NCBI GenBank assembly: GCA_023957335.1
Contig: JAMLHC010000001.1
Location: 578,017 to 642,016, forward strand
Source: Bacteroidota bacterium
GTDB lineage: Bacteria > Bacteroidota > Bacteroidia > NS11-12g > UBA955
Direction of reading: 5' to 3'
DNA length: 64,000 nucleotides
Each line of letters starts with the position of its first letter. Position 1 is the first letter of the stretch. The notes beneath the pieces are model-generated. The model worked only from the letters and a program-made list of their open reading frames with translations. It ran no database searches and was not told the origin of the DNA. This document shows positions 1 to 64,000 of this stretch, in pieces. A program made the position numbers and the translations under genes.

Positions 1-1034
1 CCACGGGCAGTCTCTTCATCTGGCGGTTCTGTGTTTCTTAATTGTCTGTAAATATGTTCAACCGCTTCTTTACCTGAATTAGATGTATCTTTTTGAAGGG
101 TATTGTAGATGATTGCATAATCATTCTTTAAATCGGTGTTTTTGTTTAGAATAATTGCTTTTGCTCCGGATTCAAGAATTTCGTTAATATGTGTATTTTC
201 TAAAATTGTATCCCTTTCCAAAACAACCTCATTTCGTTCAATTGAAACAACCTCACCGGTATCTTCATCAACAAAATCTTCAATCCAGGTTCTTAAAACA
301 CGTGCGGCTAATTTTCTGCCAATATATTTTTTCAACCCTGTTTTTGTAACCTTCACTTCCTCAGCTAAGCCAAAGATATTCAGAATATCTTTATCAGACT
401 CATAACCGATAGCCCTCAACAATGTAGTAACAGGGAATTTTTTCTTTCTATCAATATACGCAAACATGACGTTATTTACGTCTGTTGCAAATTCAATCCA
501 AGAACCTTTAAAAGGAATGATTCTGGCTGAATATAATTTTGTACCATTAGTATGATACGATTGTCCAAAGAACACACCCGGTGAACGATGCAGTTGAGAC
601 ACAATAACTCTTTCAGCACCATTAATAATAAAAGTTCCTTGTGGTGTCATATAAGGGATAGTACCCAAATACACATCCTGCACAATGGTTTCAAAATCTT
701 CATGATCTTCGTCATTACAGAAGAGTTTCAATTTAGCTTTCAAAGGCACTGCATAAGTTAGCCCTCTATCAATGCACTCGAATATTGAATATCTTGGCGG
801 ATCCACGAAGTAATCCAAAAACTCAAGAGTGAAAATATTTCTTGTATCACTAATTGGAAAGTTCTCAACAAATACTTTGTACAAGCCTTCGTTGGTTTTT
901 TTATCAGATTGAGTATCAAGCTGAAAAAACTCTTTAAAAGATTTTAATTGGATTTCAAGAAAATCAGGGTAGTCAATAACCCTTTCTGTCTTAGAGAAAT
1001 TTATTCTCTTATTGGTTTCTAGTATAGTTGCCAA
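1..1034 (-). CDS. rpoB: RNA polymerase beta subunit, N-terminal part (cut by window edge)
   Basis: Core subunit of RNA polymerase; the window holds about the first 344 codons and the rest lies beyond position 1. The translation shows the beta N-terminus ([20 protein letters not shown] near residue 16, then [20 protein letters not shown] around 125-145). The only possible conventional start is TTG at 1032-1034, giving [11 protein letters not shown]: in the same frame a TAA stop lies just two codons upstream and no ATG or GTG intervenes. It follows rplL after a 97-base gap containing a hairpin, the classical rplJL-rpoBC arrangement. The identity is secure; the TTG start is forced by the reading frame. 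Confidence 0.97.
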
Positions 1035-1072
1035 GTTGTATTAATTTTAATTATTAATTAGTAAAATGCACA

Positions 1073-1100
1073 AAGCAGCCCCCTTTTAAGAGGGCTACTT
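1073..1100 (-). terminator. Hairpin in the rplL-rpoB gap, possible attenuator
   Basis: On the minus strand AAGTAGCCCTC pairs with GGGGGCTGCTT (11 bp, two G-U) around a TTAAAA loop. No U tract follows directly, so it looks like a partial terminator or an RNA processing site. In E. coli an attenuator and an RNase III site occupy the same gap and lower rpoBC output relative to the ribosomal proteins; a similar role here is inferred. Confidence 0.5.
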
Positions 1101-1131
1101 AGATAAGTCTTTAATGGTAAAGTAGTAACTA

Positions 1132-1512
1132 CTACTTAATTTCAACCTCTGCACCGGCTTCTTCTAATTTTGCCTTAAGTGCATCAGCTTCTTCTTTAGA
1201 AACCTTTTCCTTAACAGGTTTTGGAGCTGCATCTACTAAATCTTTAGCTTCTTTCAAGCCAAGTCCGGTTAAGTCTTTAACAACTTTAACTACACCTAAT
1301 TTAGCAGCGCCTGCTGATTTAAGGATAACATCGAATTCGGTTTTAGCTGCTGCTGCGTCTGCTGCTCCACCTGCTACTGCGGGTGCTGCTACTGCTACTG
1401 CTGCTGCTGCCGGCTCAATGCCATAGTCGCTTTTCAAAATATCGGACAATTCCTTTACTTCTTTTACTGTAAGGTTGACCAATTGTTCTGCAATTTGTTT
1501 TAAATCTGCCAT
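1132..1512 (-). CDS. rplL: 50S ribosomal protein L7/L12
   Basis: Stalk protein that recruits translation GTPases to the ribosome. At 126 aa it has the normal family length. The N-terminal dimerisation helix region ([20 protein letters not shown]) is followed by an Ala/Val/Gly-rich hinge (about residues 35-58) and the C-terminal factor-binding domain ([20 protein letters not shown], then [20 protein letters not shown]). It lies 26 bases after rplJ, as in nearly all bacteria. Confidence 0.98.
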
Positions 1513-1538
1513 GATTTTGATTTTTTGATTTTAATTAA

Positions 1539-2060
1539 TTAATTTTCTTTGTTTGATAGTGTTTGTAAGATTCCGGTAATGTTCTGACTGCTGGAGTTGA
1601 TTGCAGATAGAACATTCATAACGGGAGATTGTAGGAGTGAAATGATGTCAGCCAACATATCTTCTTTAGACTTCAATGATGCTAACGCACTTAATTGGTT
1701 GTCACCAATATAGATTGCGGAATCAATAAATGCACCTTTGAGTTTTGGAGTTTCTTTTGCGCCTCTGAAGCCTTTGATAGCAACAGCCGGTGCTTTAAGG
1801 TTTACACTCACCATAATGGCTGATGAACCTTTTAAAGTGTCTGGAAGCTCTCCAAAATCCTTGGATGAATTTTTCATTGCGAGTTTAATCAGAGTATTTT
1901 TGGCCACTCTCATTGTTACTCCATTTTTAAACAATTCCCTTCTTAAACTGTTTGTGTCTGCAGCAGTCATGCCGGTTGCGTCTGTGATGTAAACAAACGA
2001 GTTGTTTTCAAAGATTTCCTGCAATTCTGCAACAATCACATTTTTTTCTGTCTTTTTCAT
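1539..2060 (-). CDS. rplJ: 50S ribosomal protein L10
   Basis: Anchors L7/L12 dimers to 23S rRNA. The 173-aa protein starts MKKTEKNVIVAELQEIFENN and carries the L10 core (TDATGMTAADTNSLRRELF; RVAKNTLIKLAM; then LKGSSAIMVS). The C-terminal helix that binds L7/L12 is present (MNVLSAINSSSQNITGILQT). Only three bases separate it from rplA, leaving no room for the long L10 leader seen in E. coli, so L10 autoregulation, if present, must work at another site. Confidence 0.97.
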   Translation of the reverse strand: MKKTEKNVIVAELQEIFENNSFVYITDATGMTAADTNSLRRELFKNGVTMRVAKNTLIKLAMKNSSKDFGELPDTLKGSSAIMVSVNLKAPAVAIKGFRGAKETPKLKGAFIDSAIYIGDNQLSALASLKSKEDMLADIISLLQSPVMNVLSAINSSSQNITGILQTLSNKEN

Positions 2061-2063
2061 CTC

Positions 2064-2759
2064 TTATATTCCTGGAATTGATTTAACATCCACATTTACC
2101 CCCGGGCTCATAGTACTGGAAAGGTAAATGCTTTTAAAATAGATCCCCTTTGCAGAAGATGGCTTAAGCTTTTGTAAAGTTTGGATTAACTCGGCTGTAT
2201 TCTCTGACAATTTGTTAGCATCAAAAGACACTTTACCAACGGAAGCATGAATAATACCGGATTTATCAACTTTGAAGTCAATTTTACCTGCTTTTACCTC
2301 TCCTACTGCCTTGCCAATGTCAGTTGTAACAGTTCCTGACTTTGGATTTGGCATTAAGTTTCTGGGACCTAATATCTTACCAAGTCTTCCCAACTTGGCC
2401 ATTACAGCGGGCATAGTGATAATAATATCAATATCTAGCCAGCCGTTTTGAATCTTTTCTATATAATCATCTAAACCCACATGGTCAGCACCTGCATCTT
2501 TTGCTTCTTGTTCTTTATCAGGTGTACAAAGAACCAAAACTCGTACGGTTTTGCCAGTTCCATGCGGAAGTGTTGCAACACCTCTCACCATTTGGTTACT
2601 CTGGCGAGGATCAACACCAAGTCTTACATCAACATCAACTGAGGCATCAAACTTTGTGGTCGTTATATTTTTAACAACCTGTGTAGCTTCTGCTAAGGAA
2701 TAAGACTTTCCTTGCTCATATTTTGCTAATGCTGCTTTTCTATTTTTAGTTAGTTTCAT
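2064..2759 (-). CDS. rplA: 50S ribosomal protein L1
   Basis: L1 stalk protein of the large subunit, 231 aa as expected. Diagnostic stretches are [54 protein letters not shown] and [11 protein letters not shown]. It lies 18 bases downstream of rplK and is probably cotranscribed and translationally coupled. In many bacteria L1 represses the rplK-rplA messenger; no L1-binding site could be judged by eye. Confidence 0.98.
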
Positions 2760-2777
2760 CTCTTCGTTGTTTATAAA

Positions 2778-3218
2778 TTATGCCCAGGGAGCTTGTCCTT
2801 TAACTTCAATACCCATACTTCTTGCTGTTCCGGCAACCATACGCATAGCGGACTCTACTTCGAAACAATTCAAATCCGGCATTTTTGCTTCTGCAATCTG
2901 ACGTACTTGTTCCCATGAAACTTCAGCTACTTTTTTTCTGTTAGGCTCAGCAGAACCGCCTTTTACTTTTGTAACTTCAAGTAATTGAGCTACTACAGGT
3001 GGGGTTTTGATGATAAAATCAAAAGATTTATCTGAATACAATGTGAGTACCACAGGTAATACTTTACCCATTTTATCTTGAGTTCTAGCATTGAATTGCT
3101 TACAAAACTCCATAATATTTACTCCTTTAGAACCTAATGCCGGACCAATAGGTGGAGCAGGATTGGCTTGTCCTCCTTTTACTTGTAATTTTAAATATCC
3201 GGTTATTTCCTTTGCCAT
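2778..3218 (-). CDS. rplK: 50S ribosomal protein L11
   Basis: L11 forms the GTPase-associated centre with 23S rRNA. The 146-aa protein has the Pro-rich N-terminus ([20 protein letters not shown], then [17 protein letters not shown]) and the RNA-binding C-terminal domain ([31 protein letters not shown]). It starts 24 bases after nusG ends, in the standard nusG-rplK-rplA order. Confidence 0.98.
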
Positions 3219-3242
3219 ATCTGGTTTTTTACAAAATATTAA

Positions 3243-3797
3243 TTATTCTTTTTCAACTTGTCCATAGTTAAGCTCTAAGGGGGTTTTTCTTCCAAAAATC
3301 TTAACCATTACTTTTAATTTTTTCTTTTCTTCGTTTGCTTCTTCTATCACTCCACTAAATCCGCTAAACGGACCATCAATCACTTTAACATGTTCTCCCA
3401 CTATAAATGGTTCAACTCTTTCCTCACTGTTCTCGGATATTTCATCAACATTACCTAAGATTCTGTTTACTTCACCTTGTCTGAGAGGAACCGGTAAATC
3501 ATTTGCACCCAAAAAACCTACGACACCATTCACTGATTTAATAGTCGGAGCAACTTCTCCCATTAAGTTTGCGTGTATAAGAATATATCCAGGAAAAAAG
3601 CTTCTATCCTTGGCGATTTTCTTGCCATTTTTAATTTGATAAACCTTCTCCATAGGAATCAAAATTTGCTGAACATACTTGCTTAACTTAGCATGTTCCA
3701 ATTCAGATTCAATATACTTAGCAATCTTTTTTTCTTGACCGCTAATTGCTCTTACTACATACCAGCTAAATTCTTCTGTCATAATTTTTGAATTCAT
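3243..3797 (-). CDS. nusG: Transcription termination/antitermination protein NusG
   Basis: RNA polymerase-binding factor that couples transcription to translation and Rho. The NGN domain starts WYVVRAISGQEKKIAKYIE, continues IPMEKVYQIKNGKK and FFPGYILIHANL, and ends in a KOW motif (GEHVKVIDGPFSGFSGVIEE). At 184 aa it is a normal short NusG without insertion. Two ATG starts are possible: 3797 (MNSKIMTEEF) and 3782 (MTEEFSWYV); the second fits family N-termini slightly better. It follows secE by six bases from the upstream ATG. Confidence 0.97.
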   Translation of the reverse strand: MNSKIMTEEFSWYVVRAISGQEKKIAKYIESELEHAKLSKYVQQILIPMEKVYQIKNGKKIAKDRSFFPGYILIHANLMGEVAPTIKSVNGVVGFLGANDLPVPLRQGEVNRILGNVDEISENSEERVEPFIVGEHVKVIDGPFSGFSGVIEEANEEKKKLKVMVKIFGRKTPLELNYGQVEKE

Positions 3798-3803
3798 TAA
3801 TGT

Positions 3804-4001
3804 TTAGCCAAAAATTCCATATATAAACTGAAGAATAAAACCAAGAACAATATCTGCCAGATATACGAGCGCAGCTATAATAATAGAAGCAACAAGTACA
3901 ATCATGGAAGCCTGTCTAAGTTCGTCCCATGTAGGCCAAGTTACTTTATTGAGCAACTCGTCAACAATCAGATTCCAATAATTCTTTATTCTCTCTAACA
4001 T
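3804..4001 (-). CDS. secE: Preprotein translocase subunit SecE
   Basis: Essential small subunit of the SecYEG channel in the inner membrane. The 65-aa protein has the short amphipathic helix with the conserved motif (VDELLNKVTWPTWDELRQAS) followed by one membrane segment (MIVLVASIIIAALVYLADIV). Its place between tRNA-Trp and nusG supports the call. Confidence 0.95.
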   Translation of the reverse strand: MLERIKNYWNLIVDELLNKVTWPTWDELRQASMIVLVASIIIAALVYLADIVLGFILQFIYGIFG

Positions 4002-4017
4002 GTCCTTTTATATCTTG

Positions 4018-4088
4018 CACGGGTGCCTGGATTCGAACCAAGATCAACGGTTTTGGAGACCGCGATTCTACCATTGAACTACACCCGT
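4018..4088 (-). tRNA. tRNA-Trp (anticodon CCA)
   Basis: Minus-strand cloverleaf: acceptor stem ACGGGTG/CACCCGT, D arm TAGTTCAATGGTAGAA, anticodon loop CTCCAAA read as CCA, T arm with GGTTCGAATCC. Discriminator base G. No 3' CCA is encoded. It lies between tuf and secE and is probably cut from the same transcript. Confidence 0.96.
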
Positions 4089-4115
4089 TTTGTGCCTTAA
4101 ATAATGATTTAAACC

Positions 4116-5303
4116 TTATTCGATAATGTCAGTTACCTGACCGGCACCGATAGTTCTACCACCTTCACGAATTGCAAATCTCAAACCTTTTTCCATTGCA
4201 ATCGGAGCGATAAGATCTACAGTGATGGTAACATTATCACCCGGCATAACCATTTCAGTTCCATCAGGAAGTTTTACTTCACCTGTAACGTCAGTAGTTC
4301 TGAAATAGAATTGAGGTCTGTATTTATTAAAGAAAGGAGTGTGACGACCACCTTCTTCTTTTGTCAATACATAAATCTCAGCTTTGAACTTGTGGTGAGG
4401 TGTAACAGAACCTGGTTTACAAATAACCATTCCTCTTTTAATATCAGTTTTTTCAATACCTCTAAGAAGAATACCTGCGTTGTCACCTGCTTCACCTCTG
4501 TCAAGAAGTTTTCTAAACATTTCAACTCCGGTACAAGTTGAAGAAAGTTTCTCAGTACCCATTCCAATGATATCCACTGCATCACCTACGTTGATAACAC
4601 CTCTTTCAATTCTTCCTGTTGCAACAGTTCCACGACCTGTGATTGAAAAAATGTCTTCAATCGGCATAAGGAAAGGTTGGTCAACAAGACGAGCAGGAAT
4701 AGGAATCCACTCATCTACTGCTTTCATTAGGTCAAGGATAGATTGAGACCATTTTGGGTCACCATTCAATCCACCCAAAGCAGAACCTCTGATAATAGGA
4801 GTGTTGTCACCATCAAAACTATAGAAATTTAACAAATCGCGAATTTCCATTTCTACTAAATCTAACAATTCTGGATCATCCACCATATCGCATTTGTTCA
4901 TAAATACAACCAATTTAGGAACACCTACCTGACGAGCAAGAAGGATGTGTTCACGAGTTTGAGGCATTGGTCCGTCAGTAGCAGCTACCACAAGGATAGC
5001 ACCGTCCATCTGAGCCGCACCTGTAACCATGTTCTTTACATAGTCAGCGTGACCCGGACAGTCAACGTGAGCGTAGTGACGTGTTTGGGTTTGATATTCA
5101 ACGTGTGAAGTGTTAATAGTAATACCTCTTTCTTTTTCTTCCGGTGCATTATCAATAGAGTCGTAAGAACGTGCTTCAGAGAATCCTGCATTAGCCAGAA
5201 CTGTAGTAATTGCCGCGGTCAAAGTAGTTTTACCGTGGTCAACGTGTCCAATAGTACCGATGTTTACGTGTGCTTTGGAGCGGTCAAATTTTTCTTTTGC
5301 CAT
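4116..5303 (-). CDS. tuf: Elongation factor Tu
   Basis: GTPase that delivers aminoacyl-tRNA to the ribosome. The 395-aa protein has the normal length, with G1 [15 protein letters not shown], switch [14 protein letters not shown]3 [12 protein letters not shown] and G4 NKCDMVDD. Domains 2 and 3 follow ([35 protein letters not shown]). It is preceded by four tRNA genes and followed by tRNA-Trp and secE, matching the tufB context of E. coli. It is the only tuf gene seen in the window. Confidence 0.99.
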
Positions 5304-5421
5304 GATGTTATTTTTAGTTTATTATAATTTAAAAATCAATTTTGCTTTTTTAAAACTAAACAATTACGGTCTTCTTTTTCACATCTAATTCCACCTTGCT
5401 TTGCTATCACCTTAAGGTATG

Positions 5422-5493
<72 letters not shown>

Positions 5494-5512
5494 TTACGTG
5501 GTGGTTTAAGCG

Positions 5513-5585
5513 AGCGGGAGACGAGGCTCGAACCCGCGACCTACAGCTTGGAAGGCTGTCGCTCTACCAACTGAGCTACTCCCGC
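5513..5585 (-). tRNA. tRNA-Gly (anticodon TCC)
   Basis: Acceptor stem GCGGGAG/CTCCCGC, D arm TAGCTCAGTTGGTAGAGC, anticodon stem ACAGC/GCTGT with loop CTTCCAA, T arm CGGGTTCGAGCCTCG. No encoded CCA. Confidence 0.96.
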
Positions 5586-5629
5586 TTTTTTCCGCATCTT
5601 GTTTAGAAAGAACGTTACTGTTTAATATT

Positions 5630-5715
5630 TGGTGGGAAGAGCAGGATTCGAACCTGCGAAGACATAAGTCAACAGATTTACAGTCTGTCCTCGTTGGCCA
5701 CTTGAGTATCTTCCC
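5630..5715 (-). tRNA. tRNA-Tyr (anticodon GTA), 3' CCA encoded
   Basis: Acceptor stem GGGAAGA/TCTTCCC, anticodon loop CTGTAAA read as GTA, and a long variable arm of the type found in class II tRNAs; T arm GCAGGTTCGAATCCTGC. The discriminator A is followed by CCA in the DNA (5630-5632 as TGG on the plus strand). It is the only one of the five tRNAs here that encodes its CCA. Confidence 0.96.
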
Positions 5716-5736
5716 GCTTTTCTACTTACTATATTG

Positions 5737-5809
5737 AGCCACTTGTCGGGATCGAACCAACGACCTACTGATTACAAATCAGTTGCTCTACCAGCTGAGC
5801 TAAAGTGGC
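5737..5809 (-). tRNA. tRNA-Thr (anticodon TGT)
   Basis: Acceptor stem GCCACTT/AAGTGGC, D arm TAGCTCAGCTGGTAGAGC, anticodon stem CTGAT/ATCAG with loop TTGTA, T arm GTTGGTTCGATCCCGAC. No encoded CCA. First gene of the tRNA-tuf transcript. Confidence 0.95.
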
Positions 5810-5823
5810 TTAATATTTATATC

Positions 5824-5873
5824 AAAAAACAGTCCTTTCTTTAAAGGGTTTTATGCCTTTTCAGAAAGGACTG
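5824..5873 (-). terminator. Strong hairpin with U tract between hpf and the tRNA-tuf operon
   Basis: On the minus strand CAGTCCTTTCT pairs perfectly with AGAAAGGACTG, with an inner CCTTT/AAAGG stem, and TTTTTT follows at 5829-5824. By form it is an intrinsic terminator ending the hpf transcript. It also lies immediately after a predicted promoter -7 element, so it could act as a leader attenuator for the tRNA-tuf operon. Confidence 0.75.
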
Positions 5874-5904
5874 CAAAAGTAGATTCTTTTTTTAATTGTG
5901 CAAA
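5874..5904 (-). promoter_or_regulatory. Predicted Bacteroidota promoter for the tRNA-tuf operon
   Basis: Minus-strand TTTG (5904-5901), 19-base spacer, TACTTTTG (5881-5874), matching the Bacteroidota sigma consensus TTTG-N19/20-TAnnTTTG. Transcription would begin near 5869, inside the first arm of the adjacent hairpin. It is the only good match between hpf and the first tRNA. Confidence 0.6.
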
Positions 5905-5923
5905 AAAAACTGTGAATTATTTT

Positions 5924-6217
5924 TTAGGCTTGTTTTGCCTTGTATTTCTGCACTTGTGTGCGAAGCTTTTCTTCCACTTTATCAACAGCAGATTCAAAAC
6001 TTTGACTCACTTCGGATACAAAGAGGGTTTGGTTCGACACATTCGCTTTGACCTCTATTGACTTATTTTCTTTACTGTCCGTATTGATGACCTTGAGATA
6101 CACAATCATATTGACGATTCCGTCATAATAGGTACCCATTTTGCTAAGTTTTTTTGAAATGTAAGCAAGTAATTTTTGATCTGCTTTGAAGTTTACATAC
6201 TGAAAATCGATTGTCAT
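5924..6217 (-). CDS. hpf: Ribosome hibernation promoting factor, short HPF/RaiA type
   Basis: Binds the 30S decoding region of idle ribosomes and blocks mRNA and tRNA binding. The 97-aa protein fits the short HPF/YfiA form (beta-alpha-beta-beta-beta-alpha): MTIDFQYVNFKADQKLLAYI, then KVEEKLRTQVQKYKAKQA near the C-terminus; the extra domain of long HPF is absent. It lies between xerC and the tRNA-tuf operon and probably has its own promoter. Confidence 0.9.
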   Translation of the reverse strand: MTIDFQYVNFKADQKLLAYISKKLSKMGTYYDGIVNMIVYLKVINTDSKENKSIEVKANVSNQTLFVSEVSQSFESAVDKVEEKLRTQVQKYKAKQA

Positions 6218-6279
6218 AACGTTAATTTTTAGGTGATTGATTGAATAATAAAGCGGTTATCTTCTGCTTTTGTCTGCTA

Positions 6280-6311
6280 CGAAAATAATACCATTTTTTT
6301 TGATTTCCAAA
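6280..6311 (-). promoter_or_regulatory. Possible promoter of hpf
   Basis: Minus-strand TTTG (6311-6308), a 20-base spacer and TATTTTCG (6287-6280), two mismatches from TAnnTTTG. The TTTG lies inside a near-perfect palindrome TTTGATTTCCAAATCAAA (6299-6316), which could be an operator. Confidence 0.35.
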
Positions 6312-6328
6312 TCAAATCATAGACATAT

Positions 6329-7240
6329 TTACTCATTCTTATAAAGAGGATGTGTCAATCGATGAATGTTTTTTAGCCGCTCCATACTGTTATGTGTATA
6401 TATTTGAGTTGCCGATAAATTGGCATGTCCTAATAATTCTTTGATAGCATTCAAATCTGCACCTTCATCAAGTAAATGCGTAGCAAAGGTGTGTCTCAAC
6501 ACATGTGGACTTCTGTGCTCTTGTGTGGATACCTCTTTTATCATATCGGTAATGACATTATAAAGCCACCTGTGATAGATTTTCTTCCCATTTTCAAAAA
6601 CAAAAAATAAATCCTGGATGGGTACATGCTCACGCATTGGTATATAATATTCTTGCAAAACAACTGCGAGTTCTTCGGTCATCGGAATGATTCGCTCTTT
6701 GTTGCCTTTCCCCAACACTTTGATTTGTTTTTGTGAGAAATCAAGATTCGCATATTTCAAATTGAGCAACTCCGCAGCTCGAACTCCGGTATGATATATA
6801 AAAAACAAAGTGGTACTTGCCAAAACTCGTCTATAATCACCCGATTTCAGTTCTTGTTCAAAACCTTGTTCCAACAAATTAAACAGTTTTTGTTTTTCCA
6901 CAACAACCGGTAACCTCTTTGGCTTTTTGAGTGATTTAAGATTGACTGCGGGGTTGCGTGCTGACAAGTCATTTTTGACCATAAATTTATAAAAACTTCG
7001 ACAAACTGTCAGTTTTCTATTAATACTACTCGGGACAAAATTTTTATGATTTAATGTTGCCAACCATGTTCTCAATATTGGATGACTAACTTGTTCTACA
7101 CGAGTTATGTCATATTCTGTATGTAAAAATTCGCTTAATTGATGAAGGTCGTTGCGATAGGAAATAAGTGTGTGAGCAGAATACCTTTTCTCCTGTTTCA
7201 GATACCTGAAAAATATATCCAACGCCTTACTAAACTCCAT
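6329..7240 (-). CDS. xerC: Tyrosine recombinase XerC
   Basis: Site-specific recombinase expected to resolve chromosome dimers at dif. The 303-aa protein has the N-terminal core-binding domain (about residues 5-90) and a catalytic domain with the Arg of TGVRAAELLNL, the Lys region GKGNKERIIP, HVLRHTFATHLL, LGHANLSATQIY and the nucleophilic Tyr in QIYTHNS. The C-terminal tail ERLKNIHRLTHP resembles XerC more than XerD. The ATG at 7240 was chosen because the upstream in-frame stretch does not look like recombinase sequence. No dif site was recognised. Confidence 0.88.
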   Translation of the reverse strand: MEFSKALDIFFRYLKQEKRYSAHTLISYRNDLHQLSEFLHTEYDITRVEQVSHPILRTWLATLNHKNFVPSSINRKLTVCRSFYKFMVKNDLSARNPAVNLKSLKKPKRLPVVVEKQKLFNLLEQGFEQELKSGDYRRVLASTTLFFIYHTGVRAAELLNLKYANLDFSQKQIKVLGKGNKERIIPMTEELAVVLQEYYIPMREHVPIQDLFFVFENGKKIYHRWLYNVITDMIKEVSTQEHRSPHVLRHTFATHLLDEGADLNAIKELLGHANLSATQIYTHNSMERLKNIHRLTHPLYKNE

Positions 7241-7354
7241 GAAACAAAAGAAGCGTTTATCTTCCTGACAGGTAACGAAAGTTGTAAACGCTGTATTGCC
7301 TTGTCTTGTAAATAGTGGACAATTGGGAGTTGGTAAATATCTCAAATAGTAATC

Positions 7355-7505
7355 CTACTTTTTTTCTATTGCGATTGCTCCATCATTTGAAATCCAATCA
7401 TATTCCTTTTCCATTGAAGCTCCGTCATAAAAAAGAATATTGTATTTTCCATTAATACCAAAACCGTTTTCGATTTTGATTTTACCAATATTCCTGCACG
7501 CAAAC
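7355..7505 (-). pseudogene. Possible gene remnant after uvrA
   Basis: One minus-strand frame is open right after uvrA and reads about 50 residues ending YNILFYDGASMEKEYDWISN plus a short tail before TAG. Codon use resembles the neighbours (GGA, GAA, AAA, AAT rich), yet there is no start codon except an internal ATG near the end. It may be the 3' remnant of a lost gene or chance. No family recognised. Confidence 0.25.
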
Positions 7506-10334
7506 TCACTTTACCAACTCTCTTGCCAAAAACTTTGCTGTGTAACCAACATTCGCCTTCACAATCTCTTGCGGAGTACCCGTACATAATACTTCTCCCC
7601 CTTTATGCCCCCCTTCGGGACCCATATCAATAATATAGTCTGCTACTTTGATTACATCTAAATTGTGTTCAATTACTACAACCGTATTCCCTTTATCTAC
7701 AAGTTTATTTAACACATCTAATAGCATTCTTACATCTTCAAAATGCAAGCCTGTTGTAGGTTCGTCTAATATATAAAAGGTGGAACCGGTATCTTTTTTT
7801 GATAACTCTTCCGACAACTTCACTCTTTGCGCTTCGCCTCCGGACAAAGTTGTAGAAGATTGACCGAGTTTTACATAACCTAAGCCCACGTCTTTGAGTA
7901 CTGTGAGTTTGCGCTGTATTAATGGAATATTTTCAAAAAAAGGTTCTGCATCGGCTATACTCATGTTGAGCACATCTGATATGGATTTGCCTTTATAGCG
8001 AACTTCCAATGTTTCTCTGTTATAACGCTTGCCGTTGCATGTAGAGCAAAGCACTTCCACATCCGGCAAGAAGTTCATTTCAATGACTTTGTGCCCGCCT
8101 CCTCTACATTCTTCACATCTGCCTCCTTTGACATTGAAAGAGAATCTACCGGGTTTGTAACCTCTGATTTTAGCTTCAGGCATTTCGGCAAAGAGGTTTC
8201 GGATTTCAGTAAACAGTCCGGTATAAGTTGCGGGATTTGAACGCGGAGTCCTGCCAATAGGGTCTTGGTCTATGCGTATCACTTTATCAATGTCATTTTC
8301 TCCTTTTGCTGATTTGTATGGAAGCGGTTTTTTTCTGCTGCCATATTTAGCTTTTGCCAAAATAGGATAGAGTGTTTCATTCACCAGTGAGGATTTTCCA
8401 CTACCTGAAACACCTGTTACACAAATAAATACTCCTAATGGGAAATCAACATCAACTTGTTTAAGATTATGCCCTGAACATCCTTTGAGCTTAATCCATT
8501 TGCCTGACAATTTTCTATGCCTCTTGGGCGTTTCGATCTGTTTTCGACCACTTAAATAATCTGCCGTAATTGAATTTTGTTTTGCAAAATCAAGTGGACT
8601 ACCCGCTGCCACGACATGTCCGCCTTGTATGCCTGCTTTGGGTCCAATATCCACAATATAATCAGCCTCACTAATCATTTCAGCATCATGTTCCACTACA
8701 ATCACAGAATTGCCAACATCTCGCAAGTCTTTAAGCGATTGAATAAGTTTCATGTTATCTCTCGGATGCAATCCTATGCTCGGTTCGTCAAGGATATATA
8801 GGACATTGACAAGTTTTGACCCTATCTGTGTAGCAAGCCTGATTCGCTGTGCCTCTCCTCCGCTCAGTGTAGATGCCGGACTATTCAATGTCAAATAGTC
8901 CAAGCCTACTCCCATCAAAAAACTCATGCGTTCTCTGATTTCTTTGAGTATTTCGGTAGCAATTTCTTTTTGTCTTTCATTCAATTTGGCATCAACCTTT
9001 TTCATCCAATCATTCAGTTCTCCAATGGTCATTTCGGCTAATTCAGCAATATTTTTATCTGCTATTTTATACCATAAAGCCTCTTCTTTCAGCCTTGTGC
9101 CATTACAAGCAGGGCAGTCAACGGGGTGCATAAACTCCTCTGCCCACTCCATCAAGGCTTCACTACGGTTTTCATAAAATTGTTCTTCTATTGTAGGAAT
9201 TACACCTTTGAAATGGGTAAACACCTCGATTTTTCGTCCCTCATAGTTTTCATAGGTTACCTTAAACTCTTCATCTGTACCGTGCATGACAATATCCATA
9301 ATCTCGGGACTTAGTTTACTTACCGGGTCTGCAAGACTAAATCCGAATTTTTTGCTTAATCCTTTTAGTTGTGCAGATACATAATTACCTTTGATTTCTC
9401 CCAGTGGAATAATAGCGCCCCTCATGATGGATTTGGAAGTATCGGGAATGATAGATTCAATACCAATTTCATGAATGATACCGATTCCGTTGCAACGAGG
9501 ACACGCACCATAGGGAGAATTAAACGAAAAAGTATTGGGTTGAGGCTCATCATAAGACAGTCCTGTTTCGGGGTCAATCAGGTTTTTGCTGTAATAAAAC
9601 ACCTTTCCGGTATTCATTTCTATTACCACCAATGATCCTTTACCAAGCTTAAAACTCAATTTGAGGCTGTCTCTCAAACGGGTTTTGTTTTTATCGGTCG
9701 GTTCAAGTCTGTCCACAATCAGTTCAATATCATGAACTTTGTATCGGTCGAGTTTCATTCCGCGACTGATTTCAAAAACCTCACTATCTATTCTAACCTT
9801 GCTATAGCCTTGTTTATGCAAACTTTCAAACAACTCTCTGTAATGACCTTTTCTTGCTTTGACAAGAGGGGCGAGCAACTGTATTTGTTTGCCTGCAAAC
9901 GTTTCTATCAGAAGTCCCAGCACTTGTTCTTCGCTATAACGCACCATTTTTTTACCGGTTTTATAGGAATATGCCTCACCCGCTCTTGCATAGAGTAAAC
10001 GGAGAAAATCGTAAATCTCTGTAATCGTCCCCACCGTAGAACGCGGGTTTTTGCTGACTGTCTTTTGTTCAATCGCAACCACAGGACTCAAACCCTCAAT
10101 TTTATCTACATCCGGACGTTCCATCCCTCCAATGAATTGACGTGCATAAGAGGAGAAAGTCTCCATATATCTGCGCTGCCCTTCGGCAAAAATGGTATCA
10201 AATGCGAGCGAAGATTTGCCACTCCCGCTCAATCCCGTAAAAACCACAAGTTTCCCTGCAGGAATCTTTAAGTCAATGTTTTTCAGGTTATGTTCTCTTG
10301 CACCAAATATTTCAATTTCTTTTGAAAATGCCAT
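7506..10334 (-). CDS. uvrA: UvrABC system protein A
   Basis: DNA damage sensor ATPase of nucleotide excision repair. The 942-aa protein has two ABC modules: Walker A TGLSGSGKSSLAF (about residue 33) with signature LSGGEAQRIRLA, and TGVSGSGKSSLVN with LSGGEAQRVKLS. Zinc-binding cysteine pairs are visible (CPRCNG, CPACNG, CEECRG with CSTCNG). The start ATG overlaps the stop of the upstream rluD-like gene by one base (TAATG), so translation is likely coupled. uvrB and uvrC are not in the window. Confidence 0.98.
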   Translation of the reverse strand: MAFSKEIEIFGAREHNLKNIDLKIPAGKLVVFTGLSGSGKSSLAFDTIFAEGQRRYMETFSSYARQFIGGMERPDVDKIEGLSPVVAIEQKTVSKNPRSTVGTITEIYDFLRLLYARAGEAYSYKTGKKMVRYSEEQVLGLLIETFAGKQIQLLAPLVKARKGHYRELFESLHKQGYSKVRIDSEVFEISRGMKLDRYKVHDIELIVDRLEPTDKNKTRLRDSLKLSFKLGKGSLVVIEMNTGKVFYYSKNLIDPETGLSYDEPQPNTFSFNSPYGACPRCNGIGIIHEIGIESIIPDTSKSIMRGAIIPLGEIKGNYVSAQLKGLSKKFGFSLADPVSKLSPEIMDIVMHGTDEEFKVTYENYEGRKIEVFTHFKGVIPTIEEQFYENRSEALMEWAEEFMHPVDCPACNGTRLKEEALWYKIADKNIAELAEMTIGELNDWMKKVDAKLNERQKEIATEILKEIRERMSFLMGVGLDYLTLNSPASTLSGGEAQRIRLATQIGSKLVNVLYILDEPSIGLHPRDNMKLIQSLKDLRDVGNSVIVVEHDAEMISEADYIVDIGPKAGIQGGHVVAAGSPLDFAKQNSITADYLSGRKQIETPKRHRKLSGKWIKLKGCSGHNLKQVDVDFPLGVFICVTGVSGSGKSSLVNETLYPILAKAKYGSRKKPLPYKSAKGENDIDKVIRIDQDPIGRTPRSNPATYTGLFTEIRNLFAEMPEAKIRGYKPGRFSFNVKGGRCEECRGGGHKVIEMNFLPDVEVLCSTCNGKRYNRETLEVRYKGKSISDVLNMSIADAEPFFENIPLIQRKLTVLKDVGLGYVKLGQSSTTLSGGEAQRVKLSEELSKKDTGSTFYILDEPTTGLHFEDVRMLLDVLNKLVDKGNTVVVIEHNLDVIKVADYIIDMGPEGGHKGGEVLCTGTPQEIVKANVGYTAKFLARELVK

Positions 10335-11371
10335 TATTCCTCCATCTTATTACTGTTTACATATCGTCTGAGTTTTTCTAATACCGTTTTGAAATCTTCA
10401 GGAAAATCTGCTTCAAAATATATTCTTTTCTTGGTTTTGGGGTGTTCAAACCCTAATGAATAGGCATGCAAAGCCTGTCGTGGCAGGATAGAAAAACAAT
10501 TATTAATAAACTGATTAAATTTACCAAAAGACATCCCTTTCAGAATCACATTACCGCCATACATTTCATCGTTAAAAATAGGGTGCCCAATGTATTTCAT
10601 GTGTGCCCTGATTTGGTGAGTCCTACCGGTCTCGAGTGTACATTTAATCAATGTTACAAAATGAAATCGTTCCACCACCTCATAGTGAGTAATTGCGTGT
10701 TTGCCTTGTTCCTCATCTGTTGTAACTACTGAACGCCTTCTGTCTTTTGGGTCGCGCATTAGGTTACCTACAATTGTTCCATTGTCTTGTTTCACATCTC
10801 CCCACACAAGTGCATAATAATTGCGGTCTATGCTATGGTCAAAAAACTGTTTTGCCAAATAGTTGAGTGCGTATTCGGTTTTGGCAATTACCAGCAGCCC
10901 ACTTGTATCCTTGTCTATCCTATGTACCAGACCCGGTCTTGTTATATCATCTCGATGGGGCAAATGTTCAAAATGATGCACCAAGCCATGTACTAATGTT
11001 CCAGTATAATTATTATACCCCGGATGCACAACCATTCCCGCAGGTTTATTGATTATCAACAGTTCATCATCTTCATAGACTATAGTTAAGTCCATCTTTT
11101 CAGGATGAATCTCTGTGTCACGTGGCGGCTCGGGCAGCACCACCGAAATCACATCATTTGGCTTGACTTTATAATTGGATTTGACAACATTTGAGTTGAC
11201 CAAAACACTACCGGCTTCAATTCCTTTTTGGACTTTGGTTCGGGTTGCATTTGGAATCCTATGAGTCAGAAAAACATCAATTCTGATGGGATTTTGACCA
11301 GGGTCCACTTGGATACTAAAATGTTCGTATAAATCCCTATCTTCGGACAGGCTCTCCTGCTCCTCATTCAT
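10334..11371 (-). CDS. rluD: RluD/RluA-family 23S rRNA pseudouridine synthase
   Basis: Isomerises uridines to pseudouridine, most likely in 23S rRNA. An N-terminal S4 RNA-binding domain (RIDVFLTHRIPNATRTKVQK) is followed by the catalytic domain with GLVHRIDKDTSGLLVIAKT, containing the catalytic Asp, and the RTHQIRAHM motif. The ATG at 11371 gives 345 aa and is preferred to the upstream in-frame start at 11398. It overlaps uvrA by one base. RluD is the best fit because of the S4 domain, but RluC-like specificity cannot be excluded. Confidence 0.88.
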   Translation of the reverse strand: MNEEQESLSEDRDLYEHFSIQVDPGQNPIRIDVFLTHRIPNATRTKVQKGIEAGSVLVNSNVVKSNYKVKPNDVISVVLPEPPRDTEIHPEKMDLTIVYEDDELLIINKPAGMVVHPGYNNYTGTLVHGLVHHFEHLPHRDDITRPGLVHRIDKDTSGLLVIAKTEYALNYLAKQFFDHSIDRNYYALVWGDVKQDNGTIVGNLMRDPKDRRRSVVTTDEEQGKHAITHYEVVERFHFVTLIKCTLETGRTHQIRAHMKYIGHPIFNDEMYGGNVILKGMSFGKFNQFINNCFSILPRQALHAYSLGFEHPKTKKRIYFEADFPEDFKTVLEKLRRYVNSNKMEE

Positions 11372-11449
11372 AGGTGCAAAGGTAACTAATCTGCACAAAA
11401 TATATAAGTGAGAGGATAAAGCAAGCTTCTGCCTAATCCGTCACTCTGT

Positions 11450-11932
11450 TTACTTTACTTTATCAAAATAAATATCTCCATCCACGCCAAAACTTTCAAT
11501 ATTGGCTTTGAGGACTAATTGCGTTTTTGAAATTGACACAATTTCAGCCGTATCTGTGAGAAAAATAACATCAATAAACATCCGATCCTTACCCACCATC
11601 ATCCATGCGCCTTGCTGAGTTTGTGCATCAGCATCATTACATTTGGTTTCTCCTTCATCAATCAACAACAAATCGTCTGCTTGAAACTGATAAGTATTGT
11701 CTTTTTGACAAGGTTGAAAAATGGGTAGTATGGATGAGTTCCAAACATCAATCCCTTGGGACATTACTTTGGTAACTTTCCAAGTATTTGACATCACAAG
11801 TTCTTTGTTGGTAGGTGGTTTAGGCTCTTCTTTCTTGTCTTCATCTTTTTTATCTTTCTTGCAAGAAGTAATAAAAATAGCGCTGAGCGCAAATACGGAT
11901 ATTAAAAGAGTACTTAATATTGTCTTTTTCAT
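11450..11932 (-). CDS. Lipocalin-like lipoprotein
   Basis: Secreted lipoprotein of unknown function, 160 aa. Signal peptide MKKTILSTLLISVFALSAIF with lipobox ending ITSC at about residue 24, then a Lys/Glu/Asp-rich linker (KKDKKDEDKKEEPKPP) and a compact beta-rich domain with NTWKVTKVMSQGIDVW, resembling Bacteroidota lipocalin-like proteins. It probably sits in the outer membrane. The fold assignment is tentative. Confidence 0.6.
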   Translation of the reverse strand: MKKTILSTLLISVFALSAIFITSCKKDKKDEDKKEEPKPPTNKELVMSNTWKVTKVMSQGIDVWNSSILPIFQPCQKDNTYQFQADDLLLIDEGETKCNDADAQTQQGAWMMVGKDRMFIDVIFLTDTAEIVSISKTQLVLKANIESFGVDGDIYFDKVK

Positions 11933-12002
11933 AAGGCAAATATAAGAATGTTTATTACAGTTGCACTGAATATGATTTTAACAAAATGAATCACAAGTAT
12001 CA

Positions 12003-12028
12003 TGCAGATTTGGAATTATAAATCTGCA
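12003..12028. repeat. Nine-base perfect inverted repeat
   Basis: TGCAGATTT and AAATCTGCA flank an eight-base loop in the 164-base gap between the GT2 and lipoprotein genes. No U tract follows on either strand, so it is not a typical terminator; it may be an RNA hairpin at the end of the GT2 transcript or a protein-binding site. Confidence 0.4.
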
Positions 12029-12096
12029 ATATATACCTTGTATATAGCTATAAATTATTAGACAGAATGAGCTTATCAACCAAATTTGACAAGTTT

Positions 12097-12828
12097 TTAC
12101 TTAAATGCTTTGTTGCCAATCATGGCTTTCCAACGAAGCTCAATCACACCAAAGAAAGCTTCTTTGAAAATCCCCATACTCATTTTAGATTGACCTCGTT
12201 TACGGTCTGTAAAAATGATGGACACTTCTTCAATCTTAAAGCCTTTGCGCCAAGCCTTGTATTTCATTTCTATTTGAAAAGCATAGCCTTTGAACTTAAT
12301 CAGGTTAAGATTGATTTTTTCCAATACAATTCTTTTATAAGCAACAAAACCTGCTGTTGCGTCATTGATTGGGAGTCCTGTAATAAACTTTACATATCGA
12401 GAGGCATAATAGGACATGATGACCCTTTTGATACCCCAATTAACCACATTCACTCCGGTTTTGTACCTACTGCCCACTGCCACATCTGCACCTTCATCAA
12501 GTGCTTTGAACAATTCAGGTAAGTCGGCTGGGTTATGGCTGAAATCTGCATCCATTTCGGCAATCTGCTCATAACCGTTTTCTAAACACCAAGTAAAACC
12601 AGCAACATAAGCCTTTCCAAGTCCTTCCTTCTTTTTTCTATTCAACAAATGGATGCGCCCTTCATGCTGTTTAGCTTTCTGATCTACAAGGGATGCTGTA
12701 CCATCCGGAGAATTGTCGTCCACCACCAATATATCCATAGGCATAGACAAGTTCATGACTGTATCCAGCATCAGACCTATGTTTTCAATCTCATTGTACG
12801 TGGGGATGACTACAATTCTCTTTACCAA
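12097..12828 (-). CDS. Polyprenol monophosphomannose synthase-like GT2 glycosyltransferase
   Basis: GT-A glycosyltransferase probably moving mannose from GDP-mannose to undecaprenyl phosphate. It shows VIPTYNEIENIGLMLDTV, the metal-binding region VVDDNSPDGTA, the acceptor motif EMDADFSHNP and SRYKTGVNVVNWG, all typical of the DPM1 group. No C-terminal membrane domain is present, so it is the soluble type. The first residues of the family (KRIVVIPTYNE) directly follow TTG at 12826-12828. A longer reading to 12930 would overlap the divergent HAD gene and looks artificial, so the TTG start (243 aa) is preferred. Confidence 0.85.
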   Translation of the reverse strand: MVKRIVVIPTYNEIENIGLMLDTVMNLSMPMDILVVDDNSPDGTASLVDQKAKQHEGRIHLLNRKKKEGLGKAYVAGFTWCLENGYEQIAEMDADFSHNPADLPELFKALDEGADVAVGSRYKTGVNVVNWGIKRVIMSYYASRYVKFITGLPINDATAGFVAYKRIVLEKINLNLIKFKGYAFQIEMKYKAWRKGFKIEEVSIIFTDRKRGQSKMSMGIFKEAFFGVIELRWKAMIGNKAFK

Positions 12829-12886
12829 TGGATTATTTTTTATTGATGCAAATATGAACTTATTTTGGAAACCCAAAAAATAGGTT

Positions 12887-13369
12887 TTGAATAAAATTAT
12901 CTTTTTAGACAGGGATGGTGTTTTGAACATCGAAAAGGAACACTATATCAGCAGTGTTGATGATTTTGAAATCAACCCTCTTATCATCCCTTTTCTCAAA
13001 AAAGCCATTGAAAAAAACTTCAAATTAGTAGTCATCACCAATCAAGGTGGAATTGCCAAAGGCTTATACACCCATGAAACCTTACATCAAATCCATCACA
13101 AGATGCAAAGCGAGTTTTCCGTTCATGGCATCCGGTTTGATGATATTTTCTATTGTCCTCATCACGATGATTTTGGCAAATGCTTATGCAGGAAACCCGC
13201 TTCACTCATGATAGAGCGGGCTATTCACAGATACCATGCAGACAAGGCACTCTGTTTTATGATTGGCGACCGCCCACGCGACATTATTGCGGCTGAACAA
13301 GCGGGTATCAGAGGTTTTTTGGTTGAGCCTAACAGCAGTCTTGATTTTTTGATGGAAGAATTGAAGTGA
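12887..13369 (+). CDS. HAD-superfamily phosphatase, GmhB/HisB-like
   Basis: Phosphatase of the HAD IIIA group, 160 aa. The nucleophile motif is FLDRDGVLN at residues 6-14, motif II VITNQGGIAKG, and the Zn-binding Cys/His cluster YCPHHDDFGKCLCRKP typical of GmhB (heptose bisphosphate phosphatase); motif IV is MIGDRPRDIIAAEQAG. Heptose metabolism is plausible because gmhA lies at 53022-53588, but substrate is inferred. The start is TTG at 12887; no ATG fits. It is divergent from the GT2 gene, 58 bases away. Confidence 0.8.
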   Translation: MNKIIFLDRDGVLNIEKEHYISSVDDFEINPLIIPFLKKAIEKNFKLVVITNQGGIAKGLYTHETLHQIHHKMQSEFSVHGIRFDDIFYCPHHDDFGKCLCRKPASLMIERAIHRYHADKALCFMIGDRPRDIIAAEQAGIRGFLVEPNSSLDFLMEELK

Positions 13370-13408
13370 AACGCAACAGCATTGCACACTCATTAGCTTC
13401 TATTATTC

Positions 13409-13702
13409 TTACACAAATTGTTTTACAATTCTTTCCAACTCGTGTGCAGGCACCACTCCGGATTGCCTCCATTTCATTTCTCCTTTTTTGAAAACAATCA
13501 GAGTCGGAACGCCCTGAATTTGAAGTGCAGCAGCCGCTTGCGGGTTTTTGTCCACATCAATTTTAATGATACTTACGCTGTCTCCCACTTGTTTTTTGAG
13601 GTCGTCAAGAATAGGTGCCATCATTTTACAAGGTCCGCACCATTCTGCGGAAAAGTCAACAAGTACGGGCTTATTCTGATTAATGATTTCTTGGAATGTC
13701 AT
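13409..13702 (-). CDS. trxA: Thioredoxin
   Basis: Disulfide reductase of 97 aa with the canonical active site WCGPC at residues 21-25 and the cis-proline motif GVPTLIVF. No signal peptide, so it acts in the cytoplasm. It ends the minus-strand redox cluster and overlaps the reading frame of the upstream DUF6132 gene by about 20 bases. The association with rhodanese, DUF302 and haem-motif genes suggests it reduces a partner of that cluster. Confidence 0.93.
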
Positions 13703-13901
13703 GTTTGGTTTTGTTTTCTTTTTTGAACATAGAAAAAGCGAGTCCCCCCATCAAAGCACCATAAGCAGTACTATTCAACGGTTTTGAAGTAATTGCACAG
13801 GTGCCCGATTCGCATCCCACAAAGTGCCAATAGAGGAATCCTGCAATGGCTCCTACACAAACGCCAATGATTACGAGTAAGTTATTTTTGACAAAATTCA
13901 T
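13680..13901 (-). CDS. DUF6132-like small membrane protein
   Basis: Small protein of about 73 aa from the ATG at 13901 ([13 protein letters not shown]). It has one clear membrane segment ([20 protein letters not shown]), a Cys pair ([12 protein letters not shown]), and a second hydrophobic Gly/Ala stretch ([14 protein letters not shown]), the pattern of DUF6132. An upstream ATG at 13928 would overlap the previous gene and is less likely. The conserved cysteines fit a redox or metal role; function unknown. Confidence 0.7.
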
Positions 13902-14512
13902 AGTGTTGTATTTAGTTTTATTTTCCAAAGCCCTCTCAACTCTCCCATCTTATAACCGGTGGCTTTGTCATTTGGGTATTTTGCTTGTATTACATCATAG
14001 GTTTCTTTGTTAATGTCTTGTCCGACCACACCGTGACAGGAAAGACAAGTAGGCATTCCTATAGGTATTGCTTTGAAGTAATAGGTTTCATTGTTTTCTT
14101 GTATAATTATATGTTTGTCCGGCAAACTTGCATCTGACATCATTAGGACAATTTCATTCCAAGCAGTCTTGTCCATATTACTATTGAGTCCGTTGTTAGG
14201 GTTTCTGTTTAAATTGCTAACGCGACTAATTTGAGCCAAAAACATGTCGGAAGCAGAATCCGTAAGCGATACAGCACGTGTATTACAAAAGTCAACTGCG
14301 CCTGCTACACCTTTTTCTTTGATGGCATTGGCAACATTGGCAAGTAAAATCTGCTGGGTTTGTTTTGCCATCTCGTCACCTATTGCCAGAAATTTGGCTG
14401 TGTCTAAAATAGCATGTGCAGTCTTGACTTCGGTTGTTTCTGCAACTTCTGAACGATTGCTGCTGCACGCAACAAATGAAGCCATAACTATTATGCCAAA
14501 GATTTTTTTCAT
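13898..14512 (-). CDS. Tll0287-like (DUF3365) lipoprotein with a CxxCH motif
   Basis: Exported protein of 204 aa with lipobox (MKKIFGIIVMASFVAC, Cys 16), then a helical domain ending in TCLSCHG, the c-type haem-binding signature, near residues 153-158. The downstream part (YPNDKATGYKMGELRGLWKI) is characteristic of the DUF3365/Tll0287-like family, which is related to haem-containing PAS-like sensor domains. It overlaps the upstream gene by four bases (ATGA), so the two are translationally coupled. Role unknown; periplasmic redox sensing or electron transfer is plausible. Confidence 0.8.
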   Translation of the reverse strand: MKKIFGIIVMASFVACSSNRSEVAETTEVKTAHAILDTAKFLAIGDEMAKQTQQILLANVANAIKEKGVAGAVDFCNTRAVSLTDSASDMFLAQISRVSNLNRNPNNGLNSNMDKTAWNEIVLMMSDASLPDKHIIIQENNETYYFKAIPIGMPTCLSCHGVVGQDINKETYDVIQAKYPNDKATGYKMGELRGLWKIKLNTTL

Positions 14513-14772
14513 TTTATTTCTTCAAAAGTAATTGTTTCTTTTTTGTCTTGTGGAGTCTGTGTGTTACTTGTATTACAACAGGATTTTGTGCCTGCACAAC
14601 CCATTTTAAAAACCCCCATACTGAAAAGTGCAATTCCCATGATGGCAACAAACCAATCATGAATCTGAACCGCTTGCACAACCATCATGACACCCATCAC
14701 CAGATAAAGAATCCGCATTAAATTCCAGCCTTTGAGTAGGTCTTTCAATTTATTTTCAATTTTCATATTCAT
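14509..14772 (-). CDS. Small membrane protein with C-terminal cysteines
   Basis: Unnamed protein of 87 aa with two membrane segments (LMRILYLVMGVMMVVQAVQI and FVAIMGIALFSMGVFKMG), then a Cys-rich tail CAGTKSCCNTS and a charged end. I do not recognise a named family; the shape resembles DUF2892-type redox-associated membrane proteins. ATG starts exist at 14772 and 14766. Coupled to the following lipoprotein gene by a four-base overlap. Confidence 0.6.
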   Translation of the reverse strand: MNMKIENKLKDLLKGWNLMRILYLVMGVMMVVQAVQIHDWFVAIMGIALFSMGVFKMGCAGTKSCCNTSNTQTPQDKKETITFEEIK

Positions 14773-14793
14773 GCAAAGTTAATGATAATATTA

Positions 14794-15399
14794 TTATTTC
14801 TTGCGAGCCAGCATGCTTACGATGACTGATTGTCCTTGCAATACACGACCTTCATTCATTTGGATGATTTTTTCGGATATTTCTATCATTTCAAAATCTG
14901 CAAAATCTTTCTTCAACATTTCCAAATCATAGTAAAGCTCATGTGTGCTTGTATGGGCATCCTCTCCCAAACTTTTTCCATTTCCAAAACCTTGCAGTAT
15001 CAACCAGCCTCCGCGCTTGAGGTATGAACTTAATTGTTTGTGTAAAGTACTTCTTTTCTCCGGCTCAAAATGCGCAAAAATTAAAGCCAACACATCAAAC
15101 GACTCCGACTCATAATCAAGTTGCGCTATATCACCTACATGATAATCAATCTCAAGTCCTGCTTTTTGTGCCAAGGTATCTGCTTTATGTTTTGCCACTA
15201 CGCTGAGGTCAAAGGCTGATACACTCCAACCATTTTGAGCAGCAAAGACTGCATTCCTGCCTTCTCCTTCTGCCGCAAACAAGATTTTTCCTGCCGGTAT
15301 TTCCACTAATTTGTCTTTCAGAAACAGATTGGGGCTTTCACCAAACAGAAATACGTCAGGACTGTAAAGTTTATCCCAATATTCCCGATTGAACATCAT
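14794..15399 (-). CDS. Class I SAM-dependent methyltransferase (downstream copy of a pair)
   Basis: Methyltransferase of 201 aa with the SAM-binding motif I in an unusual form (ILFAAEGEGRNAVFAA), the acidic motif II (VSAFDLS) and motif IV region (DVLALIFAHF). It is homologous to the gene just upstream and resembles TehB-like thiopurine/oxyanion methyltransferases. Its ATG follows the TAG of the upstream gene with no spacer. The substrate is unknown; a metalloid, thiol or other small molecule would suit the redox cluster. Confidence 0.82.
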   Translation of the reverse strand: MMFNREYWDKLYSPDVFLFGESPNLFLKDKLVEIPAGKILFAAEGEGRNAVFAAQNGWSVSAFDLSVVAKHKADTLAQKAGLEIDYHVGDIAQLDYESESFDVLALIFAHFEPEKRSTLHKQLSSYLKRGGWLILQGFGNGKSLGEDAHTSTHELYYDLEMLKKDFADFEMIEISEKIIQMNEGRVLQGQSVIVSMLARKK

Positions 15400-16020
15400 C
15401 TAGTTCTTAATTGCAAATACCCTTACAAGGTTTGATTTTCCTTTGTGATAATCTCCTTCGTTCAGGTTGTCCACGACTTCGGCAATTTCCACAAACTTAA
15501 AGCCTTCAAAATCTGTTTTAAGTTCATTGATATCAAAGAGCATATCCACATCTTTTGGACCTCCTGCATGGGGGTTAACTGCTTGGTTGGCAATATGTTT
15601 TTTATCAAAACCTTCCAAAATGAGACAACCGCCTTTTTTCACAAAACTTGTTAAAGTCTTATGAAACTTTCTTCGAACAGCAGAAGGGAAATGGGCGAAA
15701 ACAAGCACGAGCGCATCGAAGGATTCGGCAGGGTACTCGGCATTTTCAATATCTGAAATTTTATAATCAAACTTCACATTGTGCCTTTGAGCTAAGAGTT
15801 CTGCTTTCTTTTTTCCTTCTTCACTTTGGTCAAATGCACAAACATCCCAACCTAATGTGGCGGCATACACAGCGTTGCGCCCTTCTCCTTCGCATGGAAA
15901 CAAGACCTTGCCTGCTTTCATTCCTTTGAGCTTTGATTTGACAAATTCATTGGGAGCCTCACCATACACATAAGCAGTTTGTGCAAATCGCTCATTCCAA
16001 AATGCTCTGCTGTTTGCCAT
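15400..16020 (-). CDS. Class I SAM-dependent methyltransferase (upstream copy of a pair)
   Basis: 206-aa paralogue of the next gene: VLFPCEGEGRNAVYAA matches ILFAAEGEGRNAVFAA, and LVLVFAHFP matches LALIFAHFE. Both begin with the same tryptophan-rich N-terminus (FWNERFAQTAYVYGEAPNEF) typical of the family annotated as TehB-like. The gene overlaps the rhodanese stop by one base (TAATG). Divergence between the two copies suggests an old duplication and possibly different substrates. Confidence 0.82.
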   Translation of the reverse strand: MANSRAFWNERFAQTAYVYGEAPNEFVKSKLKGMKAGKVLFPCEGEGRNAVYAATLGWDVCAFDQSEEGKKKAELLAQRHNVKFDYKISDIENAEYPAESFDALVLVFAHFPSAVRRKFHKTLTSFVKKGGCLILEGFDKKHIANQAVNPHAGGPKDVDMLFDINELKTDFEGFKFVEIAEVVDNLNEGDYHKGKSNLVRVFAIKN

Positions 16021-16349
16021 TATTTTTCTTGTTCGATTTCGTTCACAATAGCATCAACGCTATACCATGAACCTCCATTATAAATATTAGTAATACCTTG
16101 TTGTTCAAGATATCCTTTTGCTTGTGTACATCTGCCACCACTCTGACAGAACAGTACAATATTCTTTTTTCCTTTGAACTTTGACACTTTGCCGGGTATT
16201 GTATCCAAAGGAATATTCACTGCACCTTTTACACTTCCGCCTGAAAACTCGCCAGGTGTACGGACATCTACCAAATAGGCTCCGTCTTTGATAACTTCTT
16301 TGAGTTGTGCATTGTCTGCACCAAATAATGATTTAAAAATTCCAAACAT
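16020..16349 (-). CDS. Single-domain rhodanese
   Basis: Sulfurtransferase-like protein of 109 aa with DVRTPGEFSGGSVKGAVNIP and the active-site loop FCQSGGRC (catalytic Cys near residue 68). No signal peptide, so cytoplasmic. It sits next to a DUF2892 gene; in E. coli YgaP these two domains are fused, which supports joint work in sulfur or redox transfer at the inner membrane. Confidence 0.9.
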   Translation of the reverse strand: MFGIFKSLFGADNAQLKEVIKDGAYLVDVRTPGEFSGGSVKGAVNIPLDTIPGKVSKFKGKKNIVLFCQSGGRCTQAKGYLEQQGITNIYNGGSWYSVDAIVNEIEQEK

Positions 16350-16353
16350 GGGT

Positions 16354-16578
16354 TTATTTATTGTTTAATTGTTTATCTGTTTTTTTTCTTGTTGACATAC
16401 CTGTAATGTGCCAAATCGGACAATAATTCATAAAAGCTGTGAATAGCAACACCAATGACAATACAAGGAAAATGATTCCAACCATACCTGTTACTACATC
16501 CATTAAATAAAGTGCATACAGAATAATTGCAATAACAATCCTAATTACTTTGTCCAAGGTTCCAACATTAGCTTTCAT
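16354..16578 (-). CDS. DUF2892 (YgaP-like) inner membrane protein
   Basis: Protein of 74 aa with two membrane helices (IRIVIAIILYALYLMDVVTG; GIIFLVLSLVLLFTAFMNYC) and the conserved NYCPIWHITG segment of DUF2892. In YgaP this domain is fused to a rhodanese; here it is a separate gene four bases upstream of a rhodanese. Function unknown. Confidence 0.8.
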   Translation of the reverse strand: MKANVGTLDKVIRIVIAIILYALYLMDVVTGMVGIIFLVLSLVLLFTAFMNYCPIWHITGMSTRKKTDKQLNNK

Positions 16579-16589
16579 AAAAATTTTAA

Positions 16590-16976
16590 TTAAAGATTGT
16601 TAATTACGGTTTTTAGTTTTTCACGCACCTGAGTAGCCACTTCGCCAAGGTTATCATTCTTCACTGCCATCATACTTGCCACCGGGTCTATGGCGCTCAC
16701 CTTGATACTGCCGTCTTCCATTTGTTGCACAACTACATTACATGGCAACATACTGCCGATTTCGTGTTCAACTGACAAGGCTTTGTGTGCAAATTGAGGA
16801 TTGCATGCACCCAAGATTGTATATCTTCTGAAATCAACGTCTATCTTCTTTTTAAGTGCATCTTTAATATCTATTTCGGTCAAGACACCAAAACCCTCTT
16901 TTTTTAGTTCATCGGTAACTTTTGATTTCGCTTCGTCAAAATCCATACCTACGATTTTTGAAAATGTATAGCTCAT
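16590..16976 (-). CDS. DUF302 family protein
   Basis: 128-aa cytoplasmic protein with the DUF302 pattern: GMDFDEAKSKVTDELKKEGF, FRRYTILGACNPQFAHKALS and the MLPCNVVVQQ segment. DUF302 proteins are common next to redox and sulfur genes but have no settled function. First gene of the nine-gene minus-strand cluster; a -7 promoter element and an inverted repeat lie upstream. Confidence 0.85.
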   Translation of the reverse strand: MSYTFSKIVGMDFDEAKSKVTDELKKEGFGVLTEIDIKDALKKKIDVDFRRYTILGACNPQFAHKALSVEHEIGSMLPCNVVVQQMEDGSIKVSAIDPVASMMAVKNDNLGEVATQVREKLKTVINNL

Positions 16977-17007
16977 AATAATTAGTTTGAATGATTAAAA
17001 TCGGTTG

Positions 17008-17051
17008 CAAAATTAGTATTTCGAAAACAGTAACTAAGTAACATTGGTTAC
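17008..17051 (-). promoter_or_regulatory. Promoter/operator of the DUF302-thioredoxin cluster
   Basis: Minus-strand -7 element TAATTTTG (17015-17008) has no good TTTG at -33. Instead the -33 zone holds a perfect inverted repeat GTAAC-ATTG-GTTAC (17038-17051) with a further direct GTAAC at 17030-17034. A weak -33 box overlapped by a palindrome fits an activator-dependent or repressor-controlled promoter. Confidence 0.5.
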
Positions 17052-17093
17052 ACTTCAAAAAAACTCTTTAAACGGAAAACAATCTTATTGTGT

Positions 17094-19346
17094 TCAATTT
17101 TCTATCAATACTTTTTCTGCAAATACACCGGATGAAGAACGGATAAGTAAAAAATACAAACCTGCGGGGCGGTGTATGGCATAAGAGGAGGCTCCTTTGC
17201 TCACATCAAAACGTTCAAGCATGCGTCCATCAAGGCTATATAATTCAACACTCAGTGAAGGTTCAACATCTGTCAAAAACAGGGTGTTTTCAGCAAAATA
17301 ATATTGTTTTGAACCGAGTCCATATGGTACACTAAGGGTCAGATTTATCAATTCATTTTGAGATTCACAACCCGAAGCATTTTGAGTTATCACTTTGTAA
17401 TTTCCGGTTCCCTTGTATAGGAAAACCTGAGTGTTGGAATCCGACAACACATTGTTAAAATACCAATAAATCTTACCACTTGCATCAGTAAACAAGGTAT
17501 CGTGGACTATGATGAAGAACGGCCTCGGAGGCACCGCAAGCTCTTTGACTCTTAACGTGTCGGAATAGAAAATACAACCCTTGGAATTTTCGAACATAAA
17601 ACGATATAAGCCACCACCGGTATTAACATTGTAAGTTTTGCCGGTTCCTTGAATCACCATCATACTGTCTTTGAAAAGTGAGTATGTCCCATCCGTACCA
17701 GTGCTAACAAAAGTGTTAGTATTATTTGCACAAATGCTGTCAGCCGCATGAATCCCGATAGTTTGATTTGGAATGGTAGAAAATACGGTCATAAAAGAAT
17801 CATTGATTGTGTATTCATCCTGCACCCCCTCCGGATTAGCAACCTTATAGCTCAGATTGGTAATACCAAAGTCAAGATAATAGTTCCCAAAATCAATGTA
17901 AGCACCGGTTTTGCTTGTAATGGGTGTGTTCAAGTTGAAACTTTTTGTAATAGCTCCATCCGTGAAATAGGTTGTGATATCAAAACTGCTTACAGCTTGC
18001 GTTCCATTGTTAAAGACATAAAACCGCAAAGCAATATTGCGACAGCTAAAATTGTACTCCAAAAATTCTGTTCTGATACTCAAATCATAGTCAAGACAAT
18101 TTACACTGGGCTGTAAATCTTGTTTTTCTCCTGTATAAATTCCCAACAATGATTCAAAGTTGGGCATCTCCGAATTAAAGTTTACACCCATGCTAAAATC
18201 AGGCAAAGGCTGAGGTGATACACTCACCTGATTTCCAACTATTTCTTCAAAACAATCATGGCTCAGGTCGCTATTGTGTTTGCTGAGCGCAAATCCATTG
18301 GATAACAGACTGTAAAAAGTGTCTTCAACTACAAACATTCCCTGAATATCCGCACCTGCATAAGGGAAGAAACTCTTGTGATAAACTTTTCTGACTTGAT
18401 AGGTACTGCTGTTTATATTCAAAATACAGGCTTCATTCAGGTATTTACCCCCGATTGCCACAGTACTGTCATTGACGTTGAGCACAGAAGTAAAACTGCT
18501 AATATCTGCTTGTGCATACTGCACAAAAGATTTGACATCCAATGATGTATCCACTTTTAACAAAGCTGTAGTGGCAGTAGCCACAAAAAAACCATCGTTG
18601 TCGGAAATAAAATCAGCAGCCACCGGCAACAGCTCGTCATCGGATAAAATTCCTCCCAAACTATCTCCATCTGAACTGAGCTTATGGATAGATAATTGCT
18701 TAGAGAAATTCTGTATCACTACCAGATTATTAGAACTAAGTTCGTGCATAGATAAGACTTTGGAATTAGTTTCACCTCTTGTATCGAGATTAGCATACCA
18801 CAGCAAATTACCCAAATTATCAATTCTAAAAACCGCGCTTCCCGAAATTCTGTTTCCGAAATTATTCTCACGTTGTCCGCTCAAAATCGAAATTAAATAA
18901 TCACCATTTTGACAACGAATGATTTTATCTGCAAAGTCATTGCTCAAAGAGTTGAGTTTTCTTGCCCACAATACTTTCCCTCCGGATGTTACCTTTACTG
19001 CAATGACTTGTGCATTCTGGTTCGGAAACTCAAATTGACCAATCAAAACAAACGTAGTATCATTTTCCGCAATACCGCCTGCCCCTTGTATTTCCCTGAT
19101 GGGCAAATCAGGATTGTCAGAATATACAAAGAACTGTGTAGAAGCACCTTGTTGAAAATCTGCATACATCACACCCAGATTAGCAGATGTACCAAATACA
19201 AGAAATTTACCATCCATTGTTTTAAAAAGTTGGGTGCTGTTGTCTGCCATAAATCGACTGCCCAGTAAATTGACCGAAGTAAGCGCCTGCCCAAATCCGA
19301 CTAAGCCTAAGAACATTAACCCTGACACTAATATCAACTTCTTCAT
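17094..19346 (-). CDS. Large secreted protein with T9SS type A sorting domain
   Basis: 750-aa exported protein with a Sec signal (MKKLILVSGLMFLGLVGFGQ). Residues about 40-400 look like a beta-propeller-type series of repeated strands (GGKVLWARKLNSLS; GNLLWYANLDTRG). Ig-like segments follow, and the last 80 residues are a type A C-terminal sorting domain (SVELYSLDGRMLERFDVSKG; PAGLYFLLIRSSSG). It is secreted through the type IX system and is probably attached to the cell surface. Ligand unknown. Confidence 0.85.
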   Translation of the reverse strand: MKKLILVSGLMFLGLVGFGQALTSVNLLGSRFMADNSTQLFKTMDGKFLVFGTSANLGVMYADFQQGASTQFFVYSDNPDLPIREIQGAGGIAENDTTFVLIGQFEFPNQNAQVIAVKVTSGGKVLWARKLNSLSNDFADKIIRCQNGDYLISILSGQRENNFGNRISGSAVFRIDNLGNLLWYANLDTRGETNSKVLSMHELSSNNLVVIQNFSKQLSIHKLSSDGDSLGGILSDDELLPVAADFISDNDGFFVATATTALLKVDTSLDVKSFVQYAQADISSFTSVLNVNDSTVAIGGKYLNEACILNINSSTYQVRKVYHKSFFPYAGADIQGMFVVEDTFYSLLSNGFALSKHNSDLSHDCFEEIVGNQVSVSPQPLPDFSMGVNFNSEMPNFESLLGIYTGEKQDLQPSVNCLDYDLSIRTEFLEYNFSCRNIALRFYVFNNGTQAVSSFDITTYFTDGAITKSFNLNTPITSKTGAYIDFGNYYLDFGITNLSYKVANPEGVQDEYTINDSFMTVFSTIPNQTIGIHAADSICANNTNTFVSTGTDGTYSLFKDSMMVIQGTGKTYNVNTGGGLYRFMFENSKGCIFYSDTLRVKELAVPPRPFFIIVHDTLFTDASGKIYWYFNNVLSDSNTQVFLYKGTGNYKVITQNASGCESQNELINLTLSVPYGLGSKQYYFAENTLFLTDVEPSLSVELYSLDGRMLERFDVSKGASSYAIHRPAGLYFLLIRSSSGVFAEKVLIEN

Positions 19347-19478
19347 GCTTGCATTTATTTGCTACAAATGTAAACTGATTTTGAAAACGATGGAAACTAT
19401 CATTTAAACGTGATATAAACTCAGAATTTACATCTCACCATGAACAAATAAAGTCAATCAAAACAATCCTTAATTTTA

Positions 19479-19486
19479 TACCTTTG
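19479..19486 (+). promoter_or_regulatory. -7 element very close to the DUF2480 start
   Basis: TACCTTTG ends eight bases before the ATG at 19495, so the messenger would have almost no leader. No good TTTG at -33 was found. Confidence 0.3.
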
Positions 19487-19494
19487 CCATTCCA

Positions 19495-20004
19495 ATGGCA
19501 ATTGTAAATAAAGTTCAGGCAAGTGGTATTGTTACTCTTGATTTAGAAGCATACTATACTGCCGGAGAACGTGTAGTAATAGACCTGAAAGACAATCTTT
19601 TTATGGGTCTTATACTCAAAGAAAAAGATTTCAGGGATTTTATTCATGAGCATGACTGGCTTCAATATACAGACAAATTAGTGGCAATCACCTGCACAGC
19701 AGATGCCGTAGTTCCAACTTGGGCATATATGTTGGTCGCAAGTAAATTAACCGGCATAGCTAAAGAAATAGTGTTTGGCAACCTCGACACTCTTGAAACT
19801 ATATTGCTGCTCAACACCCTGAAAGAAAAAATCAACCCTGCCGAATACCAAGGAGTAAGAATGGTCATCAAAGGTTGCAGTAAGGTTAAAATTACCGAAG
19901 CTGCTTATGTACAAATCACTAAGATGTTGATTCCTTTTGTTCAGTCACTGATGTTTGGCGAACCTTGCTCTACTGTGCCGGTTTATAAGAAATCAAAAGC
20001 CTGA
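19495..20004 (+). CDS. DUF2480 family protein
   Basis: 169-aa cytoplasmic protein matching the Bacteroidota-specific DUF2480 family: VTLDLEAYYTAGERVVIDLK, then FRDFIHEHDWLQYTDKLVAI and WAYMLVASKLTGIAKEIVFG. Ends KGCSKVKITEAAYVQITKML. No signal peptide or membrane segments. Function unknown; it has no obvious operon partner. Confidence 0.85.
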   Translation: MAIVNKVQASGIVTLDLEAYYTAGERVVIDLKDNLFMGLILKEKDFRDFIHEHDWLQYTDKLVAITCTADAVVPTWAYMLVASKLTGIAKEIVFGNLDTLETILLLNTLKEKINPAEYQGVRMVIKGCSKVKITEAAYVQITKMLIPFVQSLMFGEPCSTVPVYKKSKA

Positions 20005-20076
20005 TTGGTCGAAACTTTGCACACGGTTTCATCATTATCTGTTCCTTTGGCACTTTTCATATACTAAAATCACAAC

Positions 20077-20927
20077 ATGGACAATTTATTAACTCAAATA
20101 CAAAAAGCGGACATTTTCGCAATCTTCACCACTCTGGAAAGATGCTCATCCTGCCAAATATTTGGGAACCTCTGGGTGCATTATTATTACAAGAAATCGG
20201 TTATCCGGCTGTAGCCACCGCAAGTGCTGCTATGGCTTATACCAATGGCTATTTGGATGGAGAACACATCACATTTGCCGAGTTTTTGTCGCAAGTCAAA
20301 CAGATTACAGATGCTGTTTCCATTCCTGTTTCGGTTGATTTTGAAAGTGGTTTTGCAGACACTGATGAACAATTGACAAAAAATATAGAAGATTTGATAG
20401 ATGCTGGTGTCATTGGAATAAATATAGAAGATTCCGACAAGAAGAATCATTCATTACTTGATTTAGAAACCCAAGTTTCAAGAATCAAAACCATTCGCAA
20501 AACAGCTCAATCCAAAGGAGTGCATTTATTCATCAATGCTCGAACCGATGTTTATATTTACAAAAAAGAATTAAGCCCTGAACAACGTTTGGCAGAAACT
20601 ATCCAAAGAGGTTCTGCATACAAAGAAGCCGGTGCAGACTGTTTCTATCCTATTGTAATGAAAGAAGAATTCGATATTCAGGCTACTATAAATGCACTCA
20701 AAATGCCCGTGAACATTCTCACACTACTGGGTATTCCTGATTTGTAAACCCTTGAACAAATTGGAGTGGCGAGAGTAAGTCTGGGACCCTCACTACTCAA
20801 ATATGCAATCAAATCAATGAAGCATTTGGCAGAGAAATTACAACACAAAAACGGGTTGGATGAAATCACCCAAAATCCTATCACTTCTGACTATCTGGAA
20901 GGATTGATAAAGCAATCCAAAGCTTAA
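20077..20927 (+). pseudogene. Isocitrate lyase/PEP mutase-family gene with two disruptions
   Basis: The family includes 2-methylisocitrate lyase and phosphonopyruvate-type enzymes. The intact part (from about 20124) reads FRNLHHSGKMLILPNIWEPL and carries SIPVSVDFESGF and INARTDVYIY, hallmarks of the family. Two lesions are seen: the ATG frame at 20077 (MDNLLTQIQKADIF) is shifted by one base in a T run near 20119-20122, and an in-frame TAA at 20745-20747 interrupts the reading, which continues TLEQIGVARVSLGPSLLKYA to 20927. Adding one T and changing TAA restores a protein of about 280 aa. An ATG at 20142 could give a shortened 201-aa product. Sequencing error at the T run is possible; the nonsense codon is harder to explain that way. 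Confidence 0.8.
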
Positions 20928-21029
20928 AAAGATTGATTAAAACAAAAAATAATCAATTTTTTTGTAACCTTTTGCATTGATGTTCACTCTATTGTGGTAT
21001 ATACAACGAATTAAAAACGAAAGACTAAC

Positions 21030-21677
21030 ATGCAAGCATTAACCAAAACAGAATTAGACAAACTCAACTTGGAAGCAAGTATATCCCTTGACGAATTTGA
21101 GCTGAGTGAAGAAGAAAAGATAGAACAAATTGAATTTCACTTTGCCAAAATTATGAGAGTACTTGGGCTTGACCTTACCGATGAAAGCCTAAAAAACACT
21201 CCGTACAGAGTAGCCAAAATGTATGTAAACGAAATTTTTAGTGGATTAAATCCCAAAAACAAACCGGCAATCAGTCAGTTTGAAAACAGCAGTCATTATA
21301 AGAGCATGTTGGTAGAGAAAGACATAAGCTTGTTTTCTACTTGCGAACACCATTTTGTGCCCATCATCGGGAAAGCGCACGTTGCTTATATTCCCAATGA
21401 TCATATTATCGGACTTTCCAAAATCAACCGCATTGTTCAGTTTTATGCAAAAAGACCTCAGGTACAAGAAAAATTGACTAATCAAATAGGAGAAGCAATG
21501 AAAGAAATATTGCAAATAGAAGATGTTGCAGTTATGATTGAGGCGGACCATCTTTGTGTACAATCACGCGGAATCAAAGACACCAGTAGTTCTACTACCA
21601 CTTCATTCTTCTCAGGGCAATTCAAAAATGACGCTACCAAAAACGAATTTTTCAATTATATTCACATTACAAAATAA
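21030..21677 (+). CDS. folE: GTP cyclohydrolase I
   Basis: Converts GTP to dihydroneopterin triphosphate for folate and pterin synthesis. The 215-aa protein has the Zn-binding CEHHFVPIIG, the motif GLSKINRIVQFYAKRPQVQE and the C-terminal ADHLCVQSRGIKDTSS with the second zinc Cys. It is followed six bases later by an oxidoreductase gene and may be cotranscribed. No riboswitch was seen upstream. Confidence 0.96.
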   Translation: MQALTKTELDKLNLEASISLDEFELSEEEKIEQIEFHFAKIMRVLGLDLTDESLKNTPYRVAKMYVNEIFSGLNPKNKPAISQFENSSHYKSMLVEKDISLFSTCEHHFVPIIGKAHVAYIPNDHIIGLSKINRIVQFYAKRPQVQEKLTNQIGEAMKEILQIEDVAVMIEADHLCVQSRGIKDTSSSTTTSFFSGQFKNDATKNEFFNYIHITK

Positions 21678-21683
21678 CCCATT

Positions 21684-22352
21684 ATGGCACATTTAGTTAA
21701 AATAAAATCTATCGAACCCCTTACACATGATGTAATAAAATTAGTGTTAGAAAAACCCGAGGGAATAACCTTCATACCAGGACAAGCCACAGATATTGCA
21801 ATCAACAAACCGGGGTTAGAAAACGAATGGCATACATTCACGTTCACTTCTTTGCCCGAAGAAAATTTTTTGGAATTTAATATTAAAACCTATAGCGACC
21901 ATCAAGGTATAACACATAAATTGCGCTCTTTGAATGCCGGTGACGAAGTTTTTGTGGGCGATGTTTATGGCGATATTCACTACAAAGGAGAAGGTATATT
22001 CATTGCCGGAGGTGCCGGTATTACACCTTTTATTGCCATCCTCAAAAATCTTGAGAAAAAAGGACAGTTAGGCAAAAACAAATTAATTTTTGGCAATAAA
22101 ACACAGCATGATATTATCCAAAAAGCTTTGTTAAGTAAAATGTTGGGCAGTCGCTTTATCAATGTACTTGCGAACGAGCAAGTTTACGGATATGAACACG
22201 GGTTCATTGATGCTGAACTTATAAAAAAACATTCTGAAACCGCACTCAAATACTACTATTTGTGCGGTCCACCTCCTATGATGAATGCGGTTGAGAAACA
22301 CCTTAGCGCTTTGGGTGTGGAGCCTCAATACATTGTGAAAGAAGGTTTTTAG
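21684..22352 (+). CDS. Ferredoxin/flavodoxin-NADP reductase-like FAD protein
   Basis: 222-aa oxidoreductase with an N-terminal FAD-binding barrel (FIPGQATDIAINKPG; HTFTFTSLPEEN) and a nucleotide-binding domain (IFIAGGAGITPFIAIL; YYLCGPPPMM). It has no 2Fe-2S cluster domain. It probably moves electrons between NAD(P)H and a protein or flavin partner; the partner is unknown. It follows folE closely. Confidence 0.82.
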   Translation: MAHLVKIKSIEPLTHDVIKLVLEKPEGITFIPGQATDIAINKPGLENEWHTFTFTSLPEENFLEFNIKTYSDHQGITHKLRSLNAGDEVFVGDVYGDIHYKGEGIFIAGGAGITPFIAILKNLEKKGQLGKNKLIFGNKTQHDIIQKALLSKMLGSRFINVLANEQVYGYEHGFIDAELIKKHSETALKYYYLCGPPPMMNAVEKHLSALGVEPQYIVKEGF

Positions 22353-22374
22353 TTTTTCTTGTGCATAGTTTTTT

Positions 22375-22395
22375 CAGGTCGGCAAAGCCGACCTG
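22375..22395 (+). terminator. Hairpin after the folE-reductase unit
   Basis: Perfect inverted repeat CAGGTCGGC-AAA-GCCGACCTG followed by CTTGTTT. The stem is GC-rich but the U tract is short, so termination may be partial. Confidence 0.5.
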
Positions 22396-22461
22396 CTTGT
22401 TTATGCCATACACTTTTGCAATAAAATAAAATACCTTTGCAATAATCAATAGCAATCTCTT

Positions 22462-23340
22462 ATGAGAAAACATCTATTCTTTTTAATTTGTCTGGTTGTC
22501 GTCTTCGTTGCCTGCAATACAGACTCGAACAATAAAGGGAAAACAACACAAGTATCCAATCTTGATACGATATTAAGCAATGTGCCTTATGGCAAAGACT
22601 CAAAACAATCCATGGATTTATATCTTCCAAAAGGCAGGAGTGCTGACAAAACCAAAGTGATTATTCTCATACACGGAGGGGCTTGGCAAGGAGGAGACAA
22701 GAGCGAAATGAATAATTTGGCTCAAATCATCAACAAAAAATGGCCCGAGGCTGCCGTTGCTAATATCAATTATCGTCTAGCGAACGGTGGCAGTGTAATT
22801 CACGAACAAATTTCGGAAGATTTGAAATTAGCAGTAAATTATTTGATTGACAGCGGTTCTGTTTATGGGCTTTCGCAAGATATGGCAATGTTGGGAGCCA
22901 GTGCAGGAGCGCATTTATCCCTATTGTATGCATACAAATTCAATGCTGACAACCATATTAAAGCGGTAAGTAACATGTTTGGTCCAAGCTATTTTGCAGA
23001 CTGGTCTTTCTACAATTCTTTCAATTTGTTCTTGGGTGGAAATGTGAAGGAGATTTATAAAAAATACACCGGTCAATATTGGGATTCTGCTTTGTATTAC
23101 GGGCTAAGTCCTTATCATTTAGTCAATAAAAGCAATTATGTTCCCACTATCACTTTTCACGGAGACATTGATGTAATAGTGCCTTTATATCAAAGTCAGT
23201 ATTTTGTTCACAAGCTTGATTCTTTGAAACTCAACAACAAATACTTTGAATTCAAAGGGCAAGGACATGGTTTTAATGACGAATACAACAATAAATGTAT
23301 AGAAGAAACCGTGTCATTTTTTAAAGAAAACATGCAATAA
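22462..23340 (+). CDS. Alpha/beta hydrolase (esterase) lipoprotein
   Basis: 292-aa exported lipoprotein (lipobox VVVFVAC, Cys 18). The alpha/beta hydrolase domain shows the oxyanion motif LIHGGAWQGGD, nucleophile elbow MLGASAGAHLS (Ser), the Asp region GDIDVIVPL and the His of KGQGHGFND. It resembles the carboxylesterase/kynurenine formamidase-like (BD-FAE) group. The natural substrate is unknown; acetyl or other esters at the cell surface are likely. Confidence 0.85.
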   Translation: MRKHLFFLICLVVVFVACNTDSNNKGKTTQVSNLDTILSNVPYGKDSKQSMDLYLPKGRSADKTKVIILIHGGAWQGGDKSEMNNLAQIINKKWPEAAVANINYRLANGGSVIHEQISEDLKLAVNYLIDSGSVYGLSQDMAMLGASAGAHLSLLYAYKFNADNHIKAVSNMFGPSYFADWSFYNSFNLFLGGNVKEIYKKYTGQYWDSALYYGLSPYHLVNKSNYVPTITFHGDIDVIVPLYQSQYFVHKLDSLKLNNKYFEFKGQGHGFNDEYNNKCIEETVSFFKENMQ

Positions 23341-23396
23341 GCCATTTTCTTTTACCAATCTGTGTTAAGAGGGATAATCAGTAGAAATCATTACTT

Positions 23397-24155
23397 CTAA
23401 TCCCGATCATTCAAAAACGGGAATTTTTGCCTTGTTGTTGCGAGTATTTCCTTTGACAGGGTAGCATACAGAATGGTGTCATCACCTTTGTTGATAAGCA
23501 TCAAAGTTCCATCAGGAGCTATAAACTGAGAAGACCCATTGTGTGCAATTCCGTGACCGTCATCACCCAATCGGTTAACAGCCGCAACATAGCTCAGGTT
23601 TTCAAGTGCTCTTGCTTGCAGCAGTATGTCCCAATGCCGGATTCTGCGTTCGGGGAAACTGGCGTGAAAAGTCAGCAAGTCATAATCTTCAGTATTTCTG
23701 CACCAGGTCGGAAAACGCACATCATAACATATTAACGGTTTGACTTTCCAGCCTTTGATATCAACAATGATTGTCTTATTGCCCGCTTGGTAATGCTCCT
23801 TTTCATTGCCCATAGAAAACAAGTGTTTCTTATCATAAAACACGTGATTGCCATCCGGAAAAACATAGAAAAGACGGTTATAATACTTGCCGTTTTCTTC
23901 TATCATCAAACTCCCTGCTATCACACAATTATGTTCCTTTGCATTCTGTTGCATCCAATGGAGACCTTTTTTAAAAGAGTCGGCTGCCAGTGATTCAGGG
24001 CTCATACTAAACCCTGTTGCAAACATTTCAGGTAGCATAATCAGGTCTGAATCTACCTTCACAGTTTCGAGCAGGGTTGAGAAATGAGCGAGATTTGCAT
24101 CGACATCCTCCCAGTAAATATGGGTTTGTATGATGGCAATTTTTAGAGTTTGCAT
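23397..24155 (-). CDS. Omega-amidase-like nitrilase-superfamily hydrolase
   Basis: 252-aa carbon-nitrogen hydrolase with the catalytic triad: Glu in LMLPEMFATGFS, Lys in VFYDKKHLFSM, Cys in KPLICYDVRFPTW. It resembles YafV/Nit2, which hydrolyse 2-oxoglutaramate or 2-oxosuccinamate. Its start overlaps the end of the aminotransferase gene by 13 bases, so the aminotransferase and the amidase are probably produced together. Confidence 0.85.
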   Translation of the reverse strand: MQTLKIAIIQTHIYWEDVDANLAHFSTLLETVKVDSDLIMLPEMFATGFSMSPESLAADSFKKGLHWMQQNAKEHNCVIAGSLMIEENGKYYNRLFYVFPDGNHVFYDKKHLFSMGNEKEHYQAGNKTIIVDIKGWKVKPLICYDVRFPTWCRNTEDYDLLTFHASFPERRIRHWDILLQARALENLSYVAAVNRLGDDGHGIAHNGSSQFIAPDGTLMLINKGDDTILYATLSKEILATTRQKFPFLNDRD

Positions 24156-25297
24156 AGGATTTCTAAAGCACGGTCAAGGGTTTCATTATGTTTTGCAAAA
24201 CAAAAGCGCAATACTTTATGATTTTCTTTTTTTCTATAGAAACTCGAAACGGGAATAGCTGCTACTTTCTTTTCTTTCACGAGCCATTCTGCAAATTGCA
24301 TTTCGTCAATATCACTGATTTTACTGTAATCCAGCAACTGAAAATAGGTACCTAAGGTTGGTTTAATCTTGAATCTTGAACCTTTGAGCCCATTCTTAAA
24401 ATAGTCGCGTTGCTTTCCATACATAGCCCCCAGATTTTGATATAAACTTTTGTCTTTAAGTATCTCTGCAAAAGCATACTGCATAGGTGTATTGCAAGCA
24501 AAAGCCATATATTGATAAATCTTTCTGAATTCTTCTGTCAGTTCTTCGGGAGCTAATACATATCCCATCTTCCAACCGGTTGCGTGATATGTTTTACCAA
24601 ATGAATATACAATAAAACTGCGTTTGGCAAGATTGGGAAATCGTGCCACGCTTTGATGTTCAACCCCGTCAAAGATGATATGTTCATAAACTTCATCACT
24701 CAGGATGACGATATCTCTGTCTTTAACCAGTTTTTCCAATTTCATCATATCCTGCGCACTTAAAATACTGCCCGTAGGGTTGTGAGGACTGTTAATGATA
24801 ATCATTTTGGTGCGTGCTGTTGTGAGCTTGGTAACTTCCTCCCAATTGGGTTTATAAGTCGGGAATTTCAATTCTGCAAAAATGGCTTTTCCTCCGTTTG
24901 CTTCTATGGCAGGAGCGTAACTGTCATAAGCAGGTTCAAAAATAATTACCTCGTCATTATCTCGTACCACAGAGGCAATGGCAGCGTAGATACCGATTGT
25001 ACCACCCGGCACAATCGTAATTTCTTTTTCAGGATTATATTGTGCAGAATAATTTTCATACATTTTTTCTGCAATTTGTTCTCGCAAACTCATCAATCCC
25101 GCCATGGGGGCATATTGGTTCATGCCTTTTTCCATATAGAAATTGACAGCACTAATCAATTCCTGAGGTGGCGAAAAATCAGGAAAACCCTGTGACAGAT
25201 TGATTGCGTCATGTTCTTTAGCCAAAGCCGACATCACCGTAAAAATACTGGTGCTTACTTTGGGAAACTTTGATTTTATATTACTCGAGTAATTCAA
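24143..25297 (-). CDS. PLP-dependent methionine/glutamine aminotransferase
   Basis: 384-aa class I/II aminotransferase with INLSQGFPDFSPP, INSPHNPTGSILS and the PLP lysine in SFGKTYHATGWKMGYVLAP. It is closest to YbdL/MtnE-type enzymes that use methionine or aromatic 2-oxo acids and glutamine. The start is TTG at 25297; no usable ATG lies between it and SIFTVMSALAKEH. Followed by an omega-amidase gene, which fits the glutamine transaminase-omega-amidase pathway or methionine salvage. Confidence 0.85.
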   Translation of the reverse strand: MNYSSNIKSKFPKVSTSIFTVMSALAKEHDAINLSQGFPDFSPPQELISAVNFYMEKGMNQYAPMAGLMSLREQIAEKMYENYSAQYNPEKEITIVPGGTIGIYAAIASVVRDNDEVIIFEPAYDSYAPAIEANGGKAIFAELKFPTYKPNWEEVTKLTTARTKMIIINSPHNPTGSILSAQDMMKLEKLVKDRDIVILSDEVYEHIIFDGVEHQSVARFPNLAKRSFIVYSFGKTYHATGWKMGYVLAPEELTEEFRKIYQYMAFACNTPMQYAFAEILKDKSLYQNLGAMYGKQRDYFKNGLKGSRFKIKPTLGTYFQLLDYSKISDIDEMQFAEWLVKEKKVAAIPVSSFYRKKENHKVLRFCFAKHNETLDRALEILCKL

Positions 25298-25463
25298 ATA
25301 AATAATTTTTATAACTCTTTGTTAGCATTGTATATGCCTTAAAGAGCTGAGATTTAAGCCCGCAAATATACCTCAGTACATTTTTCTCAATCCACAATCC
25401 TTGCACACCATGGGTGGATAAAATTCTGATTATCAATTTTATCTTCTCTAATCCTTACACCCG

Positions 25464-25495
25464 TTTGTATTTAAGCTTAAAAAAAATTACTTTTG
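25464..25495 (+). promoter_or_regulatory. Predicted promoter of icd
   Basis: TTTG (25464-25467), 20-base spacer, TACTTTTG (25488-25495): a full match to the Bacteroidota consensus, 35 bases before the icd ATG. Confidence 0.65.
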
Positions 25496-25530
25496 CACCC
25501 TTTCTATCTAATTCAAAAGACAAAATTATC

Positions 25531-26772
25531 ATGCAAAAAATTAAAGTAGCAAACCCCGTTGTAGAGCTTGACGGAGACGAAATGACCAGAATTATTTGGC
25601 AGTCAATTAAAGACAAACTTATTTTCCCTTATCTCGACCTTGATATCAAATATTATGATTTGGGAGTTGAAAAACGAGATGAGACAGATGATAAAATTAC
25701 GATAGAAGCTGCCGAAGCTATCAAGAAATACAATGTAGGAATCAAATGTGCTACCATCACACCCGATGAGCAAAGAGTAACAGAGTTCAACTTGAAACAA
25801 ATGTGGAAATCTCCCAATGGCACAATCAGAAACATTCTAGACGGTACAGTATTCAGAGAGCCCATTGTTATAGACAATGTTCCGAGGCTTGTACCCAATT
25901 GGACTTCCCCTATTTGCATTGGAAGACACGCGTTTGGAGACCAATACAGAGCCACAGACTTTGTTACTAAAGGGCAAGGAAAACTCACCATTACTTTTAC
26001 TCCCGAGAACGGAGCCGTACCTCAGTCTTTTGAAGTATATAATTTCAAGGGGGACGGAGTAGCAATGGCAATGTACAACCACGATGAATCTATTTACGGA
26101 TTCGCAAGAGCTTGTATGAACCAAGCATTGGCAAAGGGTTGGCCCCTATTTCTCAGCACAAAAAATACAATTCTGAAAAAGTATGACGGACGTTTCAAAG
26201 ACATATTTGAAGAAGTTTATGTAAACGAATTCAAATCTAAATTTGAAGAAAAAGGTATTTACTATGAGCACAGATTGATTGATGACATGGTTGCTTTTGT
26301 ATTAAAAACGCATGGCAAAATCGTTTGGGCTTGTAAGAATTATGATGGAGATGTTCAATCAGACACAGTAGCACAAGGCTATGGCTCATTAGGACTGATG
26401 ACTTCTACCTTGGTTACACCGGACGGCAAAACGATGGAAGCAGAAGCTGCACACGGAACTGTTACACGTCACTATAGACAACATCAGCAAGGCAAACCCA
26501 CTTCTACCAACCCGATTGCAAGTATTTTTGCATGGACAAGAGGGCTTGCTTTTAGAGGCAAATTAGACAATAACCAAGCACTGATTGATTTCAGCAACAC
26601 CCTTGAACAAACTTGTATTGAAGTGGTAGAAAGCGGAAAGATGACTAAAGACCTGGCAATTTGCATTCATGGAAACAATGTGGAACACGGCAAACATTTC
26701 TTGTACACCGAGGAATTCCTTGATGCTATTGACAGCGCATTGAAAGCAAAACTTACGGCTCATTCAGCATAA
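25531..26772 (+). CDS. icd: NADP-dependent isocitrate dehydrogenase, eukaryotic-like type
   Basis: TCA-cycle enzyme converting isocitrate to 2-oxoglutarate. The 413-aa protein starts [20 protein letters not shown], and [42 protein letters not shown] and [13 protein letters not shown] mark the subfamily of homodimeric IDH1/2-like enzymes. The frame extends upstream to 25414, but the ATG at 25531 lies correctly after the promoter and fits the family N-terminus. Confidence 0.95.
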
Positions 26773-26800
26773 TCAAATCAATTTTGCTAAAGTATATTAC

Positions 26801-26834
26801 ACAAGGCGCACTGATTTTTGGTGCGCCTTGTTTG
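26801..26834 (+). terminator. Intrinsic terminator after icd
   Basis: ACAAGGCGCAC pairs with GTGCGCCTTGT (11 bp) around a nine-base loop, followed by TTG; lies 29 bases after the icd stop. Confidence 0.65.
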
Positions 26835-26901
26835 CTTTATAAAGGCTATGATGCAAATTTATTTCCACCTAAAATGAAATAAATTTGCTGACTCATTTTT
26901 C

Positions 26902-27813
26902 ATGGAACAAAATCTAATTCTGGAAGCAAAAGGTATCACCAAAAAGTATGGTGAACACGTTGCGCTAAACAAGGTGGACATTCAAGTCGGGGCGGGATCA
27001 ATCTTTGGATTGTTGGGACCGAATGGCGCAGGCAAGAGTACATTTATTCGCATTGTAAACAGGATTTTGATGCCCGATGAAGGCAGTATTTTGATTAAAG
27101 GAGAAAATCTTTCAGAAAAACACGTGCTGAATATTGGTTATCTGCCCGAAGAACGCGGGCTTTATAAGAAGATGAAGGTGGGGGAACAACTGATGTATTT
27201 TGCCCAACTTCGAGGATTATCTAATGAAGAAGCCAAACGCAAATCAAAAGAAACACTCAAAGAGTTTGATGCACAAGATTGGTGGAACAAAAGAGTGGAA
27301 GATTTATCCAAGGGTATGGCACAAAAAGTTCAGTTTGTAGCCACTATGCTGCATGAACCTGATTTAATGATTCTGGATGAACCTTTTTCCGGCTTTGACC
27401 CGCTGAATGCAGATTTAATAAAAAATCAAATCTTAAACCTCAAGAACCGCGGGGCTTCTGTAATACTGTCCACTCACAGAATGGAATCAGTAGAGGAACT
27501 TTGCGACAACCTTGTGTTAATCAATAAGTCTCAAGTCATACTTCAGGGTAAAACTTCTGATATCAAACAGCGTTTTAGAGAGCACAGTTTTGCTATCAAA
27601 TACAAAGGCCATTTGCAAACCGATAACAGCTTTGATATTATAGAACTGAAAGAAAACACAGATATCTCAAACGCGCTCATCAAAGCTGCACCCGAAGTGA
27701 GCAATAGAGACCTGATACAAAGACTGTCAATGCAGGTTGAATTAATGGAGTTTGCAGAGAAGTTACCCGACATGAATGAAATTTTTATCCGCTCAGTAAA
27801 AGACAACGCATGA
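26902..27813 (+). CDS. ABC transporter ATP-binding protein (NatA-like)
   Basis: ATPase of an export-type ABC system, 303 aa. Walker A LLGPNGAGKSTFIRI, signature LSKGMAQKVQF, Walker B LMILDEPFSGFDP and a C-terminal DUF4162-type extension (about residues 215-303). Overlaps the permease gene by four bases. The substrate is unknown; NatA relatives handle Na+ or other small cations, but many related exporters handle other substrates. Confidence 0.85.
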   Translation: MEQNLILEAKGITKKYGEHVALNKVDIQVGAGSIFGLLGPNGAGKSTFIRIVNRILMPDEGSILIKGENLSEKHVLNIGYLPEERGLYKKMKVGEQLMYFAQLRGLSNEEAKRKSKETLKEFDAQDWWNKRVEDLSKGMAQKVQFVATMLHEPDLMILDEPFSGFDPLNADLIKNQILNLKNRGASVILSTHRMESVEELCDNLVLINKSQVILQGKTSDIKQRFREHSFAIKYKGHLQTDNSFDIIELKENTDISNALIKAAPEVSNRDLIQRLSMQVELMEFAEKLPDMNEIFIRSVKDNA

Positions 27814-29108
27814 ACAAAGTTTGGATTATTCTTAAAAAGGAGTTTTGGGGCAGGGTCAAAAAGCGCTCTTTCATTATCTCTACTCTGCTAATACCCGTTT
27901 TAATGCCTGCATTTATTATTTTGATGGGCTATTTGAACAGCAGAGAAAGTGCTGGAGAAAAACCCAAATCTGTGTTAGTTTTGGATGAAACACATACGTT
28001 TCATTTTACTAATTCACCCAAATATATTTATGAGACAACTTTAAGTGATTTTGAAGGTGCAAAAGCAATGTTTTCAGAATCTGACTACTTTGCTTTTCTG
28101 TATATCCCTCCTGAAGGTGCGGAATCAACTAAGGGGATGACCTTGTATTCTAAGACAAATCTCAGCATTTCAGAGAGTACAGATATTAAGTTGCTTATAG
28201 AAAATCAGTTGCGAGAAGAAAAACTGAAAGCACAGCACCTCGACAGTACAATTTTAGCTTCCTTGCAACCCAAAGTAAGGCTCAATGAAAAGACATTGAC
28301 TGAAAAGGGAGATGAAAAGCTGTCAAGTTCCATCATTACCTTCGGGGTTGGTTATGTACTCAGCATGTTGATTTATATGTTTGTATTGATATACGGCTCA
28401 CAAGTGATGCAGAGCATCATTGAAGAAAAATCAAGCAAAGTAATTGAGATAATCGTATCCATTGTCAAACCTTTGCAGTTGATGATGGGAAAAGTGTTGG
28501 GAATAGCTTCTGTCGGGCTTTTTCAGTTTTTGGTTTGGGTAATTTTGATAACACTACTTTCGACTGTAGGGCTATCTTTTATCCTGCCTCAGCTTTCGCA
28601 TGGTCCCGAAATTGTTAACCCCGATATGCAAGGAATGGAAAATGTGCAAATAAGTTCAGATTGGTTTGGTATCATTTCCGGAATTCCATTTGCGAAGATA
28701 ATTGTGCTGTTTTTATTCTATTTTCTTTTTGGGTTTCTTTTGTATGGTTCCGTATTTGCCGCAGTTGGTTCGGCAGTTGAGACCCCACAAGAAGCGCAGC
28801 AGTTTGTTTTGCCTATAACTATCCCCATGCTGGTTGCAATCATTGGTTCTATGGGTTTTGTACTTCAAAATCCTTCCGGCTCAGTCAGTTTTTGGCTTTC
28901 CATCATACCTTTTTTCTCACCCATTGCCATGATGACGAGACTTGCTTTTGATGTGCCTTGGTGGCAGTTATTTTTATCTATGTTTCTGTTGGTTGCAACT
29001 ACTTTTTTTATGCTATGGGCTTCCGGTAGAATTTTCAAAGTGGGTATTCTCACACAAGGCTCCAAAGTAAATTACAAAACTTTATTTAAATGGTTTATAA
29101 AAGGTTAG
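27810..29108 (+). CDS. ABC-2 type transporter permease (NatB-like)
   Basis: 432-aa permease with an N-terminal helix (FIISTLLIPVLMPAFIILMG), a periplasmic domain of about 130 residues, and at least five further helices in the second half, including VLSMLIYMFVLIYGSQVM and the conserved IIEEKSSKVIEIIVS segment of the NatB/ABC-2 family. Partner of the preceding ATPase. Confidence 0.85.
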   Translation: MNKVWIILKKEFWGRVKKRSFIISTLLIPVLMPAFIILMGYLNSRESAGEKPKSVLVLDETHTFHFTNSPKYIYETTLSDFEGAKAMFSESDYFAFLYIPPEGAESTKGMTLYSKTNLSISESTDIKLLIENQLREEKLKAQHLDSTILASLQPKVRLNEKTLTEKGDEKLSSSIITFGVGYVLSMLIYMFVLIYGSQVMQSIIEEKSSKVIEIIVSIVKPLQLMMGKVLGIASVGLFQFLVWVILITLLSTVGLSFILPQLSHGPEIVNPDMQGMENVQISSDWFGIISGIPFAKIIVLFLFYFLFGFLLYGSVFAAVGSAVETPQEAQQFVLPITIPMLVAIIGSMGFVLQNPSGSVSFWLSIIPFFSPIAMMTRLAFDVPWWQLFLSMFLLVATTFFMLWASGRIFKVGILTQGSKVNYKTLFKWFIKG

Positions 29109-29131
29109 TAAGTAGAATTTCAATCTGTTTA

Positions 29132-30052
29132 TTACTCAAATTCTTTTATCAAAGCATACAAATTAAAATTGCCTTGTTGTATCTTTTGGTGGATTTGCAA
29201 TTCTAAATCTTTGCGATTCAGATTGCGCATTCTCTTGTCTGCTATGAGCTTCCATGCTCTTTCGGCAAGCAGAGATGCCTTTTTCGCATTCGTTTTGTTT
29301 GAAAGAATATGTTTTTCTATGGATTCTGAAAGTTTCTCAATGCCTATGTTCTGAGTAGCAACAGTTTCTATAATGGGCGGGTTCCAATCACTTGCTTTGC
29401 GATGATTGAGTGCATTTTGCAAATACACATGAAATTTTGCAGCTCCCTCTCTGTCAGATTTGTTAATTACAAAAATATCGGCAATTTCCATAATCCCCGA
29501 TTTGATTGCTTGAATTTCATCACCGGCTTCCGGCACCAGCACAAACACAGTTGTATCTGCAAGTCCGGCAATCTCAACTTCACTTTGACCTACCCCCACA
29601 GTTTCTATAACAATTCTGTCAAAACCCGCGTTTCGCAACAAATCAGTTGCTTCCACTATGGTATGTGTCAACCCACCCAAAGCCCCACGTGAAGCAAAAG
29701 AACGAATAAAAACCCTATCGTTTGTATACAGTTCCGCCATGCGCAAGCGGTCACCCAATAATGCTCCCAAATTAAAGGGTGAAGATGGGTCCACCGCAAG
29801 TATGGCTACTTTAAGATTCAGAGAATTTGTCCAATAACCGACAAGTGCGTTAACCAAAGAACTTTTGCCCGCACCGGGAGGTCCTGTGATACCGATAACC
29901 GGAACATGAATATTGGGGCTAAGTTTTTCTAAGATGGATTCTATCCCGGATTCTTGGTTTTCAATTGCGGTCAGAAGCTTGGCAAGGGCACGCACATTAC
30001 CATTTTTCATAGATTCAAACAAATCTATCAAATTATTTTTTCCTTTGCTCAT
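29132..30052 (-). CDS. meaB: MeaB-type GTPase, methylmalonyl-CoA mutase chaperone
   Basis: G3E-family GTPase (306 aa) that guards and loads B12 into methylmalonyl-CoA mutase. Walker A GITGPPGAGKSSLVNAL, then LAVDPSSPFNLGALLGDRLR, FDRIVIETVGVGQSEVEIAG and the base motif NKSDREGA. Mutase genes are not in the window. It is divergent from the DUF2723 gene 122 bases away. Confidence 0.9.
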   Translation of the reverse strand: MSKGKNNLIDLFESMKNGNVRALAKLLTAIENQESGIESILEKLSPNIHVPVIGITGPPGAGKSSLVNALVGYWTNSLNLKVAILAVDPSSPFNLGALLGDRLRMAELYTNDRVFIRSFASRGALGGLTHTIVEATDLLRNAGFDRIVIETVGVGQSEVEIAGLADTTVFVLVPEAGDEIQAIKSGIMEIADIFVINKSDREGAAKFHVYLQNALNHRKASDWNPPIIETVATQNIGIEKLSESIEKHILSNKTNAKKASLLAERAWKLIADKRMRNLNRKDLELQIHQKIQQGNFNLYALIKEFE

Positions 30053-30174
30053 GCTGTGGCAAAAGTAGCCATAAAAGGAGGCTTTTGTGCGATATTATGA
30101 AATGCACAATGAAAATACCTTTGACTTTGCAAAAAATCTTTATTTTCGCTGCCCTTACTGAGCAAAATAGATTT

Positions 30175-33100
30175 ATGCGCGGATACAAATTTTACAACAA
30201 CCTGTTTGGCTGGATAGCCGGACTTATTGCCCTGATTTCCTATCAACTTACAATTGAACAATCTGTCAGTTTATGGGATTGTGGCGAGTTTATTGCAGCC
30301 TCATACAAACTGATGGTAGTTCACCCTCCGGGAGCACCTTTCTTCCTGATGTTGGGCAGAATTTTCTCCATGTTTGCACCCAATCCTGCTGCTGTGGGAT
30401 TTTGGGTTAACACCATGAGCACATTGGCAGCTGCGGGTGCTGTGTTATTTACTTTTTGGATTGTTACCTACTATGCAAAAAAACTTTTGACAAAAGACAG
30501 TGCAGAATTAACCACCGAAAAACTCATTCTCATCTTTGGTGCAGGCTTCGTGGGTTCGCTCGCAATGACTTATATGGATTCATTTTGGTTCTCAGCTGTC
30601 GAGGCAGAGGTTTATGCAATGTCATCTTTCTTCACAATGGCTACATTTTGGGCAGCCATTAAATGGGAAGGCAGCACAAGCAAACATGCAGACAAATGGT
30701 TAGTGTTGATTGGGTTGTTGATAGGATTATCTATCGGCACACACTTACTCAGTTTGCTGGTAATTCCTGCTGTTGCATTTATTTACTATTTCAAAAAGAC
30801 AGTAAATCCCAATTGGGTAGGCGGTATCATTGCTTTTGTTGCAGGATTCTTGATATTAACTTTTATTCAAAACTTGATGATTCCCGGCATTCCGAAGTTA
30901 ATGTCCATTTTTGATTTGTTCTTTGTAAACACACTTGGTTTCGGATTTAATACCGGGTCATTTGTAGCGATACTGTTGATAGTGGCTGTGGTTATTGGAG
31001 GTATCATTTTTTCTTTGAAAAAGGGAAAGAGACATTTGAACTTTGCTTTTGTGATTATAGCTTATATCCTTTTGGGGTATTCAAGTTATGCAATGGTGGT
31101 TATCCGTTCTTTACAAAACCCACCAATTGACATGAATAATCCTGCCGACCCGTTCAACCTTTTGAGCTATATCAATCGTGAACAATACGGGGACAGACCT
31201 TTGTTGTATGGTCCTTATTTTAATGCGGATCTAATCAACGTAAATCCCGGCAGCACTATTTGGACAAAGGGCGACAAGGGCTATCTGAAAGTGGGCAACA
31301 AACAAGATTATGAATATGAAAAAGAAATGCAAACTTTCTTTCCACGTATGGGCGACATGCAAAAAGAAGGGAGTGCGCAAGGATACAGACTTTGGGGTGG
31401 CATGGGTGATATTCAATCAAGAATTGACCAATTAAGCCAGCAACTCCAATCCACTCAAGACCAACAACAAGCCGAGCAACTACGAGGTCAGTTAACTCAA
31501 TATGAAAAAACAAAGCCTGCATTTTCAAATGACTTAATGTTTTTTGTTAACTATCAGCTTGGATATATGTACATGCGTTATTTCATGTGGAATTTTGCCG
31601 GCAGACAAAATGACCAACAAGGACATTATTTCAACAAAGAGTTTGATGGAAACTGGGTTAGTGGTATTTCATTTGTGGACAATATAAGATTAGGTCCTCA
31701 AGGCAATATGCCCGAAGTATTAAAATCTAATTATGCTAAAAACAAATTCTATTTCCTACCCTTGATTTTGGGTATTCTCGGCATTGTATTCCAATACAAG
31801 AGAGCTAAGAATGATTTTATTGTCAACTTGGTCTTCTTCCTTTATACAGGAATTTTGATTGTTGTATATCTGAATATGCCTCCCTTTGAACCACGTGAAA
31901 GAGATTATGCAGTAGTGGGTTCGTTTCAGGTATTCTGTATCTGGATAGGGCTGGGCGTACTCATGGCATGGCAATTATTAAACAAATACATTAAGAATGG
32001 CAAAACAGCAGCACTTACTGCTACTGCGGTTTCTATTCTTGCTGCCCCTGTTTTGATGGGAGCTCAAGGCTGGGATGACCACAACCGCTCAGGCAGACGC
32101 ATGGCGATTGATTTTGCTATTGATTATCTGGAATCTTGTGCACCTAATGCTATATTATTTACCAATGGAGATAATGACACATATCCATTGTGGTATGCAC
32201 AAAACGTGGAAGGTATCAGAACTGATATCAGGATTATCAATATGAGTTTGTTGCCTACAGACTGGTACTCTTCTATTTTGCTTGACAAAGTGTACAAATC
32301 AGACCCGCTCCCACTTACATTTACCAAGGAAGATTTAAGAGCAGGAAACAATGAGTTTGTAAGGTATTATCCGGGTAATTTCAATCAAGATAAGTATTAC
32401 CCACTTGGCGATGTAATGAAATTTATTCGCGACCCCAACGAAATTGTAACAGACCAAAGAGGTGAAAAAGTGCATTATTTGCCTGTACAAAATTTTGTAA
32501 TTAAGGTCGATAAAAATGCCGTGATAGAAAGCAATGTGGTTCCTACTGAAGATACAGGAAGTATTGTCAACGAACTTCGTTTTTCGTTCAACAGACAGTA
32601 TATGCACAAAGGAGATATGGTATTTTTTGATTTAATTTCAAACAATGCCAAAACCGGTTGGAAGCGCCCTATTTACTTTACCACAACCACCGGAAGAGGT
32701 GCATATTACGGACTTGAGAAGTACTTCCAATTAGAGGGATTGGCATACCGTCTTGTTCCGATCGAAAACCAGCCTCAAAGTGGTACTCCTACAAGACTTG
32801 CGTATGATATTTTATATAAAAACTTGATGGAGAAATTCAAGTATTTTAATATGAAGGGCAAGAAGACCTTCTTCATGGATGAAAAATCTGTATTGGTTCC
32901 CCAAAACCTTCAAAATGTTTTTGTACAATTTGCAAGTGATATGGAGCAAACCAATAGGAATTACAGAACTGAATTGAATTTGCTTGAAAACCCGACCGAT
33001 GGAATGCCTAGCCCACCAGAGGGAAGAAAAGAGTGGCTCACCCAGAGAATCAAACAGAATAAAGAGAGGTCAATCAAAATATTAGATAAAGTTTTTGAAG

Positions 33101-33429
33101 AAATTCCTGAATCTATTCTGCCTATGAGAAGTCAAACAAAGTATTATGCTGCTCTGACTTATTATGATTTGGATGAAAAAGACAAGGGTGTTCATCACAT
33201 GACTGAGTTATATCAACGCAATTTGGCTATGGCAAAATACCTCTACCAATTTGACGGTAGAACTCAATTCACACCCTATGCAATGAGTATGTATTCCGAA
33301 GCTATTCAATTTATAGACCTTGCAAAACAATCGTTTGAAAAATGGGGTATGGAGGACATGAAGAACAAAATTGAAACTGAAAGTAATCAATATAGGGATT
33401 TAGCTAAGAAATTGGGAATTATCAATTAG
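30175..33429 (+). CDS. DUF2723 (GT117) membrane glycosyltransferase-like protein
   Basis: 1084-aa membrane protein of the DUF2723 family (GT117), related to human TMEM260, an O-mannosyltransferase. The N-terminus carries the family core SVSLWDCGEFIAASYKLMVV and HPPGAPFFLMLGRIFSMF. About ten or more membrane helices precede a large C-terminal soluble part (YDLDEKDKGVHHMTEL) with TPR-like features. The ATG at 30175 fits the family; the frame is open to 30085 without support. O-mannosylation of exported proteins is an inference; the GT2 gene at 12097 could supply polyprenol-phosphate-mannose. Confidence 0.8.
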   Translation: MRGYKFYNNLFGWIAGLIALISYQLTIEQSVSLWDCGEFIAASYKLMVVHPPGAPFFLMLGRIFSMFAPNPAAVGFWVNTMSTLAAAGAVLFTFWIVTYYAKKLLTKDSAELTTEKLILIFGAGFVGSLAMTYMDSFWFSAVEAEVYAMSSFFTMATFWAAIKWEGSTSKHADKWLVLIGLLIGLSIGTHLLSLLVIPAVAFIYYFKKTVNPNWVGGIIAFVAGFLILTFIQNLMIPGIPKLMSIFDLFFVNTLGFGFNTGSFVAILLIVAVVIGGIIFSLKKGKRHLNFAFVIIAYILLGYSSYAMVVIRSLQNPPIDMNNPADPFNLLSYINREQYGDRPLLYGPYFNADLINVNPGSTIWTKGDKGYLKVGNKQDYEYEKEMQTFFPRMGDMQKEGSAQGYRLWGGMGDIQSRIDQLSQQLQSTQDQQQAEQLRGQLTQYEKTKPAFSNDLMFFVNYQLGYMYMRYFMWNFAGRQNDQQGHYFNKEFDGNWVSGISFVDNIRLGPQGNMPEVLKSNYAKNKFYFLPLILGILGIVFQYKRAKNDFIVNLVFFLYTGILIVVYLNMPPFEPRERDYAVVGSFQVFCIWIGLGVLMAWQLLNKYIKNGKTAALTATAVSILAAPVLMGAQGWDDHNRSGRRMAIDFAIDYLESCAPNAILFTNGDNDTYPLWYAQNVEGIRTDIRIINMSLLPTDWYSSILLDKVYKSDPLPLTFTKEDLRAGNNEFVRYYPGNFNQDKYYPLGDVMKFIRDPNEIVTDQRGEKVHYLPVQNFVIKVDKNAVIESNVVPTEDTGSIVNELRFSFNRQYMHKGDMVFFDLISNNAKTGWKRPIYFTTTTGRGAYYGLEKYFQLEGLAYRLVPIENQPQSGTPTRLAYDILYKNLMEKFKYFNMKGKKTFFMDEKSVLVPQNLQNVFVQFASDMEQTNRNYRTELNLLENPTDGMPSPPEGRKEWLTQRIKQNKERSIKILDKVFEEIPESILPMRSQTKYYAALTYYDLDEKDKGVHHMTELYQRNLAMAKYLYQFDGRTQFTPYAMSMYSEAIQFIDLAKQSFEKWGMEDMKNKIETESNQYRDLAKKLGIIN

Positions 33430-33462
33430 TCCCTATTCATAACAATGCCTGAAACATCAATT

Positions 33463-33490
33463 AAAGGCGGGTTTTAAACCCGCCTTTTTT
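33463..33490 (+). terminator. Intrinsic terminator after the DUF2723 gene
   Basis: AAAGGCGGGTTT pairs with AAACCCGCCTTT, followed by TTTT. Strong and textbook in form. Confidence 0.8.
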
Positions 33491-33561
33491 ATTGAGAAAA
33501 TGTTAATCATTTCCATTGTTGAAAGTATAATTTGCGCCCTCAAACAGAAAAATAGAAAGTA

Positions 33562-36165
33562 ATGACAAATCCTGTTAAAGAAACCCCCTTGATGAAACAG
33601 TTTTGGCAAGTCAAAGCCAAATACCCCGGGGCAATCATTCTGTTCAGGGTTGGAGACTTTTATGAAACCTTTGCCGAAGATGCAGTTAAAACAGCCAATA
33701 CACTAGGGCTAGTGCTCACCAAACGAGGCAATGGTTCAGCTTCTGAGATTGAGCTTGCCGGATTTCCGCATCATTCATTGGATACCTATCTTCCTAAATT
33801 AGTGAGAGCAGGATATCGCGTTGCTGTTTGCGACCAATTAGAAGACCCCAAAATGGCTAAAGGACTTGTCAAAAGAGGTGTTACTGAGTTGGTGAGTCCG
33901 GGAGTTGCATACAGCGACAAGGTGTTAGAATCTAAAAAGAGCAATTATCTGGCTTCCGTTTTCAAACTTGATGGTAAGATTGGAATTGCATTTTTGGATA
34001 TTTCAACCGGAGAGTTCTTTGTGACAGCAGGAAACATAGAAAGCGTTGACAAGCTGCTTGGCGGGTTTCAACCTGCGGAGATAATAATAGCAAAAAATCA
34101 ACAAAATGACTTTCCGCCTGCATGGCAAGATAGTTATATCATCCAAACTCTGGACGCATGGGTTTTCCAACCCGATTATGCATCAGATAAACTCAAAGAT
34201 CACTTCAAAACAGTTTCCTTGAAAGGTTTCAGAATTGAAGATGAATTGGAAATGATAACGGCAGCGGGTGCTGCCTTGCATTATGCCGCAGAAGCTTGTT
34301 TTGACCGACTGCAACATATTAACACCCTGCAAAGAATCGAAACTGACAACTATGTTTGGCTGGATTCTTTTACCATTCGAAATCTTGAAATCTTACAGCC
34401 CATTTTCCCCGGTGGCAAAGCATTAGTAGAAGTTATTGACAAAACAGTATCTCCCATGGGAGCCAGAACACTGAGGAATTGGATAGTGTTGCCACTCAAA
34501 GAACTGAAACCTATCCAAGAACGATTGGATATAGTTGAATTTTTCTTTCAAAATCCTTCACTCAGACAACAAATCATTGACTCACTTAAGCAAGTTGGAG
34601 ATATTGAACGCATTATTTCACGTGTTGCACTACTCAGAGCCGGACCAAGAGAGTTATTACAGTTAGCCAAAGGGTTGAAAATTGCTGAAGAAATTAACAA
34701 CTTTCTCAAACAAAGTGGCAATAACACTCTTATTGAACTTGCCGACCGAATCAATCCCTGTCAAAGCATTGCCAACAAAATCATTACTCAAATAAGTGAG
34801 GATGCTCCTGCCGTGGCTGCCAAAGGAGGTGTCTTCACAAACGGATTTGATGCTGAATTAGATGAACTACGTGACATTACCCAAAATGGTAAAGGCAAAA
34901 TTGCAGCAATCCATGCACGTGAAGTTAATTTGACCGGTATTCCTTCCCTTAAAATAGGTTTTAATAATGTGTTCGGTTATTTTTTAGAAGTTACACACGC
35001 ACACAAAAACAAAGTTCCCGAGAGTTGGATTCGCAAGCAAACACTCACCAATGCCGAGCGCTATGTTACTCCCGAACTAAAAGAATTAGAAGAAAAAATA
35101 CTCAATGCAGAAACGCTTATACTGCAAAGAGAAACTCAATTATATGAAGAATTTCAGCAACATATAATTAATTTTGTTGAACCCATTCGAATCACAGCAT
35201 TTAGTCTTGGCAATTTGGATTGCTTAACATCTTTTGCCGAATTGGCGATGAGCAACCGCTATTGCAAACCTCAAATCACAATGGGTTTTGAACTTGAACT
35301 CAAAGCATCACGCCATCCGGTAATAGAAAAACAACTTCCTCCCGGTGAAAGTTATATTGATAACGACATTCTTTTTGATGAAGAACAAAGAATTATCATA
35401 CTTACCGGTCCAAATATGTCTGGAAAATCGGCATTGCTCAGGCAAACTGCTCTTGCCGTGTTGATGACACAAATTGGATGCTTTGTTGCTGCCGATTCTG
35501 CCACTATCGGAATAGTAGATAAAATCTATACGCGTGTAGGAGCTTCGGACAATATCAGTTTAGGAGAATCCACCTTTATGGTTGAAATGCTCGAAACTGC
35601 AAGTATTCTCAACAATATCAGCAAGAACAGCCTTGTGCTTCTGGATGAAATAGGGCGTGGCACATCCACTTTTGACGGAGTGTCTCTGGCGTGGGCTATT
35701 GCTGAATTCATTGCCACCCATGTCCAAAGCCCAAAAACATTGTTTGCAACCCATTATCACGAGTTGAATGAACTTGAGAACAAACTGCAAGGAGTCAAGA
35801 ACTTTCATATCTCTATTAAAGAAGTAAGTGATAAAATTCTTTTTTTGAGAAAACTTGTTAGTGGCGGAAGTGAGAGCAGTTTTGGTATTCACGTAGCCAA
35901 GATGGCAGGCATTCCTAAGGCTGTAACTGACCGCGCAGCACTCATCTTAGAAGAATTGGAAAAAGATAGAGCAGCCATCTCCGGCAAAGAAACACTCAAA
36001 AAACTCAAGCGTCAAGAAGTGCAAATGACGATGTTTGGCATAAACGATCCTCGTCTTGAGGAAATGCGCAGAATGGTTTTTGAAACAGATGTAAACTCGC
36101 TTTCGCCTATTGAGGCTTTGATGAAGCTAAATGAGTTGAAAAAGGTGCTGGAAGGAGGAAAGTAA
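33562..36165 (+). CDS. mutS: DNA mismatch repair protein MutS
   Basis: Mismatch recognition ATPase, 867 aa, the MutS1 length. The mismatch-binding Phe-x-Glu motif is in LFRVGDFYETF (about residue 30); Walker A is LTGPNMSGKSALLRQTA, followed by GRGTSTFDGVSLAWAI, FATHYHEL and a C-terminal helical tail (about residues 800-867). It has its own transcription unit after a strong terminator. Confidence 0.98.
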   Translation: MTNPVKETPLMKQFWQVKAKYPGAIILFRVGDFYETFAEDAVKTANTLGLVLTKRGNGSASEIELAGFPHHSLDTYLPKLVRAGYRVAVCDQLEDPKMAKGLVKRGVTELVSPGVAYSDKVLESKKSNYLASVFKLDGKIGIAFLDISTGEFFVTAGNIESVDKLLGGFQPAEIIIAKNQQNDFPPAWQDSYIIQTLDAWVFQPDYASDKLKDHFKTVSLKGFRIEDELEMITAAGAALHYAAEACFDRLQHINTLQRIETDNYVWLDSFTIRNLEILQPIFPGGKALVEVIDKTVSPMGARTLRNWIVLPLKELKPIQERLDIVEFFFQNPSLRQQIIDSLKQVGDIERIISRVALLRAGPRELLQLAKGLKIAEEINNFLKQSGNNTLIELADRINPCQSIANKIITQISEDAPAVAAKGGVFTNGFDAELDELRDITQNGKGKIAAIHAREVNLTGIPSLKIGFNNVFGYFLEVTHAHKNKVPESWIRKQTLTNAERYVTPELKELEEKILNAETLILQRETQLYEEFQQHIINFVEPIRITAFSLGNLDCLTSFAELAMSNRYCKPQITMGFELELKASRHPVIEKQLPPGESYIDNDILFDEEQRIIILTGPNMSGKSALLRQTALAVLMTQIGCFVAADSATIGIVDKIYTRVGASDNISLGESTFMVEMLETASILNNISKNSLVLLDEIGRGTSTFDGVSLAWAIAEFIATHVQSPKTLFATHYHELNELENKLQGVKNFHISIKEVSDKILFLRKLVSGGSESSFGIHVAKMAGIPKAVTDRAALILEELEKDRAAISGKETLKKLKRQEVQMTMFGINDPRLEEMRRMVFETDVNSLSPIEALMKLNELKKVLEGGK

Positions 36166-36200
36166 TCAAGGTTCTATTCAAAGTAAGAACTGAGTAATAA

Positions 36201-37247
36201 TCATTTCTTAGATTTTCGTTTTTTCATTCCATACCAATACTCATCAATGATTTCTCCATTGTCGTCAAATGTAATACTGGCAAGCCACTTACCTTTGAAA
36301 TCATATAACTTCCATACCCCAACTTTTACCCCCATTTTATAGGTTCCTTCGGAAGCACCTATAAGTGTAACAAGATTTTGTTGCCAAAAACCGTCTTTAA
36401 CTCCCATGATATAATTTCCCTTGTTTTCAATTTTGCCCTCCATCTTTTCAACGTACTCGCCATTGAGCGTATCACGGGTATAATGTGCCACTGTGGTTGT
36501 ATCTCCCTCTAAGCCAAAGGTAATCCAAGTGCTGTCTTTTAAACCCATCTTATAATATTCAATTCTAAGCGGAGACTTGACAAAAATTTCATAAGATTCA
36601 AACTTACCATCTTTCAATCCATCTGTGTATTGACCTGAGACTGCAATAGTTCCGTCCATGTGCCATTCTTTATAAGTTCCATTGTAAAGTCCATTTTTGA
36701 ACATAAACTCTTTCATCGGTTTTCCATCGGGATACCACGCTCTAAACGCCCCGTCTATACGACTGTTCTTGAGATAAAACTGTTGTTCCATCTGACCATT
36801 TTCGAAATACATAGTGTTTGTATCTGCTTGTACGCCTTTGATATAAAAATAATCGAACTTGAGTTGTCCTGTTTCATAATAGCCTTTATTCTTACCATCA
36901 ATAGAATCCATGTAATAAAAACCGCGTTCTTTCACATTTCCGTTTTCATAATAATTCACATACTCACCATTTCTTTTTCCCATCGTGAAGTTCATGGTTT
37001 GTTTGAGCCGTTCATCTTTATACCAAGTGATTTTCTGTCCATCCATCAAACCGTCTTTCCATTGTATTTGGATTTTCTTTTTGTTAGTAGAATCATGTCT
37101 GACAAGAGATAAACCGGTAAAAGGGCTGTCGTTGTAATAATAGACATCATTAATGTTTTGTAGTTTATCAAAGAAAACATTCTTCTGAGCATGGGTGAGC
37201 AATGTGCTACAAATCAGAGAAACCAGTAAAAAAGCATACTTTCGCAT
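36201..37247 (-). CDS. Exported MORN-like (YwqK-type) repeat protein
   Basis: 348-aa protein with a signal peptide (MRKYAFLLVSLICSTLLTHA) and about ten repeats of roughly 23 residues of the type G-x-Y-x-x-W/Y-x-x-x-G (NGEYVNYYENGNVKERGFYY; DGAFRAWYPDGKPMKEFMF; NGTYKEWHMDGTIAVSGQY). Databases often label such proteins YwqK-family antitoxins, but no toxin gene is adjacent and the protein is exported, so an antitoxin role is unlikely. Function unknown. Confidence 0.75.
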   Translation of the reverse strand: MRKYAFLLVSLICSTLLTHAQKNVFFDKLQNINDVYYYNDSPFTGLSLVRHDSTNKKKIQIQWKDGLMDGQKITWYKDERLKQTMNFTMGKRNGEYVNYYENGNVKERGFYYMDSIDGKNKGYYETGQLKFDYFYIKGVQADTNTMYFENGQMEQQFYLKNSRIDGAFRAWYPDGKPMKEFMFKNGLYNGTYKEWHMDGTIAVSGQYTDGLKDGKFESYEIFVKSPLRIEYYKMGLKDSTWITFGLEGDTTTVAHYTRDTLNGEYVEKMEGKIENKGNYIMGVKDGFWQQNLVTLIGASEGTYKMGVKVGVWKLYDFKGKWLASITFDDNGEIIDEYWYGMKKRKSKK

Positions 37248-37330
37248 AGTTGCAAATTAGATTAATATTATTTCACTAAGATTGGTTTTTTATAAACAAT
37301 CATTGATAGTAATCCAAAAATTAAACCACA

Positions 37331-37654
37331 ATGGATATCGAGCATTTTCGAAATTATTGTTTGTCAAAAAATGACACAACTGAAGAATTGCCATTTGGAC
37401 CGGACACCTTAGTTTTTAAGGTTAGGAACAAAATTTTCGCATTGTGTGACATCAACAGCTTTGACAGTATCAATCTCAAATGTGATCCTGCATTAGCCAT
37501 AGAATTACGCGAACAACACCCTGATGGGATTATGCCGGGATACCACATGAATAAAAAGCATTGGAACACAGTAATGACTTTTATGCCCGACAAGCTTATA
37601 TTGGAATTAACAGACCACTCTTATGCTTTGGTAACAAAGCAGATAAAGAAGTAG
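37331..37654 (+). CDS. MmcQ/YjbR family DNA-binding-like protein
   Basis: 107-aa cytoplasmic protein of the CyaY-like MmcQ/YjbR (DUF419) fold: ELPFGPDTLVFKVRNKIFAL, INLKCDPALAIELREQHP, GYHMNKKHWNTVM. Members are small and widespread with no agreed function. Convergent with the nosY end. Confidence 0.88.
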   Translation: MDIEHFRNYCLSKNDTTEELPFGPDTLVFKVRNKIFALCDINSFDSINLKCDPALAIELREQHPDGIMPGYHMNKKHWNTVMTFMPDKLILELTDHSYALVTKQIKK

Positions 37655-37665
37655 TGGACTTCATT

Positions 37666-38433
37666 TTATAAGTCTTTTCTACCAAACTTTCTCAACGATA
37701 AAAGCAGAGGTATTAAAGCCCATAATGCAAGAATAGAATAAGCGATTATCGTCCCCATCGCACCTGCAAAACTTTGTTTGAACACCGCGCTGGTAACTCC
37801 CATGAGTGCCGAAATATCCATTTTGAGCAAAGTAATAATTCTTACTAAATCAATCGGATTGAGTGCACTCAACCCAACAATAATACCTTCAAGTGGATAT
37901 TCCAATAGCTGAAACAAAACAAACATAACTAATCCGTCAAACAGGAGTGCAAAATAGAGCCATAACAGAAGGGATGCGCCTATTCCTTTAGTTTTTTCCT
38001 GAATATATACAGATGCAAACAAAGAGATAGAAACAAAAATAACAGAAAGCAGAACTCCTGTTATAATCATTGTAAAACCAACTATTGTTGGTGCAAAAAT
38101 CAGTATAGGAAGTCCACATCCGATTACAAAAGCAATAATGAGTGCTATGGCTAATCCAATAAAGAAACTAATCCAAAGTGAATTTCTTTTGATAGGTTGC
38201 GCTATTAATAGCTCAATAAACTCTGAAGAGTTATAGATATAGATGGTAGAAAATATTGTACTGACTAAAGGAATTAATATCAGGTTTAGCGTAAGCAAAC
38301 TCATCAGACTCTTTTCGGGTACGTCCTCCAACATAAACAACCCTAAAGAGAATAGTAATAAAAAGAGTGTGTAGGCAATGACTATTTTATTCCTCAGAAT
38401 ATCAACAACAACATATTTTATGACTTTCTTCAT
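37666..38433 (-). CDS. nosY: NosY, ABC permease for N2O reductase maturation
   Basis: 255-aa protein with six membrane helices (VIAYTLFLLLFSLGLFML; LILIPLVSTIFSTIYIYNS; and others) and the NosY feature YIYNSSEFIELLIAQPIKR. With NosF it forms the NosDFY complex that helps build the copper-sulfur CuZ centre of NosZ. Overlaps nosF by four bases (ATGA), last gene of the nos operon. Confidence 0.88.
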   Translation of the reverse strand: MKKVIKYVVVDILRNKIVIAYTLFLLLFSLGLFMLEDVPEKSLMSLLTLNLILIPLVSTIFSTIYIYNSSEFIELLIAQPIKRNSLWISFFIGLAIALIIAFVIGCGLPILIFAPTIVGFTMIITGVLLSVIFVSISLFASVYIQEKTKGIGASLLLWLYFALLFDGLVMFVLFQLLEYPLEGIIVGLSALNPIDLVRIITLLKMDISALMGVTSAVFKQSFAGAMGTIIAYSILALWALIPLLLSLRKFGRKDL

Positions 38434-39155
38434 AGTTTTAAATTTTGATTGTTAGCACTCATTATCTGAGCGATAGCTTCTGTTAATTTTACTTTTCCGG
38501 TGTCTTTTTTCACATCTTCAATGGGTTTACAAAAGATAATCCTCCCTTCTTCCATATAAACAATCTGATTGATAACCTCATCTAATTCACTTAGTATATG
38601 AGATGTTACTAGTATTAATTTCCCTTTTTCCTTCTCTTTCAATATTTTATCTTTCAATACCAAAGAAGCAACAGGATCAAGACCCGCAGTGGGTTCATCT
38701 AAGATAAGTACTGCCGGGTCGAACAAAAACGCTAAATACGCACTCACTTTTTGCCTTGTTCCTCCGGACAATGTGCCCATACGTTTATTGAGAATATTTT
38801 TCAGATTGAAACTATCATATAGTTCCTTGTCCAGATTAGCCTTACGACCATCTCTCAAATCCTCAATCATTTCCAAAACATGTCCTACTTTCATATTTTC
38901 AGGATATCTGGCAATTTGGGGCATATAACCAATTTGATGGCGATATTCCCATTGTCCTTTGATTGGTTTGTCCATAAAAAATATCTCGCCTGAATTAGGG
39001 ATAACCATACCCAACAGGCATTTAATAAGTGTGGTTTTGCCACACGCATTTGGACCAATCAATGCAATTATATTCTTCTCACCTAAGTGAAGGTTAACCT
39101 CTTTGAGTACTTTAAAATTATCGAATTGCTTATTAATGTTTGTGAACTGAATCAT
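38430..39155 (-). CDS. nosF: NosF, ABC ATPase for N2O reductase maturation
   Basis: 241-aa ATPase with Walker A LIGPNACGKTTLIKCLL, the signature LSGGTRQKVSAYLAF and Walker B AVLILDEPTAGLDP. The Gln/Asn-Ala-Cys loop of the P-loop (GPNACGKTT) is characteristic of NosF. It is coupled to nosD by a four-base overlap and to nosY downstream. Confidence 0.92.
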   Translation of the reverse strand: MIQFTNINKQFDNFKVLKEVNLHLGEKNIIALIGPNACGKTTLIKCLLGMVIPNSGEIFFMDKPIKGQWEYRHQIGYMPQIARYPENMKVGHVLEMIEDLRDGRKANLDKELYDSFNLKNILNKRMGTLSGGTRQKVSAYLAFLFDPAVLILDEPTAGLDPVASLVLKDKILKEKEKGKLILVTSHILSELDEVINQIVYMEEGRIIFCKPIEDVKKDTGKVKLTEAIAQIMSANNQNLKL

Positions 39156-40405
39156 TCGTGTATTGTTTTAATTTTCTTCATAGACGGGTTATTATCTTTG
39201 AGATTTTCCGGCACCATACTAGGGAGAACGCTTTCTGCCTTGTCCATCATACTGACAAAAAAACTTCTAAATAGCATCAATGCACCGGGATTTCGTTCTA
39301 TGATAAGGGAATAAAAGGTAATGGGTCTGTATGGCACATCTCCAACACCGTCTTTGTTTAAATCATAACCGTCATATTTGTCCCAAAAGTTGCCATCAAG
39401 TGATTTCATGATTAACTTACCATTAGTAGCAAGGTCAAAGGTATTGCCAATAAAATTGTTATTCGTTACTATAAAATCACTACTACTTGCATTGATTTTA
39501 AGTGCCCAACCATTATTAGTAAATCTGTTATTTTTGATTTCAATTCTATTGGAACCATCGGCAAAAATAGCCATGGTATTTGTAGTAAAGTCATTATCAT
39601 CAATCTTACTGTCATTGATTTCCTTTAGCAATAATCCGTAAGCTGCTCCTCCCCAATTATCAGCAAATACATTGTTATACATTTCAACCCGTTTACTATA
39701 CATCACTGCTACCCCGGCTCCATTGCCTTTATAGACGTTTTCACGAAACACATTATCATGCGAAAACATGAAATGCATGCCATAGCGGCTATTGCCTATG
39801 CTTTCATTGTGCTGGATGAATGAATGAGTAACAAACTCAAAATATATCCCGTCTCTATGACCGTGGATTTTATTATTTTTTATTGTAAGATGATTGCATT
39901 TCCAGCTGTGAATCCCATTTGCGGCAGGTTTATCTTTACTCTTACCTGATTCTAAAACATTGTTCAAGTAAGAAACATAGGATGAATTCATGGTCAAAAT
40001 TGCAAAAAAGTTATTCTCAAATCTGCAATTTTCAATGAGTATATTTTTTGTATTATTTATCTTGAGCGAAGCAATATCATTGAAGCTTGAGCTACCTGAA
40101 TTTTTGAACAAGATTCCTTTAATAACAACATTTTCATGCTCAACAGTCAGATTCTCATATTTATTTTCACCATCAATTTCAGGAAAATTTTCGCCAAGAA
40201 GTACCAAGGATTTTTTTAAAAAAATAGCTCCTTCTTTATACAATCCGGGTTTAATCAAAATGGTATCTCCATCTTTTGCAGTATCAATAGCTCTTGTAAG
40301 CGATTTAATATTGTTATTGGGAGTTACAACAAAAGTTACTGCAAACAGATTTGAAGATACAAATAACAGAAATGCAGTTATTCCGCTGAAATAAATTCTT
40401 CCCAT
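39152..40405 (-). CDS. nosD: NosD, periplasmic copper-processing protein
   Basis: 417-aa exported right-handed beta-helix protein with a signal peptide (ISGITAFLLFVSSNLFAVTF region) and repeated parallel strands (LKINNTKNILIENCRFENNF; NSRYGMHFMFSHDNVFREN; AVMYSKRVEMYNNVFADNWG). NosD binds copper and delivers it to NosZ with NosFY. It overlaps nosL by 28 bases. Confidence 0.92.
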   Translation of the reverse strand: MGRIYFSGITAFLLFVSSNLFAVTFVVTPNNNIKSLTRAIDTAKDGDTILIKPGLYKEGAIFLKKSLVLLGENFPEIDGENKYENLTVEHENVVIKGILFKNSGSSSFNDIASLKINNTKNILIENCRFENNFFAILTMNSSYVSYLNNVLESGKSKDKPAANGIHSWKCNHLTIKNNKIHGHRDGIYFEFVTHSFIQHNESIGNSRYGMHFMFSHDNVFRENVYKGNGAGVAVMYSKRVEMYNNVFADNWGGAAYGLLLKEINDSKIDDNDFTTNTMAIFADGSNRIEIKNNRFTNNGWALKINASSSDFIVTNNNFIGNTFDLATNGKLIMKSLDGNFWDKYDGYDLNKDGVGDVPYRPITFYSLIIERNPGALMLFRSFFVSMMDKAESVLPSMVPENLKDNNPSMKKIKTIHE

Positions 40406-40836
40406 TTTAATTTGCTACCTTCAAACTGTGAAAAATATGTATTAAGGCTGTCTTGAGATTCAAAAGCTGCAGTGTTTGACCCCATTGGGCTTTGAAGTTT
40501 GTCATTGTGCAGCAGAAAACAGTTTTCTGCATTTGTCAGATTACCCGGCATAGAAAAATCCACTACCCACAATGAATGGATATTTGTGTTGATTATTGAT
40601 TTATCATTTATAAAGCCTCTAAGACAATGCAGGTCGTCAAACTTGTAAACTCTCCCTTTATTTGTTACTAACTCCGCGCCAAATCTATTATCACTAATAG
40701 TCATTGCGCAATAATCACAATTGTCGGTTCCGAAGGCAATCGGTTTTGGACCTACACTGCATGAACTCAGCAGCAGTGATATAAAAATCAAAAAAAGAAA
40801 AGTAAAAGAATAATTTGATTTAACAAGACTCATCAT
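40378..40836 (-). CDS. nosL: NosL, copper chaperone lipoprotein
   Basis: 152-aa lipoprotein (lipobox LLLSSC, Cys 26) with the copper(I)-binding motif NCDYCAM at about residues 39-45 and the NosL core FGAELVTNKGRVYKFDDLHC. It supplies copper to NosD/NosZ. Coupled to the nosB-like gene by a four-base overlap. Confidence 0.93.
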   Translation of the reverse strand: MMSLVKSNYSFTFLFLIFISLLLSSCSVGPKPIAFGTDNCDYCAMTISDNRFGAELVTNKGRVYKFDDLHCLRGFINDKSIINTNIHSLWVVDFSMPGNLTNAENCFLLHNDKLQSPMGSNTAAFESQDSLNTYFSQFEGSKLKWEEFISAE

Positions 40837-41417
40837 TTTCTTCTGATTTCAATAAAAGCACAAAATAAAATAATAACACCCACACCTGCCATAATCCATC
40901 CCCCAAGATCAGGAATAGAATATGCACCGAAGTTAAGCAGTTGTTTAAACCCGAGTAATGGTGGTTGATATGTCATACCGGGCACTTGAATAGGAGCAGT
41001 AGGGTCAAGGTTATGTCCGTAATTATACAACCACATATAAAAATCAATCATAGCAGCAATTGCAAATGCTATAAAAGAACCTCCCCAAACATAGAAAAAC
41101 CACTTTCTGTTAATAACTGCAGTAAGAAGTCCGAATAAACCAATAACAACAAATATATAGGGCAAAACCTCGAACTCGACAAAATCTTTTTCACTCAGAT
41201 GTCGCATTCCTATGTAATGATTGAGTCCGTTAATAATATCAACTTGACCGGAGAGTTTATCAGCATGAATTTTAAGCACCAGCCCTTCCGGGTATTGGGG
41301 CGCGTCCAACTCAATTCTCCATATTGGCACAAAAATAACAATAAAGAGAGCTAAGCCGCCAACAAGAGACATAATCCTAGTTAAGCTTGACAATGAATTT
41401 TTTTTTGCAGTAGCCAT
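40833..41417 (-). CDS. nosB: NosB-like membrane protein of the clade II nos operon
   Basis: 194-aa protein with four membrane segments (about residues 13-34, 83-102, 107-130 and 170-190) and a periplasmic loop between the first two that contains LSGQVDIINGLNHYIGMRHL. A membrane protein at this place directly after nosZ is characteristic of clade II nos operons, where it is called NosB; its function is unknown. The gene name rests mainly on position and shape. Confidence 0.7.
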   Translation of the reverse strand: MATAKKNSLSSLTRIMSLVGGLALFIVIFVPIWRIELDAPQYPEGLVLKIHADKLSGQVDIINGLNHYIGMRHLSEKDFVEFEVLPYIFVVIGLFGLLTAVINRKWFFYVWGGSFIAFAIAAMIDFYMWLYNYGHNLDPTAPIQVPGMTYQPPLLGFKQLLNFGAYSIPDLGGWIMAGVGVIILFCAFIEIRRK

Positions 41418-41460
41418 AAAAGTAATAATAAAAGATTAAAAGTAAAGTGTTGTCAAAGAT

Positions 41461-41483
41461 GAGCTGCCTCTTCGAGGCAGCTC
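41461..41483 (-). repeat. Ten-base perfect hairpin between nosZ and nosB
   Basis: GAGCTGCCTC and GAGGCAGCTC are perfect complements around TTC, 28 bases after the nosZ stop. There is no U tract directly after it on the minus strand, so it may be a 3' stability hairpin that sets nosZ above the downstream genes. Confidence 0.6.
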
Positions 41484-41511
41484 AATGATAAATAAAAAAA
41501 ATAATGAAAAA

Positions 41512-43503
41512 CTAGTTTGCTTTGGGTGCTGTATCACCTGTTCCATAGCGTAACGGGGTGTTACTTCCGGCAGGGGAAACTCTCACATAACCTTGCATCT
41601 CTTGGTGTAATGCACTACAGAAGTCTGTACAATAGAATGGAACTATACCAACCTTTTTAGGCATCCACTTCATCGTCTTGGTTTCTCCGGGGAGTATTAA
41701 CATCTCTGCACTTGTTGAACCAAGAATAGTGAATCCGTGAGGTAAATCCCAATCTTGTTCAAGGTTTGTCAAGTGGAAATAAACTTCGTCACCCACTTTT
41801 ATACCTTCAATATTGTCCGGTGTAATGTGTGAACGTACCAGTGTCATATAGATATCTACTCTGTTTCCGTTTCTAACAATCTTTGTTTCGCCTTCGCCTT
41901 TTGCAACATAAGGATGATTGTTTTTTGTAATATCAAAAATCCTAACTTGATTATCTTTGATTTTACTTGCCGGAATCATGATTGCATAGTGAGGTTCACC
42001 AATAGTTGGGAAGTCAAGCAATAATTTCATTTTGTCTCCTGAGATATCAAATAATTGTGCGCTTTGACAAAGTTCAGGACCAGTTGGCAGATAACGGTCT
42101 TTTGTAATTTTGTTCCATGCTACAAGGTATTTGCCATAAGGTGTTTTGGAATCTCCACCGGCAACTGTTAAGTGGCCAGTTGAATAAAAAGTAGGCTGTC
42201 TGTCAATCACTTCAAGGGTTTTCAAATTCCATTTAACAACTTCAGACGAAACAAAGAATGATGTATAAGCATTTCCATTTGCATCAAACTCGGTGTGCAA
42301 TGGACCTAATCCCGGCTTTTTAACTTCTCCATGAAGCACAGCTTGATATTTTAATACAGGAACACCATCAAAATTACCTTCATAATTTTTCTCTTCGATT
42401 GCTTTTATCATCTTCTGGAAAGAGAAAACCGGAATCAAAGAAGCTAATTTTCCACTTCCAACAATATATTCGCCAGTAGGGTCAACATCCGCACCATGTG
42501 GAGATTTAGGACATGGGATATAGTAGCACACGCCTTCCAAATCTTTCACATCTAATACCAATACTTCGTTTTTGGTAGTCGAATTCACAACAAAAGAATT
42601 TTCGTCCATTATGTTGTGAACATAATTTGCTTTAACTTTTCTTGCCTTTCCTGCTTTAACATATTCTTCAGCTTTTTTCCAGTTAACAGCCATAATAAAA
42701 TCTTTGTCTCTTTGCGAAGAATTAACCTCCAATAATGTATATGCCTTTTCTGTATTGTATGTAGAGAAGAAGAACCATCCGCTGCTTGGACCTTTGCCTG
42801 TATGGCTCAAATCATAATTTACCGGAGGGGTTTTTAACTGAAACGCAACGTCCATCTTTCCATTATCAGGATTAACACTAATAAAGCTAATTGCACCACT
42901 AAATTTATCTGCATACGAACTGATTGGAATATCTCCATTTTCATCGTCAAAAGGCACGCTGAAACGGGTACCTGCAACTACATACTCAGAATTATCTGTA
43001 ATAAAAGGTGAAGAGTGATTTCCGGCTGAATTAGGAATCTCAATTATTTCAGTAGTTTGAAAGGTCTTTAGATCAATTCTGGCAACACGTGGGGTATTAT
43101 TTTCATTTGCAAACAACCACCTGCCATCATACTCGCCATTTGTTTGAGAAAAAGACAAGTGATGTTGGTCTCCCCAAGGGATAAACCCGTGTGAAGTCAT
43201 AAGCATATTTTTTGTTTCTTCACTATATCCATAACCAGATTCAGGATCTGCTGAAAATACAGGGAGTACTTTAAAAAGTCTTCCGGAAGGAATTCCATAA
43301 ACAGAAACTTGTCCACTAAAACCACCTGACACAAAAGAGTAGAACTCATCATACTGTCCCGGTGCAACATAGACTTTCTGTGCAGCATCACCACTTACGG
43401 CTGTTGTTGCTGTTTTAGGCTTACAACTCTGGAAGCCAATTGCAGTAGCAAAAATGGCAGCAGCCACAGCTACAAATCTCGATTTTGATTGAATTTGAAA
43501 CAT
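41512..43503 (-). CDS. nosZ: Nitrous oxide reductase, clade II, predicted lipoprotein
   Basis: Reduces N2O to N2 in the periplasm. The 663-aa protein has a seven-bladed propeller with the CuZ histidines visible (DQHHLSFSQ, NYVHNI, SPHGADVDP, LHTEF, GEPHYA) and a C-terminal cupredoxin CuA domain with FYCTDFCSALHQEM. No twin-arginine signal is seen; the N-terminus (FATAIGFQSC, Cys 27) is Sec-type with a lipobox, as expected for clade II. Preceded by a cytochrome c gene and followed by nosB, L, D, F, Y. Confidence 0.97.
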   Translation of the reverse strand: MFQIQSKSRFVAVAAAIFATAIGFQSCKPKTATTAVSGDAAQKVYVAPGQYDEFYSFVSGGFSGQVSVYGIPSGRLFKVLPVFSADPESGYGYSEETKNMLMTSHGFIPWGDQHHLSFSQTNGEYDGRWLFANENNTPRVARIDLKTFQTTEIIEIPNSAGNHSSPFITDNSEYVVAGTRFSVPFDDENGDIPISSYADKFSGAISFISVNPDNGKMDVAFQLKTPPVNYDLSHTGKGPSSGWFFFSTYNTEKAYTLLEVNSSQRDKDFIMAVNWKKAEEYVKAGKARKVKANYVHNIMDENSFVVNSTTKNEVLVLDVKDLEGVCYYIPCPKSPHGADVDPTGEYIVGSGKLASLIPVFSFQKMIKAIEEKNYEGNFDGVPVLKYQAVLHGEVKKPGLGPLHTEFDANGNAYTSFFVSSEVVKWNLKTLEVIDRQPTFYSTGHLTVAGGDSKTPYGKYLVAWNKITKDRYLPTGPELCQSAQLFDISGDKMKLLLDFPTIGEPHYAIMIPASKIKDNQVRIFDITKNNHPYVAKGEGETKIVRNGNRVDIYMTLVRSHITPDNIEGIKVGDEVYFHLTNLEQDWDLPHGFTILGSTSAEMLILPGETKTMKWMPKKVGIVPFYCTDFCSALHQEMQGYVRVSPAGSNTPLRYGTGDTAPKAN

Positions 43504-43583
43504 AAATTATATTGATTAGATTAAACAGATTTTGTTATTGAGGAGAATATAAATCAATGAATTAAGGTATTATTAATAAGGGC

Positions 43584-44057
43584 TTACTTCACTCCATCAT
43601 TCTTACGCATGAATTCAACAAGTGCATAAGCCTCTTCATCAGCTACATTTTGGTTTGGCATTCTCACCAAACAAATTTCTAACTGTGATTGCAATTCGGG
43701 GTCTTTGTCTAACATTTCGTCAGGATTGGTAATAAAATTAAGCAACCAAGCCGGTGTTCTTCTTTGTGTCACACCGTGCCATCCGGGACCAACCAATCTT
43801 TCGTCAGTTAATTTATGACAACTCTGACATTTCATATCATATATAGCTTTGCCTTTATCTGCTTTTGCATTGTCGAGTGCTCCTAACACTACATCTTTGA
43901 ATTTACCTTCTCCTCTGTGAGGGTCGTATTCACTAACTTCTTTCTTTGTATCAGTTGTTTGCTCTGTTGTACTACTTGTGTTTTCTTCATTTGTAGTTTG
44001 AGAACCTCCGCATGCATATAGTAATGCAGCAAATCCAATTAAAATTATTTTTTTCAT
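43584..44057 (-). CDS. Cytochrome c lipoprotein, likely electron donor to NosZ
   Basis: 157-aa lipoprotein (MKKIILIGFAALLYAC, Cys 16) with a negatively charged Ser/Thr-rich linker and one haem site CQSCHKL; the axial Met is likely in LVRMPNQNV. First gene of the nos operon. The start at 44057 is chosen because it directly precedes a lipoprotein signal; the frame is open upstream. A -7 element TACATTTG lies at 44082-44089. Confidence 0.88.
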   Translation of the reverse strand: MKKIILIGFAALLYACGGSQTTNEENTSSTTEQTTDTKKEVSEYDPHRGEGKFKDVVLGALDNAKADKGKAIYDMKCQSCHKLTDERLVGPGWHGVTQRRTPAWLLNFITNPDEMLDKDPELQSQLEICLVRMPNQNVADEEAYALVEFMRKNDGVK

Positions 44058-44081
44058 TTTAGTTTTTATTATTTTCAAGTG

Positions 44082-44132
44082 CAAATGTAGATATGAAAAA
44101 CAGAACAGAAAATGATATTAATCATGAATCAA
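44082..44132 (-). promoter_or_regulatory. Promoter and possible FNR/CRP-type site of the nos operon
   Basis: -7 element TACATTTG (44089-44082) with only a weak -33. Upstream is TTAAT-CATGA-ATCAA (44118-44132), close to the FNR pattern TTGAT-N4-ATCAA but with a five-base spacer and one mismatch. Oxygen or NO control would make sense for nosZ, but the match is weak. Confidence 0.3.
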
Positions 44133-44343
44133 TATTTTATTTTGACCTTAATTTGCAGACAGAAATCACATCAATATATAATCGCCTAAATCACCTCCTA
44201 AAAATACTAAGTTTAAAGCATGATATTCAGAATAGATAACCTAACGCAGCTTACTTATTCTCCTTTAAATTTTTGTGATTTATTCAGTTCCTTATCTTTA
44301 ATTTTTCTTCTGACACTTAACCTTTCAAAACCAATTTCAGAAT

Positions 44344-45582
44344 ATGCCGAAACTATTCAAACTGCCTGATTCATGGGGTGCAATTTGCTTGTTTAATCTT
44401 TTTGTTGCTTCTATTATCGGGGTGATTATGAGATATAAAATCAATTTCCCATTACCCGGTATTGTTCAAGCTAATATGCTGCATGCTCATTCTCATTTTG
44501 TTTTTCATGGCTGGGCAACCCTCACTTTAATGACTGCCTTTATTAGTCTGATACTGCCTGAGAGAATTAAAAGAACATTTCCGTATTTTGCTATCTTTTG
44601 GCTTTCACTCATTCTGTCTTGGGCTATGCTTATCAGCTATTCTTTTCAAGGTTACTCTCCTGTTTCTATTGGATTTACTACTGCTGCAAACATAGTTTTC
44701 TATTGGTTTGCAGTTAAATTTATCATGGATTTGAAAAGAATAGATGCTCACAAAGTGGTAAAATACTTTGCAATAGCATCTATTGTATCTTTTATTATAG
44801 CATCTATCGGAGAATATTTTTCTGCGAGTTTTTCATTATATGGACCTTCTACACCTCTGATTACACGAGGGGCAATGTATTTTCTGTTACATTTTATTTA
44901 TAATGGTTGGTTTTCCTTTGCAATCATCACACTGTTTTTTCAATGGTTAACCACCAACAAAATCAAGTATAGACATGAAACCTTATTAAAAGTTTTTGTT
45001 CTGCTTGCAATAGGATTAATTCCCGGATATGCTCTTTCATTAATCGGATATGTGAATAAACCTTGGGTTTATGTGTGCTCCTATTTTGCAATCATAACAC
45101 AAATGATAGCAGTTTATATGCTACTTAATATGATTATAAAAGCCAGAAAACAAATCAATCAAAATCTATCTCTATTCTCAAAAATTCTGTGGGGCACAGC
45201 ATTTCTTGCTTTTATTGCAAAAACAGGAATGCAGATGGGATCTTTGAGCCCCGATTTGGCAATTATTGCATTCAGCCTTCGCCCGCTGGTAATAGGCTAT
45301 CTCCATCTAATCTTCATCTGCTTTGTCAGTTTCTTTTTATTTGGGTATATGATTGAGAAGGACAAACTGAGTTTTAAAGCATCTTCACCGGCACGTAATG
45401 GAGTAATTGCCTTCTTTGTCTTTTCTTTTCTTAGCGAACTACTGTTATTCCTTCAAGCAGCCGGAAATTTTTTCTACTTCCCTGTTCCCAACATTGCCTT
45501 GATTATTTATTACGTAACGATTGTAATGTCTTTGTCACTGTTGGTTTTTGTATTAGGACAGATAAGAAGATATTGGAAATGA
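44344..45582 (+). CDS. Unassigned 12-helix membrane protein, haem-copper oxidase subunit I-like (copy 1)
   Basis: 412 aa with about 12 membrane segments. Helix 2 carries LHAHSHFVFHGW (His 47, 49, 51, 55), helix 6 LLHFIYNGWFSF (His 183), helix 10 LRPLVIGYLHLIF (His 321). A His-rich helix 2 and His in helices 6 and 10 recall haem-copper oxidase or NorB-type subunits, but the HH of helix 7 and any HPEVY motif are missing. Homologous to the next gene. Divergent from the nos operon. I do not recognise a named family; haem binding is inferred. Confidence 0.75.
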   Translation: MPKLFKLPDSWGAICLFNLFVASIIGVIMRYKINFPLPGIVQANMLHAHSHFVFHGWATLTLMTAFISLILPERIKRTFPYFAIFWLSLILSWAMLISYSFQGYSPVSIGFTTAANIVFYWFAVKFIMDLKRIDAHKVVKYFAIASIVSFIIASIGEYFSASFSLYGPSTPLITRGAMYFLLHFIYNGWFSFAIITLFFQWLTTNKIKYRHETLLKVFVLLAIGLIPGYALSLIGYVNKPWVYVCSYFAIITQMIAVYMLLNMIIKARKQINQNLSLFSKILWGTAFLAFIAKTGMQMGSLSPDLAIIAFSLRPLVIGYLHLIFICFVSFFLFGYMIEKDKLSFKASSPARNGVIAFFVFSFLSELLLFLQAAGNFFYFPVPNIALIIYYVTIVMSLSLLVFVLGQIRRYWK

Positions 45583-45709
45583 GCAGGTGAAAATACTCAA
45601 TTCCTTACTTTTTTATTTAAAATCATTCAAAATAAGCCCTTAATTTGCACCCCGAAAAAAAGAGTATAAAAATAATTTTATTAACTCTTTTTCATTGTAA
45701 ATTCAATTC

Positions 45710-46936
45710 ATGAGAAAGATAGCTATTCCTCAAATTTGGGCTACAATATGCCTGATAAACCTCCTTATAGCTTCGTTGCTGGGTTTGCTCATGAGATACA
45801 TACTTAACTACCCTATTCCTTTCTTGAATTTTGAATTTATTCTGCACTCACATTCTCATTTTGTATTTTATGCATGGGCTACTATGGCACTCTCTACATC
45901 ATTAGTAACATATTTGCTGCCGGATGACAAAAAGAATAAGACATCTTATGCATGGATATTCTGGATATTATTCTTTAGTTCCTATGGCATGCTTATCACT
46001 TTCATAATTCAAGGGTATAAAGTTCCTTCTATTGTATTTTCTTCCATAGCAACCTTTGTATTCTACTGGTTTGCTGTCATCTTTATTAAGGATATGAGGA
46101 AATCAGACAATACCTCTCTGGTAAAATATTTTTCCTATATTGCAGTAATTTCCTTTGTTATTTCGTCTTTAGGTCCATATTTTCTTGCCTATTTCTCCGC
46201 CACCGGTCAAACAGCACCTTTGTATATCAATGGTGCACTATACTTTTACTTACACTTTCAGTATGACGGCTGGTTTACATTTGCTGTCTTTGCACTATTC
46301 TTGCATTGGCTTGTTAGAAATAAAATCATTTTTGACTCATCTATTTTCTTTAAATTCTTTGCATTGTTGGCATTCAGCATTTTCCCCGGATATGCATTAT
46401 CTATCATTGGACTAACGGATGCATATTGGGTCAATTTTGCAGCACAAATTTCAATCATCGCGCAATTGATTGCTATGGTTTTATTCATTCAATTCTTTAT
46501 TCAATCGCGAAAAAAAATTGCTGCCCATTTACAAGGTTTGACCAAAATCCTTTGGATGACTGCCTTTGTTTCTTTTGTTGCTAAAACCATTATGCAGTCA
46601 TTTTCAATTGAGCCCGAGATTACAGCTTTTGCCTTTAGCTACCGACCGGTTGCTATTGGTTTTTTACATTTGATTTTCTTGTGTATAATCAGCTTTTTTA
46701 TTTTTGGGTTTTTCTTTGAGAAAAATTTATTCCAAGTCAATAGAAACGTATTGTCAAAAAGCGGTGTAATCCTCTTTGTAGCAAGCACTTTGTTGAGCGA
46801 AGCTATTCTATTTTTAGAATCTGCGGGGGCATTTTTCTCTATTGCAATGCCTAACTTTAATCTCTGGTTGCTATATATTACAGCAGTACTTTCTGCGTCT
46901 TTAATATTGTTTTTGATAGGACAAATCAAATCCTAA
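45710..46936 (+). CDS. Unassigned 12-helix membrane protein, haem-copper oxidase subunit I-like (copy 2)
   Basis: 408-aa paralogue of the preceding gene, with the same helix pattern: LHSHSHFVFYAW (His 46, 48, 50), LHFQYDGWFTF (His 182) and YRPVAIGFLHLIF (His 320). The fourth His of copy 1 helix 2 is Tyr here (position 54), and His 199 is extra. It starts 127 bases after copy 1 and may have its own promoter. Conservation of the three His positions between the two copies argues that they bind haem or metal. Confidence 0.75.
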   Translation: MRKIAIPQIWATICLINLLIASLLGLLMRYILNYPIPFLNFEFILHSHSHFVFYAWATMALSTSLVTYLLPDDKKNKTSYAWIFWILFFSSYGMLITFIIQGYKVPSIVFSSIATFVFYWFAVIFIKDMRKSDNTSLVKYFSYIAVISFVISSLGPYFLAYFSATGQTAPLYINGALYFYLHFQYDGWFTFAVFALFLHWLVRNKIIFDSSIFFKFFALLAFSIFPGYALSIIGLTDAYWVNFAAQISIIAQLIAMVLFIQFFIQSRKKIAAHLQGLTKILWMTAFVSFVAKTIMQSFSIEPEITAFAFSYRPVAIGFLHLIFLCIISFFIFGFFFEKNLFQVNRNVLSKSGVILFVASTLLSEAILFLESAGAFFSIAMPNFNLWLLYITAVLSASLILFLIGQIKS

Positions 46937-46960
46937 TCACGACCCACACAATTAAGATGC

Positions 46961-46984
46961 AGGCTGACACTATTCAGCTTTTTT
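46961..46984 (+). terminator. Short terminator after the paired membrane proteins
   Basis: GGCTGA-cacta-TTCAGCTT hairpin followed by TTTTTT; the stem is short (five to seven pairs). Confidence 0.5.
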
Positions 46985-47011
46985 GAGTCCCAAACCTTCG
47001 TAATATTTGCT

Positions 47012-47019
47012 TACTTTTG
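47012..47019 (+). promoter_or_regulatory. -7 element of the E1 dehydrogenase gene
   Basis: TACTTTTG, 40 bases before the ATG; no TTTG at the right -33 distance. Confidence 0.3.
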
Positions 47020-47059
47020 CACAACCTAAATCCAGAATAGGTTTTATAAGATATAAAAT

Positions 47060-49474
47060 ATGACTAAGATGCAAGCCACTGACTCGTCTCTTTCGTTTGA
47101 CGAATTCAAAAAACAAGTATTAGAAGACTACAAATTAGTAGTTGAGAGCAGACAAGCCAGTTTGATTGGGCGCAAGGAAGTGCTTACCGGCAAAGCCAAA
47201 TTTGGAATTTTTGGAGATGGAAAAGAGGTTCCGCAAATTGCGATGGCAAAAGTTTTCAAAAAAGGTGATTTCCGCTCCGGTTACTACCGTGACCAAACCT
47301 TTATGTTTGCCAAAGGAGTAAACACCATTAAACAATTCTTTGCACAGTTATATGCCCATCCCGACATTGAAACTGAACCAAATTCCGGTGGACGTTCAAT
47401 GAACGGACACTTCGCTTCGCAATTCTTGGATGAAAAAGGTAACTGGCTTGCACAGACTAACAAATTTAACGTCTCTGCAGACATCTCTCCAACTGCCGGT
47501 CAAATGCCCAGATTGCTTGGATTGGCTTATGCATCTAAGATATATAGACAAAATCCTGCCCTCAAAGACAGAACTGATTTTTCTATAAACGGCAATGAGA
47601 TTGCTTTTGGAACAATAGGAAACGCAAGCACTTCCGAAGGCGGATTTTGGGAAGTTATGAATGCTGCGGGTGTGATGCAAGTTCCACTTTTGATGTCTAT
47701 TTGGGATGATGCTTATGGAATTTCAGTTCCTGCAAAATATCAGACTACAAAAGAGGATTTGTCTGCACTATTGAGTGGTTTTGTTAGCGAAGGCGACAAA
47801 AAAGGAATTCGATTATTCACCGTCAAAGGGTGGGACTATGCAGCACTATGCAAGACGTATGAAGAAGCTGCAGAAATATGTCGTACGGAACATACCCCTG
47901 TTGTTGTACATGTTACAGAATTGACTCAGCCGCAAGGGCACTCAACGTCCGGTTCGCACGAAAGATACAAATCCAAAGAGCGTTTGGCATGGGAATCAGA
48001 ATACGATTGTAATGCACAGATGCGTAAATGGATGATTAGCAACGGTATTGCCACCGAAGAAGAATTAACACAAGTTGAGGAAGAAGCATTGTCATTAGTT
48101 AAAAAAGAAAAAGATGAATCATGGAAAGAGTTCATGGATTCAATGAATACAGATAAAAATACCGCCATTGAACTGCTAAATCAACTAGCTCCCGATTATG
48201 CGCATGCAACAGAATTAACCAACGAACTCAAAGCAGATAAAAATGCTATTCGCAAAGAGACTTTAACCGTTGTACACAAAGCTTTGCGCGAAACTCATGC
48301 ACAAAATATCCATTCACAAGCAAGACAAAAATTGCTTGATTTTTATAACAATATGATTGCTGAAAACAAGGAAAGATATGGTTCTCACTTATATAGTCGC
48401 TCCGACAGCAATGTATTTAGTCAAACAATTATTCCTGCCGAATTCAGCGACAACTCTCCCATACTTGATGGCAGAGAGATTGTAAATGCTTGCTTTGACA
48501 AGAATTTTGAAAAATATCCCGAGTTCGTTGCCTTTGGGGAAGATGTTGGCAAAATAGGCGATGTAAACCAAGGATTTGCCGGCATGCAGGACAAATATGG
48601 CGAATTGAGGGTTACAGATGCAGGAATCAGAGAGTTGAGCATTGTAGGACAAGGATTAGGGGCAGCAATGCGCGGACTTCGACCTATTGCAGAAATCCAA
48701 TACCTCGACTATTTGCTTTACGCGCTCGAGATTATGAGCGATGATATTGCTACAGTCCAATACAGAACAGTAGGCAGACAAAAATCTCCTGTCATTATCC
48801 GCACACGGGGACACAGATTGGAGGGAATTTGGCATTCAGGTTCATACATGGCCGGTGTGATTCATCTGGTACGAGGCATGCACGTTTGCGTACCCAGAAA
48901 CATGGTACAAGCCGCAGGGATGTATAACCTACTTTTCAAAGCAGATGAACCCGCACTTGTAGTTGAGTGCTTGAATGGTTACAGACTGAAAGAAAAACTG
49001 CCGGACAATATTGGCGAATTCACAGTACCTTTGGGTATTCCGGAAATTTTGCACCAAGGTACTGATATCACATTAGTAAGTTATGGCTCCAGTTTAAGAA
49101 TTGCGCAAGAAGGCATCAAACAATTAGAAGAATTTGGAATTTCTGTTGAACTTATTGATGTTCAGACTTTGTTACCATTCGATATCCATCACAGTATTGT
49201 TGAGTCTATCAAGAAAACCAATAAGGTTGTATTTATGGACGAGGATGTTCCGGGCGGCACAACATCCTATATGATGCAAAAAGTATTGGAAGAACAAAAA
49301 GGATTCAAATACCTGGATGCAGAGCCTGTTACCATAACTGCTAAAGAACATAGACCTGCTTATGGTTCAGACGGAGATTATTTCTCAAAGTGCAATGCAG
49401 AGGACGTATTTAACACCATATATAAAATAATGCACGAATACAATCCTGAGAAGTATCCTGCGTTTGGGGCATAA
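47060..49474 (+). CDS. Fused alpha/beta E1 of a branched-chain 2-oxoacid dehydrogenase type complex
   Basis: ThDP-dependent decarboxylase, 804 aa, with the alpha part (about residues 1-390) joined to the beta part (about 450-804). The alpha part has GTIGNASTSEGGFWEVMNAA; the usual GDG of the ThDP motif is GNA here. The beta part shows FGEDVGKIGDVNQGFAGMQD, ITLVSYGSSLRIA and DVQTLLPFDI. Bacteroidota commonly carry this fused type, annotated 2-oxoisovalerate dehydrogenase. Substrate (branched-chain 2-oxo acids) is inferred from homology; E2 and E3 genes are not nearby. Confidence 0.85.
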   Translation: MTKMQATDSSLSFDEFKKQVLEDYKLVVESRQASLIGRKEVLTGKAKFGIFGDGKEVPQIAMAKVFKKGDFRSGYYRDQTFMFAKGVNTIKQFFAQLYAHPDIETEPNSGGRSMNGHFASQFLDEKGNWLAQTNKFNVSADISPTAGQMPRLLGLAYASKIYRQNPALKDRTDFSINGNEIAFGTIGNASTSEGGFWEVMNAAGVMQVPLLMSIWDDAYGISVPAKYQTTKEDLSALLSGFVSEGDKKGIRLFTVKGWDYAALCKTYEEAAEICRTEHTPVVVHVTELTQPQGHSTSGSHERYKSKERLAWESEYDCNAQMRKWMISNGIATEEELTQVEEEALSLVKKEKDESWKEFMDSMNTDKNTAIELLNQLAPDYAHATELTNELKADKNAIRKETLTVVHKALRETHAQNIHSQARQKLLDFYNNMIAENKERYGSHLYSRSDSNVFSQTIIPAEFSDNSPILDGREIVNACFDKNFEKYPEFVAFGEDVGKIGDVNQGFAGMQDKYGELRVTDAGIRELSIVGQGLGAAMRGLRPIAEIQYLDYLLYALEIMSDDIATVQYRTVGRQKSPVIIRTRGHRLEGIWHSGSYMAGVIHLVRGMHVCVPRNMVQAAGMYNLLFKADEPALVVECLNGYRLKEKLPDNIGEFTVPLGIPEILHQGTDITLVSYGSSLRIAQEGIKQLEEFGISVELIDVQTLLPFDIHHSIVESIKKTNKVVFMDEDVPGGTTSYMMQKVLEEQKGFKYLDAEPVTITAKEHRPAYGSDGDYFSKCNAEDVFNTIYKIMHEYNPEKYPAFGA

Positions 49475-49503
49475 CATTTTCAATCAAAAAACTGCCATGA
49501 AAT

Positions 49504-51507
49504 ATGTTCAGTTGGCACACCATACACTATTTGCGGATGATTATCCCCTATATACTTGGCGTGTTTACTTCATTTTATCTACTGAATGACAATTGGCAGA
49601 TTGCACTCATTGCCGTTCCCGGATTAGCCCTTTCTATTTATTATTATTTTCGTAAACCTATCAAGAAATTCAGTCTTGACACTCTCTATGGTGTTGCTCT
49701 ATTCCTCTTGCTTTTTGCGCTTGGCAGTTTTAGACAATTCACCTATAATGAGTTAAACACACCAAACCATTTTTCAAAAAATAAGCAAACCGAATATTTG
49801 TTGGCACAAGTTGCCGAAGAATCATTTGAAAGAGAACACTTTGTTCGCGTAAGGCTTAATATTCAAGGTGGTTTTGATTCGGTACAAAATTTTTATAAAG
49901 AAACCGGCAGCGTACTTGCCTATTTCAGAAAACCTGTTGCACAGCAGTTTACCATAGGTGATGAGGTCATTATCAACGCACAACTCATTCAAGAGGTTGA
50001 ACCTCCTCGCAACCCGGGCGAATTCAACTACAAACGCTTTCTAAGTTACCAAAATATATATTTTCAGGTTTTCCTGAATGAAGATGATTGGATAAGTACA
50101 GGTGTACATCATCTTTCTATTACAAGCATTGCCTCACAAGCCAGAATGAGCATTATAGATAAGATTGGGCAACTCTTTCCGGACCCTGAACACAAAGGTT
50201 TTGCAGAGGCTTTGCTTGTAGGTTACAGAAACAATCTAAACACCGAAATTGTAGATTCATTTTCCAAGACCGGCACACTGCACGTGTTGGCTGTTTCAGG
50301 ATTGCATGTGGGGATTATCTTTTTGATTTTGAATTTTATAAGCAAGGTTTTTCGTAGTTCAAAACACGAATATATCTACAAAGGACTGATTGTTATCATG
50401 GGCATTTGGGCTTATGCTTTTGTGACCGGGATGTCGCCTTCGGTGCAAAGAGCTGCCATTATGTTCAGCATTGTACAAATCGGAGTACTGCTCAAGCGCA
50501 GACCACAGATTTATAACAGCATTTTTGCTTCGGCTTTTTTCATACTATTGGTGAATCCGTTTTTGATAGTGAGTGTGAGTTTTCAACTGTCATATATCGC
50601 TGTTTTGGGCATTGTATTTCTTCAACCTAAAATTAGAAATTGGTTTATACCGAGAAATAAAATCACAAAATATAATTGGGATTTGACAGCCGTCTCACTC
50701 GCTGCACAGATTGCAACCTTTCCTCTGGGAATTTTTTATTTCTACCAATTTCCATTGTATTTTCTTTTGTCCAACTTGGTTGTCATTCCTGCTATTTTTG
50801 TTGCTATGCTTGCGCTCATCGCAAGTGTATCAATGTTTTGGATTCCATTTTTGGGGAGCATCATTACATGGATAGCAAAAATCAGCATTGACTTTATACT
50901 TTGGACGGTCAGCACCATGCATTCACTTCCAAGCGCAAGTTTTGAATTCTTGTATTTGACACCAACACAGTTAATACTGCTCTATATTTTCGTTTTTGTA
51001 TTTACATTATGGCTTTTTTCTGCTCAAAAATCTTACGGATGGCTCTCAATGATCACGGTTGTGGCATTTATGTCAACTGCCTTGTATCGCTATTACAAGG
51101 TCAATAATCAAAACTTTGCTGTGGTACACTCCATAAACAAACACCAAGTAATGAGTATTGTAAATGGTAGAGAAGTCCATTTTATTTCAGATTCTTCATT
51201 CATAAACGATGAAAACAGCCAGCGTTTTTATCTGCGACCCTACATCTCTGAACACGGTTTGCGCAAAATACATTTCCATACATGGGAAGACAGTATATCC
51301 CAAGACCATTTTCTTTTATATAACAATATTTTACAAATCAAAAACCACACTATCCTATATAAAAACAAATGGATACTTCTGCACCAAAACACAAATGGAA
51401 GCAATACCGCATGGGTATTTAATTCCAACGATAAAAAGAGAATGGACTTTATGAGCAAGAAATCAATAGAAATACAGGCAATGCAAGGATGGATGAAATT
51501 AGAATAA
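49504..51507 (+). CDS. comEC: ComEC/Rec2-family DNA-uptake membrane protein without MBL domain
   Basis: 667 aa. The N-terminal part has the DUF4131-like segment (PPRNPGEFNYKRFLSYQNIY) and then the ComEC channel core with LLVGYRNNLNTEIVDSFSKT, GTLHVLAVSGLHVGII and TGMSPSVQRAAIMFSIV. About ten helices are seen. The C-terminal 130 residues have no HxHxDH motif, so the metallo-beta-lactamase nuclease domain is absent, as in many Bacteroidota. DNA uptake is inferred from family membership. Confidence 0.85.
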   Translation: MFSWHTIHYLRMIIPYILGVFTSFYLLNDNWQIALIAVPGLALSIYYYFRKPIKKFSLDTLYGVALFLLLFALGSFRQFTYNELNTPNHFSKNKQTEYLLAQVAEESFEREHFVRVRLNIQGGFDSVQNFYKETGSVLAYFRKPVAQQFTIGDEVIINAQLIQEVEPPRNPGEFNYKRFLSYQNIYFQVFLNEDDWISTGVHHLSITSIASQARMSIIDKIGQLFPDPEHKGFAEALLVGYRNNLNTEIVDSFSKTGTLHVLAVSGLHVGIIFLILNFISKVFRSSKHEYIYKGLIVIMGIWAYAFVTGMSPSVQRAAIMFSIVQIGVLLKRRPQIYNSIFASAFFILLVNPFLIVSVSFQLSYIAVLGIVFLQPKIRNWFIPRNKITKYNWDLTAVSLAAQIATFPLGIFYFYQFPLYFLLSNLVVIPAIFVAMLALIASVSMFWIPFLGSIITWIAKISIDFILWTVSTMHSLPSASFEFLYLTPTQLILLYIFVFVFTLWLFSAQKSYGWLSMITVVAFMSTALYRYYKVNNQNFAVVHSINKHQVMSIVNGREVHFISDSSFINDENSQRFYLRPYISEHGLRKIHFHTWEDSISQDHFLLYNNILQIKNHTILYKNKWILLHQNTNGSNTAWVFNSNDKKRMDFMSKKSIEIQAMQGWMKLE

Positions 51508-51691
51508 GTGCAAAGACTTATAAAGTCACTTCAAAAAAATATCATCCAACAATCTGAGTATCAGAAAAACAATTACATTTGTCTCCACATTCCTAATCCG
51601 TGTGCGAGGCATTGCAACCCAATCCTTTAACCACATTAGGTTTACGACAATTAACTTTATTCATAAAAATCACACTCAAACAAATAATACA

Positions 51692-52225
51692 ATGAAAACA
51701 ATTAAAAATTTATCCTTCATCCTATTGACAGCAGTATTTTTATACTCATGCTCTAAAAAAGCAAAACCGGAGGACGTTGCAACTGCATTTCAAACATCTT
51801 TCTTGAAATTAGATTTCGATAAAGCGAGCGAACTCGGCACAGATAAAACTAAAGAATTCATGAAAACCATGAAAGGATTTGCAATGATGATGGGAGAAGA
51901 AAAGTTCAAGGAAGAAAAAGCAAAAGCTGAAAAAGCCAAGATAGAGATTACCGGTTGCAAATGTGAAGCCTTGGACGACAACAAACATGAATGTACCGTT
52001 TCATATAAAAACGAAGAAGGAAATGAAGAATCTTCACCGGTGGTACTTACCAAAGTGGATGGCAAATGGCTTGTTGATATGAGCAAAGAAGATGCAGGCA
52101 TGAATGCAAAAGAGAATTCTGAAAATGGAGATATGGAAAATCCGGATGAAAACATTCCTGAAGACGGTAGTGATATTGATAGTTCCACATCAGATGCTTC
52201 AGAAATGCAAAGTGATTCAATGTAA
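51692..52225 (+). CDS. Acidic lipoprotein, DUF4878-like
   Basis: 177-aa lipoprotein (MKTIKNLSFILLTAVFLYSC, Cys 20) with a small alpha/beta domain (PEDVATAFQTSFLKLDFDKA; VVLTKVDGKWLVDMSKED) like the DUF4878/NTF2-type lumazine-binding fold. It ends in a strongly acidic Asn/Asp/Glu/Ser tail. The upstream in-frame start at 51602 would give a nonsense N-terminus. Function unknown. Confidence 0.7.
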   Translation: MKTIKNLSFILLTAVFLYSCSKKAKPEDVATAFQTSFLKLDFDKASELGTDKTKEFMKTMKGFAMMMGEEKFKEEKAKAEKAKIEITGCKCEALDDNKHECTVSYKNEEGNEESSPVVLTKVDGKWLVDMSKEDAGMNAKENSENGDMENPDENIPEDGSDIDSSTSDASEMQSDSM

Positions 52226-52256
52226 TTCACTATTGTACCTAATTTAATGCTTCTAT

Positions 52257-52284
52257 AAACCTCTTGTCTTAAGAGGTTTTTTTA
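52257..52284 (+). terminator. Intrinsic terminator after the acidic lipoprotein
   Basis: AAACCTCTT pairs with AAGAGGTTT around GTCTT, followed by TTTTT. Confidence 0.7.
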
Positions 52285-52325
52285 TTGTTGAATTAATAAT
52301 GTTGTTTGTGAGTATTGCTAAAATA

Positions 52326-53015
52326 ATGAGACTGCTTACAACAATAACGGGAATCATAATTCTATTGGGTGTTTTTGCTATTGTACTTTATAACTCTCCA
52401 ATTGTGCGCAGCAAAGCAGGAAGGTGGGTAGCATTAAATACAGCAAGTACATATAAGTCAAATTCTAAATTAAATCAACGACCTCATTCCAAACTATCAG
52501 AACAAGATTTGCTAAATTTTCGGGAAGGAGACATCATTCTACGAAGAGGTTTTGGTTTTGTAAGTGACTGGATTCACAATCATTTTAGTGATAAATACGG
52601 GCTAACCCATTGCGGTGTACTGACTTTAAAAGATTCTTTGTGGCAAGTCATTAATTGTGAGTCTAATCAATATCACGAGGGTATGCAGGTTACATCTTTG
52701 CAAGCATTTTTAAATGATTCACATCCTGAAACCATTGTAGTTGTAAGGCTCAATGATCAAGAACAGGCTCAGCCCATTTTCCACCAATGGATGAACTATT
52801 ATTTAGAAAAACAAGTACCTTTTGATTACAAATTTGACGACAGCGATAGCTCCGAACTATATTGTACAGAAGTTATTGATCTGGCATTGCAAAGAACCTT
52901 GGGAAAGAAAATTCTTACTCAGAGAAAAAATATAGGTCTGATTACAGCACCTTCGTACAGCAATTTTATGAATACGGAAAATTTTAGCATCATCATCAAT
53001 CAGCTTGTAGATTGA
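52326..53015 (+). CDS. YiiX-like permuted NlpC/P60 hydrolase
   Basis: 229-aa protein from the ATG at 52326 with a membrane anchor (TTITGIIILLGVFAIVLYNS) and the permuted papain-like core FREGDIILRRGFGFVSDWIH, LTHCGVLT (His) and ELYCTEVIDLAL (Cys). Relatives act on lipids or peptide bonds; substrate unknown. Convergent with gmhA. An earlier in-frame start lies at 52299. Confidence 0.75.
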   Translation: MRLLTTITGIIILLGVFAIVLYNSPIVRSKAGRWVALNTASTYKSNSKLNQRPHSKLSEQDLLNFREGDIILRRGFGFVSDWIHNHFSDKYGLTHCGVLTLKDSLWQVINCESNQYHEGMQVTSLQAFLNDSHPETIVVVRLNDQEQAQPIFHQWMNYYLEKQVPFDYKFDDSDSSELYCTEVIDLALQRTLGKKILTQRKNIGLITAPSYSNFMNTENFSIIINQLVD

Positions 53016-53021
53016 GATTAT

Positions 53022-53588
53022 TTAGGGAAAACTTTGCTCAATCCCGTCAATCAAAGCATGAATTACCTTAATATGAATTTCTTGTGCACGGTCTGCAAAA
53101 TCGCTATGAGGAGCACGTATTTCAATATCACACATGGTACCCAACACTCCTCCGTCTTTTCCGGTCAGTCCTACTATGGACATATTTTTCTTTCTTGCAG
53201 CTTGCACCGCTTTTACAATATTAACAGAATTTCCGCTCGTGCTGATAGCTAATAAGACATCTCCTCTGTTTCCTAAAGCTTCAATATATCTTGCAAAAAT
53301 TTCTTCAAAACCATAGTCATTACCAACGCAAGTTATATGTGCCGGGTCACTGATACTAATAGCCGGAATTGCTGCTCTGTTATTGCGATAGCGACCTGTT
53401 AGCTCTTCTGCAAAGTGCATAGCATCACACATTGAACCTCCATTACCGCACGAAATAATTTTATTTCCTTTTTTGACTGCATTAGCCATCAAATCGGCAG
53501 CAGATTCAATTTTGGCAAAATTGTTTTGATTACCTAAGAATTGGGTGAGAATCTGTTGTGCTTCTTCAAAATGTTTTTTAGCTGTCAT
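53022..53588 (-). CDS. gmhA: Sedoheptulose-7-phosphate isomerase
   Basis: First step of ADP-heptose synthesis for lipopolysaccharide. The 188-aa SIS-domain protein has [20 protein letters not shown] with the zinc His/Glu, [18 protein letters not shown], and C-terminal [17 protein letters not shown] with the second pair of ligands. Lies four bases from the dsbD gene and on the same strand. Confidence 0.92.
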
Positions 53589-53591
53589 AAA

Positions 53592-55820
53592 TTAGTATGC
53601 ACTTTCAAACACAGGGTTCTCCTGTTTTGCTTTTTGCAATTGATTGTGTTTATAGTGTTTAAGTCCTTGTTTTAAGAAACGCACAAAATTATCTACGTTT
53701 AAATCATACGGCTGTGGGGAGTTCAACAAATTCTCATCATTGTCAAGCAGAATATAGTTGGGTTGTGAATTACTTCCGAACATACACGATTGAATGTCAG
53801 AGTTCTTCTTGCCCAAGGTAGTAACTTTTCTACCCGTTATTTTTGATAAATATTGCTCCTCTGCAGGCAAGGTAATTGTTTTATCATCCACATATAACGC
53901 GATGACGATATAGTCTTTGCTGAGGATATCGAGTATTTTTTCATCACTCCAAACCCTTGCTTCCATTTCTCTACAGTTCACACATCCATGTCCTGTGAAG
54001 TCAATAAACACAGGCTTGTTCACTTTTTTGGCGTACGCCATACCTTCTTCATAATCAAAGTAGCCTTTGAGATTGTGAGGCAAATGTAATTTGTCGGAAT
54101 ATTTGGGGGTACCTTCTACATCACCTTTTTCACCTTCAAGCTTTTCGAGTAAAGCAAAATCATGTGTTGACATAGGAGGGAGATAGCCTGCAAGTGCTTT
54201 TAACGGAGCACCAAACATACCCGGAATCAAATAAATAACAAATGAGAATGTTATAATTGCCATAATTAATCTTGGAACTTTCAGATAAGGCAAATCACTG
54301 TCGTGTGCAAATTTGAGTTTACCCAACAGATATAACCCCATCAAGGAGAAAATGATAATCCAGAGTGCTAAATAAATTTCTCTGTCTAAAATTCCCCAAT
54401 GATAGGTTTGGTCAGCCAGAGAAAGAAATTTGAGTCCCAATGCAAGTTCGAGAAATCCGAGAATGACTTTAACCGAATTAAGCCAGCCTCCGGATTTAGG
54501 CAATGAATTAAGCCAAGTTGGAAACATGGCAAACAATGCAAACGGAAATGCAAATGCAAGCGAGAAGCCAAACATTCCAACAACGGGTTTTACAAATTCT
54601 CCATTCAGACTCTCCACCAATACAATCCCAACAATAGGTCCTGTGCAACTAAACGAAACTAATGCGAGTGTTAGAGCCATGAAAAAAATACCCAAAAAAC
54701 CCCCTTTGTCTGATTGCTTATCAACTTTGTTTACCAACCAAGAAGGCAAAACGAGCTCAAAAGCACCAAAAAATGCTGCTGCAAAAAAGATGAATATCAG
54801 AAAGAAGAAAATATTAGGAATCCAGTGCGTAGCCACAAAATTAGCTGCATCTTCTCCAAATACAACTCCAACCAGACTACCTAATACGGTATAGATAAAA
54901 ATGATGGACGCACCATACAACAAACCGCTCTTGATAGATTGTGCTCTATTTTTGTTTTCACCTCCTTTCATAAAAAATGCTACGGTCATCGGAATCATGG
55001 GGAATACACAGGGAGTTAACAACGCAGCCAATCCCGATAAGAAAGCTAAAAGAAAGAATCCTAACAAGCTATCTTTAGATACACCTGCCACTTCTCCTTC
55101 ATATTTCTTAACTTCACATTTTCCAATATCATTTTCATCTTTTGCTTTGTATAAATAACTGGGTTTATATGCATTCTCGCTGGTGGTCGCCACAGTCGCG
55201 GTACTTTCTACATTATCTTTACTCTCAACTTCGCTTGTATTTTCAACATTTGCATTTGTATCACTGTGTATATTATTAGTTTGAACTTGCTCCTCCATCT
55301 TTTGCCCTGCAGCGGTACCCGATACTGTCAAACCTGAAAAAGTCATATTGGCTGTTTCCAAAGGCACACACATTCCTGACACATTGCTGCACATTTGACC
55401 TTCAAGAAACCCTTTAATGACCGGATTGGGTGCGAGGATTTTCACTTTGTGCCTTAGTTCTGCCTTCTTTTCAAATTTGCCAACTTGACACTTAAAAATA
55501 TCATCTATTTCTTTTTTGTCTCCAACGGAATAGAGATTGCCGACTGGTGCAAAGGTGTTGTTCTGTTCAAAATTGAAGTTAGCCTTGATAGGTCCTATTT
55601 CACATTCTACATTTGTAGAATAAATATACCAATCCTTGGGAGCATTGGTTGTAAAAACAATTTCAACGACATCGCCTACTTTGGCTTCGGTTTGAGAAAA
55701 CTTAAATTCCCATACCGGTTGTTTTACCATTTGTGCAGATGCACTGCTCAGATTTAGAAAATAGCTTGTCGCAACAAGAAATAGCGTAAAAATGCGTTTT
55801 AGATAAGTTAGATGTTGCAT
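53592..55820 (-). CDS. dsbD: DsbD-type thiol:disulfide interchange protein
   Basis: 742-aa inner membrane protein that carries reducing power to the periplasm. A signal peptide (FLVATSYFLNLSSASAQ) leads into the periplasmic N-terminal domain (about residues 30-165), then a membrane domain beginning FFLLAFLSGLAALLTPCVFP with the conserved Cys and LALVSFSCTGPIVG, and a C-terminal thioredoxin-like domain with FTGHGCVNCREME. The N-terminal domain also has Cys pairs. Upstream of gmhA. Confidence 0.92.
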   Translation of the reverse strand: MQHLTYLKRIFTLFLVATSYFLNLSSASAQMVKQPVWEFKFSQTEAKVGDVVEIVFTTNAPKDWYIYSTNVECEIGPIKANFNFEQNNTFAPVGNLYSVGDKKEIDDIFKCQVGKFEKKAELRHKVKILAPNPVIKGFLEGQMCSNVSGMCVPLETANMTFSGLTVSGTAAGQKMEEQVQTNNIHSDTNANVENTSEVESKDNVESTATVATTSENAYKPSYLYKAKDENDIGKCEVKKYEGEVAGVSKDSLLGFFLLAFLSGLAALLTPCVFPMIPMTVAFFMKGGENKNRAQSIKSGLLYGASIIFIYTVLGSLVGVVFGEDAANFVATHWIPNIFFFLIFIFFAAAFFGAFELVLPSWLVNKVDKQSDKGGFLGIFFMALTLALVSFSCTGPIVGIVLVESLNGEFVKPVVGMFGFSLAFAFPFALFAMFPTWLNSLPKSGGWLNSVKVILGFLELALGLKFLSLADQTYHWGILDREIYLALWIIIFSLMGLYLLGKLKFAHDSDLPYLKVPRLIMAIITFSFVIYLIPGMFGAPLKALAGYLPPMSTHDFALLEKLEGEKGDVEGTPKYSDKLHLPHNLKGYFDYEEGMAYAKKVNKPVFIDFTGHGCVNCREMEARVWSDEKILDILSKDYIVIALYVDDKTITLPAEEQYLSKITGRKVTTLGKKNSDIQSCMFGSNSQPNYILLDNDENLLNSPQPYDLNVDNFVRFLKQGLKHYKHNQLQKAKQENPVFESAY

Positions 55821-55909
55821 AAAAATTCAGTTTACAAAGTTCGTTAAAAAAAGTGTTTACAAATATTAGTTATCCTTTTAAAATATAAACTGTAATTTCG
55901 TTTGAAATC

Positions 55910-57325
55910 ATGAAAATGCGTTTAATCCTTCCCTTTCTATTGGGCTTAGTTTTTTTTATTTCAAACTCAGCGCAAGCCAATCGTATCAGCTATCAAGAAT
56001 ATATTGAGCAGTACAAAAATATTGCTATGCAGGAAATGAAAAGTCATAAAATACCCGCAAGTATTACACTCGCCCAAGGTCTATTGGAATCAGGTGCGGG
56101 CAATAGTCGTCTGGCTGTAGAAGGAAATAATCATTTTGGAATAAAATGTAAAAAAAATTGGACAGGACGCACGATAATTGAAGATGATGACGAAATAGGA
56201 GAATGCTTTAGAGCATACAACTCTCCTTTTGAATCGTATGAAGACCATTCCTTATTTTTAACAGAGAACAAAAGATATGCTTTTTTATTTGACATTCACA
56301 TACTTGATTACAAAGCCTGGGCTGACGGCTTATTGAAAGCGGGCTATGCTACCAATCAGAAATACCCTCAATTATTAATTGGTTTGATTGAAAGGTTCAC
56401 GCTTGCACAATATGATACAAGCGTTTTTTATGGACAAAAAGATCAAAATTATTTTACTGATCCCATAATTAAACCCAATATTCAGATAGTTGACAATGGC
56501 GTACCACTGACCGTAACACGTCCCGGACAGACCATACACTCCATTGCTGAAGACAACAATATGCGTGACTGGCAAATCTACAAATACAATGACCTACCAA
56601 AAGATGCACGAATTGACCCCGGTATGATTATCTATTTAAAACCTAAACGTAATAAAGCGGCTATTGCAACCCATACTGTTGAATCGGGAGAAACAATGTG
56701 GGAGATTTCACAGAAATATGGAATAAAACTCAAAAAACTTTATAAGAAAAATCACATGGAACCGGGCACTGAAGTAAAACCGGGTGAAGTCATTAATATG
56801 AGAAGAAAACGCAAAGAAATGCCCGACACCGGCAGAGTCATAATTCAACCTTCGTTAGACATTCCAAGAACCGAGTCCAATCATGTTGAGGTTGTTACGC
56901 CCCCAACTACCAAACCGATACAAAAAGATGTGAATACCGGCACTACTACTACTACTACAACAAGCGTAGCTGAGTCCAATACTGAGGGGACATTATTCTA
57001 CACAGTAAGTATTGGTGAAACCCTATATAGCATTTCAAAAAAACTGAATATCAGCATGGATAGTTTAGCTAAATGGAATAAGCTAAAAGACAATGCATTA
57101 TATGTGGGACAAAGGCTCTCTTATTTTGCTCCACAAACTCAAAACCAAAATTCAAACAACACAACTCAAACCCGGTTCATATTACATACCATCAAGCCTG
57201 GCGAAACCCTTTACTCAATATCTCGAATATATGGCGTATCGGTTGAACAAATTCAGCAGTGGAATCAAATTTCAGGGAATGATATTAGAGTTGGACAAAC
57301 TTTGCAGATTGAAGATAATAGATAG
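55910..57325 (+). CDS. Peptidoglycan glucosaminidase with LysM domains
   Basis: 471-aa exported enzyme (signal MKMRLILPFLLGLVFFISNS, then AQA). The glucosaminidase domain (about 30-165) has LAQGLLESGAGNSRLAVEGN with the catalytic Glu, NHFGIKCKKNW and the YEDHSLFL element. Four LysM repeats follow: one degenerate (GQTIHSIAEDNNMRDWQ), then SGETMWEISQKYGIKL, GETLYSISKKLNISMD and GETLYSISRIYGVSVE. A poly-Thr linker (about 347) separates the second and third. It probably cuts or remodels the cell wall. Confidence 0.9.
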   Translation: MKMRLILPFLLGLVFFISNSAQANRISYQEYIEQYKNIAMQEMKSHKIPASITLAQGLLESGAGNSRLAVEGNNHFGIKCKKNWTGRTIIEDDDEIGECFRAYNSPFESYEDHSLFLTENKRYAFLFDIHILDYKAWADGLLKAGYATNQKYPQLLIGLIERFTLAQYDTSVFYGQKDQNYFTDPIIKPNIQIVDNGVPLTVTRPGQTIHSIAEDNNMRDWQIYKYNDLPKDARIDPGMIIYLKPKRNKAAIATHTVESGETMWEISQKYGIKLKKLYKKNHMEPGTEVKPGEVINMRRKRKEMPDTGRVIIQPSLDIPRTESNHVEVVTPPTTKPIQKDVNTGTTTTTTTSVAESNTEGTLFYTVSIGETLYSISKKLNISMDSLAKWNKLKDNALYVGQRLSYFAPQTQNQNSNNTTQTRFILHTIKPGETLYSISRIYGVSVEQIQQWNQISGNDIRVGQTLQIEDNR

Positions 57326-57400
57326 CTTAGCTCAATAAAAAATCTTCTATTCATCATTTCATTCAAATAACATAGATTTGACATCCAAAACGTTCAACAA

Positions 57401-58393
57401 ATGAAGGCTATAATCCCGGTTGCAGGCATTGGCAGCAGACTCAAGCCACACACTAACACTCAGCCCAAAGCACTTATTCCCGTAGCAGGCAAACCATTGC
57501 TCGCACATATCATTGACAACCTTCAATCAGCAGGAATAACAGAGTTTATCTTTATTATCGGATATATGGGTGATAAGGTTGAGAATTTTATTACAAAAAA
57601 CTATCCGGAACAAAAGAACAAATTTATTATTCAAACCTCGCGCAAGGGAATAGGTCACGCCATTTATCTTGCCAAAGAAAAAGTGCAAAATTGTGACAGT
57701 GTGCTTATTGTGTTGGGGGACACCATTTTCGAAACTAACTTGAAAAAAGTACTATCCGCTCCCAATTCAATGATCGGAGTCAAAAAAGTTGATGATCCGC
57801 GTCAGTTTGGGGTGGCGGAAATCAATGCAGATACAAGTATTAAAAAATTGGTCGAAAAACCTCTTATTCCCAAGTCAAACATGGCGTTAGTGGGTGTTTA
57901 TTATATAAAGGAAGTTAGTCAACTTTTTGAAGCTCTACGATACAATTTAGAAAATAAAATCAAGACCCAAAACGAATATCATCTCACAGACGCATTGATG
58001 AGGATGATTGAACAAGGAGTTGTAATCAAAACATTCGAGGTGGATAATTGGTTTGATTGTGGCAAGAAAGAAATCCTGCTGCAAACCAATGAATTGTTAT
58101 TGAAGCGATTGAAAGAATGTTCAATAGATAAAAAATCAATCAGCGACAGCATTATCATACCGCCTGTCTTTATTGGTAAAGGTGCCAAAGTTTATAAATC
58201 CGTCATTGGTCCTAATGTATCCATAGGTGATAACACAATTATTCAATCGAGTATTATCAAAAACTCTATTATTGGACCTTATGCTCATATTGAGAGCGCA
58301 ATTCTTCAAGACACTCTGATAGGCAATGACTCACGACTTAAAGGATTTGCTTACACACTGAACTTAGGAGATAGTACAGAAATCAGTTTTTAG
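57401..58393 (+). CDS. Sugar-phosphate nucleotidyltransferase with hexapeptide tail
   Basis: 330-aa enzyme with the nucleotide-binding signature AIIPVAGIGSRLKPHTNTQP and KALIPVAGKPLLAHI, then VLGDTIFE and the motif WFDCGKKE. The last 70 residues form a left-handed beta-helix (IGPNVSIGDNTIIQSSII). It may make GDP-mannose, dTDP-glucose or a related sugar nucleotide; the sugar cannot be decided from sequence. Confidence 0.82.
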   Translation: MKAIIPVAGIGSRLKPHTNTQPKALIPVAGKPLLAHIIDNLQSAGITEFIFIIGYMGDKVENFITKNYPEQKNKFIIQTSRKGIGHAIYLAKEKVQNCDSVLIVLGDTIFETNLKKVLSAPNSMIGVKKVDDPRQFGVAEINADTSIKKLVEKPLIPKSNMALVGVYYIKEVSQLFEALRYNLENKIKTQNEYHLTDALMRMIEQGVVIKTFEVDNWFDCGKKEILLQTNELLLKRLKECSIDKKSISDSIIIPPVFIGKGAKVYKSVIGPNVSIGDNTIIQSSIIKNSIIGPYAHIESAILQDTLIGNDSRLKGFAYTLNLGDSTEISF

Positions 58394-58401
58394 ACAGCAA
58401 C

Positions 58402-58430
58402 AAAAAAGCACGGCTTATATGACCGTGCTT
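58402..58430 (-). terminator. Intrinsic terminator after the RRM gene
   Basis: AAGCACGG and CCGTGCTT pair around a nine-base loop; on the minus strand TTTTTT follows. Also lies downstream of the plus-strand nucleotidyltransferase and may serve both. Confidence 0.75.
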
Positions 58431-58461
58431 CTCAACAAAAATTTCGAAAAATAGAACTTAC

Positions 58462-58734
58462 TTATTCTGCGTTTCCTTCTCTTGGTTTGTCTTCTCTTGG
58501 CTTAGCTTCATTCACAACCAATGCTCTTTCCATGAACTCTTTCTCATGCAAAGCTTGAATAGCCTCACGGGCTGCATTGTCATTGCTCATTTCTACAAAA
58601 GCAAATCCACGAGAACGATGAGTGAATTTGTCTTTAACAATTCTTGCCAAAACAACCTCTCCATAAGTGGAGAAAAGGTCTGAAAGATCTTGCTCTTTGG
58701 CACGGAAGCTAAGATTACCTACATAAATATTCAT
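58462..58734 (-). CDS. RRM RNA-binding protein
   Basis: 90-aa single-RRM protein. RNP2 is NIYVGNLSF at residues 2-10, RNP1 is RGFAFVEM, and a charged tail follows (KPREDKPREGNAE). Such small RRM proteins are widespread in Bacteroidota and are post-transcriptional regulators or RNA chaperones. The ATG at 58734 fits the family N-terminus exactly; longer readings run through the leader hairpin. Confidence 0.92.
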   Translation of the reverse strand: MNIYVGNLSFRAKEQDLSDLFSTYGEVVLARIVKDKFTHRSRGFAFVEMSNDNAAREAIQALHEKEFMERALVVNEAKPREDKPREGNAE

Positions 58735-59073
58735 ACAATTAACTTTTAAACTTGTGCGTATCATTTTGCACGGGACAATGATACGCGAATAAAACATAGC
58801 TTCGTTCATTTTTTGAAATATTTTTTTAAATTACACATCCTTAAGTTCTCAATCTTGGTTTACAACTTCTATGATTAACTACTCATGCTATTCAAATTTA
58901 ATAATAATTCAACTTGCGTTAATTAACAAAAAACCATGACCACGCCTAAATAATATCTATTTAATTTAAACTGTTGAAATGCAGTAGAAAGACCACAAAA
59001 TAATCAATTAGTTTTTTGGTAAATTAAAAGTTTGGGGCAATTTTTGCAACTCAAAATTTAAAAACAAAAACCC
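58735..59073. other. 339-base AT-rich intergenic region
   Basis: Gap between the divergent RRM and DUF4197 genes. The part next to the RRM gene holds a leader hairpin (58756-58786). The rest is AT-rich, with no open frame of note, no RNA gene and no clear promoter match. Confidence 0.6.
58756..58786 (-). promoter_or_regulatory. Ten-base perfect hairpin in the RRM gene leader
   Basis: GCGTATCATT pairs with AATGATACGC around an 11-base loop, 22 bases before the RRM ATG. It could fold in the mRNA leader and control translation, perhaps through the RRM protein itself. Confidence 0.55.
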
Positions 59074-59784
59074 ATGAAAAAAATATTTATCATCTTCGGA
59101 ATTTGGCTTGGTTTCAGTGCATGCGATTCAGTATTAAGCACGATGGAAACGGTTAATAAAAACTTAGGACCTTCAAACACAGAAATAATAGCCGGATTAA
59201 AAGAAGCTTTGACAAAAGGTATTCAAACCGGAGTTTCTAAACTCTCTGTTAAAGACGGTTTTTGGGGCAATCCCGCTATCAGAATACCCATGCCGGAGGA
59301 AGTAAAAAATGTTGAATCAACTTTACGCACAATGGGACTCGGAAGCCAAGTGGATAAAGCTACCAAAGCCCTAAACGAAGGCGCAGAACTGGCTACAAAA
59401 GAAGCTATTGACGTTTTTGTAACCGCTGTGAAAACCATGTCTATTCAAGATGCAATGGGGATACTTACCGGAGGCAATAGCGCTGCGACTAATTATCTTA
59501 AATCAACTACTACTGCATCGTTGACAGAGAAGTTCAGACCTATCATAGCCGGTTCATTAGACAAAGTAAGTGCAACAAAGTATTGGGGGGATATCATGAG
59601 CAAATACAACTTATTTGCAACAAAAAAAATCAATCCTGATTTGACCGGATATGTTACCGAGAAAGCTATGAATGCACTTTTTAAAGAAGTTGAAGTACAA
59701 GAAAATCTAATTCGCTCAAATCCGGCTCAGAGGACAACCGAAATTCTCAAAAAAGTTTTTGATTACGCAGATACAAAAAAATAA
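59074..59784 (+). CDS. DUF4197 lipoprotein
   Basis: 236-aa exported protein with a signal ending GFSAC (Cys 15) and the DUF4197 pattern: IIAGLKEALTKGIQTGVSKL, FWGNPAIRIPMPEEVKNVES, and LFKEVEVQENLIRSNPAQRT. Function unknown; these proteins are helical and periplasmic or surface lipoproteins. Confidence 0.85.
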   Translation: MKKIFIIFGIWLGFSACDSVLSTMETVNKNLGPSNTEIIAGLKEALTKGIQTGVSKLSVKDGFWGNPAIRIPMPEEVKNVESTLRTMGLGSQVDKATKALNEGAELATKEAIDVFVTAVKTMSIQDAMGILTGGNSAATNYLKSTTTASLTEKFRPIIAGSLDKVSATKYWGDIMSKYNLFATKKINPDLTGYVTEKAMNALFKEVEVQENLIRSNPAQRTTEILKKVFDYADTKK

Positions 59785-59892
59785 GTTTCGGTTTTAGGTT
59801 TATCTACACTCGAGTTTATTTAAAAAATAGCATCCATTATTTTACTAATCAATAATAATGTTTTGTTAATACATTGAATGATGGCTTGTATG

Positions 59893-59923
59893 CTTGCGTA
59901 TTAAGTGAAAATACTTACTTTTG
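59893..59923 (+). promoter_or_regulatory. Promoter of the short T9SS protein
   Basis: CTTG (59893-59896), 19-base spacer and TACTTTTG (59916-59923); 24 bases before the ATG. One mismatch in the -33 box. Confidence 0.5.
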
Positions 59924-59947
59924 AAGCATTAATTAAACAAACAAAAA

Positions 59948-60739
59948 ATGAAAATGAAATTATTACCCATGTTAAGTGTGGCTGCTGCCATGTTCTTATC
60001 TTCAAATCTTTCTGCCCAAAGAACTATCGACTGGTCAGTAAGTTCTATTCCGATACCTCCTTCCGAGTTAAGGGAAAAAGCGGATATGAGTGGAAGTACC
60101 TACACACTCTCAGCAGTATTTACAAATTTGGGACCCGACACCGCCAGAATAGGTGACACACTTTTATACCGTGTTGTTATTCCTATCAGCCAATCACAAG
60201 CTATACTTATACCCGGACCCGATATAAACACTTACGCAATCAGAGTTTTAACTAATGATATCGCACCTAATGATACCGCAATGATAAATTTATCCGGCAC
60301 TATTGGTTTCAGACCGAAATCTGTATCTTTTTATACTGGTATAACTGTTGCTTCTTTACTTATCAACGGTTCCGGTTTAGACCCTATTAAAGATGAAGAA
60401 AACAGCACCCTCGGCAATAATGTTTTGTCAGAACAAGTTCCATGGATTGTAAGACAAGGCTGGGGTGTAAATGTGAAAACTGTTGATGTTGAGAATTCTT
60501 TTAGCGTTTATCCTAATCCGTCAACAACCGGTATCTTCCAAATCAACACATTGATTATTAATGCAGACAATACCGAAAACACTATTAAAGTTTACGATTA
60601 TAGTGGGCAAGTTGTTTATGTTGCTGAACTGAATAATAACTCTACTCTTGACCTGTCTAATCTGAGCAATGGTATTTACTTTGTAACATTCAACAATGGT
60701 TTGGGCACTGAGACTACCAAAGTAAGTATAGCAAAATAA
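59948..60739 (+). CDS. Secreted protein with T9SS type A sorting domain
   Basis: 263 aa. The signal peptide is MKMKLLPMLSVAAAMFLSSN and ends near SAQ. A beta-rich domain follows (SAVFTNLGPDTARIGDTLLY) and the last 75 residues match the sorting domain (FSVYPNPSTTGIFQI; NGIYFVTFNNGLGTE). The first domain looks like an adhesin or Ig-like fold. Function unknown. Confidence 0.83.
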   Translation: MKMKLLPMLSVAAAMFLSSNLSAQRTIDWSVSSIPIPPSELREKADMSGSTYTLSAVFTNLGPDTARIGDTLLYRVVIPISQSQAILIPGPDINTYAIRVLTNDIAPNDTAMINLSGTIGFRPKSVSFYTGITVASLLINGSGLDPIKDEENSTLGNNVLSEQVPWIVRQGWGVNVKTVDVENSFSVYPNPSTTGIFQINTLIINADNTENTIKVYDYSGQVVYVAELNNNSTLDLSNLSNGIYFVTFNNGLGTETTKVSIAK

Positions 60740-60766
60740 AAAATATTTCTCCGTAAATAGAAAGAG

Positions 60767-60796
60767 TCCTCCTTCACTAAGGGGGACTTTTTTTGT
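60767..60796 (+). terminator. Intrinsic terminator after the short T9SS protein
   Basis: AGTCCTCC pairs with GGGGGACT (one T-G pair), followed by a run of seven T. Confidence 0.75.
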
Positions 60797-60834
60797 TTAG
60801 GGTCATTGCTGCTAAAATCCTATTTTTGAACCGA

Positions 60835-61935
60835 ATGAGAATACGATTTCTTGCGCTACTCCTTGCGACAAATATGTCTTCAGTCTTTGCACAAGAGTCA
60901 TTCCGCGCTACATTGTTACCCGGTTTTTTAATGCCTCATTCGGTTTCTATGCCACACATGGCTACGCATACCATGGGGGCTGAGTTTGCCTGGCAATTTA
61001 AAGGTTTGGGTAACCCATATTCCGATAGCCTATACAAACATATTGACTGGGGGCTCTCACTGTATTATAACTACTTTGGCAAACACAATATCAATGGCAG
61101 TACAATCGCTTTCATTCCTTATGTTCAGGTTAGGTTATTCAATCACAAACATTCTGAAACGATGATTAAACTGGGAGCAGGTTTAGGATACTGCTCTGCT
61201 ATTTTTGATCCCATTCGCAATCCCAAGAACAGGGCTATGAGCAGCCGTATTAACGGCTCAATGCAAATTGCTTTTCTCAATATTCGACCATTGACCAAGA
61301 ATCTCGATTTGTTGTTTGGCATAGGAATGACACATTTTTCAAATGCTAATTTTAACCGTCCGAATCTGGGTATTAACACCCCTCAGCTCAATCTGGGATT
61401 GAATTTCAAAAGTTCAAACATAAGACCCTATCGTTTTGCTACAGATACCGGAAAGTTAGCTACTCAATATTATTTTGAAACTCGCGTAGGAGTTGGGAGC
61501 AAAACAGCAACGATATCCGACCCTACAAGGCGTTCGGTTTACACCTTAGGATTAACACAAGGCATTGGAATTACTCCTATCCGCAGTGCCCGAATAGGCT
61601 TAGACCTATATTATGATAAACTTGACCCCTATATTGTATTCAACCCTGATTCTAAGACAAATTTCCAATTCAAGGATGCTTTTGAAGCAGCCATAAAAGG
61701 AGGATATGAATATTACTTTGGCAACATAGCCTTCTATCTGGACTTGGGTTACTATCTTTATAAACCCGAAAATGTAGGTAAGTTAAATTATTATATCTCA
61801 ATAGGTTTAAATTACAATTATAAAAAATTCCTTGTTGGTGTCAGACTCAAGTCCCATGCTGCAAATGCAGACTTTGTGGATTGGTGTGTAGGTTACAGAT
61901 TTAATACAAATTATATAAAAAGAAATCAAAGATGA
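60835..61935 (+). CDS. PagL-like lipid A deacylase/acyloxyacyl hydrolase-like outer membrane protein
   Basis: 366-aa predicted beta-barrel with a signal peptide (FLALLLATNMSSVFAQ). The segment GMTHFSNANFNRPNLGIN carries the His-Ser catalytic pair arrangement of PagL, and the strand pattern fits an outer membrane barrel of the larger Bacteroidota relatives. It would remove an acyl chain from lipid A; specificity is not known. Overlaps the next gene by four bases. Confidence 0.7.
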   Translation: MRIRFLALLLATNMSSVFAQESFRATLLPGFLMPHSVSMPHMATHTMGAEFAWQFKGLGNPYSDSLYKHIDWGLSLYYNYFGKHNINGSTIAFIPYVQVRLFNHKHSETMIKLGAGLGYCSAIFDPIRNPKNRAMSSRINGSMQIAFLNIRPLTKNLDLLFGIGMTHFSNANFNRPNLGINTPQLNLGLNFKSSNIRPYRFATDTGKLATQYYFETRVGVGSKTATISDPTRRSVYTLGLTQGIGITPIRSARIGLDLYYDKLDPYIVFNPDSKTNFQFKDAFEAAIKGGYEYYFGNIAFYLDLGYYLYKPENVGKLNYYISIGLNYNYKKFLVGVRLKSHAANADFVDWCVGYRFNTNYIKRNQR

Positions 61936-62681
61936 GAATTTGGGTGTTGCTCGGAGTCTGTTTGCTATTTACAACTTGTAAAAAAGGGCATGAACTTGAT
62001 TGTTTTAAATCTGCCAGCAAAATAACACAGAAGACCTATGATATAGACTGGTTTAATGAAATCAATGTCAATGGCAAAATCAGTTTGGAGTTGATATATA
62101 GCCCTAACAAAACAGCGTTAGAGGTTACCTACAATCAGAACCTGATTAGCGGTATCAGCAAAGAAATCAAAGACGGCAAACTGACACTCAAGGACGAAAA
62201 CAAATGCAACTGGGTGCGTAGCTATGACTTACAGCCAAGACTACGATTATTTTATAATGATTCGTTGCGAATTATTAATATCATAGGTGCTGCCAAAGTG
62301 TTCAACACAGACACACTCCGTCTCAACAAACTCATAATTAATAATCAAAGTGTCGAGGATGTTGAACTCACCATAAACGATGTAAACGGAATCGAATGTA
62401 ATGGCTTTAATTCTGGCGGTTTTATCATCAAAGGTCAAGCAGGCTATCTGACAAGTACCATAGACGATGCATCATTTATTGACACGCGTAAACTGACCTT
62501 AGACGACCTCTATTTATTTCATTATAGCGTTCGCACATCACATGTACAATCACAAGACATAATGGAAGTGAAACTATATGGCAAAGGAGACGTGGTTTTG
62601 AATGCCATCCCTTCGGATAGTACAAGATGGCGTTGTTGCAGGGTTGAATTGTCCAAATATGGTACAGGCGAATTCAAATAA
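61932..62681 (+). CDS. Head GIN domain (DUF2807) lipoprotein
   Basis: 249-aa lipoprotein with a short signal (MRIWVLLGVCLLFTTC, Cys 16) and a beta-helical head GIN domain: WFNEINVNGKISLELIYSPN, SGISKEIKDGKLTLKDEN, INIIGAAKVF. Coupled to the PagL-like gene. Function unknown; the two are likely cell-surface partners. Confidence 0.75.
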   Translation: MRIWVLLGVCLLFTTCKKGHELDCFKSASKITQKTYDIDWFNEINVNGKISLELIYSPNKTALEVTYNQNLISGISKEIKDGKLTLKDENKCNWVRSYDLQPRLRLFYNDSLRIINIIGAAKVFNTDTLRLNKLIINNQSVEDVELTINDVNGIECNGFNSGGFIIKGQAGYLTSTIDDASFIDTRKLTLDDLYLFHYSVRTSHVQSQDIMEVKLYGKGDVVLNAIPSDSTRWRCCRVELSKYGTGEFK

Positions 62682-62700
62682 TTAAAATAATTCAAAAAAT

Positions 62701-62728
62701 AAAAAAGGCTGCCCTTTTAGGACAGCCT
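62701..62728 (-). terminator. Intrinsic terminator after rplI
   Basis: Minus-strand AGGCTGTCC pairs with GGGCAGCCT (one T-G pair) around TAAAA, followed by TTTTTT. Confidence 0.7.
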
Positions 62729-62751
62729 CTATTCTAAAAATATTGTGTTGA

Positions 62752-63198
62752 TTAACCTTCGCTTTCGATTTGGATATCAATCTCAGTAGAAATACCTTTA
62801 TAAAGGTTGATGGTCGCTTTATAGGCACCCACCATTTTAATTTCATCATTAAAAACAATCTTTCTTCTGTCCACATCAAGACCTTTGTCTTTGAGTGCAT
62901 TAGCCACCTGAAGAGTGGTTACCGCTCCAAATATTTTGCCGGTTGTTCCGGTTTTGGTTTTAAGTGTGATAGATTGATTTGCTAACTTCTCAGATAGAAC
63001 CTCTGCGTCTTTTTTCAGCTTTTCTTGCTTAAATGCTCTCTGTTTTATTTCTTCTTCAAGAATTTTAACGGCAGAAGCAGTAGCAAGTTTAGCCATTCCT
63101 TGTGGAATCAAATAATTTCTTCCATATCCGTCTTTAACAGATACCACATCGTCTTTATGTCCAAGGTGTTTAACGTCCTGATTTAATATAATTTTCAT
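62752..63198 (-). CDS. rplI: 50S ribosomal protein L9
   Basis: 148-aa protein with the N-terminal domain MKIILNQDVKHLGHKDDVVS, the RNA-binding loop VKDGYGRNYLIPQGMAKLAT, a long connecting helix and a C-terminal domain (IFGAVTTLQVANALKDKGLD). Last gene of the rpsF-rpsR-rplI operon. Confidence 0.97.
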   Translation of the reverse strand: MKIILNQDVKHLGHKDDVVSVKDGYGRNYLIPQGMAKLATASAVKILEEEIKQRAFKQEKLKKDAEVLSEKLANQSITLKTKTGTTGKIFGAVTTLQVANALKDKGLDVDRRKIVFNDEIKMVGAYKATINLYKGISTEIDIQIESEG

Positions 63199-63219
63199 CT
63201 TAAATTCCTCCTTTATTTA

Positions 63220-63489
63220 TTATTTATAACCATCTGTTACAAAAGGCATAATCGCAATAAATCTGGCTCTTTTGATAGCCTCTGCAACCTTCTTTTGATA
63301 TTTTTGAGAGTTTCCTGTAATTCTTCTGGGAAGAATTTTTCCTTGTTCATTCACAAACTTGGAAAGGAAGTTAACATCCTTGTAGTCAATGTATTTGATA
63401 CCTGATTTTTTGAATCTGCAATATTTTTTTCTATTCAAATTCTTGGTTTGGGGAGCAAACACATAGTTGGTTTCTTTTATCTGTGCCAT
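63220..63489 (-). CDS. rpsR: 30S ribosomal protein S18
   Basis: 89-aa protein with the core YCRFKKSGIKYIDYKDVNFL, ILPRRITGNSQKYQKKVAEA and IKRARFIAIMPF. It partners S6 on the 30S platform. Follows rpsF by four bases; no ssb lies between, as usual in Bacteroidota. Confidence 0.97.
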   Translation of the reverse strand: MAQIKETNYVFAPQTKNLNRKKYCRFKKSGIKYIDYKDVNFLSKFVNEQGKILPRRITGNSQKYQKKVAEAIKRARFIAIMPFVTDGYK

Positions 63490-63493
63490 AATC

Positions 63494-63910
63494 TTATTCG
63501 TCTATATCTTCAGTTTCAATTATTTCAACATCTGCTTTTTTCTTAGCTCTTGCAGCTTCAGCGGCTTTTGAGTTACCTATTTCGCCCTTTCTCTTACGCT
63601 CGTTGTAAATAACAGCGTGTTTGTCAAGAGCAGTAGTCATAAAACGCATTACACGTTCGTCCCTTCTGTAGCTAAGTTCAAGCGTAGCAATAAACTCAGG
63701 TTCTGCCTGAAATTCAAAAATGTGATAAAAACCCGTTACTTTTTTGTTGATTGGGTAAGCCAACTTTGCAAGCCCCCAATTGTTTTCGTGGATTACTTTT
63801 CCACCTTGCTCTGTGATCAACTCTCTGTAACCTGTAACAGCATCTTTCATCTGTTGTTCTGAGAGTACGGGTGTTAAAATGATCACAGATTCATAATTTT
63901 TTAAGCTCAT
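63494..63910 (-). CDS. rpsF: 30S ribosomal protein S6
   Basis: 138-aa protein with the S6 fold (YESVIILTPVLSEQQMKDAV; NNWGLAKLAYPINKKVTGFY) and a C-terminal Lys/Ala/acidic tail. The ATG at 63910 (MSLKNYESV) fits the family; the frame runs upstream to 63970 through the promoter. Confidence 0.95.
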   Translation of the reverse strand: MSLKNYESVIILTPVLSEQQMKDAVTGYRELITEQGGKVIHENNWGLAKLAYPINKKVTGFYHIFEFQAEPEFIATLELSYRRDERVMRFMTTALDKHAVIYNERKRKGEIGNSKAAEAARAKKKADVEIIETEDIDE

Positions 63911-63939
63911 AATGAATCTATATTTTTTTAAACGAGGCG

Positions 63940-63971
63940 CAAAAGTATGCATTTGCATTGATGTATGCAAA
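63940..63971 (-). promoter_or_regulatory. Promoter of rpsF-rpsR-rplI overlapped by an inverted repeat
   Basis: Minus-strand TTTG (63971-63968), 20-base spacer, TACTTTTG (63947-63940), 30 bases before the rpsF ATG. The perfect inverted repeat CATTTGCAT/ATGCAAATG (63950-63958 and 63965-63973) covers the -33 box and half of the spacer and could be an operator or the promoter's structure. Confidence 0.6.
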
Positions 63972-64000
63972 TGTTTTTTAAATTACATTTGAAGCCAACA

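Follow-up and report, generated by a model that had tools for sequence, protein, structure and literature searches.

An unnamed Bacteroidota membrane protein family with the haem-copper oxidase fold, linked to nos, nor and nir genes and possibly relaying electrons to cytochrome c

A tandem gene pair facing a nos operon

The window (the whole 64,000-nucleotide stretch of DNA analysed here) holds two tandem genes, ORF1 and ORF2, that diverge from an operon for nitrous oxide reduction (Table 1). Their products were predicted to be homologous membrane proteins, and they align without a gap over 402 residues at 45% identity; ORF2 retains the conserved His, Lys, Arg and Glu positions of ORF1, with numbering one residue lower. 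Where does the tandem come from? In the tree, ORF1 groups with its orthologue from a related MAG, ORF2 does the same, and the two pairs are sisters with full support, which places the duplication within the lineage. The tandem arrangement was seen in just one further genome, JAGFIU01. The original prediction also noted that one copy replaces the fourth helix-2 His by Tyr. This is correct for H55, which is Tyr in ORF2, but the column varies across the family (A, S, L, Y, T) and its loss is therefore uninformative. H47 is not conserved either, being E, N, Q or Y in other members.

The opposite strand carries a clade II nos operon, as predicted, recognised by the model matches of NosZ and NosL and followed by NosD, NosF and NosY. 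The membrane protein encoded next to nosZ is presumably NosB-like, a name that we take from its position in the operon. The operon begins with a gene for a cytochrome c lipoprotein, whose ATG start was used here (an in-frame TTG lies upstream at 44084); the same protein is fused or adjacent to the ORF1/ORF2 family in relatives. The intergenic palindrome, of the form ATGAT-N4-ATCAT, is the sole match in the window, with 0.14 expected. Similar TATGA-N6-TCATA boxes lie upstream of the family gene in relatives, and an ATGA-N6-TCAT box occurs within 1.1 kb upstream of it in 15 of 53 loci, against about 0.07 matches per locus expected from the remaining sequence (adjacent matches were counted twice, in the observed and the expected numbers alike). 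The source genome also carries nirK and norCB, and the host thus looks like a nitrite-to-N2 denitrifier. As for NorB itself, in the source genome (L020/L157) and in an alignment of 13 from Bacteroidota, the sequences have no conserved His in the helix-6 region (QWKxxGxLVGxWN), and Met replaces the second helix-10 His (HAMG), so that they depart from the textbook cNOR.

Table 1. Features of the locus, with coordinates in the window
Feature	Coordinates	Strand	Description
nosD, nosF, nosY	37666..40405 (nosD 39152-40405, nosF 38430-39155, nosY 37666-38433)	-	assigned by order and sequence; conserved in relatives
nosL	40378..40836	-	PF05573
NosB-like gene (presumed)	40833..41417	-	conserved membrane protein; kept in relatives' nos operons
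nosZ	41512..43503	-	clade II (Sec-dependent) nitrous oxide reductase; TIGR04246, 932 bits
Monohaem cytochrome c lipoprotein	43584..44057	-	PF00034; first gene of the divergent nos operon
Crp/Fnr-type palindrome ATGATATTAATCAT	44112..44125	.	between the cytochrome c gene and ORF1
ORF1	44344..45582	+	412 aa, haem-copper oxidase-fold membrane protein, 12 helices
ORF1 H49-S50-H51	44488..44496	+	helix 2; H49 in every member, predicted ligand of the low-spin haem; two-residue uncertainty of register versus H51
ORF1 H183	44890..44892	+	helix 6; probably near the helix-6 CuB/FeB ligand position
ORF1 H321	45304..45306	+	helix 10; universal; aligned to low-spin haem ligand
ORF2	45710..46936	+	408 aa, tandem paralogue of ORF1; sister clades in tree
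ORF2 H48-S49-H50	45851..45859	+	equivalent to ORF1 H49-S50-H51 in the gap-free alignment

An unnamed family with the fold of subunit I

What kind of protein is this? The original prediction could not name the family, and the searched databases hold no name for it. ORF1, ORF2 and their relatives gave nothing significant against Pfam, NCBIfam and the PDB sequences; the cut-off of Pfam COX1 (PF00115) was not reached, the best match being one relative at E 0.76 (9 bits against 34.8). A RefSeq record, that of a plasmid of Tunicatimonas pelagia, labels a member 'hypothetical protein', and a search of the open-licence literature returned no description of the family. Scanning genome contigs with a single query sequence found one close relative. 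A profile built from 13 relatives matches in 112 of 395 Bacteroidia genomes, of which 110 were kept as carriers after two short matches at E 8e-4 had been dropped; the family is also present in further classes of Bacteroidota.

The structure models are more telling. The AlphaFold2 model of ORF1 (pLDDT 84, pTM 0.87) shows twelve long helices, the number expected from the earlier reading, and its only significant PDB matches in Foldseek belong to the haem-copper oxidase superfamily, with the cbb3 subunit CcoN on top. VIA-align superposes it over some 390-397 residues, with Z 32 to CcoN (397 residues) and 30 to cNOR. A member of a distant clade gives the same picture (pLDDT 91, pTM 0.92, Z 33 to CcoN, Foldseek in agreement), so that both models have the 12-helix fold of subunit I. 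Profile comparison with hhalign, which had been suggested as a check, points the same way: the family matches pooled NorB and CcoN with Prob 95 and E 3e-8, in register over 398 columns (ORF1 has 412 residues), and two unrelated membrane proteins used as controls gave Prob 0.1-0.2. Prob was 78 against NorB alone, 63 when a different family alignment was used, and 0.6 against CcoN alone, whose alignment was probably too shallow. A clear match to a known non-haem transporter family, which would have spoken against a layout of the oxidase and NorB kind, did not turn up. Membership in the haem-copper oxidase superfamily is thus well supported, in the limited sense of a shared fold and common descent. 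Within Bacteroidota the family forms an unnamed, phylum-wide group built like subunit I of haem-copper oxidases and NO reductases.

A second unnamed polytopic family, of 417-450 aa and with HAH motifs, occurs in part of the clusters that contain the ORF1/ORF2 family (L022:11942-13234, L026:6522-7775, L144:1160-2449, L152:1049-2335, L153 and L154). It has a profile relation to both the ORF1/ORF2 family and NorB, and lies partly in NO-related clusters; in L022 and L026 its neighbours are DUF1858/DUF2249, RIC and norB. It resembles the ORF1/ORF2 family in its profile (Prob 95.6, E 1e-8, 286 columns) and in its HAH/GW motifs, but has its HAH mid-protein and lacks the helix-10 His. It likewise has no Pfam name.

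A predicted low-spin haem site without a catalytic centre

In NOR and cbb3 oxidases, helices II and X provide the ligands of the low-spin haem b. NOR binds its high-spin haem b3 through a His that precedes the helix-X ligand of haem b by two residues, and its non-haem metal through helices VI and VII (PMC10256718). Which of these sites are left in the family? Conserved His residues had been assigned to helices 2, 6 and 10, and the model puts them there, with H47/H49/H51 in the helix at 42-70, H183 in that at 171-204 and H321 in that at 313-338. Conservation was counted in 69 members, 53 from the Bacteroidia clade and 16 from the distant clade. H49 and H321 are present in all 69 and H51 in 66 (Asn in the other three); R30 and W57 are universal as well, and few members lack Y104, K293 or G188. 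Within the Bacteroidia clade, E365 is invariant and N187 conserved. H321 is aligned to the low-spin haem ligand, and the helix-2 motif HAHSH to the RPLH His of NorB and CcoN. Which of its His residues would be the ligand, H49 or H51? The hhalign alignment sets H51 opposite the RPLH His, with a gap close by; we favour H49, because it is universal and because the distant clade has R46-x-x-H49, an RPLH-like pattern. In either case the sequences retain the helix II and helix X His residues of a low-spin haem.

The other ligands appear to be lost. Y319, two residues before H321, is aligned to the high-spin haem ligand, and this position is Tyr or Phe in nearly all members (40 and 13 of the 53; 11 and 3 of the 16), leaving no HxH in helix X. 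Helix 7 (residues 211-233) has neither an HH pair nor any conserved His, and helix 6 has no HPEV, in keeping with the absence of the HH pair and of HPEVY noted earlier. H183 is found in all 53 members of the Bacteroidia clade and in none of the 16 of the distant clade, which has Glu at column 187 and, one turn before H183, His at column 179; in L149, an additional member, Tyr stands at the H183 position. The full CuB/FeB set, a helix VI His plus the helix VII HH, is thus missing, and H183 is confined to the Bacteroidia clade. The CuB site is incomplete, as had been predicted, and the high-spin haem ligand appears to be lost as well. Unlike cbb3 CcoN (8-12% identity) and NorB (about 12%), with which it shares the fold and, for CcoN, the His positions in helices 2 and 10, the family lacks the helix-7 HH and, at the aligned position, the high-spin haem His. 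It also differs from CcoN in its surroundings, with no CcoO or CcoP gene adjoining. NorB shares with it a full-length profile alignment and, in some genomes, operons with norC-norB; the norC partner of a cNOR NorB is absent from the window, and in the few genomes where the family gene lies beside norCB a separate norB exists.

Judged by the ligand features tested, a family member is, at the level of sequence, neither an oxidase nor an NO reductase. The low-spin haem site would be kept and the catalytic site dismantled, with haem occupancy something that we infer. Reduction of O2 or NO of the known kind is unlikely, given the Tyr or Phe at the high-spin ligand position and the lack of a helix-7 HH. 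Could it nonetheless be a genuine reductase, for instance of NO or N2O, whose active site is unusual in that H183, N187 and Y319 substitute for the standard ligands? cbb3 and NOR have the nearest folds, the Bacteroidia clade conserves H183 and N187, and His 179 and Glu 187 of the distant clade lie on the same helix face. But with H183 missing in the distant clade and in L149, no helix-7 HH or high-spin haem His at the aligned positions, and NosZ or NorB already present in many carriers, we regard this as very improbable. The threefold pseudosymmetry of the fold also raised the idea that helices 2 and 6 may hold another haem between them (H51 and H183).

Linkage to nosZ, norB and nirK

In the sample of 395 Bacteroidia genomes the family is present in 110 and clade II nosZ in 129, with an overlap of 88 (odds ratio 24, p 5e-35). 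Collapsed to genera, the count of co-occurrence with nosZ that had been called for gives 57 genera with both, 7 with the family only, 25 with nosZ only and 107 with neither (odds ratio 35, p 9e-22; kinship above genus is uncorrected). In 57 genomes from 38 genera, no more than 12 kb separate the family gene from nosZ. Is the link then specific to N2O respiration? Where norB is absent, as judged by a Bacteroidota NorB profile, the family is still linked to nosZ (odds ratio 34); where nosZ is absent it is linked to norB (odds ratio 18.5), and among nosZ-bearing genomes norB adds nothing. Fifteen of the 110 carriers have neither nosZ nor norB, with NirK above its cut-off in five of these. The proposed link to N2O respiration is therefore right about the strong tie to nosZ (88 of 110 carriers) but drawn too narrowly, since the family also occurs in norCB operons and nirK clusters.

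The gene arrangements mirror this range. The family gene can be found next to a cytochrome c gene (cytc-family), ahead of norC-norB (in L159 the family and norC genes overlap by 4 bases), and in nirK clusters with SCO and cytochrome c. A nos-type cytochrome c gene also stands beside a NirK that has its own cytochrome c domain. In L079, a copper nitrite reductase (10242-11681) that ends in a C-terminal cytochrome c domain is encoded in a cluster with SCO1/SenC, next to the family gene; that genome lacks nosZ and the type of NorB searched for. In L081 and L156, two species of one genus, the family protein is fused to the nos cytochrome c, with an extra hydrophobic segment with a lipobox-like end before the haem domain, and from its sequence the fusion may be split by processing into two proteins. 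An 812-aa frame in L099, examined as a further fusion, is probably an over-extended ORF.

Might the protein be an assembly or metal-delivery factor for NosZ, NorBC or NirK, inserting for example copper or haem, with the helix-2 HAHSH as a metal site? Its gene lies inside nos operons beside maturation genes, an SCO-like protein accompanies it in nirK clusters, and helix 2 starts His-rich. Yet the family is missing from 41 of the sampled genomes that carry nosZ, and is thus not required for NosZ; copper is not common to NorBC, and a full-length oxidase fold with a universal helix-10 His is atypical of chaperones; we consider this role improbable. A small fasciclin-domain lipoprotein (L075:4115-4684 and similar) is another companion of nos clusters, in or beside them in 10 of 32 neighbourhoods and once between nosL and nosD.

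Regulatory genes are also frequent neighbours. A Crp-family gene may stand beside a divergent nos operon, and is the immediate upstream partner of the family gene in about a dozen loci; Rrf2 and ric lie upstream in a few, in the order Rrf2-ric-family-cytc-nosZ-...-nosY. In one case this arrangement is found on a plasmid, that of Tunicatimonas pelagia (L155, NZ_CP120684.1, 48806-69729), where Tn3-family transposase genes flank a complete clade II nos cluster made up of Rrf2, ric, the family gene, cytc, nosZ to nosY and also Crp. The cluster is possibly a mobile N2O-respiration island. Is the family a membrane haem sensor that controls the adjacent Crp or Rrf2 regulator? The upstream Crp, and the few Rrf2 and ric genes, would fit, but no regulator adjoins the family gene in the window, in the norCB operon of L159 or in L065, and the protein has no signalling domain or long cytoplasmic part. 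We consider such a function very improbable.

Electron relay or protection from NO?

Our preferred reading is that the family is a membrane haem-b electron relay from menaquinol to periplasmic cytochrome c, serving NosZ, cNOR or NirK; we put its probability at about 45%. The fold, the loss of motifs, the conserved His pattern, the genomic linkage and the cytochrome c fusion are computed results. The His pair of helices 2 and 10 would have been retained to hold a low-spin haem b near the periplasmic face, with loss of the CuB/FeB and high-spin haem ligands. Electrons would be taken from menaquinol, the donor that we infer, and passed to a putative acceptor, either NorC or the nos operon's membrane-anchored monohaem cytochrome c; cytochrome c or NorC would then deliver them to NosZ, cNOR or NirK. 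Transfer to cytochrome c is argued from the linkage with three cytochrome c-dependent reductases, the operons with norC or the nos cytochrome c, the fusion and the preserved low-spin haem site. But why would these bacteria need it? Bacteroidota own an alternative complex III for cytochrome c reduction, and a second route to cytochrome c is therefore not obviously needed; nor was a quinol site recognised in the family. More tentatively still, the oxidase fold may have been repurposed, Bacteroidota-wide, as a dedicated quinol:cytochrome c protein or subunit for denitrification with NosZ, cNOR and NirK.

The main rival, which we find somewhat unlikely, is a membrane protein that protects from or buffers NO, similar to NnrS: it would hold haem (perhaps a metal), be made when NO is present and limit nitrosative damage, and would not itself carry electrons for respiration. 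An NO-linked role is suggested by the regulators and NO-repair genes among the neighbours. The family gene is often directly behind Crp or in Rrf2-ric operons, with Crp/Fnr-type boxes at promoters and genes for truncated haemoglobin, hemerythrin, DUF2249 and RIC nearby, and the carriers that lack both nosZ and norB would be accounted for. The Crp, Rrf2 and RIC neighbours also fit protection from NO, which counts against a relay. There is also a precedent, nnrS being predicted to encode a heme-copper membrane protein of NO-responsive regulons (PMC1274295). The likeness to NnrS goes as far as a polytopic haem-type membrane protein of such gene sets: ORF1 and ORF2 gave nothing against PF05940 at E up to 10, the source genome has no NnrS model match, and hhalign to two true NnrS sequences gave Prob 0.3, a weak test given that number. 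Few Bacteroidota have a true NnrS at all, with 3 of 198 genomes above the cut-off. A bis-His low-spin haem would, moreover, bind NO poorly, and protection from NO leaves the cytochrome c fusion and the norCB operons unexplained.

What would a relay to cytochrome c mean for these bacteria? In one genome survey, 53% of the genomes of terminators (nosZ without nir) belong to Bacteroidota (PMC12569097). Within a known superfamily, the family is an unnamed branch that has been catalytically stripped, and would be a rare case of an oxidase fold without its catalytic centre. To our knowledge, the electron path to clade II NosZ in Bacteroidota is not settled, and a conserved haem-type membrane protein, as yet without a name and encoded in nos, nor and nir operons, is a direct candidate for it. 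If the relay is real, it would be an electron route to clade II NosZ apart from NosR, NosG/H, bc1 and alternative complex III.
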